Shown: one piece after another, positions 1-64,000 of the stretch
Position numbering within the stretch: position 1 is the stretch's first letter
Layout of the letters: every line of letters starts with the position of its first letter
NCBI GenBank assembly: GCA_930367215.1
Contig: OV884059.1
Coordinates: 231,321,803 to 231,385,802 of the forward strand
From: Pollenia angustigena
Lineage: Eukaryota > Arthropoda > Insecta > Diptera > Polleniidae
Direction of reading: 5' to 3'
Length of the DNA stretch: 64,000 bases
Program-made: the position numbers and the translations under genes
Notes under the pieces: model-generated
What the model saw: the letters and a program-made list of their open reading frames with translations, nothing else
Told to the model about the DNA's origin: nothing
Databases searched by the model: none

Positions 1-429
1 TGTAATTGTTATTGTTTTTAATGTAAATAATAGAGTTACTTCCACTTAAAACAGTGTCGGAAAAAATAACAGGGACGATATTTCTACCTTGCAACTAACT
101 TGTCGTATTTTTTTTTGCATTGAGCTTTTATTGATAAGACTTACTGTAAACTGGAAATTCTAAAAAAACACTGGAACGTATAAATCGACAAATAAGCAGG
201 TAATTTGGCAAAAGGTTCACGAAAATTGATACTCAATTTCCCCGGATACATTCGCCAATCTCATGAATTCCATGAGCTGAGATGCGAGCAAGTACGTACT
301 AAAAATGAAAGGAGCTTCATCCGAATATTAAAATAATTTTTCGTTTGCTTGCAAAAAGTAACAAAATTTAAATGCCCCTTTAATTTTTTTTAATACAGCC
401 GGAGTGTAACTTTTTGAATACAACTGGAC
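1..429. other. AT-rich stretch, nothing recognised
   Basis: No coding frame, terminal repeat or familiar element was seen here; only AT-rich sequence with homopolymer runs. Confidence 0.5.
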
Positions 430-431
430 TA

Positions 432-943
432 CAGTAGACGCTCACAAATTAGAACATTCAGTAATTCGAACGTACAGAAATTAGAATCAGTGTTTGCAAT
501 ACATTAAACGCTCTAAAATTCGAATTTAAAATTCTAATTTCAGAGCTTTTTTTTTTTTTTTTTTGTTATTTGAACACAAGAAATCCGCAGTTTATTTTTA
601 TTCTGTTTGAACATAGTAAAACTAAAAAGGGGAATTACAAAATCATATATGTTTTTTCCTTAGTGAATTGTTATGTTTTGTTGCCATTAATTTTTTTATA
701 TTCATATTTTTAATTTAAAAAAATACATTTAATGTATTGGACTGAATTGTTACGTTTTGTTTTCTTGTTTTTATCAAACAAAATTGAATTAAAACAATTT
801 TAAAAGTCTTTTATTTAAGTTTTTGGAAGTAAATTTACTAAATTTTTTATTTTTTATTCGGAAAAAAAGTCCAGAAATTAAAATAATTCAGAAATTAGAA
901 TCGCCTCAAAAACAAAGCGGTTCTAATTTGCGAGCGTCTACTG
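432..943. mobile_element. pogo/Tc1-type MITE (512 bp)
   Basis: The ends are inverted copies, CAGTAGACGCTCACAAATTA on the left and its complement with one change (…GCGAGCGTCTACTG) on the right, each flanked by TA (430-431 and 944-945). TA duplication and a CAGT start are typical of pogo/Tc1-mariner elements. There is no transposase frame; the interior is poly-A/T rich with internal repeats of AATTAGAAT. A non-autonomous copy is the best reading. Confidence 0.8.
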
Positions 944-1057
944 TATAACTTTTTTTTTCATTTTTGATATAAACAAATTGAATGAATAATTTTAGTTGAA
1001 CAAATGTATGTACATATGTATGTATATTATACATACATATATTTATGAAAAACGAAC

Positions 1058-1199
1058 TGCCTATTTCCGATGTGCGAATGAATTCTTTCTTTGAAACAAA
1101 TTCATACATTTAAAACAAAAACAAATTCTAAAAATTTTGTTTTTGCTTTAAATGTATTAGTACGAAAGACAGAATTCTTTCGCACATAAGAAATAGGCA
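1058..1199. repeat. 142-bp imperfect palindrome
   Basis: The left arm starts TGCCTATTTCCGATGTGCGA and the right arm is its inverted copy ending TCGCACATAAGAAATAGGCA. The two arms together could fold into one long hairpin. It looks like a tiny foldback MITE, but no clear target duplication was found. Confidence 0.65.
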
Positions 1200-1734
1200 A
1201 CATATAAAGAAAAATTCAAGTTGCTATTAAAAATTTAATGTGTCCCAATTATTTTTTCCGACACTATGAATTTAAATTAACTTTAAAATAAAAAGAACAA
1301 AAGCTGAAAATAAAACAAGGATGTAAACCTTGAAAAGTTTAACAATCGCCGACAACTTTTATTAATTTTTTTAAGGCATTTTAAGTGAAAACCGTTCTTG
1401 GCATATTTTTTTGTCTGGTTAAAACTGAAATTTTTTAGAAAAATATGCACAGAAACAAGATTTTATTTAATACTTTAAGCAAAAATGAAAGGAAGATTCA
1501 TTTAAGTAGATCAAAAATTGTTTAAAGGTCGGTCTACATTTAATTGGTAATTACGTCAAGTGAACTCTGTGTATAAATTGTTACTCACAGTAAACGGCTA
1601 AAAACCAGGAAGGAAGCACACTCACATTTCTTGTGAAAAAGTTCGGCGAATACGATTGAAAACTTTAAATTTGAACAGAAAAAAAATTTTTTAATATTTT
1701 ATTTAAAATTTAAACAGTAATTTTCACAATTGTA
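1200..1734. other. AT-rich stretch, nothing recognised
   Basis: No frame, terminal repeat or family match was recognised. Confidence 0.5.
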
Positions 1735-2060
1735 CAAGAAAGAGAGGTATAGTTCAAGCCCGACACCAATGATACCCTACAAAATAATATTTAAAAATAC
1801 TTAAATTTGCTAGAGTATTTGGCTATTTCGGACCCATAGGCAATTATGAACCCGCCAGAAAAAAATTATGTTATACGGTCTTAGCTCATGTAAAAGTTCA
1901 TTGCGCCGAATATTAGTTAAATATCAAAATCTATATGAGATTTACAAATTTTTCTTAAACCGATTTTGGATAGGGGGTTTATATAGGACCTATAGTTAGT
2001 TGTAGATACCAACTTTTGTCATGACATAGAAACAAAAAAATTTAAAAGTTATCGTTTCTA
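1735..2060 (+). repeat. Dispersed fly repeat C, copy 1 (fragment)
   Basis: The block starts ACAAGAAAGAGAGGTATAGT, followed by a CAAGCCCGAC box and GATACCCTACA. The same head occurs at 22718. The body mentions no protein. It belongs to the class of non-coding fly repeats that open with an ACAAGTAAGAAAG box; the superfamily is unknown to me. Confidence 0.55.
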
Positions 2061-2314
2061 AATTTCATATCAACGCCAGCACTTTACGCTGTTTTCTGGA
2101 GTGGTATTTGTGTTGGAGCTTGGATTTAATATGGACCGCTTTTAAAAAAAAATTTGTTACAAGCATATTTTCGAAAATTTGAAAAATAAAATGCTTTTTT
2201 TGCATATAAGTGCATATTTTGCAGTTAGGTAATTAATTTTTCTTTTTTTAAAGAAATTGAACACCACAAATTTAATTTTTCTTAATAATAATGTATTTTT
2301 ATTATTATTTCAAA

Positions 2315-2536
2315 TCAAATTAATACTCCCATACCTGGTTTAATTTCATGGTATCAAATAATGTGAATGCCAAATATTTAAGAAGAAGAAATAAATAAAA
2401 CCAAGAGTGAAGTAAAAAATTCTTAAGCTCAAATTAATACTCCCATACCTGGTTTAATTTCATGGTATCAAATTATGTGAATGCTAAATATTTAAGAAGA
2501 AGAAATAAATAAAACCAAGAGTGAAGTAAAAAATTA
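2315..2536. repeat. 114-bp tandem duplication
   Basis: Two head-to-tail units (2315-2428 and from 2429) start TCAAATTAATACTCCCATAC and end GAGTGAAGTAAAAAATT. Only a handful of bases differ, so the duplication is recent. No coding content. Confidence 0.9.
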
Positions 2537-2667
2537 TTACTAAAATTTATTTATTTCCTTTTCTAGCTTTAATTTTCCTATTTTTTTTTATTATTTGGTA
2601 AAAAGAAATTTGTTGATCTTCATAAATAGTATATTTAAAGTACATTGAATATATATGTAAGTTCATG

Positions 2668-3396
2668 GAATTGACATGTCGTCAGCTCATTATTGGTTTG
2701 GCGCATATGCCGTCGTAGTGGAAAAAAACGACAATGAAGGTTTACATGCAAATAAACCCGATAGAATTTTTGTATTTTCACCACTGCTTCCGGCATATGT
2801 TCAAGGAATGTGCACTAAAGAAGACATGTCTTTCAAATCATAGTGAAAATTGGGTGTGATAGTATTTTATTAAAAGTGAAAATTATTATTTTTTGTCGCA
2901 TACGCAACTTTTCTTAATTTATTTTTAAAATGAAGCTTTTTGTGCTGCAAACGTATACTTTACTACTGCGTATTGAATTGTTGACATTTTATTTTGCTTC
3001 AACTACTTTTTTTTCTTTACGACAATGAAGAGAAGCAAGAGTGTTATTTATTTTTTGTTGTCATTTTATATTGCTTGCGGTTTAACTTCTTTATTTTTCT
3101 TACGGCGATGAAGCAAAGCCAGAGTGAAATTTATTTTGCTCCTTATTGTATGAGGAATTTGCTGTATCAGCCAAACAGTGGCGTTTAGAGCTAAGCAACA
3201 TTATAAAAGCTTTAAAATAGTTGATATTGAGCAAAATTAATGGTAAATATCTCAGAAACCATAAAAAATTTCGTGAAACAGATTTTGGAATCAGGAAGGG
3301 GTTATTCAAAATATATGTATGTACCCTTTACTAAACCAATTTTTTTTTAATAATCGGTAGGCCAAACCAATTATGAGCTGACGATGTTCAATTTTG
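2668..3396. mobile_element. MITE-like element with about 30-bp inverted ends
   Basis: The left end carries GTCGTCAGCTCATTATTGGT followed by TTGG; the right end carries the complement, CCAAACCAATTATGAGCTGA followed by CGATGTTCAATT. The interior includes a further inverted pair built on GGCATATG and CACCACTGC (about 2699-2800). No transposase frame and no certain target duplication; outer borders are approximate. Confidence 0.55.
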
Positions 3397-3696
3397 ACAT
3401 TTAGCAACAAGATAAAGTAGCGATACAACAAATTTGTCTGTTCACAGTTGCATAAACAATAACCGTATTTTTTTAACGACAATTCAGACGACGGAGCTTG
3501 TGAATTGTACAAAAAGTTCTTTATAACAACCCAACTAATAAAATTTTATTGGTTTATATAATATTTTTCGCAAACTTCCATTGTTGAAAACAGATGTTTA
3601 CTGCTTTGTTCTCATTTTAAGCATATCAAGTAGCACAGAGCTGTATTTTGATGGCTTCATTAATATGGTTTGCCAATTTTTATTTTCAAGATAGCG
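3397..3696. other. Unassigned AT-rich spacer
   Basis: Nothing recognised between the preceding inverted repeat and the MITE at 3700. Confidence 0.5.
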
Positions 3697-3699
3697 TTA

Positions 3700-4456
3700 A
3701 GCTGGGATCACACGATTGCCGCAACGCACCAATTTTCACACTTTTTAATACACCAATCGTGTGACTGCACAACCAATTGGCTCTTGTACCAATCGAGGAC
3801 AATATTGTGCTTACTTTTACCAATCAAATGCAACCCTGGTGCGGCAATCGTGTGACCGTTTGCTACGCAACCGCGCGTCAATAAAAATAACAAAAATGCA
3901 CCAATATTTATTGTCTTCTCGTGCGGCAATCAAACAACACAATACGCGCCAATATTTGCCTTATGTATATATTAAACATTTTAGTTTTTTTTTTTAGTTT
4001 TTGCTATATGTACTATGTACATAGCTGTTAAGTGCGAATATTTTATTAAAGATATTTAATAAAACTAAGTATTATTTAATATGTCAATTTTTGGATTTTC
4101 GTAAATTTTTCTTAAAATATTTCAAATAAATCAACATTGTATAGTAGGTACCTATGTATATGAACAAATTTTTAGTTTTTAGTGAACATACCAACTAGAA
4201 CTTCCAAACAAATGAAAAAGCTACCATAACAGCTGTTTTCGCAGTTGTCAAGTAAGAACAATCGTGTGACTGTGCTGCGGCAATTATTGTACCCATTTCA
4301 CTTTGTACCAACTGGCGGCAATTAAATAAGTATAAAACAGGGCAATCGTGTGATTTCAGAATATTTGATTGGTGCAATTTCTTTATTGTGCGTCAATAAA
4401 TCACAATCAAAATTGTGCCATATTGGTGCATTTGCGGCAATCGTGTGATCCCAGCT
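3700..4456. mobile_element. MITE, TTA duplication, AGCTGGGATCACACG ends
   Basis: The terminal repeats are identical for at least 23 bp (AGCTGGGATCACACGATTGC then CGCAA on both ends) and are flanked by TTA (3697-3699, 4457-4459). Inside, the core CAATCGTGTGA recurs several times in both orientations (for example near 3765, 3845, 4260 and 4343). The 3-bp TWA duplication fits PIF/Harbinger. TTAA, the piggyBac duplication, would also be flanking but would leave the ends out of register by one base. No transposase. Confidence 0.85.
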
Positions 4457-4594
4457 TTAAGTTTGAGAAAAAGTTGATGTGACAATTAATAAATGGTTTA
4501 CGTAAGAAGAGTAAAACCTGACGAACAACAAGTCGATGGTTAGTAGGGCGTTTATGAAAACAATAATGAGTGACTTCATGTCGTTCGCTTATAC

Positions 4595-5220
4595 CCCAGT
4601 TGGCCAGATTGCCGTTGACGTCATCATCGTCAATGATGTATGCACGACTTCTCCCCTGTCGTTTACGTTTTCTAGAAGACAATTTTCAGGAAATCGTCGT
4701 GCACGAAAGTTTGAGCGACACTGTCTTACAAGTTCTCTTTAATCACTTGCTTGGTTTTTTTTAAATTCTCATTCTTTTTTCTAATTGTTGATTGAAATAC
4801 CTACAAAAAATTACAAATTAGCTCTAACCAGTAAAACCGAAAAATGCTGATGAAGTTATTCACGAGCTGGAAAATGGATTACATGCAGTTAATACTTCAC
4901 TTGTCAACTAAAGGGTATAAAAGTCGAATATAAAACATGTAACAGAAATTAAAATTCCAACTATGCTATCTGAAATAGATAACCATATAATAATTTTTGT
5001 CGTGGACGTCAAAATTGACGACGAATGACGAATTGTCATGCATGTAGTCGTTGACGACAAAGTATGGGACATTGTCTTTCTTTGTGTTGTGCACGTTTTT
5101 CACGACACTTGTTCGAAAATTTCGTTGACGATATGTCCTCGCTGTTCCTCACATGTCGTGCAGGAATTAACATTGTCATGCATCCGTCTTCGAGGATGTC
5201 ATAAAGACGGTAATTGCATA
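4595..5220. repeat. GTCGTGCACGAC-rich repeat, copy 1 (right end lost)
   Basis: The copy opens with CCCAGTTGGCCA and is full of GACGACA, GTCGTGCACGA and GTCGTTGACGA words. It matches 26462-27212 over most of its length; the shared tail is CTTCGAGGATGTC then a run ending AAAGACG. After that tail this copy runs into unrelated sequence, so it lacks the right terminus that the second copy keeps. Confidence 0.75.
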
Positions 5221-5422
5221 CATTTCGCAGGAACGTATAAGTGATGTTAAAATTGTGAAACTTCGTTCACACTAAAAAAACAATGTTTTTTAAATACTTT
5301 TGTTATGCAAAAGTGTAAAATGTATTTGGCATTCGTTTTAATAATATAACAAAAAATTAAGCAAATAAATCTTGCAAAAAATGAAACACTTGAAAAATGG
5401 TAACGCTGCTTTCAAAACAAAT

Positions 5423-6204
5423 TAGTGATGGATAATTCAGTACTTTGGTACTATTTTCAGTACTTTTTCCTTTCAAAAATACCACGGTCCTCCACGTCCG
5501 TTTTAGTACTCTTTGTCTGGTTATGCTTCTTTGTTAAGAAATTAAGCGTTGGTATTTTTTTTTAACATTAACAACTAGGGCTATGGAACTAATTCCGACT
5601 TCAACCGCAGAAATTCCAACTCCTAATCTAATCTTAATGCTAAATATATATGAGACTGGTCCTTATTTGACTTTAAACTCTTTTTTTAATGAAGTACCTT
5701 TTAAATGGTTAAATATAGCAAAATAAGGATTGAGTAAAAATTTAGAATCAATATTTTAATTATTGCATCTCCAATTTCGAAGTACATATTTTTATTTTGG
5801 AAATTTTTAGAATATTTTTTTGGAGTCGGGGTCGGGAATTTTTTGTGGGTGCTTCGATCCGACTCCGGTACAAAAACATCACCACTAACTCTACAACTCC
5901 GACTCCACATCCCTGTTGACAACATTGCCTACAAAAAATTTATTCTTATCAAACGGTTATGGCAACACTGCTTGTTGGTATATTTTAATGTCAGATATCC
6001 TCATCAGAATTTTGCTGTTGAAATTTAGCCAGATTGGTCCATAAATAGCTGAGACATATGCAAAAAAAAAATATGTATTTTAGTTTTTAATATTAAAGTT
6101 TATTTTCCATAAAAAATATCTTTGAAAAAAGTACCAAAATGTTGAAAAAATACTCTTTTGCTTGGTGGTCAGTACAATCTAAATTTTTCAATTTTCCATC
6201 ACTG
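5423..6204. mobile_element. hAT-like element (782 bp) with nested hAT
   Basis: The ends are TAGTGATGGATAATT and the inverted AATTTTCCATCACTG. Both sides carry the exact 8-bp duplication AAACAAAT (5415-5422, 6205-6212). An 8-bp duplication with a YAG start is the hAT signature. No transposase is encoded. A second element (5576-5915) is inserted in it. Confidence 0.88.
5576..5915. mobile_element. hAT-like element (340 bp) nested in the previous one
   Basis: The ends are TAGGGCTATGGA and the inverted TCCACATCCCTG. The flanks TTAACAAC (5568-5575) and TTGACAAC (5916-5923) match at 7 of 8 positions. The interior carries repeated GACTCCGAC-type words near both ends. Non-coding. Confidence 0.72.
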
Positions 6205-6212
6205 AAACAAAT

Positions 6213-6532
6213 GCCATTTTGTCGGTGATGCCACAATGATAATAGAATTTTTTGCCACTTTTCTAGTGATGACACTAACATAATCGGAAAAAAAGAATGG
6301 AATACAATGTGAAAGGAACATCTTGTGAAGATGTTGATTTTAAGCTCTATGTTTTTCTTATAGGAAAATTTCAACATCTTCGCAAAACGGATTTTAGATG
6401 TCGACAAGTATGAAAAGGCTATTTAGTTGTCAATATACATCGTAAGCAAGGCGGAAATCTTTTTACTACTTAAAAATTAAGAGAAGTAAATCGAAACTTC
6501 CCGAAATTGACATTAAGTCCAATTAAAACTCA
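6213..6532. other. Unassigned spacer
   Basis: A minus-strand frame of about 104 codons lies across this segment but has no recognisable motif and an AT-driven composition; nothing else was seen. Confidence 0.4.
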
Positions 6533-6541
6533 ACAGTTTCG

Positions 6542-7168
6542 AAGTGGGTGAAGATAAATACGCCAAGTTAAATACGTTTCATGACGCAAAAACACGTTTT
6601 TCAGCTACGCGTAGCTCAGCTATGTTTTTATTAAAATTTTTTTTTTAATTTTAACCCGTGTATCTGGTAGATTTTTATTAAAAGTAACCGAGCCAAAAAA
6701 GATTATGAGACGGGAAGGGCTTCAAATGAGAGGTTATTAACTCATCTTTCGTAATCGTTAACAAAAATTTATGATATATAAATTTTTCTATTTTTAAAAA
6801 ATTCTTTAAATTTCGGCTGGTGTATCTGGGAGGGATTTTTTCTAATTGCGACCGAACCAAAAAAGATTACAGAACGGGAGGGGCTTAAAATTAGAGGTAA
6901 TTAACTCTTCTTTCGTAATCTTTAAACAAAATTTATGAAATATAAATTTTTCTATTTTTAAAAGTTCTTTAAATTTAGGCTGGTGTATCTGGGAGAGATT
7001 TTTTTAAATTTCGACCGAACCAAAAAAGATTACATGAGGGGCTTCAAATTAAAGGTAATTAACTCTTCTTTAGTAATCTTTTAACAAAATATATGAGCTG
7101 AGCTACGTTTTTAATAACGTAACGTTTTACGTCATACAACGTATTTAATTCGGCGTACTCGCCCACTT
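6542..7168. mobile_element. Long-TIR element, 9-bp duplication (Mutator/Foldback type)
   Basis: Inverted arms of about 75 bp (starting AAGTGGGTGAA / AAGTGGGCGAG, sharing AAATACGTT and GTAGCTCAGC) enclose three tandem units of about 163 bp. The exact 9-bp duplication ACAGTTTCG flanks it (6533-6541, 7169-7177). Nine-base duplications with long arms and internal tandem repeats are known from Mutator-like and Foldback elements. No transposase. Confidence 0.82.
6658..7090. repeat. Three tandem units of about 163 bp
   Basis: Each unit has GGTGTATCTGG, then GACCGAACCAAAAAAGATTA, then GGGGCTTCAAAT or similar and AATTAACTCTTCTTT. The units start near 6658, 6820 and 6983. They form the core of the long-TIR element, as in Foldback elements. 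Confidence 0.85.
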
Positions 7169-7240
7169 ACAGTTTCGTACTATAACAAAATTTCTGAAAT
7201 TATGTTGAGCGTCGACATTTTACGTTTGCCTATTTAACCA

Positions 7241-7332
7241 GGGGCCAAATTACGGCATTCAAGATCGATCGAAATTTCCATTTCAATTAACTTGCAATTT
7301 CGATCGGTATCGAATACCGTAATTTGGATCCA
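7241..7332. repeat. 92-bp palindromic insertion
   Basis: The left arm CCAAATTACGGCATTCAAGA faces the right arm ATACCGTAATTTGG, with an inner inverted GATCGATCGAAATT / AATTTCGATCGG. A small hairpin MITE is likely; target duplication unclear. Confidence 0.6.
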
Positions 7333-7334
7333 GA

Positions 7335-8049
7335 ACTCTGTTTGGTTCAAACTTTTTTATATGTACTTCTGATAAAATGTTGGCAATAGTTCGTACATTT
7401 TTTTTTAATCCGAATTCACATAAAAAAACGTTTAAAAATGTTTATAGTCACACATTCAGGAATTTTTATATAATTTTTATTATTTCAACGAAAAATTTTT
7501 GAAAATTAAAAAAAAAGTTAGACAACTTTTATTTAATAAAAATCAATTAACTATTTTTGTTTTTGTAGAATATGGTAATTTTGTTTACTTTTTTTACAAT
7601 ATTTTTTTAACTTTATTTACTTTCAAGGTTTATATTTTTTTTTAAATTTTATTTTATAAAAACTGCTACTCGATAACAAAAGCAAATCGTTATAATTTTC
7701 ATACAAATCAAAACTATTTAAACGAATTTATTTACATTTTTACCGGCACTTTTTTTTGCACTGTATGTGTATATTGTATTATTATTATTTTAAAATATTA
7801 ATACTTTTGTTTTAAATTTTTTATCATTATTTTTTATTTATAAAATTTTTAGTAAACATCTCTCTTTTAAGCTTTTGCAAACACTAAATTAAATTTTATT
7901 CAATTTGTTAGATGAGATTTTTATTGAAGTTAAATTTGGTGTTGTAGAAGTTGGCATGGAGTATAAAATTAACACTGTAAATTAAATTCTAACTACTGCT
8001 TCTTTAATACCGGCGGATTTTCAGTTAAATTAAATATTTTTGTTTTATT
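7335..8049. other. Unassigned AT-rich stretch
   Basis: Low-complexity A/T runs dominate; no repeat ends or coding signal recognised. Confidence 0.5.
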
Positions 8050-9120
8050 GTTATTATTGCACTTGTAGAGAGAGAGAGAGTGAGAGAGATGGTGAACACA
8101 GGGTTGTATCACTTGTCAAGTTTGTAAAGGTGTTAGTTGCTGTTGATTGAAATAGTTGTTGTTTTTGTTAAGAAAGTAGCAGCGAGTTAAAAAAATACTA
8201 TTTTTATGTACGAATTTTTAGAAATTTTTTTTAAGCAAAATTTTTATTTTGAAAAGAATCACAGGTAAAATTAACATCATCACTTCAATCACTCAAGCGA
8301 GATCCCAACAAACTGAATGTTGAGTTAAATAGAACAAGTAAATAAATAACTTAAACTGCACCGAACACCGAGCAAATAATTTTGACACTCATCAGTTTTT
8401 TTTTTTTTTTTTATAGGATTTTTTCTTATACTCTATCAGATTAAATATGAACGAACGTCTCTCGTATTGTGTTAAATGTTTATTTAAATTGAATTAAAGT
8501 GTTGAAGACACAAAAAAATCAATTTAAGCCACTTAAAATTTTGAATTTTTTTTTTTTGTTTTTTTTTTAGTTTTAAATTAGCAAAATTAACTCACGAAAA
8601 ATTATGACTGCGAACTTACATCTGTATGTTCGGAGTAAGGCACTTTCAGATAACGACTACTTTGACTCCGATATTTTACCACGACAACCAGACGAATGTT
8701 ACGATCATTACGAAAACTATACAAGACTGTGACTGCTGGGAGAGTAACAAGAACGCGTTTTGCGAACGCAGCAATCCACATGCGATAAGATAAACTTCTT
8801 AAGTGACAAATAAAATTTAACAAAAAAACCTAAACAAAATAAAATAAAAACGAATTGAATGTATTGTAAGAAGTAAGAAAACGACGAAGCTAAATAAAAT
8901 AAAAAAAACAACAAACAATATGATCAGTAAGTTGATATAAGCATCAACTTAATGATTAAACTGAATAATCGTACATAGTATGTAGTGTAGTAGTTGTCCC
9001 GAACGTCATCGTTCTCTTTTATTTATTTTAGCACCGACGACAACGACGAAAACCGCTACAGTGAAGATTACGACGATATTAATGATCGGTCAGTGTAATT
9101 TTATTTTAACAAATTTGTAA
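8050..9120. promoter_or_regulatory. Possible promoter/5' UTR-like unique region
   Basis: This is one of the few long parts without mobile-element ends. It holds a GAGAGAGAGAGAGTGAGAGA run (from about 8069; on the minus strand a CT-rich block followed by CAACAACT-type sequence as in fly 5' UTRs), a CGATAAGATAA double GATA core at about 8783, and a mixed-composition block at 8600-8830 and 9030-9100. No frame, splice pattern or conserved motif proves a gene. Treat as a weak hint only. Confidence 0.2.
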
Positions 9121-10021
9121 ACATATTAAAACTATAAAAAAGAATAACAGAAAACAAGAGAATTTAAAAGAGAACAACTTTTATTTAAAAAAATTTAATG
9201 TATATGTACATAAAGAGATTTAATTTAATTATAATTGATTTATTGCTTCTTGGCAATTTTCTTAATTTTTTTATTTTATCTAAACTGAAGAAGCACAAAA
9301 AAACTGACAAACTGAAAACAAAATATTCTTTCAAAGGGCCTAACAAGCGGTGAGCGGCAAAAAATTAAGACAAATGAAATACTACTGTGAAGTGGCTACG
9401 CAATGAGCGGCATTTCCGAGCGGCTAAGTGACGGCGCTCAAGAATAAAACTTGTTCTAATTTTTAGTTGTTTTCTAAGCGGCAAAGAATAAACATGGCAA
9501 AAGTAAATGTGGAGCTTATAGTTTCATCTAAAAAAATAATTCCGTTCAGTATTGACTGAAATAATTAGATATTAAATTGCTTTCGAATTGAGAAAGTACT
9601 CGATCACGACTGCCAGAACCAGGCCCCTGGTTTTAACTTTTTGCAACAGAAAATCAAAAGATTTCACAGACATACGGGCAGTATTGCAAAAATCTGTCTG
9701 GAAATTTGCTTGATTTAAAGGTTGAACACGAAATTATCTTTTTTTTCTGCTGGTGTCTAATAATTGTAAAAAAATTTCTGTACAATACAATGTACTACAT
9801 TGCTGTCCAAAGGAAAGCTAAGGTAAAATGTAACAAGAAAATACAATATAATAGTCTGGTAGTGTATAAAGTCATTTCTGAAAAAATTGAAGAAATAGGA
9901 CTATTACAAAAAAGCTTTATAAAATACATAACTGAAATTTAGCTCATAGAATAAATTCGAAAAATGAAAAATGTTGAATACAATATAAAGAAACCCCGAA
10001 AAGGAAATAATTCCCAGTTTC
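9121..10021. other. Largely unassigned; GAGCGGC-rich patch
   Basis: GAGCGGC occurs three times at 9350-9430 in otherwise AT-rich DNA. A plus-strand frame at 9706-9942 (78 codons) lies just upstream of the hAT transposase remnant and might be a decayed part of it, but I recognise no hAT motif in it. Confidence 0.35.
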
Positions 10022-10210
10022 TATTTTTGTAATGTTGTAAAAAAAATGCAAGTCCAAATGCAATTGCAATTGCGAGCATAGGACAAAACAATGAACGACC
10101 ATTAGAGAATAAGTCCGCTAGATTGACTACGTTTTTGGATTGAGAATCAAAACCAATTTAGAAAATTATTTCAAGTCGCAATAGAATATCTTATAGTCCC
10201 TGCTTCTTTG

Positions 10211-12081
10211 TAGGAATGGGCAAAAAATATCGATATATCAAAATATATATCAATATATAAACAACCGTGTTATAACATGAGAAAACCTCTAACTTGATGA
10301 GTATATACATTAGCGTGGCCGTTAGTTGTATGGAGAACTTTTTTTTTTTGATTTCTTTTATTCTCCCCCCCCCCAAATCGGTTCAGTTTTATGTAAAAAA
10401 AAATACAAAAAAATTTCGTAGCGATAAGTTGTGTTTTAGGGGGGGCGTCGGCCCCTCAAAGTTTGCCATCAAGCCATTTATTCAAATGTAATTTGTTTGC
10501 ATATGACTATCTCTTAAAAACAACATTTTACAAGAACATGGTATATGGCAATATTTTAGCTCTTCTAGTCAACAACATTAGCCTCGAAGAAAGTTTTTTG
10601 CTAAAATTAATATTTAAGAAAATAATTAAGAAAATAACAACAAAATTCAAAACATTTTATATACGTTTTATATATATAAAAGAGGGATTTAATGTCAAGT
10701 GAACTAATTTTGAAATCGAAATCTTTCGATTTGGATGAAATTTGCACCACCGTTAGTCCCATTGAATAGTAGTTCAGACACAAATTTTCAACAAGATCGG
10801 TCAAAAAGTTTCTGAGTTTGGGAGGGTCAAAGTTTGAAATTTTGGCCATACAGGTGTTCTTTCACATCCATGTAACTTATTACCAATTGGGGTTAGCAAA
10901 ATTTGTCTCAAGCAGCTTAGATAGGTATTTAATCAATTTTTTTTAAAAAAAATTTTTTAACATATTTTTTTTATTTAAAACTTTTTTTTTTTTTTTTGCC
11001 AAGTTGTAAATTTAAAAAAAAAATTTTAAAAAATTCAAAAAAAAAACAAAAAAATTTTTTTTTTAAAGATTGATCAAATAGCTATCTAAGCTGCTTGGGA
11101 CAAATTTTGCTAACCCCAATTGGTAATAAGTTACATGGATGTGAAAGAACACCTGTATGGCCAAAATTTCAAACTTTGACCCCCCCAAACTCAGAAACTT
11201 TTTGACCGATCTTGTTGAAAATTTGTGTCTAAACTACTATTCAATAGGACTAACGTTGGTGCAAATTTCATCCAAATCGAAAGACATCGATTTCAAAATT
11301 AGTTCACTTGACATTAAATCCCTCTTTTATATATATAAAACGTATATAAAATGTTTGGAATTTTGTTGTTATTTTCTTAATTATTTTCTTAAATATTAAT
11401 TTTAGCAAAAAACTTTCTTCGAGGCTAATGTTGTTGACTAGAAGAGCTAAAATATTGCCATATATCATGTTCTTGTAAAATGTTGTTTTTAAGAGATAGT
11501 CATATGCAAACAAATTACATTTGAATAAATGGCTTGATGGCAAACTTTGAGGGGCGGACGCCCCCCCTAAAACACAACTTATCGCTACGAAATTTTTTTG
11601 TATTTTTTTTTACATAAAACTGAACCGATTTGGGGGGGGAGAATATAAGAAATCAAAAAAAAGAAAATAACGGCCACCCTAATATACATACTTAACACTA
11701 ACGTCATATTAGTGTTAATGTTAAGCATTTCATGTCAGTTGTAGATTGCATATAAAGATTAGCATTTATAAGAAGAATTAAGAAAAAAGTGGGGTTTTCA
11801 CATTGCAGATTTCTAATTAAAACAGTAAAGTCAAACGAACTTGAAAAGATTTATTTTATGCGGTTTTGGAACAATATATGTGCCTATATATATTTGGAAT
11901 AATAACAAGATTTGTGCATATATGTATGTATGTATACATATATATTAAATTTTTTAATTTGGTAATAGTTTCAGCAAAATACGTTCGATATATCGATATT
12001 TTTGAAATAATATATATCGATACTCTTAAAATATATCGATTCGATATATATCGATATATTTTTTCAATTTGCCCATCCCTA
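10211..12081. mobile_element. hAT element, TAGGAATGGGC ends, copy 1
   Basis: The ends are TAGGAATGGGCAAA and the inverted TTTGCCCATCCCTA; the flanks CTTCTTTG (10203-10210) and CTACTTTG (12082-12089) match at 7 of 8. Both ends carry ATATCGATAT-type words. A second copy in inverted orientation starts at 62440. It holds a large palindromic element at 10311-11681. Confidence 0.85.
10311..11681. mobile_element. Giant palindromic hAT-like element (about 0.65-kb arms)
   Basis: The ends are TAGCGTGGCCGTTA and the inverted TAACGGCCACCCTA with the exact 8-bp duplication ATATACAT (10303-10310, 11682-11689). Almost the whole element is one inverted repeat: the arms, from 10311 and back from 11681, differ at only scattered bases and meet around 10930-11090 in A/T runs. 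Frames in the two arms are mirror images and have no recognised domain. A diverged relative lies at 54400-54712. Confidence 0.88.
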
Positions 12082-12315
12082 CTACTTTGGTTCCTTCAGA
12101 AAGGTACTTAGCAATTAAAAAAAAAACTGTCATTATTTAAATAACGTGCGTATACGTCTCAATAAAGTGATAAAAACAACGAACTGTAGCCTGATAAAAA
12201 GCTAGTTAAAGTTTTCCTGCACAAGTGCAAACATTCAGTCGATAGTAATATCGATATATCGATAGTGAAATCTGAACTATCGATAGTAGAAAATATCGAT
12301 AGTATCCCAGCTCTA

Positions 12316-12680
12316 ACCGGGACACTCGGGTTGACTCATTATACTTTCTTACTTGTTTTTCACCTGTATTCATTATTCTTCTGTATTTTATTTTTCTTTT
12401 GTAGGTATTTCGTTTTTATTCTATATTTTATTTGTTAAACATTAACTGCCATATTTATAAAAAGTTATTATTTTAAACTAAAAGTATGTAATAGCTTTTA
12501 AAAGCTTTTTGTCTTATAAACCACTATTAAAAATTTGTATTCATAAACGTACATTAACAGCTTTTTAACTGTTAAATGTTTAAAGCGATTTTATGTTTAA
12601 GTAAGGCAACCCTTTTTACGTTTAGTTGCCATTTTATTACTAGTGATGCATGAAACTTCTATTCGATTCACATAATATTC
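12316..12680. other. Unassigned spacer
   Basis: No recognisable element; AT-rich. Confidence 0.4.
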
Positions 12681-12683
12681 TAT

Positions 12684-12862
12684 AGGGTGTCCCAGAATAA
12701 ACGCAATAATTTGTGCAGTAAAGTGATGGCAATCCTTAACCAAATTCGACAGCTCACAGTTCACGGTTAGTAAAAATTTAGCGTTACATGAAAGAACAAC
12801 GTGTCTTCATTGTTAAACAAGGACTTAAAAATAATTTAAGCTTGGCGGCTGCAGGGGTGACA
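12684..12862 (+). pseudogene. Mariner-type element, 5' end fragment
   Basis: The fragment starts TAGGGTGTCCCAGAATAAAC and contains, from ATG at 12788, a frame reading MKEQRVFIVKQ followed by NNLSLAAAGVT. That opening is typical of the N-terminal helix-turn-helix region of a widespread arthropod mariner-like transposase. Only about 25 codons remain; the sequence then diverges, so it is a truncated relic. Relics of the C-terminus of the same kind of transposase lie at 21573, 53740 and 57640. Confidence 0.65.
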
Positions 12863-13073
12863 CCCTTTATAGCTAATATGTATATTTTTCAATCTAAAAA
12901 AGTATTCTTATAAAAAAGAAATACCATCATTTTATTTTAGTTTTAACTTTAACTAACCTTTTTTTAATAAACGATAAGAAAGTATTGGAATAAAAAGTTT
13001 GTTTACTTTTTATTTACATCACTATTATTATGATTTTCTTATTTATTATTATAATTTTTTTTTTTTTTAAATA

Positions 13074-13858
13074 AACAAGTTAGCTGTGCAGAATCTTTGA
13101 TACCCTCCACCGACAGTTTGAATGTTTAAGGAGTAATATCTGTATGATGTAATTATTATCTTAAACTGTGACGATTTGTTATTAATTATGGTTTTAGGCG
13201 ACTAAACTGTTTTCCGGTAGTAGGGTTTCTATGGCACCTAGGGTAAATTATGTACCCATCTTCACGAAATTTCACAGTATCATTTATAGTCCTAAAAAAC
13301 TGTGACGTACCAAATTTTGTTACGCTAGCGTTATTTTTTACGGTTTTAGGCGTACTAAACTGTTTTTCGGGAGTAGTGTTTAAATGGGGCTTAGGGTAAA
13401 TTATGGACGGATCTTCACAAAATTTAACAGCGTGATTTCCAGTCAAATAAAACAAATTTTTGCAAAATCTTATCTCATTCCGTGCCTTGTTCCAGCATTT
13501 ATGTTATTATTTGTAACAAAATTATCAATTTTTTTAGGTGGTGGTTCCACATTTTGATTCATAGCTCTGGTCATACTAAACCGATTTTGCTGGATTTCAA
13601 TCCCAAACTGCTTAGGATAACTACAAGCAATTTGGCACCAAGTTTGTTCATTTCTTTTGAGTTGTTCGAAAGTGAGCGTGTTTTCAACAGACGGACATAC
13701 GGACAGACAGACGGACATAGCTAAATCGACTTAGAATTACTCAAGGACCCAGAATATATATACTTTATGGGGTCTGAGATGAATAATAAAAAAGTTTCAC
13801 ACGGAATGACAAACTTAATATACCCTCTTCACAACTAATTGTGGTGGAGGGTATAAAA
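13074..13858 (+). repeat. Dispersed fly repeat A, copy 1
   Basis: It opens ACAAGTTAGCTGTGCAGAAT, continues GATACCCTCCACCGACAGTT and ends GGTGGAGGGTATAAAAA. It contains a GACGGACA… run and TATATACTTTATGGGGTCTG, words typical of fly dispersed repeats. Copy 2 is 36892-39290 in inverse orientation. The minus strand at 13186-13455 keeps an open frame made of a 51-residue repeat unit, discussed under findings. Superfamily unknown. Confidence 0.8.
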
Positions 13859-13959
13859 ATAGTGAATAACATAAAATGCAAACATTTTTAAAAATGTCAT
13901 TTTATTTTTGGTTTAAAAAGGGAAAATCTAACAATAAAATTTTTAATTTTATAAATGCA

Positions 13960-15095
13960 CTAGCTGGCACGGAAAACGTTTTTTTGCCATATAACTTATT
14001 TCTTTCAGATGTTACAGTATGCCAAATTTTAAGAAAACCGGTTGATTTGTTAAGAAGATAATAAAAATTATAGACTTAAGTTCTTTCCGGATATTACACT
14101 ATTTGCCCGCTAAATTTAAAAGAAAATCAGTTGATTAGTTAAGAAGATATAGCGAGGGGGAGCTTTTACTGCTCTTGCCCTGTTTCATGCTCTTTTTCTT
14201 TCAGATGTTACAGTGTCTGCATGCCAAAGTTTAAGAAAACCGGTTTATTTGTTAAGAAGATATAGGGAAGGGAGCTTTAACCCCTCCAGCTTCACTCCCT
14301 AAATAATAAGAAGTATAGGCTATAATACTTTCCAGCTGTAACACTATTAGACTGCGAAATTTCAAGAAGATATTGGGAGGGGGAGCTTTTACCCTTCTTG
14401 CCCTATTTCACATCCTATTCCCTATTTCCTTTCAGATGTTACAGTGTCTGCATGCCAAATTTTAAGAAAACCCGTTCATTAGTTTAAAAGATTGGGGAGG
14501 GGGAGCGTTTACCTCTATTGTCCTTTTTCACATCATAAATAATAAAAATTTGATGCTATAGTTCTTTTCAGATGTTAAACTATTTTCCGGAAAAATTTCA
14601 AGAAAATCGATCGATTTGTTAAGCAGATATAAGGAGGGGGAGCTTTTGCTCCTCTTGCCATATTTCACGCCCTATTCCCTATTTTCTTTCAGATGTTACA
14701 GTGCCTGCATGGCAAAATTTTAAGAAAACAGGTTGATTAGCTAATGAGATATATGGAGGGGGAGCGTATGCCATATTTTGCGCCCTTTAGCGATAAAAAA
14801 TATACTCTACGACCTATTCTCATACCTAACAAAAACACATACAAAATTTCATAAGAATCAGTCAAGCCGTTTTGAAGACGTTCAATAGAGGGCATTTTGT
14901 TGATATTTGTATGGGAATGTATAGGAAAATCTAAATGCCCTATCTCCGGAACCACTGTGCCGATTTCATGCAAACTTTACATAAACCATCTACAGACTAT
15001 CCCCAACGTACACAAACGTTTTTGTTGAAATCAGTCTACCCGTTTTCACAGTTAGTGGTGACATCAAAGTGTACACTTCTTTTTATATATATAGA
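13960..15095 (-). mobile_element. Helitron-like element, minus strand
   Basis: Read on the minus strand the element starts A|TCTATATATATAAAAAG (15095) and ends CTAG|T (13960), the TC…CTRR ends and A/T insertion site of Helitrons. Just inside the 3' end lies a GGCACGG-AAAACGTTTT-TTTGCC hairpin. The interior holds degenerate units with CAGATGTTACAGTG and AAGAAAACCGGTTGATT. No Rep/helicase frame, so non-autonomous. Confidence 0.55.
14000..14790. repeat. Degenerate tandem units inside the Helitron-like element
   Basis: About five irregular units (120-230 bp apart) contain TTTCAGATGTTACAGT, GCATGCCAAATTTTAAGAAA and GGAGGGGGAGCTTTTA. The spacing varies, so this is a decayed array. Confidence 0.7.
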
Positions 15096-15435
15096 TTTAT
15101 AAAATAAAACTATAGATTATCAATTGCTTAAAAGCCTGTTAATCGTTTATTAATACAACTTTATCAAATTTTGCTTAAAAACGTTTCATACGCCTGTCAC
15201 AAGTTTTTATGAATATGTCCGTAATTTTTTTTTTATTATTTAATTAAGTACCAATTTACTTTTATATTAAAAAAAAAAATTGTTAAGAATCCATCCACAC
15301 TTGATTGTGATTAAAGATTGTGTTCAGAGTTGCCGTTGTATATATTCAAAAAGTACAAAAAAAAGTAGCACCAAAAAAGGAATTTATAAAAATATAGCCA
15401 CCTCTATTAAAATCGAAATAAGTACCTAAGAATAA

Positions 15436-15815
15436 AGCTTCGTTCACAATCAAAAAAACATTTTCACTTGGTGTTCATAATAAAGCAACAATTTATTTTG
15501 CAAACACACACATTTTGCATTAAGAACCCGTTTGCATATTTTAGCCACAACAATTTTATGCGCTTATTATTATTTTTTACAACATTATGATGAAATTTTC
15601 ATTCAAAACTAAGTAAAATTATTTTAAACGTCAGAAACAATTTCATACAAATTGTTGCTGAAGTTCTAGTTGACTCAACTTTAGTTACATTTTAAAAAAA
15701 AATTTTGGTTACATTTTTGTTCTAAAAATTAAAGGAAAATATGTATATGAAATACTTTGGGAAGAAAAAAGATAGAAGAAAAAACGAAATTGTTTTTCTG
15801 ATTGTGAACGTAGCT
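15436..15815. mobile_element. MITE, TAA duplication, AGCTTCGTTCACAATC ends
   Basis: AGCTTCGTTCACAATC on the left faces GATTGTGAACGTAGCT on the right, with TAA on both sides (15433-15435, 15816-15818). 380 bp, non-coding, PIF/Harbinger-like duplication. A related half-end occurs near 5260. Confidence 0.82.
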
Positions 15816-15890
15816 TAAGTATTTTGTTTAATTTATTTAAAATTTCAAATATTTTATAAATGGTTTAAAAATATTATAGAAAACATTATC

Positions 15891-16120
15891 GGGCATGTTC
15901 TGTAAATCGAAATCACGTGAAATTGAAATCTAACAAATTTTTAAAACTCTCCCATGTTCAAAGTTCATACAAATATTGGCTTTTGTACACCTTATACCTT
16001 GAGGACCACTTTTCTCTACCTAAACTACTTTTGAAATCTGGAAAAACTAAGTTAATTTTTACAACAATTTAATTGAAATTGATTTAAATTTCACGTGATT
16101 TTGATTTCCAGAACATGGCC
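15891..16120. mobile_element. MITE with GGGCATGTTCTG ends, copy 1
   Basis: GGGCATGTTCTGTAAATCGA on the left faces TTGATTTCCAGAACATGGCC on the right; CACGTGA is also inverted. A partial second copy sits at 38110-38310 with the shared interior GAGGACCACTTTTCT. Target duplication unclear. Confidence 0.75.
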
Positions 16121-17047
16121 ATTTATAACACTGGTCGGCTAAAACAAACAAAAAAGGAGCAAGAATTTTGTTATGTGATTTTAATTGACTTTGGTGGCGT
16201 GTTGAACCCAAATCAGTTCACAGGTTGGTTCTATCACGTCTAGTTTTTATGGGTTCGGCCAATATTTCGTCCGAAATTATTATGCTAATAAATTTTATCA
16301 AAACTTGAGACCGATTTGTCTGATGTTGATCAAAATACTTTCAGATTATGAGATAAAAAAAGTTTGTTTCGAGTCCTTCAAATAACAAGATTTTATATTT
16401 CCAACTGCTTCGGAGTTTTTCAGATATTAGTGGCGATCAAAGTTTTCATTTATTTAGTTGTTTATTGGTAAACATTGTAATAATATTGATTTTATTACAC
16501 ATTTGAAAGATTTAGCCATTTCAAGCATTTATTTTTATTTAATCTAGCCATTTTATGTGCGAGATAATTGGCAACCTTGGTGATTATAAATACTTCAACA
16601 ACAATAACTAACAGTGTTATCACACCAAGAAACCCAATAAAAGTGTAAGCACACACAATTGTTATTTTTTGTAAGCATATGTATGTATGTTTGTATGTGT
16701 AACTAACGGATTAAACTAAAAAAAGTAAACATAACGACAATAACCCACGAATATACCGAAAGTGGTAAATGTAAATTGTGCTCGTCGTTTGTTTGTTTAA
16801 TATTGTGATGATTAAATACAGTGTTTGTAACGAACTACCGGCAATTATAGAATGGATTTTGCTAAACGATCACCTCGGTAGAGATCGGTGAACTGAATAT
16901 ATACAAAAAAAAGTATGAAAATCAAACGCACTTGTTTACTCGTTCGGATTTCTTTAACAAATTAAATCAGGGATGGAATTTATTACCCCTACTTATTTGG
17001 TACAATTTAAAATTAGCATCAACAAAAAGTTCTTCTATATTTTTGAA
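16121..17047. other. Unassigned stretch
   Basis: Includes a TATG-type microsatellite near 16680 and a CGATCACC…GATCGGTGA partial palindrome at 16866-16890. No gene or element recognised. Confidence 0.45.
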
Positions 17048-17215
17048 CATTATCGGCCGTATTCATAACAAAAAGTGAGGCACAGTTGGTACACTACATA
17101 CAACGGCTGCTAACTAGAATGCTGATTAAGCTTAGCAGCTTGTTAGCAAGAGTTAATTCATAACAAACTTTTATTTATCTGCTAACTTTAAATAAATCAA
17201 CTCTGAATTTTAATG
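17048..17215. repeat. Dispersed repeat (GCCGTATTCAT head), copy 1
   Basis: Matches 55387-55560. Shared words are CCGTATTCAT, CTGCTAACTA, CTTAGCAGC and GTTAGCA with TTATTCATAA. A possible inverted end lies near 17530 (TATTATGAATAAAC), so it may be the left part of a MITE of about 0.5 kb. Confidence 0.6.
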
Positions 17216-18279
17216 ATGCCACATTATATTACTCAAAAATGCAACACGTTTTATATTAAATATCGCTGGTTTTCTCATTGTATTTTTGTTTTGTTTTTCC
17301 CTCCACATATAAAAATTTTAAAAGTTAAACCAAATATAAACCACAACAACAAAAAAGGTCAACAATTAAAATAAACTAAAAAAAAAATAGTAAATAAAAA
17401 AAAGTAATTTAAAAAAACCCACAAAATTATTTTACATTAAACGTTGGTTTTTCACAAGTTGGCAAACGTTTGGCAGCTATTTAACGAGAGTTTAGCAAAT
17501 CGTTAGCCAGAGTTTGCTAAGTGTATTATGAATAAACTTTGTTTACATTTGCTTAATCAAAATCAAGTGAAAGTTTCTGTTTTATGTAAGATTGAAAAAT
17601 TCACCAATTGATAAATGTAATAGATATATTTAATGTGAACCCTTCTAAAAATCTATCTATCTATTCCCCATTCGCCATTAAACGTTTCCTGATCCTACTA
17701 TATAAATCCTAACATAGAAGTCAAATATTACAAATATTGATAGCAAAATGTTGAAATGAATACCGCCAGTCTTAAAAGTATAATTTGTCATTGAACTTGC
17801 TAAAAATAATAAAAAACACCATTTTCCAACCCTGAATTGGATTAATTCAATATTCAGTGTAACCAGATCTTGATTTTTATTCTACAGTAAAATCTGATGT
17901 AAGAAAAGGCAAAAAAAAAAATCTAGAAATATTTGTTCAATAAGGATTAAAAAATGCTAATATTTTTGTTGAAAATTTATTAACAATATTGACCCTTTTG
18001 CGCGAAATTATCGTATACGATGCCAATTTTTTTGAAATTGAGTTTTTGATGCAATCTTGTTCTACATTCAAAGAGACGTCACCTGACAAAATATTGTAGG
18101 CGAATTCCACTTCGTTGCTCTAAAAGTTTTATGTATATTAATGCATATTTTCATTTTGATATTGCAAGTGATAGCAGAGAAAAGTAGAAATATGGCTCTC
18201 CTGTAAAATTTGGTTTTTGTAACATACGATTATTTCGCGCAAAGGGGTCGATATGAAGTTATACTCAAAAATCAATATA
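17216..18279. other. Unassigned stretch
   Basis: AT-rich with CCACAACAACAAAA-type simple sequence near 17340; nothing else recognised apart from the possible MITE right end near 17530. Confidence 0.45.
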
Positions 18280-18287
18280 ATAAATAC

Positions 18288-19214
18288 TAGGGTATTCATT
18301 TAATAGGGCTTTTGCTTTAACCGGTTAATCGCTTGATTAATTAACCGACTTTTTTTATAAATGAAGTAATTTCAATAAATAAAAATGCATAAATTATTTA
18401 TTATTTGATTCAACTTGACTAGGAAAAAATTCTCACTTATCGTAGATGTTGGAGAAATCGAATCTCAGAATATCTAATTTCTCAGTCATTTTCCTGGCTT
18501 TCTATAAACATATAAAATTCTCCATTATGCCATTAGAGTCCTATTTTTGGTTTTTCAAATTTTAAATACTTCTAGTTGTTTCGGTTCATTCTGTTAACAG
18601 ATTGTTTGTGTAACTATCGAGAATTTCTTCTGTTGTCAGGTCATCATCTGACTCGCCCTGCAAAGCTTAGAATCGAACATTTTGTAAAAAAGTTTATTTC
18701 CGAATTCCATAGTTTCTGTTTTTACTTTATCTTAAGAATGTATTGCTAGAAGGAAATATTTTGTATGAAAAAATATTTTCTAAACACAAACCTTTCGTAT
18801 ATAAGACGAAACATATAATTAAAAAATATGTATGGTACTGGCAAAAAATTAAAAATTTAATTAGTATTGTGGTTATTTGAACTATTTATGGTTTTTAATC
18901 CAAATTTTTAATATTTTTAATTAGGCTTAAGTTCATGAAATTTAATTTTTATTAAATGATTTTTATGAAGAAAGGAATTTTACAACATGAAAATTAATTA
19001 AAATTGTTATTGACAATCTTTCATTATTGACGTGGCTCGGGCTCGAACCCTGGCCGGCAGGTTACCATGACATGTTTCGATTGAAAATTTTGTTAAATAG
19101 GTTAATCGAAACTGAAATTAACCGGTTTAATCGAAAATACCAAATTTAATATTAACCGATCAGTTAACCGGGTAGTAATTAATCGGTTTAAAGGTTAACC
19201 GAGTAAAATCCCTA
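18288..19214. mobile_element. hAT-like element with AACCGGTTAA motifs, carrying a SINE
   Basis: The ends are TAGGGTATTCATTTAATAGG and the inverted TAAAATCCCTA; flanks ATAAATAC and TTAAATAC match at 7 of 8 (18280-18287, 19215-19222). Both ends carry repeated AACCGGTTAAT-type words. No transposase. A tRNA-derived SINE lies inside (18890-19070). Confidence 0.72.
18890..19070 (-). mobile_element. tRNA-derived SINE, minus strand (5' truncated)
   Basis: On the minus strand a B-box-like GGTTCGAGCCC (19049-19039) is followed by a body matching the SINE at 49655: GTTGTAAAATTCCTT, AAATTAAATTT, ATGAACT and AAGCCTAATTAAA in the same order. The A-box half is not convincing here, so the head may be truncated. 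Confidence 0.65.
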
Positions 19215-19222
19215 TTAAATAC

Positions 19223-19690
19223 TAATAAGGTAACTAATTTTGAGAAGTAAGGAAATACCTAATAGGCCCTTTACACTGTAACGAAAACTAGTACTTACGA
19301 GATTTCAAGCAAAATCTAGTTTTTTTTTTGACTAGATTTCTCAAAAAAAAAAAAAAAAAATATACTTCGTGACTAGATTTTTGAAGAAAACTGCTCAAAA
19401 GTTGGTGGCTAATAAATCAGTGAATGTTAAAACGCTGTTTTAGTTGTCAGTGTCTGACTTAATTCTTAGAGAGTTCGTATATATATGTAGCAGACATTGA
19501 ATATACATGTAAATTTTATATAGATAAACTTTTATTTTGCAATAAAATTAGGCCTTTCTACAGAAATCTGTGCGATTAGTAGATTAGAATTGTATTCCAT
19601 ATTCTTCCAGCTATCTGTCAGAAAACAAAAAGAATGTTGGTTAACAACTCGGAATTGCCCATGCATTTTTCATTAGATATCTGTCAGATA
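19223..19690. other. Unassigned stretch
   Basis: Contains A/T runs and repeated ACTAGATTT words at 19310-19390; no element boundaries found. Confidence 0.4.
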
Positions 19691-19692
19691 TC

Positions 19693-20043
19693 TATAACGC
19701 CGGCGATACACTATCCTATTTAGTCGTACAATTTGTCAAAAAAATTGTGTGCGCTCATTTAGTAGGATAATAACGATTTGAGTGAAAGATTTTTTTTAAC
19801 AGGTCCGTCCGACTTGCAAATGTTTATGAAAATTTTCATAAAATGATAGTTTATATGCGATCAGAGTTGCAATTTATTGTATAGTAGCTGAATAATTTGA
19901 GTTGGCATCACTTTTGTGGGATAGTGTGGCATTGACAGCAGATTTTGAAGAAATTTTTTTATGTCAGATAGAATTCCATCAGATGTTTGTGTGAATGAAT
20001 CGTACGATTGTGTTGGATAGTAAGACCTGGCCTTGAAAAATGC
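19693..20043. repeat. Weak inverted repeat around GCCGGC
   Basis: GCCGGCGATACACTATCC on the left faces an inverted, diverged ACTATCC…GCCGGC on the right, and a GGGATAGTGTGG word lies between. It could be an old MITE; evidence is thin. Confidence 0.3.
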
Positions 20044-20046
20044 CGG

Positions 20047-20125
20047 CAACATTAAAAAAGTTTCACATGGAATAACAAACTTAGAATACCTTCATGCACC
20101 ACTAGTGGTGAAAGGTATCAATATG
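20047..20125. repeat. Dispersed fly repeat A, end fragment
   Basis: AAAAAAGTTTCACATGGAAT followed by AACAAACTTAGAATACC and a CACCACTAGTGGTG hairpin matches the 3' end of repeat A (13785-13858). Confidence 0.65.
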
Positions 20126-20130
20126 TCAGT

Positions 20131-20501
20131 TTGTGTTCAATAAACCCACTTTTCCAAAATGGTCACACTGTTAAAAAAGTAAAAACAGAGTAAAATTAAA
20201 AACACAAAATTTAAGAGTTAAATTTTTACTCTTTCAAAAACAAAATACTCTTTAGAAAATAATTTGCTATAAATATTAAAAAAGTATTTTGGTTAAGCTT
20301 TTAAAAAGAAATAATTTTTTAGACAAAATTCAAACGGATACTGAAAGTCAATTAAGTTAGGAACTTCAATCACTCGTTTTAGTGTTTCCTTAATTATTAA
20401 TCAAGCGTAAAAGAGTAAGCCTAATGGATTCGTTATTAACAAGCCCAAAAAAAAAATTTAATAAAAATCACACAACTTTTAAACAATTTAATTAAATAGT
20501 T
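20131..20501. other. Unassigned spacer
   Basis: AT-rich; nothing recognised. Confidence 0.4.
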
Positions 20502-20504
20502 TAA

Positions 20505-20844
20505 TGGCCATTTTCTCATTAGGCGAATATCTTTTTTCCCAACGAAAAACTGCACATTAAAGAAATTTGGTTTTCTCAATGTCTCATTTGCTTCGATTTT
20601 ATCGCAAAGCTAACCAGCACTCATCTGCCAATTATATATTTTCCTTTTATTTGCCGTACCGATAAATTCAATCAGCTGACTCCCAACTTTTGCATCTATT
20701 TTGAGTGGCGTTGCCAGCTGAAAACTTTGTTTTTTGTCGGTATATTGAGAAACACAAAATCGTTAACGGACAGTTTATCGGTCCAATAAATTTATGTTGA
20801 CATTAAGTAACAGACAGTTTGTCGATACATTGAGAAAATGGCCA
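20505..20844. mobile_element. MITE, TAA duplication, TGGCCATTTTCTCA ends
   Basis: TGGCCATTTTCTCA faces TGAGAAAATGGCCA and both sides have TAA (20502-20504, 20845-20847). Inside, GACAGTTTATCG / GACAGTTTGTCG occurs twice near the right end. Non-coding, 340 bp. Confidence 0.82.
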
Positions 20845-20961
20845 TAAAAGTTGCAAGCTGTTGGTCTCATGTAGAAAGGCCCTCACTCATAAAATTTCAA
20901 CTTTACATGTTTTTTTGTGTAAAATGTATTGGAATTACTAAAAAAACTAAATTTTTTTTAA

Positions 20962-21500
20962 AACAAGTAAGCGTGTTATATTCGGCTATGCTGAATCTTA
21001 TATATCCTTCACCATGGTGCAATAAGATCAGAAAGTTATACAAATACTATTCTTTAGATATAAATAAATTTATTTTGTGCCACGCCCACTTGTGTATTGA
21101 TAAGCACGATGCTTGTACCTAATTTGGAAACTTTGGCTCTTGTCGTTCTCCAAATTTACAGAAATCTATAATGTCTTTGTACGGGAGTTGCCACGCTCAC
21201 TTTTCCAATCCCGCTTATATTTTTAAGGAGGTTGTGTGTTAATAACCCAGCTATGACTACAAATTTGGACAATATTTCTCTCACCGTTTTTTAGATTAAA
21301 AAAAAACTATTTTGTGCCACGCCCACTTCTAAAATCTCGCCCGTATTTCGTGGGATGTCGTGTATTGATTACCGATATGTTTTTACCTAATTTGGATACT
21401 TTGGCTCTTTTCGTTCCCCAGATATAAAAGGACATTTATAATGCGTTTGTACGGGATTTCTATAATCCCGCACATTTTTTAAGAGACATTTATTTTTTTA
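20962..21500 (+). repeat. Dispersed fly repeat B, copy 1 (5' part)
   Basis: Head AACAAGTAAGCGTGTTATAT then TTCGGCTATGCTGAATCTTA, TATCCTTCACC, and body words CCACGCCCACTT and TTGGCTCTTGTCGTTC. It matches the head and body of the copy at 39430-41718. No coding content seen. Confidence 0.7.
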
Positions 21501-21572
21501 ATATGATTTCGGTCCGCCGCAGTCCGCCGCAGCCGCGAGTTAAATGGTCCATTTGGTCAAGCCAATTTTTGA

Positions 21573-22010
21573 CTATTTTTTTATATATAAGTCTGGCCTT
21601 ATAGTGTGAATATTAGCTTCCAATGCTTCAAGAGATGCTGGATTGTCCGCATAAACCAATGTCTTACCATTGCCATATAATAAGTACTCCAAAGACGTTA
21701 AATCGCACGAACAAGGGGGCCAGTGAACTTCCCGAAATAAAGTTGTCACCAAATTCATTTTGCAATATATCGATTGTTTAGCGAGCTGTATTTCAAGTTG
21801 CGCCGTCTTGTTGGAGCCAAATGTCGTTGATGTTTATCTGATTTCTTTTTGATCAGCATGCCTCGATAGCGCTCGACATTTATCGTTACGGCAGCTCCTT
21901 TTAAAGGTTGTAATGCTGATTCGTCATCGATTTGAGGATATTGCTTGTCGACGTAGCCTTCGGCTTCGTAAAATGGACAAGGTGCTTTATAAACTTCGCG
22001 AACAGATTTT
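21573..22010 (-). pseudogene. Mariner-type transposase relic
   Basis: On the minus strand a decayed frame reads AEGYVDKQ, then AAVTINVERYRGMLI, then WLQQDGAT, then NEFGDNFIS and HWPPCSCDLTSLEYLLYG followed by KTLVYADNPASLEAL. In arthropod mariner-like transposases the expected blocks are GYVNKQN, AVTVNGERYR, WFQQDGATCHT (second catalytic Asp) and WPPRSCDLTPLDYFLWG (third acidic residue). Order and spacing agree, but frameshifts and stops separate the blocks, and the third acidic position here reads E in LEY. The element's ends were not located. Confidence 0.8.
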
Positions 22011-22164
22011 GTTTTGTTTTTTCAAGTATATTTTCACAATTTGGAAGCGTTGTTCTAGCATTAAACGCTTAATGATGACTTGCCAAACCTTACTGAACAG
22101 AAACGTGTGAACACAGTTTGACATTCTCCGCTGTCAAACCATAGTTATCGATATCAAAAGTTAT

Positions 22165-22690
22165 CATGCAGCCAAAAAAGACTTCCGATATTTAATTTGA
22201 TTATTCGCTTTCACATTCGCAACACACATCTAATTTTTGGTCCAAACATTTACAAATTTTTTAAGTTCTTCATAAAGTAACCTTAAGAAAAAAAAACTAT
22301 TTACATTTTTAATTACTGGTATTACTATGGTCTCCATTTTAAATTTGCTATCTTTTAACATTAAAAAAAGTGCAATGGATAAGCTTAATTTATATAAAAA
22401 CTTGACTTTTAAACCAAAAAAAAATATCTTACTAACCAATGACTGACAAGTTTTAGGTCGCACTCTCCTCTTTCATGTACAGACAATGTAATAAAATACA
22501 AGATAAAAGCAAAATGTATTTAAATTTTACTCTTTCGCTTAACGTTAAAGAAAATCGATCTGATTGGCTAATATTAACAAAAAAGAAAAATACGGTAGGT
22601 ACCTACTACATACAAATGTATGTAGATATACAGTGACGGACACATAATTAGAAACGACTTTGCAGCGTCTATATAAATATGAATATATTT
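22165..22690. other. Unassigned stretch
   Basis: AT-rich; a minus-strand frame of 77 codons has no recognisable feature. Nothing else seen. Confidence 0.4.
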
Positions 22691-22717
22691 GAAAAACTTA
22701 GTTCAACATATTAAAAC

Positions 22718-22985
22718 AAGTAAGAAAGTATAATCGGTCAAACCCGACCATATGATACCCTACACCAAAGTATTTAAAAACAAATTTTCGAGATCTATCT
22801 ATTTTTTAAATTTCATTAACATCGGTTTGATAGTTTCTGAGAGCCAAATACTGACCCCCATCTCCCCTCGTGGCACTACGATTTGGCCCATTTTCAAAAG
22901 GCTTGACCCTTGTGCCAATAAGAACCTATGTGCCAAATTTTATTAAAATATCTCCAAAATTGCAAAATTGCGTGTACAAAAAAGG
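22718..22985 (+). repeat. Dispersed fly repeat C, copy 2
   Basis: Head ACAAGTAAGAAAGTATAATC then GGTCAAACCCGACC, ATGATACCCTACACCAAAGT. The same head order is seen at 1735. It abuts the reverse-transcriptase relic. Confidence 0.65.
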
Positions 22986-22993
22986 AGAAAGAC

Positions 22994-23335
22994 AGTATGT
23001 GCCAATTACAGAGGAATAAGTATTCTTTCCCATCGCATACAAAATACTGTCGAGCGTAGTGTGTGAGAGGTTGAAAACTAAAGTCGGTGAGATAATTGGG
23101 CCATATCAATGCGACTTTAGACCTGGCAAATCCACCATAAACCAGATATTCACACTTCGCCAAATCCTGAAAAAGCCCCACAAACTTATCTACACCTACC
23201 ATCTATTTGTCGACTACAAGGGCGCTTTCGACAGCATGTAACGTTCAAAGATGCCATGTCTGAGTTTGGTATCCCCGCAAAGGGATTTCACAAATTGGAG
23301 AATGGTTATCTTTAAAATACTTTTAACTTCACATG
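22994..23335 (+). pseudogene. Non-LTR retrotransposon reverse transcriptase fragment
   Basis: The plus strand encodes TVCANYRGISILS, then after a frameshift IAYKILSSVVCERL, IIGPYQCDFRPGKSTINQIF, LRQIL and LFVDYKGAFDSM, and after a further disruption AMSEFGIPAK. NYRGIS, the GFRxGxSTxDQIF block and the LFVDFKxAFDS block are conserved in the finger/palm region of non-LTR reverse transcriptases; the D of DYKGAFDS is a catalytic Asp. The YADD part and the endonuclease are missing. Clade not assignable from this length. Dead: two frameshifts and a stop after FDSM. Confidence 0.85.
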
Positions 23336-23339
23336 GTTT

Positions 23340-24430
23340 GCATTGATAACAATGTCACTAGTCTACTCTTTGAAAAATGGTTCTTTAAGTTACAGTAGAG
23401 GTCTGCATAAAAGTTAAACTCCGATAGATTTTTCTTAATTCATCGTTTGCAGGAGTTGTCCCTTGAGTAAGCATCCCTGTGAATATTTTCCAAGGCGGAC
23501 TAAAAAGGCATAAGTGGTTCAATAAACGTATCTGTCGTCTGTCTTAAAGTTAGTTTCTATGTATTACCAAATTTCCGCTTCCCAAGTTCCATATTGCGGG
23601 CTCAATCATGCTGTCAATAGAGTATGCTTTTTTCTGCAATATGTTATTTAAAATAAAATCACACTCTAGTTATTTTTTTCTTCATTTCTTTTGTAATTAA
23701 AATTCAGATTAAATCATTTACCAGATTTTTAAAAAACAAAACAGAACATCGTTCGTCACTTCATATGCTTATTTGTCAGTTAAACCTAAAATTGTTTTTA
23801 TGTATAATTTATAACATTTTTTTGTGACAGATTACAACTAGTACAACAATAGTAGCAGCAAAAAAAGAACACAAATAAAATTTTTTGCAAGACAATTATG
23901 AATGTAGTATATTATACAGTATTTGCAATTGTTTTTTTTTTATATTTTTTTATTTATTAACTAAAAGTAGAAATTTAATCGTCGTAATTAAATGCTTTAA
24001 AAAACAATAAGTGAATTCTATTAAGTTGTATAATGCAAAATAGTTCGCTGAATAAGATGAACAAAATACACGCATTCACAAAAACTGGTTCAAGGTTATG
24101 ACCCCAACTGTGTTAACTCGGTTTATTGTACTTTAAAATCCATCGCCAGGCATTGCAACCATTAAAAGATGCGTATTACCACCATGATGAAAATATATTA
24201 GGTAGATAGTTAAGTTTATCTGTTAGGACTTACAGACTAACTAAATTAGCGCGTCAAGCGTAACGTTTTATAGCGCTAGTTTAAACGCTAAAGTGACGTA
24301 CTTAAGTATGAGCGTTAGCGTTGTATAATGAACAGTTATGTTATCTTGTTCAATAAAAACCACAAAATAAAAATTAAAAAAAAACAAGATTGCCCAAAAA
24401 TAGCTGAATTGCAATTACTTTTTTAACAAT
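23340..24430. other. Unassigned stretch
   Basis: No repeats recognised except a short GCGCGTCAAGCG / CGCTAACGCT-like inverted patch near 24250-24330. It could be intron of the exon-like island that follows, but nothing proves it. Confidence 0.35.
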
Positions 24431-24432
24431 AG

Positions 24433-24942
24433 CAGCCAACATCACTACTTATCACGCTATGTCCCCGCGACAATCGTTTCAACGCACCGGAACTACTCGT
24501 AGTTCTTCGTGTGCCGACCAAAGATTGTTCACCCAGCATCATCTGTTCTTCAGGTATCGCTGCTACAACAAAAACAATAACAACTACTTATCAAATTGCA
24601 AAGCGTTATTTGGGTTTGCTTTCTTTATTTTGTATCACATATTTTATTTTTTTTTTTTTTATTTTAACTTAATTAAAAATCAAAACAGTTTTAACTAAAA
24701 ATGTTATCAAGTGAATTAAACGTTTAATCAAGTGAATTAAACGTTTAATTGTTGCTATTAATATGTTTACTTGTACAAATTTAATTATTTTTTTAATTGA
24801 TATCACAAATCTTTTAATAAAAATCAATTTATATTTTTTTTCTCTGCAGTATCCGCTCCAAAGTATCTTGGACTCCATCATACAACGTCTGAGGTTTTTA
24901 CGGATCTCCACCATGTCAAGAACATGAAAACGACGGTTGATT
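24433..24942. CDS. Exon-like island, strand unresolved, function unknown
   Basis: Two blocks, 24433-24562 and 24849-24942, are clearly more GC-rich than their surroundings. On the plus strand they join as two exons: acceptor AACAATAG before 24433, donor CAG|GTATCG at 24553/24554, and a strong pyrimidine tract TTTTTTTTCTCTGCAG before 24849, giving a 295-bp GT-AG intron. One joined frame is open through RDNRFNAPELLVVLRV, then the junction, and ends KNMKTTVD-stop. On the minus strand 24562-24423 also reads open, with acceptor TTTTTGTTGTAG, through RRTTSSSGALKRLSRGHS to a stop. I recognise neither product. It is the only place in the window that resembles host coding sequence. Confidence 0.3.
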
Positions 24943-25111
24943 AAGTCAACAACATTAAGCCAATTGCCTTAATGGTCCATTATAAACGATAAAAATCTTT
25001 TTATACTTTCTAACTACACCTGATCTACACCTTAATAAAATTACCTACGAACTACACAATTACCCACGAAGTGGCAACACTGATTTACACAGCTTATGAT
25101 AACGTCGTAGG

Positions 25112-26184
25112 CAGTGTGACCATATTAGCTTTTTCGAGCTAAATTTAGCTTTATTTTGTCTTTTTTAGCTTGAGATATTTCATTTAGCTTTAAGCTTTTT
25201 TCAGCTTTTTTCAACGATGCATTTAGCTTTTCCTAGCCTTTTTTAATTTCAATTTCGTGTTTATTTATATTTTAAAATAAGTAAAACAGTTTATCCTAAT
25301 AAACTTATACGTGATTTAGTTAAAAGCGTAATAGTCAAATCTGCAAGTTATAAGTAAATTTAATATAAAGGATTTACGTGATAGTTCATTTAGCGATGAA
25401 AGCATATTTGCCACATACTTATTTCATCTATTAGCAGGCATTAAGAGCAAAAGTAAATCGAATTATGGGCGTTATAGTTACATTAGCAAAACGTTCTACG
25501 TTCTTTTTAATTTTCGAAGGCTCAAACCATTAAAAGAACTAAGAATTAAATCGTTTATTTTTTTTCATCATGAAAAAAATTAGTTTTTGGTTTAGATATC
25601 AGGTAAAATATCTTGTTTGGCCTTCTAATGAGTGTTGTTGTCGTGGTCGAAATATAGTCGTTTTTAAAAGTTAGTATTATGATTGACGCAAACGACATAT
25701 GTACGGCGAACTTTTTACTTATGTGTTTTACATTGTCGTTGTCGTGATTTCAAATTTCAAACGGCTACGACTTCTATCACGACAACGACTTCCGTCAACT
25801 ATTTTTTGAAAATTTCTGCTGGTAAAAATTATACTAGTTAAGTTATGTTCATACCCTATTAAATAATTGGCATCCCTTGTTTTAATAAAAAAAATATTTG
25901 CTTTTGCAAAACGTTTAGCTAGATCAAACGCCATTATACAGTTTCTAATTACATTATACAATTATCTTCTTACAAATAAAGTTAAGCAAATCCATTGAAA
26001 CTGTTGAAAATAAAGCTAAAGTTTGATCAATTTACAATTTATCGAAATAATTAAAAGTTACTACAAGAAGTTATAAAAAAAAATGTAGTTTTATTTTTTG
26101 GCTTTAAATTTCCTTCTTTAGCTTTTTTTAGCTCTATTTCAAACATGATTTAGCTTTATATTTTTTAAAAATCTGGTCACACTA
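25112..26184. mobile_element. hAT element with TTTAGCTTT motifs (1073 bp)
   Basis: Ends CAGTGTGACCA and TGGTCACACTA with the exact 8-bp duplication GTCGTAGG (25104-25111, 26185-26192). TTTAGCTTT or TTAGCTTTTT recurs about ten times in the outer 150 bp on each side. No transposase. An inverted GTCGTGGTCG / CGACAACGAC pair inside (about 25635-25790) may be another insertion. Confidence 0.9.
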
Positions 26185-26192
26185 GTCGTAGG

Positions 26193-26461
26193 CTAATGAG
26201 AAGTTCTTTTGTATTCTGCTTATTCTTGTGTAGGTGTGTTAAGATGAAGTTATAGAAAAAAAACAATAAGGAAGTTTCCACATACGATCCACGATTCTGA
26301 AGAAATAGGTATGAACATCTTTTTTATTTTCAGGAAAATTATATGAACTTTTTGATATAATCCCTAAGTATAAACGCCTTAGCTCGTATATTAATTTTTA
26401 CAAAAATTATAGATAACATCCAAAGATAAATACATATATGTAATTAATTTTAAAGTTTGCT
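26193..26461. other. Unassigned spacer
   Basis: Nothing recognised. Confidence 0.4.
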
Positions 26462-27212
26462 TACGACATCGTCAAAGATTTATGCACGACTTGTCCACTG
26501 TTGTTTAGGTTTTCTAGAAGACAATTTACAGGAAATCGTGCACGACAGTTTGAGCGACGTTGTCTTGTAAGTTGTCTTCTATTTAGCTTTATATGGGACA
26601 GTATGAGCGACTTTGTCTTATAAGTTGTCCTCTATTAAACTCTTTGTGGGACAATATGAGCGACACTGTCTTATAAGTTGTCTTGTATAAAAGCTATTGA
26701 CGACAAAGTTTTATTGAATGCTATTCAATCACTTGCTTGGTTTTTTTAAAATTCTCACATTCTTTTTTTTTAATTGTTGATTTAAATACTTACAAAAAAT
26801 TTACAAATTAGTTATAAATAGTAAAACCGAAAATGCTCATAAAATGTTTCGCGGTCTGGAAAATCGATTACGTGCAATTATTACTCCACTTTCAACTTTA
26901 GGATTGCTTATAGGAGTCGAATATAAAACTTATAACAGAAAATAAAATTCCAACTATACTAAAAACTGTCTGAATTAGATAACCATATAATATTTTTTGT
27001 CGTGGAAGTCGAAATAGACGACATTGTCATGCATGTAGTCGTTGATGATGAAGTAGGCGACATTGTCTTTCTTTGTGTCGTGTACGATTTGCGCGACACT
27101 TATTCGAAAATGTCGTTGACGATTTGTTCCCGCTGTCCCTAACTTGTCGAGCAGGAATTAACATTGTCGTGTATCCGTCTTCGAGGATGTCTTAAAGACG
27201 TGGCCAACTGGG
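26462..27212. repeat. GTCGTGCACGAC-rich repeat, copy 2 (left end lost)
   Basis: Matches 4595-5220 with the same order of blocks, and ends TGGCCAACTGGG, the inverted form of the CCCAGTTGGCCA that opens copy 1. The left terminus is missing. It differs by an internal triplication (26541-26690). The complementary truncations show that the full element has CCCAGTTGGCCA inverted ends. Confidence 0.78.
26541..26690. repeat. Three tandem units of about 57 bp
   Basis: Each unit carries a TATGAGCGAC or TTTGAGCGAC word, GTCTTATAAGTTGTC and a short spacer. Copy 1 of the host repeat has one unit, so the expansion is private to this copy. Confidence 0.75.
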
Positions 27213-27309
27213 ATATTTTTAAAAATTACATGCCTAATATTTATGACTTAAATAGACATATAAATGAATTTATATTATGTATAACATTTTCTTTACAGTA
27301 TTCATTAAA

Positions 27310-28187
27310 TCTATATCTTCTATAAGTATATATAAAATAGGATGTATGTATGTGTGTATGTAACGTATAGACTCCAAAACGGCTGGTCCGATTTTGATGA
27401 AATTTTCAGGGAATCTTCAGAATATTCAGGCGGGTGACACTGTGAAGTCTGATTTCTTATTTTCGGTCTGCGGGCGGAGGGGCGTGGCAAAATCCAATTT
27501 TCATATTGCACCACCAATGACTTCTAAATAATTTGGACGATTTTTTCTTTAAAATGATCGCCATGGTCCAACTTAGATTTATACGAAGAGAAAACTTTGC
27601 CCCGCCCACTTTTTTCGAATTATCTAAAATCAGAAAACGGCTCCATCGATTTGCAAAATTTTCTTTCAAATGTTCGTATTAATCCATTTTAAGTTTTTAT
27701 CGAAAGAAAAATGTATCACGCCTACTTTTACGCCCACTTTTTCTATTAAGCGCATAAGTTTAGAACGGCTTGACCGATTTAAGCGATTTTTTCTTTAAAA
27801 TGATTGCCATGGTCCAACTAAGGTTTTTACGGAAAGAAAATTTTGCCCCGCCCACTTTTTTCGATTTACCTTAAATCAGAAAACGGCTCCATCGATTTGA
27901 CTAATTTTTCTTTTAAATGTTCGTATAAATCCATTTTACGTTTTCATCGAAAGAAAAATGTATCACGCCTACTTTTACGCCCACTTTTTCTATAAAGCGC
28001 ATAACTTGAGAACGGCTTGACCGATTTGGGCGATTTTTTCTTTAAAATCATCGCCATGGTCCAACTTAGGTTTTTACGGAAAGAAAATTTTAAAGGCCGT
28101 AAATTTCGTTTAAAGCTCAATTTAAATCGTCTGGTAATACAAAACTAATATTTGCTTAGGGCCAGCAACGCGGACCGGGTCAGCTAG
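27310..28187 (+). mobile_element. Helitron-like element, plus strand
   Basis: Starts A|TCTATATCTTCTATAAG and ends GGGTCAGCTAG|T, fitting TC…CTRR and A/T insertion. The 5' part GTATGTATGTGTGTATGTAA then ACTCCAAAACGGCTGGTCC and the 3' GCGGACCGGGTCAGCTAG are the pattern of many insect non-autonomous Helitron-like repeats. The 3' hairpin is short (GACC-C-GGTC). No Rep/helicase frame. Confidence 0.55.
27515..28090. repeat. Three tandem units of about 250 bp in the Helitron-like element
   Basis: Units start near 27530, 27785 and 28035 with GCGATTTTTTCTTTAAAATG, then CATGGTCCAACTTAGG and, in complete units, AAAACGGCTCCATCGATTTG and ACGCCCACTTTTTCTAT. The third unit is truncated. Confidence 0.8.
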
Positions 28188-28361
28188 TATGAAATAAAAA
28201 TGTTATGTTAATAAATGTTAAACGTTAAAAATGGATTTTCAAATTTTTTTCAAAATGTATCTTTTTGAGAAAAAGTTTATCTTTTTGGAAACCGAAAAGT
28301 ACATTTTTCGAAATTTCAATGGCAACACTGGAAATAACGTGAACAACGAGCGATCTGCTTT

Positions 28362-28635
28362 GTCTGTGTTCATACGGCTCATGTCTTATTGACAAAATTG
28401 CTACTTTATAGGCGAGAGGGACGAGGGGAAAATAAACGAGTACACAGATACATGTACTGTCTTTACGTTTTGCTTTGTTATTAGTTGTTTAATTTTGTTT
28501 TTGTTTTCAATATCAAATAAAACAAAATAAAAAACATGTCTTCAACATGACATGATTCATTTGAACGCCAATTCATGTTCAAAGAAGAAAAAGGAAGAAT
28601 CTTGTCAATAAGACGTAAGCCGTATGAATTCAGAC
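28362..28635. mobile_element. MITE with GTCTG ends, TTT duplication
   Basis: GTCTGTGTTCATACGGCT faces AGCCGTATGAATTCAGAC, with a longer inverted GTCTTATTGACAA just inside; TTT flanks both sides. The interior GCTACTTTATAGGCGAGAGG is shared with the MITE at 46347. Confidence 0.75.
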
Positions 28636-28639
28636 TTTC

Positions 28640-29720
28640 CATTCGAGAACAGTTTTAAGCGCCCCATCCATTATACAATACTATTGTGTATCTTATTCGC
28701 CTTATTATTTCCATTTTGCCCTTAATTATGCAATAAGTGGCACAATGGTTTCAATTAAAATGTGGAGCAACTAATATTTAAAAAAAAACACATAAAACAA
28801 AACAACTTTGTACAATGTTGCCAGCAGATTTCACAGTATATTGCACTTCTTTTAATTGTGCAATAAAAATCAAAAGTATTTTGATTATTACTAATATATT
28901 GTGTTACCTGCGAATATAACATACACATTGGCTGTATAATTGTACAATATGAAAACTTGAACCATTACATTGAAAGTGTATGGGCCGGTCCGCTTTCCGC
29001 ATGGACATTTTGTATTGACATTATAATTTTTAACAGATATAAAAAGCTTGAAGGGTTGAGTTAGATTCGTTTAAGTGTGTGCTGCTAGATTTTCTACTCT
29101 CTTAAACAAAATAATCCAACTAAAATTTAAACAAAATTTAAAAAATGTTTGCGTTAAATTAAATTTTTTCCTTTAAATAAATAAAAACTCCACAAGTTGT
29201 CTTTGATAACCCCAATATTATGAAAAATGCATATGCAGTTAATTGTCATTTTTTAACTTTGATGTTTTCATCGTTATTGTTATTGTTGTTTTTATTTCAT
29301 CTACTTATTTGTTGCTTACACATACGATGTGTGTAATATACTACATTGGACTGTCAGCGATTTTTGACAGATGATTGTAATCATGTTTTATTTTGTTTTG
29401 TTTACAAATAGTCAAATGTCGCGTGAATCCCTAATTTAACAACTTTAATGTCTGATTTTTTTTTGTATTAACCCTTTATACGAGTATATTGAGTTGTTTG
29501 CAATTATTTATACAAACGATGTTTCATTTGTTTTTGGGATTTTTCCATATTTGAGGAAAAATGTTGTATGTATTCATACATATGAAATTATTTATATTTT
29601 TAAAAGTCTATAATTGGTTTACATGTTAATATAAGTTATTCAGTACTTTAATATAATTGTAAATATTTAATTATAATTTTTAAATATATTTAAATAAATA
29701 CTACGATTTATTTAATATTT
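28640..29720. other. Unassigned stretch
   Basis: No gene or repeat boundary recognised; AT-rich with simple (TTG)n-like sequence near 29275. Confidence 0.45.
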
Positions 29721-29723
29721 TTA

Positions 29724-29849
29724 GGGCCATTATTACAACTTGAAGTTAGCTAAAGTTAAGATTAAATTGACAGATAATAATGTGTTATCTGTCAAAAAGC
29801 GTCTGTTAACTGTCGGATAACAGCTAACGCCAAGTTATAATAATGGCCC
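29724..29849. mobile_element. Hairpin MITE, TTA duplication, GGGCCATTATTACAAC ends
   Basis: GGGCCATTATTACAACTTG faces CAAGTTATAATAATGGCCC, both next to TTA (29721-29723, 29850-29852). Inner arms GTTAGCT…AGCTAAC are also inverted. 126 bp. Confidence 0.85.
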
Positions 29850-29852
29850 TTA

Positions 29853-30226
29853 GTGATATAATCAAAAAATTATTGAAATCTGTCCACTGTCCAAAATAAA
29901 ATTAAAAGTTGTAGACAGACTTTAATCATTTCCGGCTTGTTTGGTTTGAAGCTTTGTTTTCTTGACGTGTTGAAAAAAATAACTGTATAGCTGCATTTTC
30001 CAATTGTTTTTATGCAGTTTTAAAAAATCCAAAATTTCGAAATTTTATTTTTTTTTGCCGAGAAATTTAAAAAAGGTTAGTCAGGCAATTTTATTGCGGA
30101 GTTTCGGTTTTTTTAGTTTATTTAATAAACTAAACCGTTCTTGAGTTACGCTAATATATGTTGTTTAACCTTCTCCATTTTCGAAATAACGGTATATCTT
30201 GAAAACAAGAGCTAACCTAAATAACG
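29853..30226. other. Unassigned spacer
   Basis: Nothing recognised. Confidence 0.4.
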
Positions 30227-30475
30227 GTTAGCACCAGGGTTGTTAGATGTGACGATTTTTCATCATTTTGACGATTTTTTTGAGAAAATACAGTAAAATG
30301 ACGATTGACGATTTTTAAATTAAAAGTAACAGTGTTATGATTTGCTGGCATCAATAAACCACTTACAAGATATTTTTCAATTATATTGGGAACAGTCCAA
30401 AACACTAAAAATTAATTTTTCGAAATACAAAAGATATTGGAAATTAAACAAAATAATTCTTCCCCCATCACAAAC

Positions 30476-31676
30476 CAGTGCCCATGTTCTGTAACTCTCG
30501 CGTCGAGAAAGTTTTCAATTGAAATGTGTGAAATTAAACAAAAATGCCATAAATTGAAACAAACAGCTGTTTTTCTCACTTAACTGTGTCTGTAACTTTT
30601 TTTGGCGGGTACAAGCTGTCATGTAAGGAAATTACTAGCCAATTTACAGAAAAAGTGTGTCTGTAACATTTTGGTGAGTAAAGTTCCCGCTTTGAACTGT
30701 CAAATAAGCTCACGAATAAAAATAGAGCGAGAAAAAATTTGAACACTAAAGTACAATTAAAAATGCAAAATGCAATGAATAATAATCACCCCTATCGCAA
30801 ACTACTACTCCCATAAAAATATTCCCATATTTTTTTATATCGTATTGTGAATGATTCCCATAATAAATTTTTTGGGAATGAATTCCCAAACTGAAAAAAT
30901 TTGGCATCGCCATTGTTTACTCCCGCGAATTTTTTTAATAAATAAATTCCCAACAAGTGTTGATGTGAACGAGAAGGGAACATGTAATTGAAGGAGTGTA
31001 CATAAAGAAAATGAAGATAAACACTATTCATTATTTATTTTATTATATTTTTATTAGTATTTTATTTTGTATATTTTTCTTTCACAATACAAGCACTGAC
31101 AAGTTACTCACAATAGAGACTTTTGTTTACAAAGCACTGACAAATAATTCACAATAGAAATGTTTACTCCCAAAATATTTGCGATACCGATTTGTTGGGG
31201 ATGGGAATTTAGGTTTGATCACATATATCATATTCCCATAACATTCGCGATAGGGGTGAATATTTTATTCTTGGCACATTTTTCATTGTTTTATTACTTT
31301 GCTTTTAACATTTTTATAAAATATACGAATGTCTTCAAAGCTCGTTTGCAAACAACAAACATTAAAGTCACTCTTTACACAATTTGGCATAGCCGACGGT
31401 TATGCTTTCGCCGCCGTCGTTGAAAAATTTTCAATTTAAGTAAATTTTGGTCGCCGTCAACGATATGTGTTACTGGCGTTCTGAACGTCTGCAATGTCAC
31501 ATAGGATTCGATTGATATATTATGACATTTATAACGTAACGACGTAAACTCTTTTGATAGTTTTCGACATGAGTTACAGACACACATTTTTCTCACTTTT
31601 CGAGAAACGATGGAATATTTTGTTTCACATCTTTTCGATGCAAGAAGTTCTCACTAAAGTTACAGAACATGGGTAC
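30476..31676. mobile_element. MITE-like element with CCCATGTTCTGTAACT ends, copy 1
   Basis: CCCATGTTCTGTAACTCTCG on the left faces AGTTACAGAACATGGG on the right. Shared with 52322-53692, where the left end reads CAGTGTCCATGCTCTG; both copies share CAGTG before the CCATG, so the true left end is probably the CAGTG. It contains a nested element (30787-31258). Borders are accurate to a few bases only. Confidence 0.75.
30787..31258. mobile_element. MITE with CACCCCTATCGC ends, AAT duplication, copy 1
   Basis: CACCCCTATCGC faces GCGATAGGGGTG, flanked by AAT on both sides (30784-30786, 31259-31261). The interior has TTGGGAAT / ATTCCCAA inverted words. A second copy sits at 52694-53414 at a different position of the same host repeat. 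Confidence 0.85.
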
Positions 31677-32193
31677 AGGTGGCTTTCATTAGAAGCATTA
31701 GTAACTCGAATTCTACAATTATATGAATGCCATCGACACTGCAAAAAATATACACTAGAGCCCCGATTTGCTTCGGTCCTATTTGGTACGCTTTTTAATA
31801 AATTGGTTAAGTCCGCTTTGCGTTTTTATGATTTCGATTTGCGTCGCTACATTTGATTGCATTTTTTCGCTGAAGTTATAATCACATGTGAAGAATTTTT
31901 CTATGTGGGTGTAAAAGTGCGAATTCCCATTTAATTCTGTTAAAATTGGACGTAATAAAACGTTTCGAGTCGGGTAAAAAGACTGTTGATATAGACAGAA
32001 TCCTTGGTTTAGCACCTTCAACATTTAAAACAATTTGCAATAGCGATAGCGCTAAAAATTAATATGTAATTGAATTGAATTGAAGAATTGAATTGAATAA
32101 TTGCTCCAAGTTAATAGCAAATGAGATTTTATTTTTTATTTAATGTTTTTGTGAATATATAAATAAATTTTTGTTATGTTTTTGTGAAAATAT

Positions 32194-33429
32194 TGTAACG
32201 TGGTTTTGTTCATCGGCTGAGGTAGTTCAGACGAGTCCAGGGGGTACTTACGGATCCACTAACCTTAAGTGAGAAGACGATATGTTTACCCTTACTGGGG
32301 TGGAAGTAAATCTTTTCTTTATTCAAGCTTTTATTAATTTAATTTTAACAATTCATGAAATACGACAAACTACTTTAGCATGGAGCCTTCGGCTTGCGGG
32401 GATTCGTGTTGATCGGCTTTCCGACACCAGAGTCTCTAATAGGCTTTCGGCAGGTCGGCGGTCGGGTACGGTTCGGGGTTATGAAACGCTCGGCGGTTGC
32501 GTATCACGGACTTCGGCAGGGTCGGCAATGATCGGTTCGTTCTGGGCTCTTCCCTCGGCTGCTGCTTCGGACTGATGCGTTCGTCGTATTAATATTATAT
32601 ATAATACGTACAAAGGGGTCTTACAGCTAATAGCATAAACCTTAGAAAACTACTTAACTTACGAATTCTTACAATAATGACAATACTAGGGGCACAGGCG
32701 ACACGAGGCCACTTGTGAGAACAGGCGACACGAGGCCACTTGTGAGAACAGGCGACACGAGGCCACTTGTGAGAACAGGCGACACGAGGCCACTTGTGAG
32801 AACAGGCGACACGAGGCCACTTGTGAGAACAGGCGACACGAGGCCACTTGTGAGAACAGGCGACACGAGGCCACTTGTGAGAACAGGCGACACGAGGCCA
32901 CTTGTGAGAACAGGCGACACGAGGCCACTTGTGAGAACAGGCGACACGAGGCCACTTGTGAGAACAGGCGACACGAGGCCACTTGTGAGAACAGGCGACA
33001 CGAGGCCACTTGTGAGAACAGGCGACACGAGGCCACTTGTGTAATTTATTCGATACTCAACCCGAAAGCTAGGTATCGTCCAAAAAATGTGACTAATTCT
33101 ACGATTGTAGTCTTAGTCTGCCCGTCAGTTTATAATAAATATAACTTCCGAGCGTGGTAGGCGGTTTTCTTGTCTTGTGAGAATCGCCCCCAATGTAACC
33201 AAACCCTTTCTAGTTATCCCAATTCACAACTGAACCAAATGAGAATTATCATGGTAACTTGTGTAGTGTGTGTGTGTGTTTGTTACAGTAGGGGTATTCA
33301 CCGTGTGTTTGGTTACAGTAGGGGTATACACCATAAAAATATGAAATATTAAAATTATGCAAATTATTATAATGTACGAGGAGATAGAAATAACTAGTTA
33401 TTGGGTCTTATTTCTATTTCCACGTTACA
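32194..33429. mobile_element. Solo LTR, Gypsy-like (1.24 kb)
   Basis: Begins TGTAACGTGGTTTTG and ends TTTCCACGTTACA, i.e. TGT…ACA with a short inverted TGTAACGTGG, and is flanked by ATAT on both sides (32190-32193, 33430-33433). A 4-bp ATAT target is typical of the insect Gypsy/17.6 group. It has a TATATAAT box near 32600, GC content well above its surroundings, and a 27-bp minisatellite. No primer-binding site, gag or pol is next to it, so it is a solo LTR left by recombination. Confidence 0.75.
32694..33041. repeat. 27-bp minisatellite, 13 units
   Basis: Thirteen head-to-tail units of ACAGGCGACACGAGGCCACT plus TGTGAGA, apparently identical, the last one three bases short. The unit is a multiple of three, so several frames stay open through it. 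Identity of all units implies recent expansion. Confidence 0.97.
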
Positions 33430-33720
33430 ATATATTTTTTCTTATGTATTTCTTTTCAAATGATATATATATTTCAGCCCATTTGCTGAAATAAATAGAA
33501 TGAAACTTAACCATATCACTTTCTTTATCATAAATAGAGTTTCTAGCTTAAGATTTTTATTTTTGAACTAAGCAATGCAATAAATTGTCTCTAATTAGTA
33601 AAATTTAAATATTTGATGATTTGTTGACGATTTTGTACAATGTTCGTGACGATTTTGACGAATTTTGTTAAGACTTTTGACGATTTTTGAAGAAAAAAGC
33701 CTAACAACCCTGGTTAGCAC

Positions 33721-34215
33721 CACTGGATTCAGCGTACTTGAAATAGGTTAATCCGCCGGGTTCCCCGCTTGACAAAAAAATCAAATTCGAGCACAGTCTT
33801 ATTAATATAAAAAATACTCGGTCCCATGTTTTACCTGGCCTCCATACATATTTTTTTCCGAAATAAGGATTAGGTTAGGGTTCTTATAAAACAATACGTG
33901 TTGATGAAAGTGAGCTTTGATATTCCGTATAAAAATACAAAAATTATTGTCATTAAACATCAGCCAAATCAAGCAATAATTTCACCTTGCGGCCATACAG
34001 AAGTAATCTTGGAAAAAGGTACAATAGAGCGAAAACAAAAGAAAAATTAGAAATAAACACGATTAAAAATAGATCATAAGAACTAGTGAAAATGTCGAAA
34101 AAATTTATAGTTTGAATTTGTACCGTTACGTAGAAAAAGTCCATCTAAATTCAACTAAATTACAAAAAAGGAAAAAATTATTTAAATTTCTTCTGTAAAA
34201 TTGGCCTTCTGTTAC
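33721..34215. other. Unassigned spacer
   Basis: Nothing recognised. Confidence 0.4.
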
Positions 34216-34218
34216 TTA

Positions 34219-34984
34219 AGCTTGGTACAGACGGTGGTCAGATCTAACAATATTGTCTGTAAAATATGCTAAAAATGTCTTACAACAGTGCATCTTTTGT
34301 TTGATGACGTTGTCAGAAAAAGCATGGTCAGTTCATTGTAAGACAACAATATTGTTCGATAACTGACAATCGTGTAAACACTTTTCGTTGGCATTGGCAG
34401 ATCACTGTCAGACCTTGGAAGCTTATTTTTTAATGTCAGATGTATGAAGTTTATGCATCTGACAATGGCATCATTGTCAAAGATCTTTTTCTATTGGCAA
34501 CGCTGCAAATAGATACGTATCAGGGATGGAAAATGTGGTTTTGGATTTTGTACCAACTTCAATAACAAAACATAGTTTTAAGACTTGGGCGGAACCATTT
34601 TAATATTTTCTGGCTCATCTCTTGATATATGAACTTAGAAAAAGGACTTTTTATTAATCACGGTTTTTTTGCAGATAAAGTATAACTGCACTATAGTTTC
34701 CATCCCTGATATGCATGAGTGAAAGAGGAAAACCAAAAAAGTTTAATGTCGCAAAATTAAAATTAATTTCAATAATCATTAATAAAACCTTTTTAAAACA
34801 GCGATTTTTGTTGGCAGATGATTTTATTGTCAGATTGTTGTCAGCCCGTGAAATTTAATGGTTTTCTTACAATCGTCTGAACTGACAATTTACTTTTGGA
34901 GGCAATTTTTCTTTGGCAGTATTTTGTCAGCACATTGCCAGACCTTAAATTATTGTAAAATCTGACCACCGTCTGTACGAAGCT
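34219..34984. mobile_element. MITE, TTA duplication, AGCTTGGTACAGACGG ends
   Basis: AGCTTGGTACAGACGGTGGT faces ACCACCGTCTGTACGAAGCT, with TTA on both sides (34216-34218, 34985-34987). The interior repeats CAGACCTT, ATTGTCAGA and related words many times in both orientations. 766 bp, non-coding. Confidence 0.87.
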
Positions 34985-34987
34985 TTA

Positions 34988-35600
34988 CGATATAATTGCA
35001 AATAGGGCTCGATAGTTTATAAACGAAAATAATACATAGAACTTTTTTATACATAATAAAATATTTAATCAATTAAAAAAAAATTATTTTTGCAAATTTT
35101 TGTTAAAATTTAAAATTTGTAATTTAGTTTATTATTACTTTTTGTTATTAACTGAACATTTTTATTTTTAGTCTTTATTAATTGCTTTCTCTTTTGTTAT
35201 ATGCATTATTTTTGTTTTAAGTTCATTGTTCTTAAAATCTTTTTAAAGAAAAACGTCAATTTATTTCAATGACGTTGATGCAATTTTTAGATATTGGCAA
35301 GTACACCAAAAATAACAACTACACAGCAATCCAATGCAATTAAGTGGCCACCTTTTTGTTAATGGTTAAGGTCTTTAAAAGTCTGGTTATGTATGTATTT
35401 TGTAAAGGCCAGATCTATAATTTATTTTTACTTATCATAAATATGTATTTGATATGACGATATATCAAGCAAAAGTTTCTGAATTCATATTATGTTTTCT
35501 ATAAGTAACTAATGCTACACGTTTTTTATGTTTTTATTTTTAAAAAGCAAAAGGTGTTATTTAGTTTATATTGAGTTTAATGTGATTTATTTTTCTTTTA
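34988..35600. other. Unassigned AT-rich stretch
   Basis: Nothing recognised. Confidence 0.45.
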
Positions 35601-35604
35601 CTAA

Positions 35605-35965
35605 GTAACTGCCTGTTTAAAGAACGCGAACGCAAATGTGACTCGTTTAACTAACATTGAAAAAAATTTAAATTTTGTTTTAAATGTTATTAAACGAGTC
35701 ACTTTTAGGGGTAATAAATCACTGATGGTTTAAACGCTGATTTAGTTGAACTATGCTATTTAAAAAATAATAATGTGGCAGCACTTCGATAAATTCGTAT
35801 GGTTTGTGTTGATAGTTTTAACGCCCAATTTTAAGCTTTTAAAGATGGTTCATATGTTTACCGATTAATTGATTTGCTGGTTTAAACACATTTTAAATCA
35901 AAAAGAGAATTTAACTTTCATTGATTTATTAGCCCTTAGTTAGTTAAACGAGTTACTTTATTAAG
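35605..35965. repeat. Inverted repeat with GTTTAA words, possible MITE
   Basis: AAGTAACTGCCTGTTTAA on the left faces TTAAACGAGTTACTTT on the right, and GTGACTCGTTTAACTAAC / GTTATTAAACGAGTCAC forms a second inverted pair at 35637-35703. Borders uncertain. Confidence 0.45.
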
Positions 35966-36891
35966 AAATTTTAAATTTATATATCGCACTGGTTCCTCTA
36001 AAGAGTGTCAACTCGAAATTTTTAAATTTTATCTTTTTGCAAGAAATCAATGTACAGTGGTCATATCTATCCACTGTAGAAATCTTACGTCATTTACACT
36101 ACTCTTTCGCCAAAAAAAATACAGTTGTATCCTTCTTCTTGATGTAAAAACGTCTTCTCCAGAGTCAACTACACAGAAATATTTTGAGTTGTCCCCAAAT
36201 ATTAACTAATTTCATATCAGTTTTGTGTCAACTAAAGAGAAATATTTTAAGTTGTGCTAGTGTTTACGTCACAACGGTATACTTTGAAGATGGTCTACCT
36301 TGTTTTGTCTCTTTTTAGTTGTGTTAGGTAAGTTTATTGTACTGTTATATTTCGTTTTGTTTTTGAATAGTACCTATATGTATATTTGAAATTATTGTGC
36401 CATTTAAAACTTTAGCATGCCATTTAAAACTTTACCAAACTAGTACAAAAATAACCAGTACTAGTTCTCAACTGTAAACTTTTCTATACCATCTTAATGC
36501 TAAAATAAGCATTGAGTTTGCTTGAAACATCACTAGTACTGTTGGTTCTAGACGTGTACTAGTACACTTGGACAACATTGGGTGCTTTTTGCATTAGCAT
36601 TTTACATTTTAACATATTTTATAAAAAAATGGCATAAATAATTTGAAATCAAATTTAAGATGCACTATCAAAATAGAAATATGTTCTATACTACATCATG
36701 TACTGGTACTCATATAAAAATTCTAACCCCGTTCTCACTAGTACTTCTTGTTCTAGTCATTGTTCTAGTGGCATTTAGACAATTAACTCTTAATCTTCTG
36801 CGCGATATAAAACTAAATGTGTGCTTGTACGTGTGTATGCATGCATGTCTGAAGTCACACAGAAAGAAAAACATTTGGGATAAATCAAGTT
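35966..36891. other. Unassigned; ACTAGTAC-rich patch
   Basis: ACTAGTAC or CTAGTACT recurs about six times at 36440-36760. A plus-strand frame of 84 codons at 36660 has no recognised motif. No element ends were found. Confidence 0.4.
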
Positions 36892-37299
36892 TTTATACCC
36901 TCCACCACAATTAGTTGTGAAGAGGGTATATTAAGTTTGTCATTCCGTGTGAAAGTTTTTTACTATTCATCTCAGACCCCATAAAGTACATATATTCTGG
37001 GTCCTTGAGTAATTCTAAGTCGATTTAGCCATGTCCGTCTGTCTGTCCGTCTGTTGAAAACACGCTCACTTTCGAACAACTCAAAAGAAATGAACAAACT
37101 TGGTGCCAAATTACTTGTAGTTATCCTAAGCAGTTTGGGATTGAAATCCAGCAAAATCGGTTAAGTAGGACCAGAGCTATGAATCAAACTGTGGAACCAC
37201 CACCTAAAAAAATTGATAATTTTGTTACAAAAAAATAACATAAATGCTGGAACAAGGCACGGAATGAGATAAGATTTTGCAAAAATTTGTTTTATTTGA

Positions 37300-37665
37300 C
37301 TGGAAATCGCGCTGTACAATTTCGTGAAGATCCGTCCATAATTTACCCTAAGCCCCATATAAACACTACTCCTGGAAAACAGTTTAGTACGCCTAAAACC
37401 GTAAAAAATAACGCTAGCGTAACAAAATTTGGTACGTCACAGTTTTTTAGGACTAGAAATAACACTGTGAAATTTCATGACGATCGGTCCATAATTTACC
37501 TTAGGCCCCATATAAACCCTACTACCGGAAAACAGTTAAATACGCCTAAAACCGTAAAAAATAATGCAATCATAACAAATTTTGGCTCGTCACAGTTTTA
37601 TAGGACAATAAATGATACTGCGAAATTTCGTGAAGATCGGTACATAATTTATCCTAGGCCCCATA
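37300..37665 (+). repeat. 153-bp tandem units within repeat A
   Basis: ATAATTTACC recurs at 37338, 37491 and 37644 (period 153), each followed by a GCCCCATA word and then CCTAAAACCGTAAAAAATAA. Because 153 is 3 x 51 the plus frame stays open over 134 codons with a 51-residue repeat. Coding status is doubtful. Confidence 0.8.
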
Positions 37666-38109
37666 TAGGGTTGCCATACGTACTGTTTTAAGCAGTACAT
37701 GTACTGATTTTTTGCAGTTGTACTGTTTTATGCACAACTCCTAAAACAGTACGCAAATGTACTGTTTTTTACACTTTGTACTGTTTTTTGTACTGTTTTT
37801 TTTTTTGCTCAGTCTATATTTAACAGAACAAAAAATTATGTTGTGTTAAAAAAAAGTTCTAAAATAATAAGAGTTTTTACGCTGTGGTCATTGTTTTCTC
37901 ATAAATACACAGTAGAAATCTAAATTATAATGGGTGGCTCGTAGCAGTGGTATATTTTCGTGTTGTTATGATTTTATGGCTACCTCTTCCAATAGTCTTT
38001 CCCTTTCCACACCTGAGAAAGACAAAAAAAAAATCTAAATTTTTTTAAGTACTAAAAAATACTTATTCCAAAACAGTTATCGTTAATTTTAAGAACTTTT
38101 TTAATTTTC

Positions 38110-38310
38110 GGGCATGTTCTGGAAATCGAAATCACGTAAAATTGAAAACATACAAATTTGGAAAATTATCCGTGTTCAAAATTTATAAAAATACCTAATA
38201 CCTTTGAGGACCACTTTTCTTTACCTAAACTACGGAAATAAGAAAAAGATAAGTAAATTTTTACAAAATTTTTTTTTAAAATATTCATCGTTTTCAATTG
38301 CACTTGATTT
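38110..38310. mobile_element. MITE with GGGCATGTTCTG end, copy 2 (partial)
   Basis: Matches 15891-16060 (GGGCATGTTCTGGAAATCGA, GAGGACCACTTTTCT); the right inverted end is absent or too diverged. Confidence 0.65.
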
Positions 38311-38376
38311 TAAATATTTTCAGATTTTGTAAAATAAAAATAAACCAAACTATTTTTTTTGGATTTTATAGATTAA

Positions 38377-38482
38377 TGGCCAATTTCACCAAGTTCAGGT
38401 TTAATTAACTTTCATTATAAAAGTCAAAAAACCTATTGTTTTAGTAATAGTTAATTATAGCTGAACTTGGTAAAATTAGCCG
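38377..38482. mobile_element. Hairpin MITE (CCAATTTCACCAAGTTCAG), TAA duplication
   Basis: TGGCCAATTTCACCAAGTTC faces GAACTTGGTAAAATTAGCCG; TAA on both sides (38374-38376, 38483-38485). Same family as 38880-38994, only 400 bp away. Confidence 0.78.
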
Positions 38483-38879
38483 TAAATAATTTAAAAATTA
38501 TTTAAAATTGGAAAATTAATTTAGGAAACAAACATTTTCTCAAATTCTATATGATTTGGGCAACTATGTGTGTAGTGAAAATTGCTTTAAATACGAATAT
38601 GATTAAAGAAAATCGTACTTACAAAATCAATGAGTTGATTGTTTTGAGCTAAGTAAGGCTTTTCTCCTTTCTTATATGGCTTACAGCAATGTTATGGTTT
38701 TCCTGGCCAAATGCTTCGTTTGTAGTGTTTGCTTTTTAAACGCAAATGGAGTAATTTCATATGTATATTTATGAAATGCCATAAACTGGAAATAATTCCT
38801 TTGACGTTACACATTTTAAGTGTATTTCTTTCTTTATATAATTGTTGTTGCATATTCAATCAAAAGTTTAAAATATTTA

Positions 38880-38994
38880 CCCCAATTTCACCAAGTTCAG
38901 TTAAAACTAACTATTACTTTAACTTCCAGCTTACAATATGTTTTAACAGCTTGAACTGATAGTTAATTATAGCTGAACTTGGTGAAATTGGGGG
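38880..38994. mobile_element. Hairpin MITE (CCAATTTCACCAAGTTCAG), TTA duplication
   Basis: CCCCAATTTCACCAAGTTCA faces TGAACTTGGTGAAATTGGGG; TTA on both sides (38877-38879, 38995-38997). Confidence 0.8.
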
Positions 38995-39299
38995 TTACTT
39001 ATTAAAACAAATGGTAATGTTGTCGTCAAAAAAAATGTACTGTTTTTTTCTTGATTGTACTGTTTTTATGTATTCAATGTACTGTTTTTCCGAATTTAAA
39101 ATCTGGCTACCCTAGCCCCATAGAAACCCTACTACCGGAAAACAGTTTAGTCGCCTAAAACCATAATTAATAACAAATCGTCACAGTTTAAGATAATAAT
39201 AACATTAACTCCTTAAACATTCGAACTGTCGGCGGAGGGTATCAAAGATTCGGCACAGCCGAATATAGCACTCTAACTTGTTTATGATTGATTTAAGCA

Positions 39300-39428
39300 C
39301 TATCGTTCTCAAAAATTCAAGTACGAATAACACTAAAACGTACTGAAAACAATTCTAAATGGGATTACTTTCGAAAATCAATACCGGAATTTCTTAAAAT
39401 AAGTATAAAATTCTTAAATTAATTAAAA
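39300..39428. repeat. Dispersed AAGTACGAATAACACT repeat, copy 1
   Basis: Matches 49445-49575 (AAGTACGAATAACACT, GATTACTTTCGAAAATCAAT, GGAATTTCTTAAAATAAGTA). The related 41940-42260 block uses the same AAGTACGAAT and CGGATT vocabulary. Confidence 0.7.
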
Positions 39429-39673
39429 AACAAGTAAGACCGCTATATTCGGCTGTGCCGAATTTTATATACCCTTCACCATTGTGCGAGCAGAATACAG
39501 AGCAAATAGACAAAAACCAAATAATTTTTACATACCTATACACACATATTTACAATACTTAAAACTTCATTATAAATAAAATTTAAAAAGCGAAAACTGG
39601 TAAATATTTTTTAAATCGTTTTTAGAACATAAAAAAAATAGAAATATTAAAAAAAAAATTTCTTTTTAAAATA

Positions 39674-39738
39674 CCAAGATTCGAACCAGGGAACTCTCAG
39701 TTTCTAACTTAACACACCCCCTAGACAACTGAACCATG
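39674..39738 (-). mobile_element. tRNA-derived SINE head, minus strand
   Basis: On the minus strand an A-box-like TGGTTCAGTTGT (39736-39725) is followed 37 bases on by a B-box-like GGTTCGAATCT (39687-39677), then A-rich sequence. Spacing suits a tRNA-like pol III promoter. The acceptor arms do not pair well, so it is not a tRNA gene. Confidence 0.5.
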
Positions 39739-39825
39739 AAGAAACGTTAATTGAATATCATTTAAATGAAATATGACACGTTTACTGTTCGCAAAATTCA
39801 ACATAGTTGAGTTGCGAAATAAATA

Positions 39826-40768
39826 GTACGCCCGAAATAAATAGTGCATACTTTTATGCACCTAGTTTTAATACCATGTGTTCAAAATCAATACTGTTAT
39901 TTTTTTATAGTTGCTAATACTTTAGAAAACCACGTGCTAAAGTTCATGTCAGTATCAAAATTTATTTCTCTAAAAATGTCGAATTAACAAGACGTCCGTA
40001 AAGGTATTGCTAACATTTTTAACGCAAATCCAAGTTGCCGGTACAAAACTATTGCTAGGCTTGCAAATGTATCCAGAAATACGGTGTCTAGGGTAATAAA
40101 AAAATATCAACAGTCCCTGACCTTCGACAGAATGCCAGGCAGCGGTAGAAAAAGAGGTTTTTTGGATCGCAAGATGGCTGAGAAAATTAAAAGAATTTTG
40201 TTCAAATATCCCTATCTCTCTGGAAGAAAAGTGACCCAAAAGGCAAAGTGCTCCGAGACTTCGGTAAGAAAAGTTAAAAAAGAGGCTGGTCTGAGAACAT
40301 ATAAAGTGCAAAAAGTTCCAGATAGAAATTCGAAAAAGAATTTGGTGGCAAAACAGCGTGCGAAAGCTTTGCAAAGGGATTTTTTGAACAATTGCAATGC
40401 TGCATTATGGACGATGAAACTTATGTGCTGTCTGATTTTAAGCATCTTCCCGGGCAAGAATTCTATGTTGCAGATAGTAGAGGAAATGTTGCAGAAGAAT
40501 TCCGTTTTTTTTTTTGGTTTGGCAAGCCATTTGCACGTGTGGTCAAAGAGGCAGTTCCTTTGTCACTTCTGGTACAATAAATGGTGATGTTTACATAAAA
40601 GAGTGTCTGCAGAGGCGACTTCTTCCTTTTATTAAAAGACATGATATACCATCATATTTCTGGCCCGATCTCGTTACTTGCCACTACAGTAAAGCAACGG
40701 TTGAGTGGTATCGAACCATTGGTATCAACTAGGTGCATAAAAGTATGCACTATTTATTTTGCGCGCAC
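39826..40768 (+). mobile_element. Tc1/mariner-like element, deleted
   Basis: Inverted ends of about 45 bp: GTACGCCCGAAATAAATAGT then GCATACTTTTATGCACCTAG on the left, and the inverted CTAGGTGCATAAAAGTATGC…GCGCGCAC on the right. TA precedes the left end; the right TA has changed. It carries a broken transposase (39976-40732). Inserted in repeat B. Confidence 0.85.
39976..40732 (+). pseudogene. Tc1/mariner transposase, frameshifted and C-terminally deleted
   Basis: The plus strand encodes an N-terminal helix-turn-helix region (RKGIANIFN…YKTIARLANVSRNTVSRVIK), a second one after GSGRKRG (the GRPR-like linker), then, after a frameshift, MDDETYVLSDFKHLPGQEFY with the first catalytic Asp region, and after another shift FWPDLVTCHYSKATVEWY with the second. 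This DLAxxHYxxxTLxWY block is a Tc1/mariner hallmark. The third acidic residue and the rest of the C-terminus are missing because the right inverted end follows directly. A stop codon lies three codons after the probable ATG at 39976. Inactive. Confidence 0.85.
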
Positions 40769-41949
40769 TCCTTAGTATATGTAAACAATTGAAAGGGGGG
40801 GCAGAGGGACATCACATGGTTAAATCAAGTTCTCTCCTCATAAGGACTCAGAATGTATATACTTTATAGAAATTACAAACGGAATGACAAACTTATATAC
40901 CCTTTTATACCTGAGGTGAAGGGTATAAAAAGAGTAATTTTTGGGATTTCAGTATTTTGATTATAATTCAGCCATTTTTTAACCGATTTGACAGATTTAT
41001 ATACCGACATGTTTAAGAAGAAATTTACCAGTTAGTTGGGTTATAAATCTTGGACTCGGGAAGATCTATGGTTCCCGAAAGTGGGTATTTAAAAAAAAAA
41101 TTATTATTTTGGCCATAACTTTTTCGTATCTGAACCGTATTTTCCGAGTTTCCGATCTTTTGATATGCCAGGGATATCCATAGGTCATATAACAGTCCAA
41201 AAAATCAGGTTTTTATACAATTCTTTATATTTTTTGTACGGGAGATACCACGCCCACTTCTCCGATCCCGCCCACATTTTGTGGGATGCTGTGTATTGAT
41301 AACCTAAATGTGTGTACCTAATTTGAAAGCTTTGGCTCTTGCCGTTCTCACGATATGTATACAGAAAAAAGTACTAAAAATACCACAACAACAAGGGATT
41401 TTTGGGAAAAATTAGAGGTAGTCGTGGTTTTTTGCTCATATCTCAGCCATTTGTGGACCGATCTTTCCGAATTTCAATAGCAAACAATAACGGGCCATAT
41501 GTGACATAAATGTATAATAACCTGGCCCCCATCATATATGGGGTCTTCGGAAAATCCATTTCAACGGACAGACGGACAAGGTTAAATCAAGTTCTCTCCT
41601 CATAAGGACCCAGAAAATATATACTTTATAGGGTCTCGGATCAATATTGTAGAAATTACAAACGGAATGACAAACTTATATATACCCTTTTCCACCTGAG
41701 GTGAAGGGTATAAAAATATTAAACTTTTCGTTGTGTTTAACCCTCCCGCTTACGAATGTTTTGATTTTCTATACACATTGAAAAAAGGTTTGGCCTTTTT
41801 GCTTCTCATTTAGTTTATATTTTTGGTTAAATATGAACACAAGATTTCTAAAGTAAAAACGATTTCGGGCATGATGTTGGTGTTTTATCATTCTGTTAGG
41901 TGTAATACGGGTAACTTAATCAATCAAGCACGAATTCGGGATAAAATCA

Positions 41950-42180
41950 ACTTTAAAATTCTTGAATCAAGCGCATTTTCAGATTGATTCCATCTTAGTT
42001 TTACTTAAATCAATCTCATTTTCGGATTATTTTAAGTACGAATACGGATTAAAACAATTTTGTAATTCTTGAATCAAGCGCATTTTGAGATTGATTCCAT
42101 CTTAGTTTTACTTAAATCAATCTTATTTTCGGATTATTTCGAGTACGAAATCGGGATTGAATATGGATAATTTAAGTATT
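41950..42180. repeat. 107-bp tandem duplication
   Basis: ATTCTTGAATCAAGCGCATT recurs at 41958 and 42065, each followed by AGATTGATTCCATCTTAGTT and CGGATTATTT. The block is rich in GATTGATT/AATCAATC words. Confidence 0.85.
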
Positions 42181-42319
42181 TTGCGATTGAAAATCCGTAC
42201 TTGAATCAATCATTCTGTACTTGATTCAAGAAAATCCGTACTCACCGTACTATTAATACCGCTTCGGATTGATTTGAGTGCGGATGGATTGATTTTTCTT
42301 TTAAGTGTATAGACTGCTA

Positions 42320-42620
42320 AGCGCTGGACCGATATTCTTTAAATTATTACAGTATTTTCCCATCCGGTTTTAAGTCACTGTACAAAAACATTAAAAAAAC
42401 AAAAATTACTTGTTATTTTATTTCTATCGCACCTCCATGATTTTAATTCAAAGTTTTTGAAACAAACAAAACTGGTACTGAAACTAAAACTGGTGTAAAT
42501 TAAATCCAAATCTGAAAACTGTCGAATCCGAATCTGCAAAATGGTGTTAATTAAAGTAACACAAAAAAAATTAAATTATATTTTTTTTTAATTCTCGTAG
42601 GGATTACATAAAACCTTACA
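42320..42620. other. Unassigned spacer
   Basis: Nothing recognised. Confidence 0.4.
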
Positions 42621-42629
42621 TTTTTTACG

Positions 42630-43221
42630 ATGACGAATCCGAATCAGCAACACTTTTCAGCTTATATTGCAAATGAAAACTTCTATTCGACGGAGAATTA
42701 CAAAGATAGTACCCCAGCTTCATTCAGGAACAACACAGAGGTAAACGTGTATGCCTCTGCAGTTACAGAAAGCAGTTCATCGGACATCGAAATTAGTTTA
42801 AAAGAAGCAGTTAGTGATAAAACGAAAAAATTTCACTATTCATCTTACTATTCGTCCGACAATAGCGATGATAGATACATTCATAGACAACTCTGAGGAC
42901 GAGTTTCATCCATCTGCAGATTCTGAAAGCAGACTTCGGACATTGAAAATCAGGTAGAAGAAGCGATTAGTCAAAAAAGAAACATATCCCGCTATACATA
43001 ATTCCACAAAAAATAAAAAGCAAAAACAACGAAAATGTTTGAGAGACTCTGGACGTCAGTGTACATCGTATATAGAAATTTGCGCCCACCTTGCGGAGAA
43101 AAGTGTGACTTTCTTAAAGCATATTTCAAACATCTTTGCATTTTCAAAACTTGCCCCGTTTATCAATGAAATAATATCTTATTTAGATTTATCAAAACTT
43201 ACACTGTATACAAAATTTTAG
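42630..43221 (+). pseudogene. Transposon-type ORF N-terminus, broken
   Basis: From ATG at 42630 a frame of 88 codons encodes an acidic, Ser-rich N-terminus (SSSSDIEISLKEAVSDK). A frameshift near 42890 moves the sense to DNSEDEFHPSADSES, then SDIENQVEEAISQKR, an imperfect internal repeat of the first block. After a stop, KQRKCLRDSGRQCTSY and a Cys-containing RPPCGEKC segment follow in two frames (43039-43221). An acidic start followed by K-x-R-x-LR-x-SG-x-x-Y-x-S and a C-x-x-KC region occurs at the start of several insect transposon ORFs; I cannot name the family. Broken by shifts and stops. Confidence 0.45.
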
Positions 43222-43789
43222 CAATTTAAAAGCGTTAAAATTATTTCAATATTTGATTTACCTGAAAGGAAAAAGAAAGAAAAAAAGTATTTTAATTAAT
43301 GTGTTATAAAATCTTGTAATTAAATTCTTCATTGAAATTAATAACAAAAAATAGCTAAAGCCAATAGAATATTGCAAAAGACACAGGTGGAAAAGGGTAT
43401 ATACAGTAGAGTGGCCATAGTGGAAATTTTTTTGAAAAGTTAAATTTTTCGCACTGAAAAATATGAGGTTGGGGATTAAAATAATTATGCATATTTTATT
43501 TTTTTTTTTTTTTTTAATTCCGAGTACCTCCGGGTTGAGCCCAAACTTTTATAACATTACCCATTTGTCACTATTTTTGTTCCTGTTTGTATTTAAATAA
43601 CAAAAAAAATCTGACTTTATGTTCCCAACTGAATTTCTTCGATACCTTTAATTATTACCTTTCCAACGATCCGCAATAGTCTGCTGATAAACTACGGATA
43701 ATCTTGCCCGGAATACCCAAAAACCAAAGTCCAAAAAAATAGGTGAATTTTTAAAATTTGTTTTATTGTTGATAACTTACTAATGAAGC

Positions 43790-44117
43790 CTTTTTGTTGG
43801 CTTATCCTCTTCGTCGTCGTCGAAATCTGTAATTAGTTTTTAGTAATTGCTCTTTCTGCCGGATCATTTACAACGGTTAAGTGGGTATGAAAAACCACAA
43901 GCTCCAATTTTTAGGCAAATTTTGTGCTAGATCGTTTTCGTGAATTGGTAGTAAAAACCTAATGGAATTTTTGGTTTTATGTTTTTGTAAACATTTTACT
44001 AAAAGATCCAAAGCAGGTAGACCATTTTGTCTTATGTCGAAAAATACTTGCCAGTTTTTACATGTAAAAAAATAAGTTTGGTTGTTACCATTGAAGGAAA
44101 TTAATAAAAACGCTTAA
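43790..44117 (-). pseudogene. Inverted transposase tail plus unknown open stretch
   Basis: On the minus strand, 43935-43800 repeats the end of the transposase gene (HLTVVNDPAERAI then DDDEED), so the left arm includes an inverted piece of coding sequence. Upstream of it, 44117-43877 is open for about 79 codons without an ATG and reads, among others, CKNWQVFFDIRQNGLPALDL and HENDLAQNLPKNWSLWFFIP before a stop. I do not recognise it; it could be part of a longer relative's transposase or a captured piece. Confidence 0.4.
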
Positions 44118-44134
44118 CCTTGAAGTAATTTTTT

Positions 44135-45391
44135 ATGATCGGTTGTTGCATCAGATTATGTCAATGCATTGGTCGAAGGGTTATGGAAATTTCCAACCAT
44201 TCTGATAAAAAAAACACATGCAATAACTGTGGTGAAAATATTGCTGAAGGCATTGAAAAATTCCTACGCAAATGGAAGATTGATAATTTAGTGCAAATTG
44301 TGGCTTTTGACACAACATCTACAAACACTGGTATTGAAAAAGGCTCAGCATATTTGCTTGAAAGTAAATTGGGTCGCGATTTACTTTTTCTACCGTGTCG
44401 CCATCATATCAGCGAATTGCTTATTAAAGCTGTGTTTGATTTAAATTTCGGAAAAACATCAGCACCAGAAGTCACTCTCTTTAATCGTTTTTCAAAAGAC
44501 TGGAAAAATATGAATATCAATACTTTCAAGAGTGGAGTATTGGATGAAGCAGCGAAAAAAACTTAACAGCAGCCGAAATAGAGACGCACAAGAACTTTCG
44601 CTAATTTTTCTTGGTAAGGAAGTACCAAATTTTACGCAGTTGCGTTTGCCTGGCGCAACAATTCATGCAAGGTTTATGTCCAAAGCTATATACTGCTATA
44701 AGATTTTTTTGCTTCGCGAACAATTCAAGATCACATCCTCCGAGCTGAAAGGCATTCGAAACATTTGCATTTTCTTGACGCGAATTTATGTTTCGTATTG
44801 GTTCGGATGCGTTAACGCTGTATCTGCACCGCGTCAAGATTTACAATTTATTAAAGACGTTATTTCATATTTCGATCTAAATGTTTCAAATGCCTTATTG
44901 TCAAAATTCAAAAACCATTTATGGTATTTATCGGAAGAGGCGGTGGCTCTTGGATTTTTCGATGAAACTATATCTATTGAAGTGAAGCGGAAAATGGTTG
45001 AAGCTCTTGGCAATCATGTTGACGAAAATGACAAAGTTATTCCAAAAAGATTAAACTTAACGCTGGAACAAGTGAAATCGTTTGAAAATAAGGATTTAAG
45101 TTCTTTCGTTACTCCTCGCACCAAGCGTTTTTTTTTCATCGTTTAGAAATCGATGTGACATTTTTTGAATTGGATCCATCGATTTGGAAGGACCAAGAAG
45201 AATACTGCACCGCAAAACGAATATGCCAACACTTAACCGTTGTAAATGACCCGGCAGAAAGAGCAATAAAACTAATAACAGATTTCAATCGGGCATTGAC
45301 ATACGACGAAGAGGATAAGCAGTATTTGCTTCAAGTTGTGGAGCACTACAGAAAAAACTTTTCATCCCACAATAAATCTTCATTAGTATAA
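44135..45391 (+). pseudogene. hAT-like transposase, two or three frameshifts
   Basis: Three overlapping frames (44135-44566, 44532-45146, 45155-45391) together cover one protein. First block: IVAFDTTSTNTG with an Asp suited to the first catalytic position, then LLESKLGRDLLFLPCRHHIS with a C-x-x-H as in hAT transposases. Middle: SSELKGIRNICIFLTRIYVS and APRQDLQFIKDVISYF. End: VNDPAERAIKLITDFN, where PAER sits in the position of the hAT PSER motif and would give the last acidic residue. Breaks fall in an A-run at about 44555 and a T-run at about 45130. The class is common in arthropod genomes; its membership of hAT agrees with the 8-bp duplication. Confidence 0.75.
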
Positions 45392-45805
45392 TATTATCAG
45401 CAATAAAAAAAAATTAAAAAATAAATAAAAAAAAAAATTAAAAAATAAATTTTTTTTTTTTGGACCTTGGTTTTTGGGTATTCCGGGCAAGATTATCTGT
45501 AGTTTATCAGCAGACTATTGCGGCTCGTTGGAAAGGTAATAATTAAAGGTATCGAAGAAATTCAGTTGGGAACATAAAGTCAGATTTTTTTTGTTATTTA
45601 AATACAAACAGGAACAAAAATAGTGACAAATGGGTAATGTAATAAAAGTTTGGGCTCAACCCGGAGGTCCTCGGAATTAAAAAAAAAAAAAAAAAAAATA
45701 TGCATAATTATTGTTATCTCCAACCTCATATTTTTCAGTGCGAAAACTTTTGGATTTAACATTTTTAATTTTTTCTATATAACGCTATGGCCAGTCTAAT
45801 ATACA

Positions 45806-46046
45806 GCCATGTCACAGAGTACAATTCCGTTCGGGAACGGAATTCATTCCGTATTTTGGTGCTTCAGAAAATGACGAAAAGATGTTTCGGAATGAAACCA
45901 TTTTTGTTTCATGAACGGTATGGGAGTTCTCTGTATCTGAAAGGCCATAAAACTATCAAAATACACTTTCCATCAACAAACAAATATGTTTTCTTCAATT
46001 CCGAACGGAATCATTCCGAACGGAATTGTACTCTGTGACATGGCCC
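45806..46046. mobile_element. MITE with GCCATGTCACAGAGTACAAT ends
   Basis: GCCATGTCACAGAGTACAAT then TCCGTTCGG faces the full complement at 46011-46046, with several more GGAATGATTCCG words inside. The hAT at 43407 is inserted exactly at its left border. Target duplication not determined. Confidence 0.75.
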
Positions 46047-46345
46047 ATAAACATAAGTTTGTGGTACCATTTTATCGCAAATTTGTGTCGAGCAACATGT
46101 TGCAAACATAAAATAAACATGTTGCTAAACACAATTTTGCGATACAAAATGTTAAAACTTTGTACTTTCACTTTATCGGGAACAAAAAACGAATTTATGC
46201 ATGGATTTTCATGAAATAAAATTTATTTTATTTCTATTATATGCAGCTTTATGAAAAAATAATTAAAGTAAAGGATTAAAAAAAATTGTGTTATAAAAAG
46301 GTAAAACTTTAAAATTTAATTTTTTTAATAATTTTAATTTTTGTA
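46047..46345. other. Unassigned spacer
   Basis: A short inverted GCAACATGTT / AACATGTTGC lies at 46093-46125; otherwise nothing. Confidence 0.4.
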
Positions 46346-46346
46346 A

Positions 46347-46494
46347 GTGCCAATTCACACGTTGCAAGTCTTATTGATCAGCTTGCTACCTTATAGGCGA
46401 GAGAGAGTGAAAGAAAAACGTTTATTGTCCTCTCTTCACTCTCGTTATAAAGTAGCAAGCTGATCAATAAGACTTGCAACGTGTGAATTGGGAC
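46347..46494. mobile_element. Near-perfect hairpin MITE (148 bp)
   Basis: GTGCCAATTCACACGTTGCA then AGTCTTATTGATCAGCTTGC faces its complement almost without mismatch; flanks TAA and TTA. The loop carries GGCGAGAGAGAGTGAAAG. Related to 28362-28635 and more distantly to 56721-56861. Confidence 0.85.
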
Positions 46495-46541
46495 TTATTT
46501 AAAATTTTGTGACGTATTGCATATCAAAAACGAGGTCGTCG

Positions 46542-48083
46542 CACAGTGGTTTCCCTTATATGGAAAAGCGGTCAAAAATCAATATCTCCAAAACTAAAAA
46601 AAGCCAGGGTCTTCAAAATTTTTCAGCTCATTTCATGCCCGAAGAACTTAAAGTGGCAAATTTTTAGGCAAAAATATTAACAACTGTAGCCACAGTAACC
46701 ATTTGATCTTTTAAGGGTTAATTGGCTTATAGATCTGTTTTAAAAATGTTTGAAATAAAGTATTTTAATATGAAAATTTGGTTGTTTTAAACAAGTTTTG
46801 TAAATTTTTATTTCATTTTAATTCATTCGAAATATACACTGAAAAAAATTAAATTAAAAAGTTAAACAAAGTTAAATAATGCAATATAGGATATTATTAT
46901 TAAGTAATATACGGTAATAAAGTAAAATAGTAGTAATATATATCAAATATTAAGCAAATTTAAAACTCCTTGACTTAAACTACTTTTTTTCTTTGTTGGT
47001 AAGTTTCGGGCTCCAGAAATAAATGGATCTGAACTTAAAAAGAGTCGATTTAAAAGATCTGTATTTGTATTTAAATTGTTTTATATCCTTATTTTTCGCT
47101 TCAGCTGCTTCCTCCGTTAATTCACCTATTGACACTAATGCATGCTTGATTACCTCAGCTCCATGGATAAGAATTTTGTGTACCGATGGAGGGAGGTAGT
47201 ACCAGGGATACTCCTTCACAAGTTTTCTTGCTGTCTCTACAACATATTAATCAAACTTTGCGGCATCAATTTGAAATCCAGAATTTATAGCTTGGAGAAT
47301 TTTGGCACATATTTGCAAAATATCCTTATCGATTTCAGTTATTTTTGATGAAAGGTTTACATTTTGAAAAAATCTCCTTTATTTTGACACTTTTCAAATG
47401 CAATGAGCAAGCTTCACTTAAACTGAAAGTCAAATACCTTAAAATTGCAATATAAAGTTTAAAACAACAATGTCTTAAAAAAAAATTAATTTCTCTTTAC
47501 TCATATTCTTAAAAAGAAATAGTACAAAACAAAATGCGATTCACTTTTTTTTCGTCGGATGACTATGTAAATCACACCCATATGCGAAAAACAATATTTT
47601 TTTAATTTAAAGAAGGATAAAAAACCTACAATTTGATGCATAAGGCGTTGTGGGCAGATGAGGGCCATATCACTAAAAGTCTACGTGAAAAAGAAGTTTT
47701 TGAAAAACGTGCGTTTTGAAAAGGTCAAAAAAGTATTCTTCAGCGATTTTTTATGGGCTCATATTTTTGCAGCTTTTGTTATTTAATTTGGTAGAAAATA
47801 AGTTAAAATTAAATGTTTGTAGGGTTTTTGGAAACTTCTGCCACAATATCGCGAATAACTCTTTTGAAAAAACTTAAGTTTTCTTTTATGACTATGCAAC
47901 TACAATATATGCAATATAAACATACCTCCACTTTCAACGGACACAAACAATAAATCTCGCAAAAAAAAACAACAAAATTTGTTAGATTCATAAAATTAAG
48001 AGTGTTATCAATTAATTTTGTGCAATAAAGCTTAAAAAAACAATAACTTTTTTGATTTTTGGCCTATGGGGGAAACCACTGTT
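46542..48083 (-). mobile_element. Transib-like element (1.54 kb)
   Basis: The left end is CACAGTGGTTTCCC and the right end GGGAAACCACTGTT, the flanks CGTCG and TGTCG (46537-46541, 48084-48088) match at 4 of 5. A CAC start and a 5-bp GC-rich duplication are characteristic of Transib. The minus strand carries the end of a Transib/RAG1-like transposase. The element is internally reduced and inactive. Confidence 0.72.
46980..47360 (-). pseudogene. Transib transposase C-terminus (RAG1-like)
   Basis: On the minus strand the frame reads DAAKFD, a stop codon (TAA), YVVETARKLVKEYPWYYLP, then PSVHKILIHGAEVIKHALVS and IGELTEEAAEAKNKDIKQF. Transib transposases and the vertebrate RAG1 core share a YPWYxMPxSVHKxLxHG region and a G-x-L-(S/T)-EE-A-x-EA-x-NK block holding the third catalytic Glu; the Glu-rich block is intact here. 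The upstream catalytic Asp regions are absent. The stop and the missing N-terminal part make it a relic. Confidence 0.8.
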
Positions 48084-48291
48084 TGTCGTTCCAATAGTGT
48101 AAGGTTTCTGTTTAAAAATACTACATTTATACTTTAATGTTATTGCATATGAAACATTTTTATTTCTTAATGAAAATAAGACGAATTAATTTAAACTTAA
48201 GCGTGCTGAATCCAAATTCGTTTACAGATTGATTCTATCACATCTACACAGAAGGAAAAACACTCAGGATAAATTGAATTATTTATACTTA

Positions 48292-48459
48292 GGCCCCTAT
48301 TACGGTTTGAGTTGAGTTGTAATTTCTTAATTTTTGTATTATGGTTTACAACTTTGCTATATTTTGGTGAACAAAATCATAGCAACAATTACAACTGATC
48401 ACAACCAGTTGTCTTAATTACAACTCAACTGTGTTGAGTTGTAGACCGTTATAGGGGCT
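48292..48459. mobile_element. Hairpin MITE, TTA duplication, GGCCCCTATTACGGT ends
   Basis: GGCCCCTATTACGGTTTGAG faces CTCAACTG…GACCGTTATAGGGGCT; TTA on both sides (48289-48291, 48460-48462). Inner GTTGAGTTGTA / TACAACTCAAC arms. 168 bp. Confidence 0.8.
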
Positions 48460-48462
48460 TTA

Positions 48463-48741
48463 CTTTAATTAATAGTGTTTTCTTTTCTGACAATAATGTT
48501 CCATATATGCTACCATTCATGCGGGTTTTTGTACCATTCTAAAAATATATGCAAAAGTGTGAGAAGTTGTCGTTTTCCTTTCTTAACATGTTGCAACAAT
48601 AAATGGCAAATTTGTTCCATTTCTTACCCGCAGTTATAACTGAGTGTGAGGTAATACCCTTTTTTGTATCTGCGTAAAGTACTTGTTTATGCAAGCAAGT
48701 ATTTTTTTTCTTGTGTTTGCGGACAACTTGCGTTAGCCTGC
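48463..48741. other. Unassigned spacer
   Basis: Nothing recognised. Confidence 0.4.
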
Positions 48742-49053
48742 GGCCACACGGTCAAGTTGTTCTTCATAGTCTTTTACATTTACTGCTAGTCAAAACTTAC
48801 ATAAATTGAAAGCTGTAACGTAGGCTGCATTCAATTTATAAGCAATTTACTTTCCTGATGTCATAAAAAAAACAATTTATAAAGAAAAACATGTTATCAG
48901 CTGTGAAATTAAAAGTAAAATTGCCAAACAAATGGATAGGTGAAATTGAAAGCCATCTCGTGGTCAATTTAAAAAGTGCGTGTGTATCAGTAAAAAAGTG
49001 AGAGAGTATTGCAAATTGAAAGGAATTGAAAGGCAAAACTTGATCGTGTGGCC
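48742..49053. mobile_element. MITE with GGCCACACGGTCAAGTT ends
   Basis: GGCCACACGGTCAAGTTGTT faces AACTTGATCGTGTGGCC. Interior non-coding. Target duplication not determined. Confidence 0.7.
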
Positions 49054-49440
49054 ACCAAGTTATATTGTGATTTTTAGTTATATTGTGATGGATATAAAAA
49101 CTTTTTGTTTTTCGTTTGATTTACTTTTATTACATTTTTTTGTCGCAAAATTTTTAACAACAGCTGACATTAATTATTGAAAATCAGTGCTGTTAACGCT
49201 TATTGGAATTGTAAGAAAATTGAATGTTGAAAATTGCTACAAGCGTGGTGAATATCGCTTTTAGTACAAACTTTGCATTCAATATTTAACACGCTAAATA
49301 CACATTAGTGTTGAGTGTAAAACGTAGCTATTATTTTGTTCCATTGTAATTTAGATAAATGTATCACTTTGTAAGGGTTCGTGTAAACTAATAAATATAT
49401 TACACAACTATAATGCATCATTATTTTTTAGAAAAGAAAA
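49054..49440. other. Unassigned spacer
   Basis: AT-rich; nothing recognised. Confidence 0.4.
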
Positions 49441-49444
49441 CACC

Positions 49445-49580
49445 ATAAGAGTCGTACTTTAAAATTTAAGTACGAATAACACTTAAGCGTACTTAAACCA
49501 ATCCTTAATGGGATTGCTTTCGAAAATCAATCCCGGAATTTCTTAAAATAAGTATAAAATTCTTAAACCAAGTAAAAAAA
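49445..49580. repeat. Dispersed AAGTACGAATAACACT repeat, copy 2
   Basis: Matches 39300-39428 in the same orientation with scattered differences. Confidence 0.72.
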
Positions 49581-49654
49581 AGATTGCAGTTTTCGTTGGT
49601 AGTGCCACTCTAAGAGTAAAATTTTGAAAAGATTGATGTTTGACTGTTGGCTAA

Positions 49655-49910
49655 CGGGCACCGCAGTGGTGCAGTGGGTAGAACACAAAGATCTTCTGAC
49701 GATAGAAAGTGGTGTTTCTTGAAACAAGTAAAGATCAACCCGGGTTCAAATCCCAGCTCAGCCAAGAAAAATTATCAATAAATTTTAATAAAAATTCCAA
49801 GTTGTAAAATTCCTTCCCTCAGTGAAAATAATTTAATGAAAATTAAATTTGATGAACTCAAGCCTAATTAAAGAATATCAAAAATTAAAAATTAACAGTT
49901 CAACTAAAAA
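49655..49910 (+). mobile_element. tRNA-derived SINE
   Basis: An A-box-like TGGTGCAGTGGG (49667-49678) and a B-box-like GGTTCAAATCC (49743-49753) form a pol III promoter; the body follows with GTTGTAAAATTCCTT, GAAAATTAAATTTGATGAAC and AAGCCTAATTAAAGAA. The body matches the minus-strand copy at 18890-19070. The box spacing is longer than in a tRNA and the acceptor stem does not fold, so it is not a tRNA gene. Confidence 0.75.
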
Positions 49911-50023
49911 TCAAAATTGCTATTATTAAAAATATTTTTTATAAAACCTATAAAATAAATTTGATCCAAATCGTTAAAATCCACCAAAAATTTTAAAAAA
50001 GTCACCATGATATCGAGTCATTA

Positions 50024-50249
50024 CCGCAAAAAAGCTTAAGCGACAAAAACAAAATTTTACAGAAGAAGGTTTTTTTATTTTATATCATAAATATTTTGTA
50101 AGAAGGTTGTCGCTTGAGATAAAATTGTTTTTGCTATAAAATCATAACGGTACCTTATGTGACCACGATATTTTAGGAGATGATGCCAGTTAAGTCATTT
50201 ATTAAAAAAAACGAAAATTGAAAATGATGTCGCTTAAGCTTTTTTGCGG
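50024..50249. mobile_element. MITE with CCGCAAAAAAGCTTAAGCGA ends
   Basis: CCGCAAAAAAGCTTAAGCGA then C faces the exact complement at 50229-50249; TA on each side. 226 bp. TA suggests a Tc1/mariner partner. Confidence 0.82.
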
Positions 50250-50251
50250 TA

Positions 50252-50854
50252 AGGGCACGATATATATTTTGTTTAATTTTTATTTAGAACCAATGGGTTG
50301 TTCAAAACACTTTATATTTTATATATTTTTGTTTTAAGCGATTTTTTGCCGACCAGTGTAATTAATAAAACTTGGCTCTTTAACATGTAATTAAGTTTTT
50401 TTATTTGAAATCGTTTCTCTTGTTATTATTTGTGTTGTTTCGTTAATCTGATTAATTTAAAATGTGCAGCTGATTAGGCAACAGCATCCGATTCTAGTGC
50501 TGGGTCTGCCAGCAACCTCTAGGCAGGTATGTAACATTCAATTGGGTTTCACTTACAGTGGTTGTTACCTAATTTTTTTTTTTATTGCTGCTAGAAGCTC
50601 CAATACGTTAGCTAAAATAAATAAAAAAAAGTGTTTTATTTAAATTTTATTTAGCGCTTTTTTGATTAGGGGCACAACCCTGCTCTTTGGGCATAAATAC
50701 CGCAAAATGATTAATTTTGCAAAAAATAAAGCGCTTAGTTCGCGTTGTTATCTTTAAAATTTGTATGCTTGGCGATGATTTAGAAATACGCGCGACAAAT
50801 TATCAGAAATGGGTTTGAAAAAAAAAATGCTTTTATTAATCTCTTTTTATCCCT
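50252..50854. other. Unassigned stretch
   Basis: A patch at 50460-50540 (CAGCTGATTAGGCAACAGCA, CAGCAACCTCTAGGCAGGT) is less AT-rich than its surroundings and includes an AG|GTATGT-like splice donor at 50523-50530, but no supporting frame was recognised. Confidence 0.35.
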
Positions 50855-50857
50855 TTA

Positions 50858-51366
50858 AGCCTGGTACTCCGTTCAACATTTCACGTGAAATGCTGTCAAA
50901 ACGCATATAAAAAAAAAACTTGTGCGGAATATCTATGAAATAATGTTGATAGAGTTGTACTCTGTTCATTTTGTGAAAAAGTTCCGAAATGTTTCTGGCA
51001 ACATTTGTACAACTGCGAAATAATGTAAGCTGCACTAATTTCGCGTGGAATTTTAAGCAAATGCAAAAAAGTATGTACTGATTATTAAATACGAAATAAA
51101 AAAAAATAAAATAACACAGCCGGTAACAGTTTCTTATCCATATTTACTTTCTTTTTTATTAAATTTTTTATTAAAAAAATTATTTTTAGTAAAATACATG
51201 TGGGGTTTGTTTACATACGCAAAACAATGTCGCATACTTTGTAGGACTAAAATCGTCAAATTGTACAAACTCGCATGATAGGTAACATTGATACATGTCA
51301 AAATTTTCGTGTGAAAAATTTAATGTTGCTCAACATGTTTCACAAATTTGAACAGAGTACTAGGCT
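50858..51366. mobile_element. MITE, TTA duplication, AGCCTGGTACTCCGTTCAA ends
   Basis: AGCCTGGTACTCCGTTCAAC faces TTTGAACAGAGTACTAGGCT; TTA on both sides (50855-50857, 51367-51369). 509 bp, non-coding; similar terminal design to 34219-34984. Confidence 0.85.
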
Positions 51367-51407
51367 TTAGAGGGGAACAGTTTTGTGGCAACTTTTAAAT
51401 ACACTTA

Positions 51408-51583
51408 GACCATATTTACACTATGCAATTAACGCTACGAAACTCTTTTCACATTTACATTTACATTGTTTTCATGCATTTTTGCAACTTTTTCAATCCC
51501 GATTTCTTCCCTACACCTCTTGCTAACAAACAAAAAGTTGCATGCGAAAGTTGCGGCATTAATTGCATAATGTAAATATGGTC
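51408..51583. mobile_element. Hairpin MITE, TTA duplication, GACCATATTTACACT ends
   Basis: GACCATATTTACACTATGCA faces TGCATAATGTAAATATGGTC; TTA on both sides (51405-51407, 51584-51586). 176 bp; only about 40 bp from the preceding MITE. Confidence 0.87.
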
Positions 51584-51586
51584 TTA

Positions 51587-52316
51587 AAGAGAACTTGATG
51601 ACGCACAGGTTTATTAATTCAAAAAGGGTATGAAGAAATTTTTAGTTTTCAAACGAAAAATCGAATTTTGAACAAATGTTCTGGCGTTAGGTGTAGTTTC
51701 AGTTTTAAATTTATCGGTGTACACAACGTATTTAAGTGTTAAAAAGCAATTTTTTTGGTCTAAAATAATAAATAATTAAAAAAAAACTTAAGTAAAAATA
51801 AAGAATTTTAGTTTCGTGACAAATGCCAAAGCTTCGTATTAAAAAAATTTTGTATTTCCTCAGAGGGTTAAGAAAAATGTCACCTAAGATTATAGATTAA
51901 AAATAAAATAAATCTATTAATAAATTTTTAGTTACCTTTGTCGATTCTCTAATCTGAGGATTCGAATTTGTGAGCTATTTTAAGTTGGTAACACAAATGT
52001 ACGTGCGGTTGGACTGAGATCTGGGTTTGGAAATACATATCTGTGGCATTTTGACAAAACATCTTAAGTCGAGAAAAAATAAGAAAAAAGTTAAAAAAAA
52101 AAGAAATGGTGATAAAATCATTTTTATAACAATAAAATAAACCAAAATTAAGGAAAGTTGTCGTTTATAATACAAAATTTTAAAAACGTAAAGAAAAATG
52201 TTTTTGAATGAAAATTCGTACGATTAACAATATTTTTTTCAATTTTTTAAATTCGGCTTATTATGTTTTGTCAAAATATCACAGATATATACATATATAT
52301 ATTTATTTTTTATATG
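51587..52316. other. Unassigned AT-rich stretch
   Basis: Nothing recognised. Confidence 0.45.
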
Positions 52317-52693
52317 CAGTGTCCATGCTCTGTAACTCTCGCGAAGAGAAACTTTTCGATTGAAATGTGTGAAATGAAACAAAATGCCATATGTTGAAAC
52401 AAACAGCTGTTTTTCTCACTTAACTGTGTCTGTAAGTTTTTTTTGTGAGTACTAGCTGTCACTTAAGGAAATTACTCGCCAATTTACAGAAAAAGTGTGT
52501 CTGTAACATTTTTGTGAGAAAAGCTCTCGCTTTGAACTGTCAAAAAACTCACGAATAAAAATGGGGCTATAAAAAATTTTAGCAATTAAAAAACAATTAA
52601 AAATGCAAAGAATAATAAAAATTACATTTTGTTTTTGGCACATTTTTGAATTATTTTGTTTTTCACATTTTAATAAAAGTCGCACTTTACATT

Positions 52694-53414
52694 CACCCCT
52701 ATCGCGAATGTTATGGGAATATGATATATGGGATCAAACCTAAATTCCCATCCCCAACGAATCGGTATCGCAAATATTTTGGGAGTAAAAATTCCTATTG
52801 TGAATTATTTTTCAGTGCTTTGTAAACAAAAGTTTTTATTGTGAGTAACTTGTCAGTGCCTGTATTGTGAAAGAAAAATATACAAAATAAAATACTAATA
52901 AAAATATGATAAAATAAATAATGAATAGTGTTTATCTTCATTTTCTTTATGTACACTCCTTCAATAAGAGGAAAAAGTAATTTAATTTAGTCCTACTTTA
53001 GAATACAAATTAAAATTTACAATTTCCCTTCTCGTTCACATCAACACTTGTTGGGAATTTATTTATTAAAAAAATTCGAGGGAGTAAACAATGGCGATGC
53101 CAAATTTTTTAAGTTTGGGAATTCCAAGGCCTATTGAAAAGGTCTGCGCAAGAAGCCTGATGATCATTGTTTTCGTTCTTTTGTGCTTTCAAAAGTTGTT
53201 TACATACACGTTTTTTCCTTTTGCTTTGTATATGTGGTAGTAAGTTTTTGACAGCTTAAAAGAAAAAGTTTTTTGTTTTTGTACAAGTAAGCAGACCTGA
53301 TAGATGGGCCTTGGGGAATTCATTCCCAAAAAATTTGTTATGGGAATCACTCACAATACGAAATAAAAAAATATGGGAATATTTTCATGGGAGTAGCTGT
53401 GTGCGATAGGGGTG
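52694..53414. mobile_element. CACCCCTATCGC element, copy 2, ATT duplication
   Basis: CACCCCTATCGC faces GCGATAGGGGTG, ATT on both sides (52691-52693, 53415-53417). It is in inverse orientation to copy 1 and is interrupted at 53125-53313. Confidence 0.87.
53125..53313. mobile_element. hAT-like MITE (189 bp) nested three deep
   Basis: Ends CAAGGCCTATTGAAAAGGTC and the inverted GACCTGATAGATGGGCCTTG; exact duplication GGGAATTC (53117-53124, 53314-53321). Copy 1 of the host element (near 30878) has the empty site with a single GGGAATTC in inverse orientation. Confidence 0.92.
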
Positions 53415-53739
53415 ATTATTTGGTATAGCCGACGGTTGTATTTTCGCCGCAGTCGTTAAAAATTCAATTTTAGTAAATTTTGGTCGCCGTCGACGATATG
53501 TGTGACTGGCGTTATGAACGTCTGCAATGTCTCATCGGCTTCGAGTGCAATGTTATGACATTTATAACGTAACGACGTAATCTCTTTTGATAGTTTTCGA
53601 CATGAGTTACAGACACACTTTTTTCTCACTTTTCGAGAAACGATGGAATATTTTGTTTCACATCTTTTCGATGCGAGATGTTCTCACTAAAATGAAGCCG
53701 GAGCTCTCGTTACGGTCAATAAAGACTATTGTCGCACCA

Positions 53740-54380
53740 CTTATTGAAATCAAAATTTGGCAATAAGTTGATTTGAAAAAATTAACTTGTCAATTTGCCT
53801 CTAAGTTAGTGTAGTTATTTCCTGAGGGACTTCTTAAAGTCACCGGCAGAGACCTGCGCCGAAGCGGCTTAGCCGGCTGTTAGCCAGCCGCCGATGAAAA
53901 TATTTTTAGCTACCGCCGACGAAAATTCTTCGGCTAAAAATCGGCTGCAGCTTAGCCACCGATTACTTTGTAAATAATTTTTATTCTCTTTTTTTAACAC
54001 CTTGCCACATTCTTTTTTGTTTGTCTATCCTTCAAAAGTGCAACTCTTTGTTTCTTGTTTATAAAGCACCAAAATTTCATCAAAATGTTTAAAATAAGGA
54101 CATATAGGAAAATGGGTGAACACTGGTGCAATCGTTGATTATTTTTTGTGATAACTATTCTGTGTATTTTCCCGCCAAAAGTTTTAACTCTGTAAAAATT
54201 TCCGCCACCGCCGCCGATGAATTTCTACGGCGCAGGTCTCTGGTCACCGGTTTATGCTGATAAACAAGCAGCAATTGATGCCTTGGAGGCCAACATTGTT
54301 CGTGTTATTCATGATATTAGACGGCCAACAGCCGCAATGTTCATTTGCCCACTATTTTCAAACTGTTTTAGTTAAATTAA
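53740..54380 (+). pseudogene. Mariner-type transposase C-terminus, split by a hAT
   Basis: Upstream of the insertion the frame reads SYFLRDFLKSP, downstream VYADKQAAIDALEANIVRVI then HDIRRPTAAMF. The family pattern is DYFLWGYLKSLVYADKPATI then DALEANI, so both halves belong to one gene cut by 53847-54242. It is the best preserved of the four relics of this transposase. The catalytic part upstream is too decayed to read. Confidence 0.78.
53847..54242. mobile_element. hAT-like element with GCCGCCGA motifs (396 bp)
   Basis: Ends CAGAGACCTGCGCC and the inverted GGCGCAGGTCTCTG, exact duplication GTCACCGG (53839-53846, 54243-54250). CCGCCGA / TCGGCGG-type words and TTAGCC recur near both ends and make it locally GC-rich. 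The empty site is visible in the homologous relic at 57700. Confidence 0.92.
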
Positions 54381-54399
54381 AATTTTTTGTGTTTCAAGT

Positions 54400-54712
54400 T
54401 CAAGTATGTGGGATTTCATGTAAAGTGAAACCGATGTCTTCCGATTTTTTTTAACCGAAAGGTTAACCCTATTGGATAGTAGTTTGCACACAATTTCTCA
54501 GCAAGATCGTTCAAGAACTCTCTGAGTTATAGATGGTCAAAATTGGGCATTTGTGCCAAACAGTTGTTTGTTCTCTTTAATGTAACTTATTACCTATTGT
54601 TCTTAGCAAAATTTGTCCCAAGTAGCTTAGATAGCTATTTCATCATTTCATTTTAATCGGAAGACATCGGTATCAAAAGTTGGGTCACTTGACATGAAAT
54701 CCCCCATATGTA
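54400..54712. repeat. Diverged relative of the 10311-11681 palindrome
   Basis: Shares, in the inverse order of one arm, ATTGGATAGTAG, GCAAGATCGTTCAAGAACTC, GTAACTTATTACC, TTAGCAAAATTTGTCCCAAG and TAGATAGCTATTT. Only one arm is present. Confidence 0.65.
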
Positions 54713-55386
54713 TCAAAACAATTTTATTTAAAAAAAATACCAAAAATGCTAAAATAATTAAGAAAAAAAAACTGTCAATACCTATAAAAGTTTTGACAAA
54801 CCCTAACAATTATAACAAATATGTATATAAAGCAAACATAATCAAATTACTTTTCCAAAAAAAATTAGTTGCCAAGAATTGATAAAGAGTTTATATACAC
54901 ATTATTTTTTCTTTTTTTTTATTTTTTTGCTCGAGAAAACAAACATTATTTCTTTTTTAATACAAATATAATAGAAAAACAAGTGGTATGATCGCAAAAA
55001 TAAACAAACAAACAAAAAAAAAATATAAAACCAAACACAAACAAAACAATAAAAAAAAGAGTAATAAAACTTAATAAAGGCAAGGAACATCAATAATGAC
55101 GGCTTTGAATTTAATGATGTTCTACAATTTTTGCGAAAGTTCTTTGGTTGTGAAATATTGAGTTGATAAATTCGTTTGAAAAAAAAAAAATAATCGTCAA
55201 GCGTGTTACCTTTTGAATATTTAACTAAAAATAAATGCTTAATGCTAAAAGCCGTTAGACTAAAAGCGAGTCTGTACTAGTATTTGAATGCTTTACAAAC
55301 TGCAGCGCAAACGAATAACGTTAGTGTAGGGTATAATAACTTATTTTTTAGGGTTTAATAATATATGTACACTTAATGCATTAAAA
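54713..55386. other. Unassigned AT-rich stretch
   Basis: A-rich simple sequence near 54950-55060; nothing recognised. Confidence 0.45.
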
Positions 55387-55560
55387 TCATTCACAGCCGT
55401 ATTCATTACAACGAATAAGCCACATGTTTTTTAATACGTACAACGAACTGCTAACTAAAATGCCGTTTAATCTTAGCAGCTGGTTAGCAGAGAGTTTATT
55501 CATAAAAAACTTGTGTCCGTCTGCTAACTTTATAAATGAATTCCAGTTGTCGCATATACA
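55387..55560. repeat. Dispersed repeat (GCCGTATTCAT head), copy 2
   Basis: Matches 17048-17215 in the same orientation. Confidence 0.6.
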
Positions 55561-55666
55561 TACAAACAAATACATATATTTAAGTTTATGAAACGTATAG
55601 ATTCACTCAAATAAATTCAAATTTCTTTGTTAATATCATTTCCATGCTCTTTTGAATCTTCTTAAT

Positions 55667-55806
55667 CACCCTTATTGTGTTTGGCGTATTTAAAATACGC
55701 CTACGACTGTTTGGTAATAGATTAAAGAGAACGTGAACTTTGTTTCTTTAATCTATTACCAAACTGTCGTAGGCGTATCTTAAATACGCCAAACACAATA
55801 AGGGTG
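55667..55806. mobile_element. Near-perfect hairpin MITE, AAT duplication
   Basis: CACCCTTATTGTGTTTGGCG faces CGCCAAACACAATAAGGGTG, with AAT on both sides (55664-55666, 55807-55809); the arms pair for about 60 bases around an AGAGAACGTGAAC loop. The CACCCYTAT start and AWT duplication resemble 30787-31258. Confidence 0.9.
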
Positions 55807-55965
55807 AATATGTTCTTGAGTCACGTGCATACGTTCTTTTTAATTTTTTTGTACGATTTTTTTTATGTCTTTGGGTGTTTCCAAAACAATGATGTTAATA
55901 TTAAGAAATTGTTTTACTATTTTCAATTTAGACAAAAATGTGTAATGCAGCAAACCAGTAACCAC

Positions 55966-56637
55966 TAGTGCTTGGGAAACTATCGATAGACTATCGATAT
56001 TATCTATAGTCTTAAAATATCGATAGGAAAAATATAAATATCGATATTTTTATTATTTAAAATACCGCTATGAAGACATCTAACAGCAGCTATACACAAA
56101 CAGTTTTTTGCCGCAAATTTGTACTTGCTATTATGAATTCGCGCTGAATTACAGCAATGAATACAAACAACAAGAATGGCAAGTGGTATGGATTGCTTAG
56201 CAGTGCTTTTTACTGCTAATTAAAGGACATTAAGTCGAAATTTGTACATGTTTATATAGGGACTGAAATGTCAAATATTTTTGTAATGTTGTAAAAATAA
56301 ATGCAAATCCAAATGCAATTGCAAGCATAGGACAAAACAATGAACGACCATTAGAGGATAAGTCCGCTAGATTGATTAAAGTTGCAATGGAATATTTTAT
56401 AGTCCCTGTTACTTCGGTTCCTTCAGAAAGGTACTTATCAATTTTTAAAAAACTGCCATCTAAAATAATGTGCGTATACACATATGTACGTCTCATTCAT
56501 TCAACAAAGTGATAAAAACAACGGACTGTAGCCTTATAAAAAAATAATTAAAGTTTTCCTGCACAAGTACAAACATTCAGTCGATAGTAATATCGATATA
56601 TCGATAGTGAAATCTGAACTATCGATAGTATCCCAGG
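55966..56637 (+). mobile_element. hAT element with TATCGATA ends, copy 2
   Basis: Left end TAGTGCTTGGGAAACTATCG, right end CGATAGTATCCCAGGC, both with clusters of TATCGATA. Matches 10024-12315 from 56278 on. The 8-bp duplication is not evident, so one border may have been lost. Confidence 0.78.
56276..56480 (+). pseudogene. hAT transposase C-terminus
   Basis: The plus frame runs NPNAIASIGQNNERPLEDKS, then VAMEYFIVPVTSVPSERYLS. TSVPSERxxS is the hAT dimerisation-region signature. Relative to copy 1 about 54 bp just before the block (the FWIENQ segment) are deleted. A fragment of about 65 codons; not functional. Confidence 0.8.
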
Positions 56638-56720
56638 CTTGCCAAACGGCCCTGATTTTTCTTGATTTTGAATGCTCGTCCAGAATCAAGAAAAAAAATA
56701 TGTTTTGTCTAGATTTGTTA

Positions 56721-56861
56721 ATGCCGGTTCACACACGTCAAGTTTGACCCTTCAAGTCTTGATCTTTTAGGAGAGAAGGGGAAAGAGAATGCCATATCTT
56801 TTCCCATCTCCCCTTAAAACTAAAGACTTAAAGAGTCAAACTTGACTTAAGTGAACCGACC
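56721..56861. mobile_element. Hairpin MITE, TTA duplication, GCCGGTTCAC ends
   Basis: ATGCCGGTTCACACACGTCA facing TGACTTAAGTGAACCGACC, with GTCAAGTTTGAC / GTCAAACTTGAC inside; TTA on both sides (56718-56720, 56862-56864). The loop GGAGAGAAGGGG recalls 46347. Confidence 0.75.
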
Positions 56862-57072
56862 TTAAAGACCAAACGAAAAATATGTTATTATTTATTTAAT
56901 TTGTTAACAGTTTTTCCTAAACAAAGCTGTGTAAAATGCTAAAAAAAATTTCATCGTTTTGTTTCAGTGTATTTGTTTCGAAACCTATAAAAACTATGCT
57001 TTTATTCAAGACAAATAACACAATGCAGCACTAAAATCAATTTAAAAATATTTGAAGTGTACTTAACCCAGT

Positions 57073-57605
57073 GTTACCACCAGCAAAATTCAAAATTACA
57101 CTTGAGATGAAGCAAAATTACCCGATTTAAATGAAATAACACCTGATATAAAATTGAAGTTTTATTAAATAAAAAGACATTTACCTGATATAAAATTGAA
57201 GTTTTATTAAATAAAAAGACATTTACAAAGAAGCAAAAACACACAAACTGATTAAAACAAGATCAATATTAGTCAAGCTGTTAATTTTATTAAAATTAAC
57301 AAAAATAACATGAAAGACTTAACAAAAATTAATAAAGCATAAAATAAAACTGCTAAAATAATGAGTTTAACTTCCACATTTGGTTGATATATCTTGGGAA
57401 GGTTTAAAATGTTCCTTGTTTTTGCTTTATATTGGATGCTTTTTAGCCCCATAGAGCATAGCTGTTCAACGAACTGCCATACTGTTTTCACTTTTTGAAC
57501 AGGCACATCATCATGAATATATTTATGCTTGAACAACGCCACCAAATTATCCAAATATACTTTGAAAATCAGCCATCGGTTTTCGCAACTTAAAGGTGAC
57601 TTCAT
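57073..57605 (-). other. Unknown open frame beside a CAGTGTTACCAC end
   Basis: CAGTGTTACCACCAGC at 57070 resembles a hAT-type end and the inverted GTGGCAACACTG at 25075. A 110-codon minus-strand frame (57605-57273) includes VYLDNLVALFKHKYIHDDVP and KTVWQFVEQLCSMGLKS, which look protein-like, but I do not recognise a family. A 42-bp tandem duplication lies at 57141-57224. Confidence 0.35.
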
Positions 57606-57639
57606 GATTTAAATGACGCAACCTTTTTTCACAAATGAA

Positions 57640-57870
57640 GAAGTTGTGTTGATTAAGAGAAAATAAACTGTCAATTAGACTTCAAGGCCTTGCGATGTGA
57701 CACTTATTGATTGTTTTCCGTAGGGCTGTGAAGTCAGTGGTTAATGCTGATAAACCAGCAGCAATCGGTGTCTGGAGGTCAACATTGTTCATTTTATTCG
57801 AAAAAGAGAAACAAAATTGGACGTCTGCAATGCGTTTCGTCAAGGACAGGCGCGGTGGCTATTTGTTTTT
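57640..57870 (+). pseudogene. Mariner-type transposase C-terminal relic
   Basis: The plus strand reads RPCDVTLIDCF, a stop, then GAVKSVVNADKPAAI, corresponding to the SCDLTPLDYF…KSLVYADKPATI segment of the 53740 relic. Frameshifts follow. It preserves the uninterrupted site into which 53847-54242 inserted. Confidence 0.72.
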
Positions 57871-57889
57871 AATCAGTTTCAAATGGTAA

Positions 57890-58235
57890 TGCCGAGTATC
57901 AATCTGCGATTAAAATTAATTATTTTTTGTGTTGTCTACCATTTTAAGTTTCATGGTCTTAAAAAATACCCTATTTATACAACTGTCCATTTCGTAATTC
58001 AGTTTTACAACTTTAAATGGCGTTAAATATTCTTTAAACTAAAACATTAAAAAGTATCAAGATAGAAATAAAATTATTTATATGTTGCAATATTGGAAAC
58101 ATATCTTCCCCCAGGTAAGTTTTTAGTTTGAATAACTTTTTTCAATAAACTTCAGGTTCTAAATCACTATGATAGGCATCTTTATCCAAATCAAAGGGTT
58201 CATCTTGCGACATTCATTACCAAACATTTGAATAT
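57890..58235. other. Left flank of the intact transposon, unassigned
   Basis: AT-rich; nothing recognised. Confidence 0.4.
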
Positions 58236-58239
58236 ATAT

Positions 58240-58958
58240 GGGTAATTCCATGTCAAATCGACCAAGAGTGGGACCCGACCCCTTTCGATTTGAATGAAAT
58301 TTGGTGAGAAGGTTCCTTTTATCCTATAAGGAACATATATGAACGAAAAAAATTTTTAAAATTTTTTTTTCAAAAGTTACGTCATATTCAAAATGGCATA
58401 ATTTCGCCGAATTAGCCGAATATGTTGAGTTTATTTTTTCTATATCTCAAAAACTACTGCACATACGAAGATGATTTGTATGTCATTTTAAAGAGAATAC
58501 TTGGGGCTATAAGCAATATATTGAAGAAAAAATTTTTTTTGGAAAAAATGTAATATCTGCAAAATATTAAATTTTTAAAATGGACTAAGTCAAAAACCTA
58601 ATTTTTTTTTTGCCTAATTTTTTTTTATATAATACCTCAAACTGTTCTTTAAAAATCCTAAAACTTTGAAGGAGGTGTTTTTTTTTTTTTTTTAGATATG
58701 AATTTTTTTCTTTCGCAACCTTTAAAAAAATTACCTAAAAATAAAATTTTAAAATTTTAATTTTGAGCAATAAGTATTTATAACATCTGATTTGTTTGAA
58801 AAAGTAATATTATTGGTAAGATTGTTTTTGTTTATTTGTTGCATCTTTTGTTGGGGCTCAATGTGGGCATTTTTTTAAGAAAAGTACACCTTTTGTCACG
58901 TTACGTCTTTGAAAGTCGTTTTTTCTTCGTCTCTTTTCCTACCGATAATGCCGGGCTG
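58240..58958 (+). repeat. Left inverted arm of the intact transposon
   Basis: Pairs with 61519-62234. It contains the same sequence that, in the right arm, encodes the possible C-terminal tail of the transposase, here in inverse orientation, and ends at CCGGGCTG. Confidence 0.93.
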
Positions 58959-59133
58959 GTTTCTACAGTTAATACAGTAAAAAAATCGCTGTGCTTAATG
59001 CACTTTCAGTCGACACTGATTTAATTGTCAACCATATGTAAGTCTGAAATCAATTATTGCAATTATTCGTGTTTGGAATAGCAAAAAGTGTGATTTTTTT
59101 TATTTAAAATAAATAATAGTCAAAACGGTAATC

Positions 59134-61428
59134 ATGGAAAGTAATAAGTGTTCAATTGGCATAGTTAATAATGAGGTATGCTCTGAGGGAAAATTCATTA
59201 ATTGTGTAGATCTTCCTGATAAAGAACGCATTACTCTTAATGCTAGAAGTGGTATTGTGGTCAGTTTTGTTTGCGATAAGCATGATAGAGAATTTTGTGA
59301 AAAATACACCTTAAACCAAAAAATGTGTGCTGATCCGTATAACATTCATGTAACTCGAGTACAAAAATCATTGAAAGTCGTTACTTTTGAGATTTATACT
59401 CATGTTAAGGTAATTTTTCCTTTAATTGCACCCGGGAAAAAACTGTGTATTTCGTGTTGGAAAAAAATAAGTATTGAAGTGGAAAAATATCAACAAGTGA
59501 TGCCCCCATCTGAACAAGATGATGTGACATCTGAAATTTGTAGTTCAACAAGTGAAACTGTTTGTTCAAAAACAATTAATCTTGATCGTGTCAATGCTGT
59601 TGCAAAAATACTCGGGTTGTCTCCTCTTAAAAAAAAATACTTAAATCGATCAAAAACTTATGTCCAGCAAAAATATTATGAAATTATATCTAAACTACAA
59701 TCATGCTGTAAGCATGTTACGGATAGTTCTTTTAACTCAATTGACGATGACAATTTAATTGTTGATGACAACCCAGAATTAACTGGAAAAGAAATGATAG
59801 TACAGTTGAAGAACAAATTTGATAATACTAGCAAATTGAGTGAAAAATTACAAATCCTGTCAGTCTTACCATCAAGTTGGTCAACCCAAAAAATTGTTGA
59901 TATTTTCGGAGCAACTTCGTACATGGCTAAAAAAATTAAAGAAAACGTAAAAAAAGATGGCATTTTATTCATTCCTGAAAAACATAAAGGTCATCCGTTG
60001 TTAAAAACCACGGAAGAAAAAATTCAAGAGTTCTTTAGAAAACAAGACGTCAGCAGAGAACTACCCGGTAAAAAAGAATATAAATCTGCTTATGAAAACG
60101 GTCTGCGAGTGCAAAAACAAAAACGGTTAATCTTGGGTAACCTAAGTGAAATTTTTCACATGTTTAAAGAAAAATATCCATTTGAAAAAGTTGGTTTTTC
60201 TAAATTTGCAAGTTTAAGACCACCCGAATGTGTTCTAGCTGGTGCATCTGGTACGCACGTAGTATGTGTTTGCCGGATTCATGAAAATTTTAAAATGCTA
60301 TTTCAAGGTGCTAGACTTGAAAAACTAAAAATGAAGGATGGATCTCAACCATTTTCTTCATATAAAGATTGTATGAAAATGGTTATTTGTAAAACACCTA
60401 CGGATGACTGTTATCTTGGTGTATGCAATGCTTGTCCCGGCTCGTCCAAATTAAAAAATATTCTCGAAAATCTTTTTACGGAAAACTGTTTAGATGACAT
60501 TACATATAATCAGTGGATTCAAGTAGACCGCTGCTCTTTGGAGACAGTTATAAAATCAACTGAAGATTTCGTTGATTTTGTTGTAGAATATATTCCAAAA
60601 TTACTTTGGCATGACTTTGTAGCTAAACAACAAGCCGAATATTTTAAAACTACGAAAAATAATCTTGAGATAGGGCAAGTTCTTGTTGTTGCTGATTTCT
60701 CTGAAAATTATTCGTTTTTACTTCAAAATAGTGTTCAAGGAGTGTATTGGAATAACAGACAAGCGACAATTCATCCATTCGCTTGCTATTATAGATCCAT
60801 TGCTGAGAATGGAAGTGATATCGTACCTCTTAGCTTGGTAATAATATCAGATAACTTAACTCATAATACTACTGCAGTTTACAGCTTCCAAGAGACATTA
60901 ACGACGTTCCTTAAACATAAGATTCCAAATATTTCAAAAATAATTTATTTTTCTGATGGTGCTGCATCCCAATATAAAAATCGTTACAATTTAGTAAATT
61001 TGATACACCACGAAGAGGATTTTCAAATTCGAGCAGAATGGCATTTTTTTGCAACTTCTCATGGAAAAGGGCCAAGTGATGGTTTGGGTGGAACAGTTAA
61101 GCGATTAGCTAGCCGAGCCAATCTACAATTGACACCTGATCAACAAATTCAGACACCCGAGCAACTGTGTCGATGGGCGAAAGATAATATTCAAGGAATC
61201 AATTTTAATTTCGTCTCAGATCAACACATTCAACGTACTGGAAAAAAACTGAAAAATAGGTTTAAAAATGCTTCACCAGTTCAAGGAGTACGTTCCTATC
61301 ATGCCGCCATTCCTATTTCGAATAAATTTATTAAAATAAAAACTTTATCTTCATCTAGCGAAGGAGAGGATGGTAAATTGAACAATATCGACAAGATTCT
61401 GAGCGAACCAGGCTTTAAAACCAGGTAA
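59134..61428 (+). CDS. Transposase, 764 codons, DDD-like, apparently intact
   Basis: Would cut and rejoin the element's own ends in the nucleus. ATG at 59134 is the first in frame and follows the left arm. Residues 47-108 have spaced Cys/His (C47-x2-H50, C55, C65, C105-x2-C108), a possible zinc-binding module. Residues 150-190 are a basic helical stretch. WSTQKIVDIFGATSYMAKKI (about 249-268) looks like a DNA-binding helix-turn-helix. C378-x-C380-x2-H383 and CNAC (431-434) are a further Cys/His group. Catalytic candidates are D521 (VVADFSENYSF), D608 (IYFSDGAASQYKN) and D649 (HGKGPSDGLGGTVKR), with AEWHFFATSHGKG between. These blocks occur in many arthropod and cnidarian transposon proteins; I assign Sola tentatively. 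An 82-bp intron may extend it to 786 residues. Confidence 0.88.
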   Translation: MESNKCSIGIVNNEVCSEGKFINCVDLPDKERITLNARSGIVVSFVCDKHDREFCEKYTLNQKMCADPYNIHVTRVQKSLKVVTFEIYTHVKVIFPLIAPGKKLCISCWKKISIEVEKYQQVMPPSEQDDVTSEICSSTSETVCSKTINLDRVNAVAKILGLSPLKKKYLNRSKTYVQQKYYEIISKLQSCCKHVTDSSFNSIDDDNLIVDDNPELTGKEMIVQLKNKFDNTSKLSEKLQILSVLPSSWSTQKIVDIFGATSYMAKKIKENVKKDGILFIPEKHKGHPLLKTTEEKIQEFFRKQDVSRELPGKKEYKSAYENGLRVQKQKRLILGNLSEIFHMFKEKYPFEKVGFSKFASLRPPECVLAGASGTHVVCVCRIHENFKMLFQGARLEKLKMKDGSQPFSSYKDCMKMVICKTPTDDCYLGVCNACPGSSKLKNILENLFTENCLDDITYNQWIQVDRCSLETVIKSTEDFVDFVVEYIPKLLWHDFVAKQQAEYFKTTKNNLEIGQVLVVADFSENYSFLLQNSVQGVYWNNRQATIHPFACYYRSIAENGSDIVPLSLVIISDNLTHNTTAVYSFQETLTTFLKHKIPNISKIIYFSDGAASQYKNRYNLVNLIHHEEDFQIRAEWHFFATSHGKGPSDGLGGTVKRLASRANLQLTPDQQIQTPEQLCRWAKDNIQGINFNFVSDQHIQRTGKKLKNRFKNASPVQGVRSYHAAIPISNKFIKIKTLSSSSEGEDGKLNNIDKILSEPGFKTR

Positions 61429-61576
61429 AAAATAACGTTTTAATTCTTAATATTGTATTAACATTGAATAAGGCTTCAACATTCATAGCATTTTCATTTA
61501 TTTTAGGTTAAGAAAAAGCAGCCCGGCATTAACGGTAGGAAAAGAGACGAAGAAAAAACGACTTTCAAAGACGTAA
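61425..61576 (+). other. Possible intron and C-terminal exon of the transposase
   Basis: The stop codon of the long frame lies in a donor-like CCAG|GTAAAA. An acceptor TTTCATTTATTTTAG ends at 61506. Splicing out 61425-61506 (82 bp) joins in frame to LRKSSPALTVGKETKKKRLS and a stop at 61574-61576. The added tail has a KETKKKR cluster like a nuclear-localisation signal and runs into the right arm. An AATAAA follows at 61641. Short GT-AG introns of this size are normal in flies. Confidence 0.5.
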
Positions 61577-62234
61577 CGTGACAAAAGGTGTACTTTTCTT
61601 AAAAAAATGCCCACATTGAGCCCCAACAAAAGATGCAACAAATAAACAAAAACAATCTTACCAATAATATTACTTTTTCAAACAAATCAGATTTTATAAA
61701 TACTTATTGCTCAAAATTAAAATTTTAAAATTTTATTTTTAGGTAATTTTTTTAAAGGTTGCGAAAGAAAAAAATTCATATCTAAAAAAAAAAAAAACAC
61801 CTCCTTCAAAGTTTTAGGATTTTTAAAGAACAGTTTGAGGTATTATATAAAAAAAAATTAGGCAAAAAAAAATTAGGTTTTTGACTTAGTCCATTTTAAA
61901 AATTTAATATTTTGCAGATATTACATTTTTTCCAAAAAAAATTTTTTCTTCAATATATTGCTTATAGCCCCAAGTATTCTCTTTAAAATGACATACAAAT
62001 CATCTTCGTATGTGCAGTAGTTTTTGAGATATAGAAAAAATAAACTCAACATATTCGGCTAATTCGGCGAAATTATGCCATTTTGAATATGACGTAACTT
62101 TTGAAAAAAAAAATTTTAAAATTTTTTTCGTTCATATATGTTCCTTATAGGATAAAAGGAACCTTCTCACCAAATTTCATTCAAATCGAAAGGGGTCGGG
62201 TCCCACTCTTGGTCGATTTGACATGGAATTACCC
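61519..62234 (-). repeat. Right inverted arm of the intact transposon
   Basis: Inverted copy of 58240-58958; carries the possible last transposase exon and polyadenylation signal. Confidence 0.93.
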
Positions 62235-62238
62235 ATAT

Positions 62239-62439
62239 GTATGTTTAATGATTGAAGTCGTTTCTTAAAAAGAAACCGAGACTTTGGTTCAGAAGGCTGT
62301 GCATTTCTTAGCAACAATATTTAAAAAGAAATAAATGTCATCACTGAAGTCGAATCTTGATTTTATTAGGGTATCTGAAGTAAAAATTTCAAATTACACC
62401 TGAACTACACCTAAAAGAAATTACCCACGGTCTACCCAC
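62239..62439. other. Right flank, old element remnant
   Basis: CCTGAACTACACCTAAAAGA followed by AATTACCCACG resembles 25015-25075 (ACCTGATCTACACCTTAATA, AATTACCCACGAAGTGGCAA), so it may belong to the CAGTGTTGCCAC-ended family starting near 57070. Confidence 0.35.
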
Positions 62440-62731
62440 TAGGGATGGGCAAATTGAAAAAATATATCGATATATATCGAATCGATATTTTTTAAGAGTA
62501 TCGATATATATTATATCAAAAATATCGATGTATCGATATATCGATTATTATATTGTTCCAAAACCGCATAAAATAAATCTTTTCAAGTTCGTTTGACTTT
62601 ACTGTTTTAATTAGAAATCTGCAATGTGAAAACCCCACTTTTTTCTTAATTCTTCTTATAAATGCTAATCTTTACATGCAGTGTACAACTGACATGAAAT
62701 GCTTAACATGAACACTAATATGACGTTAGTG

Positions 62732-63856
62732 TAGGGCTGCCAGAGGTTTGAACCTATAAACCAGGACACATGGAAAAAATGGATAAAAAAATTATACCAA
62801 CAGAAAAGTTCTTTTTTAATACATATGTATGTAGTATGTATATCGCACCCTAAATACTAAAGGGTCACAACTCAAAATTTTTCAAAAATGACTTTTTTTC
62901 ATAAATTAATTCTCATAAGGCATAGCAAAACTTTCTTAAAATTGGACTTTTTTCATTAGGGAACTAATATTTATTTTTAAATATTAGCACCATTTTTACA
63001 TAAACTGTTTTGTGGCTCTCCTGAAAATTTAAGAATTTTGAGCTGTTACAGTTTAGTATTTAGGGTGCGATATGTAAAAACCATCCAGTTTTTATTTTTA
63101 AATCCAACAATATATAGAAACGATGAAAAATAATAAAAAGTTGAGCTTAAAATGTTTTAAACTAAAATAATTTTCAGAAGATTGCACTTTTTCTGGAACT
63201 TCATTTCGGTCTTTGATATATGTAGTTACAAAACAGGTAGCATGTCATATTAAAATCAAACTTACATTGAATAAAACTCTCCAGTGTTTCAGACTTTAAC
63301 GAGTTTCTTTTCTTTGTCCATTGAGCAGACTAAGTACTCAACTTGAAAAAAAATCAAACTCTTTTGATTTTTCTTCAACCAACTGGACAACTGTCAAATT
63401 AATCAATTGAAAAAGCCATACACGCTTTGATTTGGACAACGACCAACTCAGTTGACAATTGAATTGAAACGTGCATTAGCTGCCTTAGAGAAAGCAATTT
63501 GCTATCGGTTTTCGATTTCTTATAAATGTTGTTTACACGGTATAACTTTTTACAGCCACTAGTTGAAACAAAACTTGAAAGAGGATTGACTATCATCTAA
63601 TATTATTGAAAGCTTTTACCAGCTTTTCACCAGATAACAGTTGAATATAATTAAGGTTCTTTATACAATTACCTTACGTTAGCAGTGTTATAACAGAAAT
63701 CTTAACCTTTGTTAACAATTTAAGCCAGCAAAAAAACAAATTTGTTTGTCTTGACCTGTACAAAAAACCAGGACAATTTAATAGTGGACCAGGACACCAG
63801 GACAAGTAGTCTAAAACCAGGACAATCCTGGAAAACCACGACGTATGGCAGGCCTA
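62732..63856. mobile_element. hAT-like element with CCAGGACA motifs (1125 bp)
   Basis: Ends TAGGGCTGCCAGAGG and the inverted ATGGCAGGCCTA, exact duplication CGTTAGTG (62724-62731, 63857-63864). CCAGGACA occurs once at the left and about five times at the right end. Non-coding. An inverted GCACCCTAAATACTAA / TAGTATTTAGGGTGCGATAT pair at 62846-63073 is a further nested hairpin element. The host copy at 11690-11715 shows the empty site. Confidence 0.92.
62842..63075. repeat. Inverted repeat nested in the 62732 element
   Basis: ATATCGCACCCTAAATACTA faces TAGTATTTAGGGTGCGATAT exactly; TGT-rich AT sequence between. Probably a small MITE of about 230 bp. Confidence 0.75.
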
Positions 63857-64000
63857 CGTTAGTGTTAAGTATAGACTCATCATGTGAGAGGTTTTCTCAT
63901 GTTATAACACGGTTGTTAATGCAAATGTTTTAACAACCCTTTTATAACATTATGTTATAACAGCAAATCATGTCAGTTATAGACTGGGAGTTATAGATCT

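Follow-up and report, generated by a model that had tools for sequence, protein, structure and literature searches.

The DNA examined here, from Pollenia angustigena, raises the question of whether an element bounded by long inverted repeats is a complete transposon, to which group it would belong and whether it moved recently. The window, that is, the whole stretch of 64,000 nucleotides analysed, lies on contig C4 of a genome of 1.37 Gb in 31 contigs, and a preliminary description made from the sequence had proposed an autonomous, recently arrived and possibly active element of the Sola group or a close ally of it. The borders given there, 58240..62234, were confirmed exactly, both termini of the 3,995-bp element being exact, and its main parts are as follows.

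58236..58239, no strand: left 4-bp target-site duplication, ATAT (4-bp duplications in 15/15 exact-ended copies)
58240..58962, + strand: left terminal inverted repeat, 723 bp, beginning GGGTAATTCCATGTCAAATCGACC
59134..61428, + strand: open frame of 764 codons, the transposase as an unspliced frame, read from the sequence
61515..62234, - strand: right terminal inverted repeat, 720 bp
62235..62238, no strand: right 4-bp target-site duplication, ATAT (4-bp duplications in 15/15 exact-ended copies)

Aligned over 723 columns, the arms differ by 5 substitutions and 3 gap columns (98.9% alike); they enclose an interior of 2,552 bp and give the element the ends 5'-GGG...CCC-3'. The near-identical inverted arms of about 720 bp previously described are thus present, and the ATAT on either side was confirmed by reading the sequence. 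In contrast, the remark that such long arms are unusual for Sola did not hold, as the published span is 11–1,124 bp in the available portion of the source (PMC10741241) and more distantly related elements of this genome carry arms of roughly 490–560 bp. Scanning the window for Rfam families and tRNAs returned no matches.

The preliminary description had also proposed a genome-wide count of full-length copies. Our search of the insect's own genome scored the best 40 of 3,061 candidates, so that copy numbers are lower bounds, and detected at least 13 near-identical full-length copies at 99–100%, at least one truncated copy retaining its two ends (L022) and at least six older copies at 84–87% (13–16% different), in addition to other fragments and 18 short pieces. 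The 18 short copies were considered as miniature derivatives and rejected, as they are one fragment inside a different repeat. At least 18 copies of that repeat (L029–L046, L049–L053) carry an arm piece of about 536–537 bp at 91%. Five copies were followed to either end; in these the repeat is ∼1.75 kb long and 99.8–99.9% alike, has the ends CACAGTGGCGCC...GGCGCTACTGTG and is flanked by CGNCG (CGCCG, CGTCG, CGACG). It resembles a non-autonomous Transib into which a fossil arm was incorporated.

The window copy alone could not distinguish a target duplication from part of the arm because ATAT is palindromic, and a 4-bp match has a chance probability of about 0.007–0.008 in the window. Twenty loci were examined at their ends, comprising all 13 full-length copies, L022 and the six older copies. 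Exact ends on both sides were observed in 15 of the 20 (the 13, L022 and one older copy), and all 15 are flanked by perfect 4-bp duplications, ATAT in seven, AAAT in two, ACAT, AACT, TTAT, ATAA and CTAT in one each and CTTT in the older copy. Two of these, L010 and L017, lie in AT repeats, where longer duplication matches are possible. If ATAT belonged to the arms, the true duplication would be 0, 2 or 8 bp, a reading to which the palindrome lends itself and for which an 8-bp comparison at the window site shows one mismatch only. Against this, non-palindromic duplications occur elsewhere (AAAT, ACAT, AACT, ATAA, TTAT, CTAT, CTTT) and exact empty sites contain a single ACAT, leaving a non-4-bp duplication next to no probability; on the evidence of the non-palindromic duplications we rejected it. 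Because differing 4-bp duplications flank other copies, ATAT is the target duplication and not a piece of the arm.

Empty sites, which the preliminary description had suggested looking for, were found for the L013 insertion. Its two flanks, fused across a single ACAT, were matched by all of the best 40 of 2,355 candidates: 100% over 236 bp in at least 28, 100% over 234–235 bp in two and 99% over 236 bp in ten (for example, G000:C1:281205816-281206051). The identity of the flanks to the empty copies fits a young insertion, and these sites, with the duplications at all 15 exact-ended copies, establish 4-bp target duplication. The repeat hit by L013 is high-copy, with at least 28 identical 236-bp places, and by eye resembles a retrotransposon coding region.

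Copy-to-copy divergence is correspondingly low. Pairwise differences among the 13 full-length copies range from 0.08 to 0.48% (mean 0.26%), and each copy departs from the column majority by 1–10 substitutions, 69 in total, with a mean of 5.3 in ∼3,995 bases (0.13%). The window copy and L010, which differ by 0.33% or ∼13 sites, lie 8 and 5 differences from the majority, respectively; in general, two copies differ by about as many sites as their separate departures from the majority add up to, as expected for one burst from one source. The insect mutation rate is near 3e-9 per site per generation, at which a divergence of 0.13% would, as a rough estimate, represent about 0.4 million generations. 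Arm identity was rejected as a clock for the insertion: in the majority consensus of the 13 copies, a single substitution and a single gap separate the two arms across 715 columns, so that the arms were already alike before the burst. Since the arms travel with the element, the insertion is dated from copy-to-copy divergence. The near-identical copies and the exact empty sites bear out a recent arrival.

The interior frame extends for 771 codons from stop to stop and 764 from its ATG, far beyond chance, since resampling the interior 1,000 times under a first-order Markov model produced no open frame longer than 222 codons. The single uninterrupted frame reported earlier is therefore real, and the accompanying statement that every other transposase in the window is broken agrees with short or split frames at 39988–40587 and 44129–45146, as far as these were studied. 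The former is a 199-codon frame with weak helix-turn-helix matches, one of them to a Tc3-type transposase domain below the cut-off, and is perhaps a broken mariner-like gene. The region 43442–45750 is an inverted-repeat element with arms of ∼323 bp at 93.8% and two short overlapping frames instead of one gene, for which no Pfam match was detected at E ≤ 0.01. The window also contains a near-palindrome of ∼1.4 kb, 92.6% self-complementary, at 10300–11692, and a tandem array at 32694–33041, identical at shifts of multiples of 54 bases, across which frames repeat every 9 residues, equal to 27 bases.

Conservation of the frame product was counted over alignment rows with a letter at the position concerned and, with a structure model, suggests the following organization.

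59134..59508, + strand: cysteine-rich N-terminal region, residues 1–125, perhaps zinc-binding; residues 63–125 weakly ZAD-like
59779..59967, + strand: helix-turn-helix-like region, residues 216–278, perhaps end-binding
60694..60696, + strand: codon of D521, predicted first catalytic aspartate (DFSEN), right after the first core strand of the model; D in 237/241 rows
60955..60957, + strand: codon of D608, predicted second catalytic aspartate (DG..QYKN); D in 226/230 rows
61078..61080, + strand: codon of D649, predicted third catalytic residue (HGK..DG), where the next helix of the model begins; D in 225/230 rows, E in 3

The model places D521, D608 and D649 in an integrase-like core, which probably adopts an RNase-H-like fold; the triad's conservation and the model bear out the proposal of a DDD enzyme. 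Domain matches for the N-terminal regions were within background, and Foldseek comparison of the model with the PDB and with viral models returned nothing at E ≤ 0.001 in either.

Arms, exact ends and open frame bear out an autonomous structure; whether the family can still move is a separate matter. Relative to the six older copies, dN is 0.066–0.074 and dS 0.229–0.242, and the dN/dS of 0.28–0.31 indicates selection on the protein during the divergence of these two lineages, although the six values are not independent tests because the older copies are interrelated. Within the 13 young copies, 9 silent and 32 replacement changes are observed, near the neutral expectation and as for decay after insertion. 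The frame is open over its full length in 6 of the 13 (L009, which is the window copy, L010, L011, L013, L014 and L017) and broken in seven, each at different places; thus the situation which the preliminary description had named as contrary to its proposal, one inactivating change shared by all copies, does not exist. It is nevertheless conceivable, if on balance unlikely, that the family is already immobile and that frames are open merely because the burst was recent, as the seven broken copies and the neutral-looking changes would suggest. Against this stand the six open frames, the small departure of each copy from the majority in ∼4 kb and the L013 insertion into a repeat whose empty copies match its flanks over 236 bp, although none of these observations is evidence of movement today. 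The window copy carries three private replacement changes relative to the majority, so that its open frame is no proof of a working enzyme. We infer that the family may be active at present.

The end of the frame permits a second reading, in which the last codons, ...AAA ACC AGG TAA, double as a good splice donor, CAG|GTAAAA, with TTTTAG|G downstream.

61425..61506, + strand: predicted 82-bp intron, CAG|GTAAAA ... TTTTAG|G, GT/AG kept in 19/19 aligned copies
61507..61576, + strand: predicted second exon and stop, mostly within the right arm, adding a basic tail

Joining across the predicted intron would give a product of 786 residues whose coding sequence stops within the right arm, at 61576. 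The gene may contain one last intron, followed by an exon that extends into that arm. All six older copies have GTGAAA (AGGTGA) in place of GTAAAA at the donor, a change that also preserves a stop codon, and by eye would terminate two residues earlier under the spliced reading. The three closest full-length relatives among the matches listed (P0001–P0003) all stop at the same T-R or S-R. As a plain stop codon is equally conserved by the donor changes, the intron evidence is suggestive at most. We consider it improbable that the family represents a distinct, so far unmodelled lineage in which full-length transposase is made only after splicing and the last exon lies inside one arm. If true, one arm would be both recognition DNA and coding sequence, tying arm evolution to protein evolution.

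Database searches place the unspliced product among widespread proteins. Relatives numbered 1,199, of which 120 are listed, and occur in insects, shrimp, a sea spider, Hydra and a sponge; among the 120 listed, most rows being unnamed, neither Sola nor a slime mould is named. The Pfam profile search proposed in the preliminary description yielded no family at its cut-off and NCBIfam none above its own, and the relatives that were scanned gave none of note; scans of viral-contig and genome-contig collections gave nothing useful. Some relatives are annotated as host genes, ARL14 effector or RtcB-like, names unbacked by Pfam in 4/4 looked at (P0162, P0079, P0047, P0076). With no Pfam family above cut-off for the transposase, a host gene family is not indicated and that reading was rejected. 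Within the same genome, at least 36 loci encode distant relatives at 37–43% protein identity (best 59 of 2,029 candidates), 11 of which have no stop inside the match and open frames of 582–683 codons. Judged from these sequences, this kind of transposase is diverse in P. angustigena. Four distant loci were read, representing two families and not three, since L059, L060 and L061 form one family. Three of the four, read most naturally, have inverted arms of roughly 490–560 bp and 4-bp duplications (CATA, TATA and AATA), with the ends GGGTAAAAACATATGAAATC in L058 and GAGCAATTCCATATGAAA in L059 and L061, the latter two permitting alternative duplication readings; L060 showed no clear ends.

Sola elements have DDD transposases, 4-bp duplications and the arm span cited above, and are mostly 2–9 kb, in the accessible part of that source (PMC10741241). 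The present element makes 4-bp target-site duplications, encodes a transposase with a predicted DDD triad and falls within the range in both arm length and size. In slime moulds, Sola2 uses AWWT target sites such as ATAT and AAAT, in the portion of the source available (PMC3627910). The DDD enzyme and the A/T-rich 4-bp duplications thus fit Sola, probably Sola2, and with good confidence we regard the element as a complete and autonomous DNA transposon that moved recently and most likely belongs to Sola2. A DDD transposon outside Sola2, from another Sola group or a superfamily without its own name, would share only the 4-bp duplication and the DDD enzyme. The absence of a Pfam or NCBIfam family and of any listed match named Sola favours such an origin, as do target sites that fit AWWT strictly in 9 of the 14 young insertions, the others being ACAT, AACT, TTAT, ATAA and CTAT, with CTTT in the older copy. 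However, relatives are so many and widespread that repeat curators are unlikely to have missed the family. In addition, Cotesia congregata is reported rich in Sola2, in an extract of the source (PMC7822920), and among the relatives of the transposase are proteins from C. glomerata and C. typhae, no source equating the two. We therefore give an origin outside Sola2 a small probability and retain Sola2 as the probable name. Families with TTAA target duplications, piggyBac and Kolobok in the section of the source seen (PMC9587614), were rejected, as 0/15 duplications are TTAA. Ginger, whose protein is described as highly similar to Gypsy integrase in part of PMC10741241, was also considered; no Pfam integrase model matched the transposase at E ≤ 1, and none was detected at E ≤ 0.05 in 26 family members.

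We infer a cut-and-paste rather than a replicative route. The element's gene would produce the DDD transposase, whose N-terminal half, containing the cysteine-rich and helix-turn-helix-like regions, may bind sites in both arms and pair them. The RNase-H-like core, through D521, D608, D649 and metal ions, would then cut at the ends and attach these to an A/T-rich target at positions staggered by 4 bp, and filling of the stagger by host repair would produce the duplications.

The transposon is ordinary in kind, a clean example of a known one, and useful in quality, being well preserved and recently expanded. A little-studied type of transposase is thereby represented by a complete set of many copies, for which exact ends and empty sites are at hand and several frames are open. 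This suffices to assay excision in cultured cells and to build a profile of the protein group, which has over a thousand database relatives, is uncovered by the Pfam version used and sometimes carries host-gene names.

Compared with known systems, retroviral integrases and the Mos1 mariner transposase differ in having no sequence match to the transposase in PDB searches, and the mariner target duplication is TA. Cc8L18.2-like proteins of the beetle Psylliodes and the thrips Megalurothrips (P0005, P0007, P0055) share 38–73% identity over 46–85% of the query, under a name that does not say transposase and which is presumably in the style of a bracovirus gene; the comparison was made on the proteins, and a literature search for Cc8L18.2 found no papers. 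BV26 elements of C. congregata bracovirus segments, compared by description in the part of the source available, are likewise reported from an insect genome as Sola2-derived, but are miniature and non-autonomous (PMC7822920). Slime-mould Sola2 differs in arms of just 12–13 or 21 bp, as given in the available part of PMC3627910, versus 723/720 bp here. Likened by features rather than by reference sequences, the element departs from Sola2 in its partial adherence to AWWT and resembles it in a predicted DDD transposase, in A/T-rich 4-bp duplications including ATAT and AAAT, and in a size and arms that lie within range.
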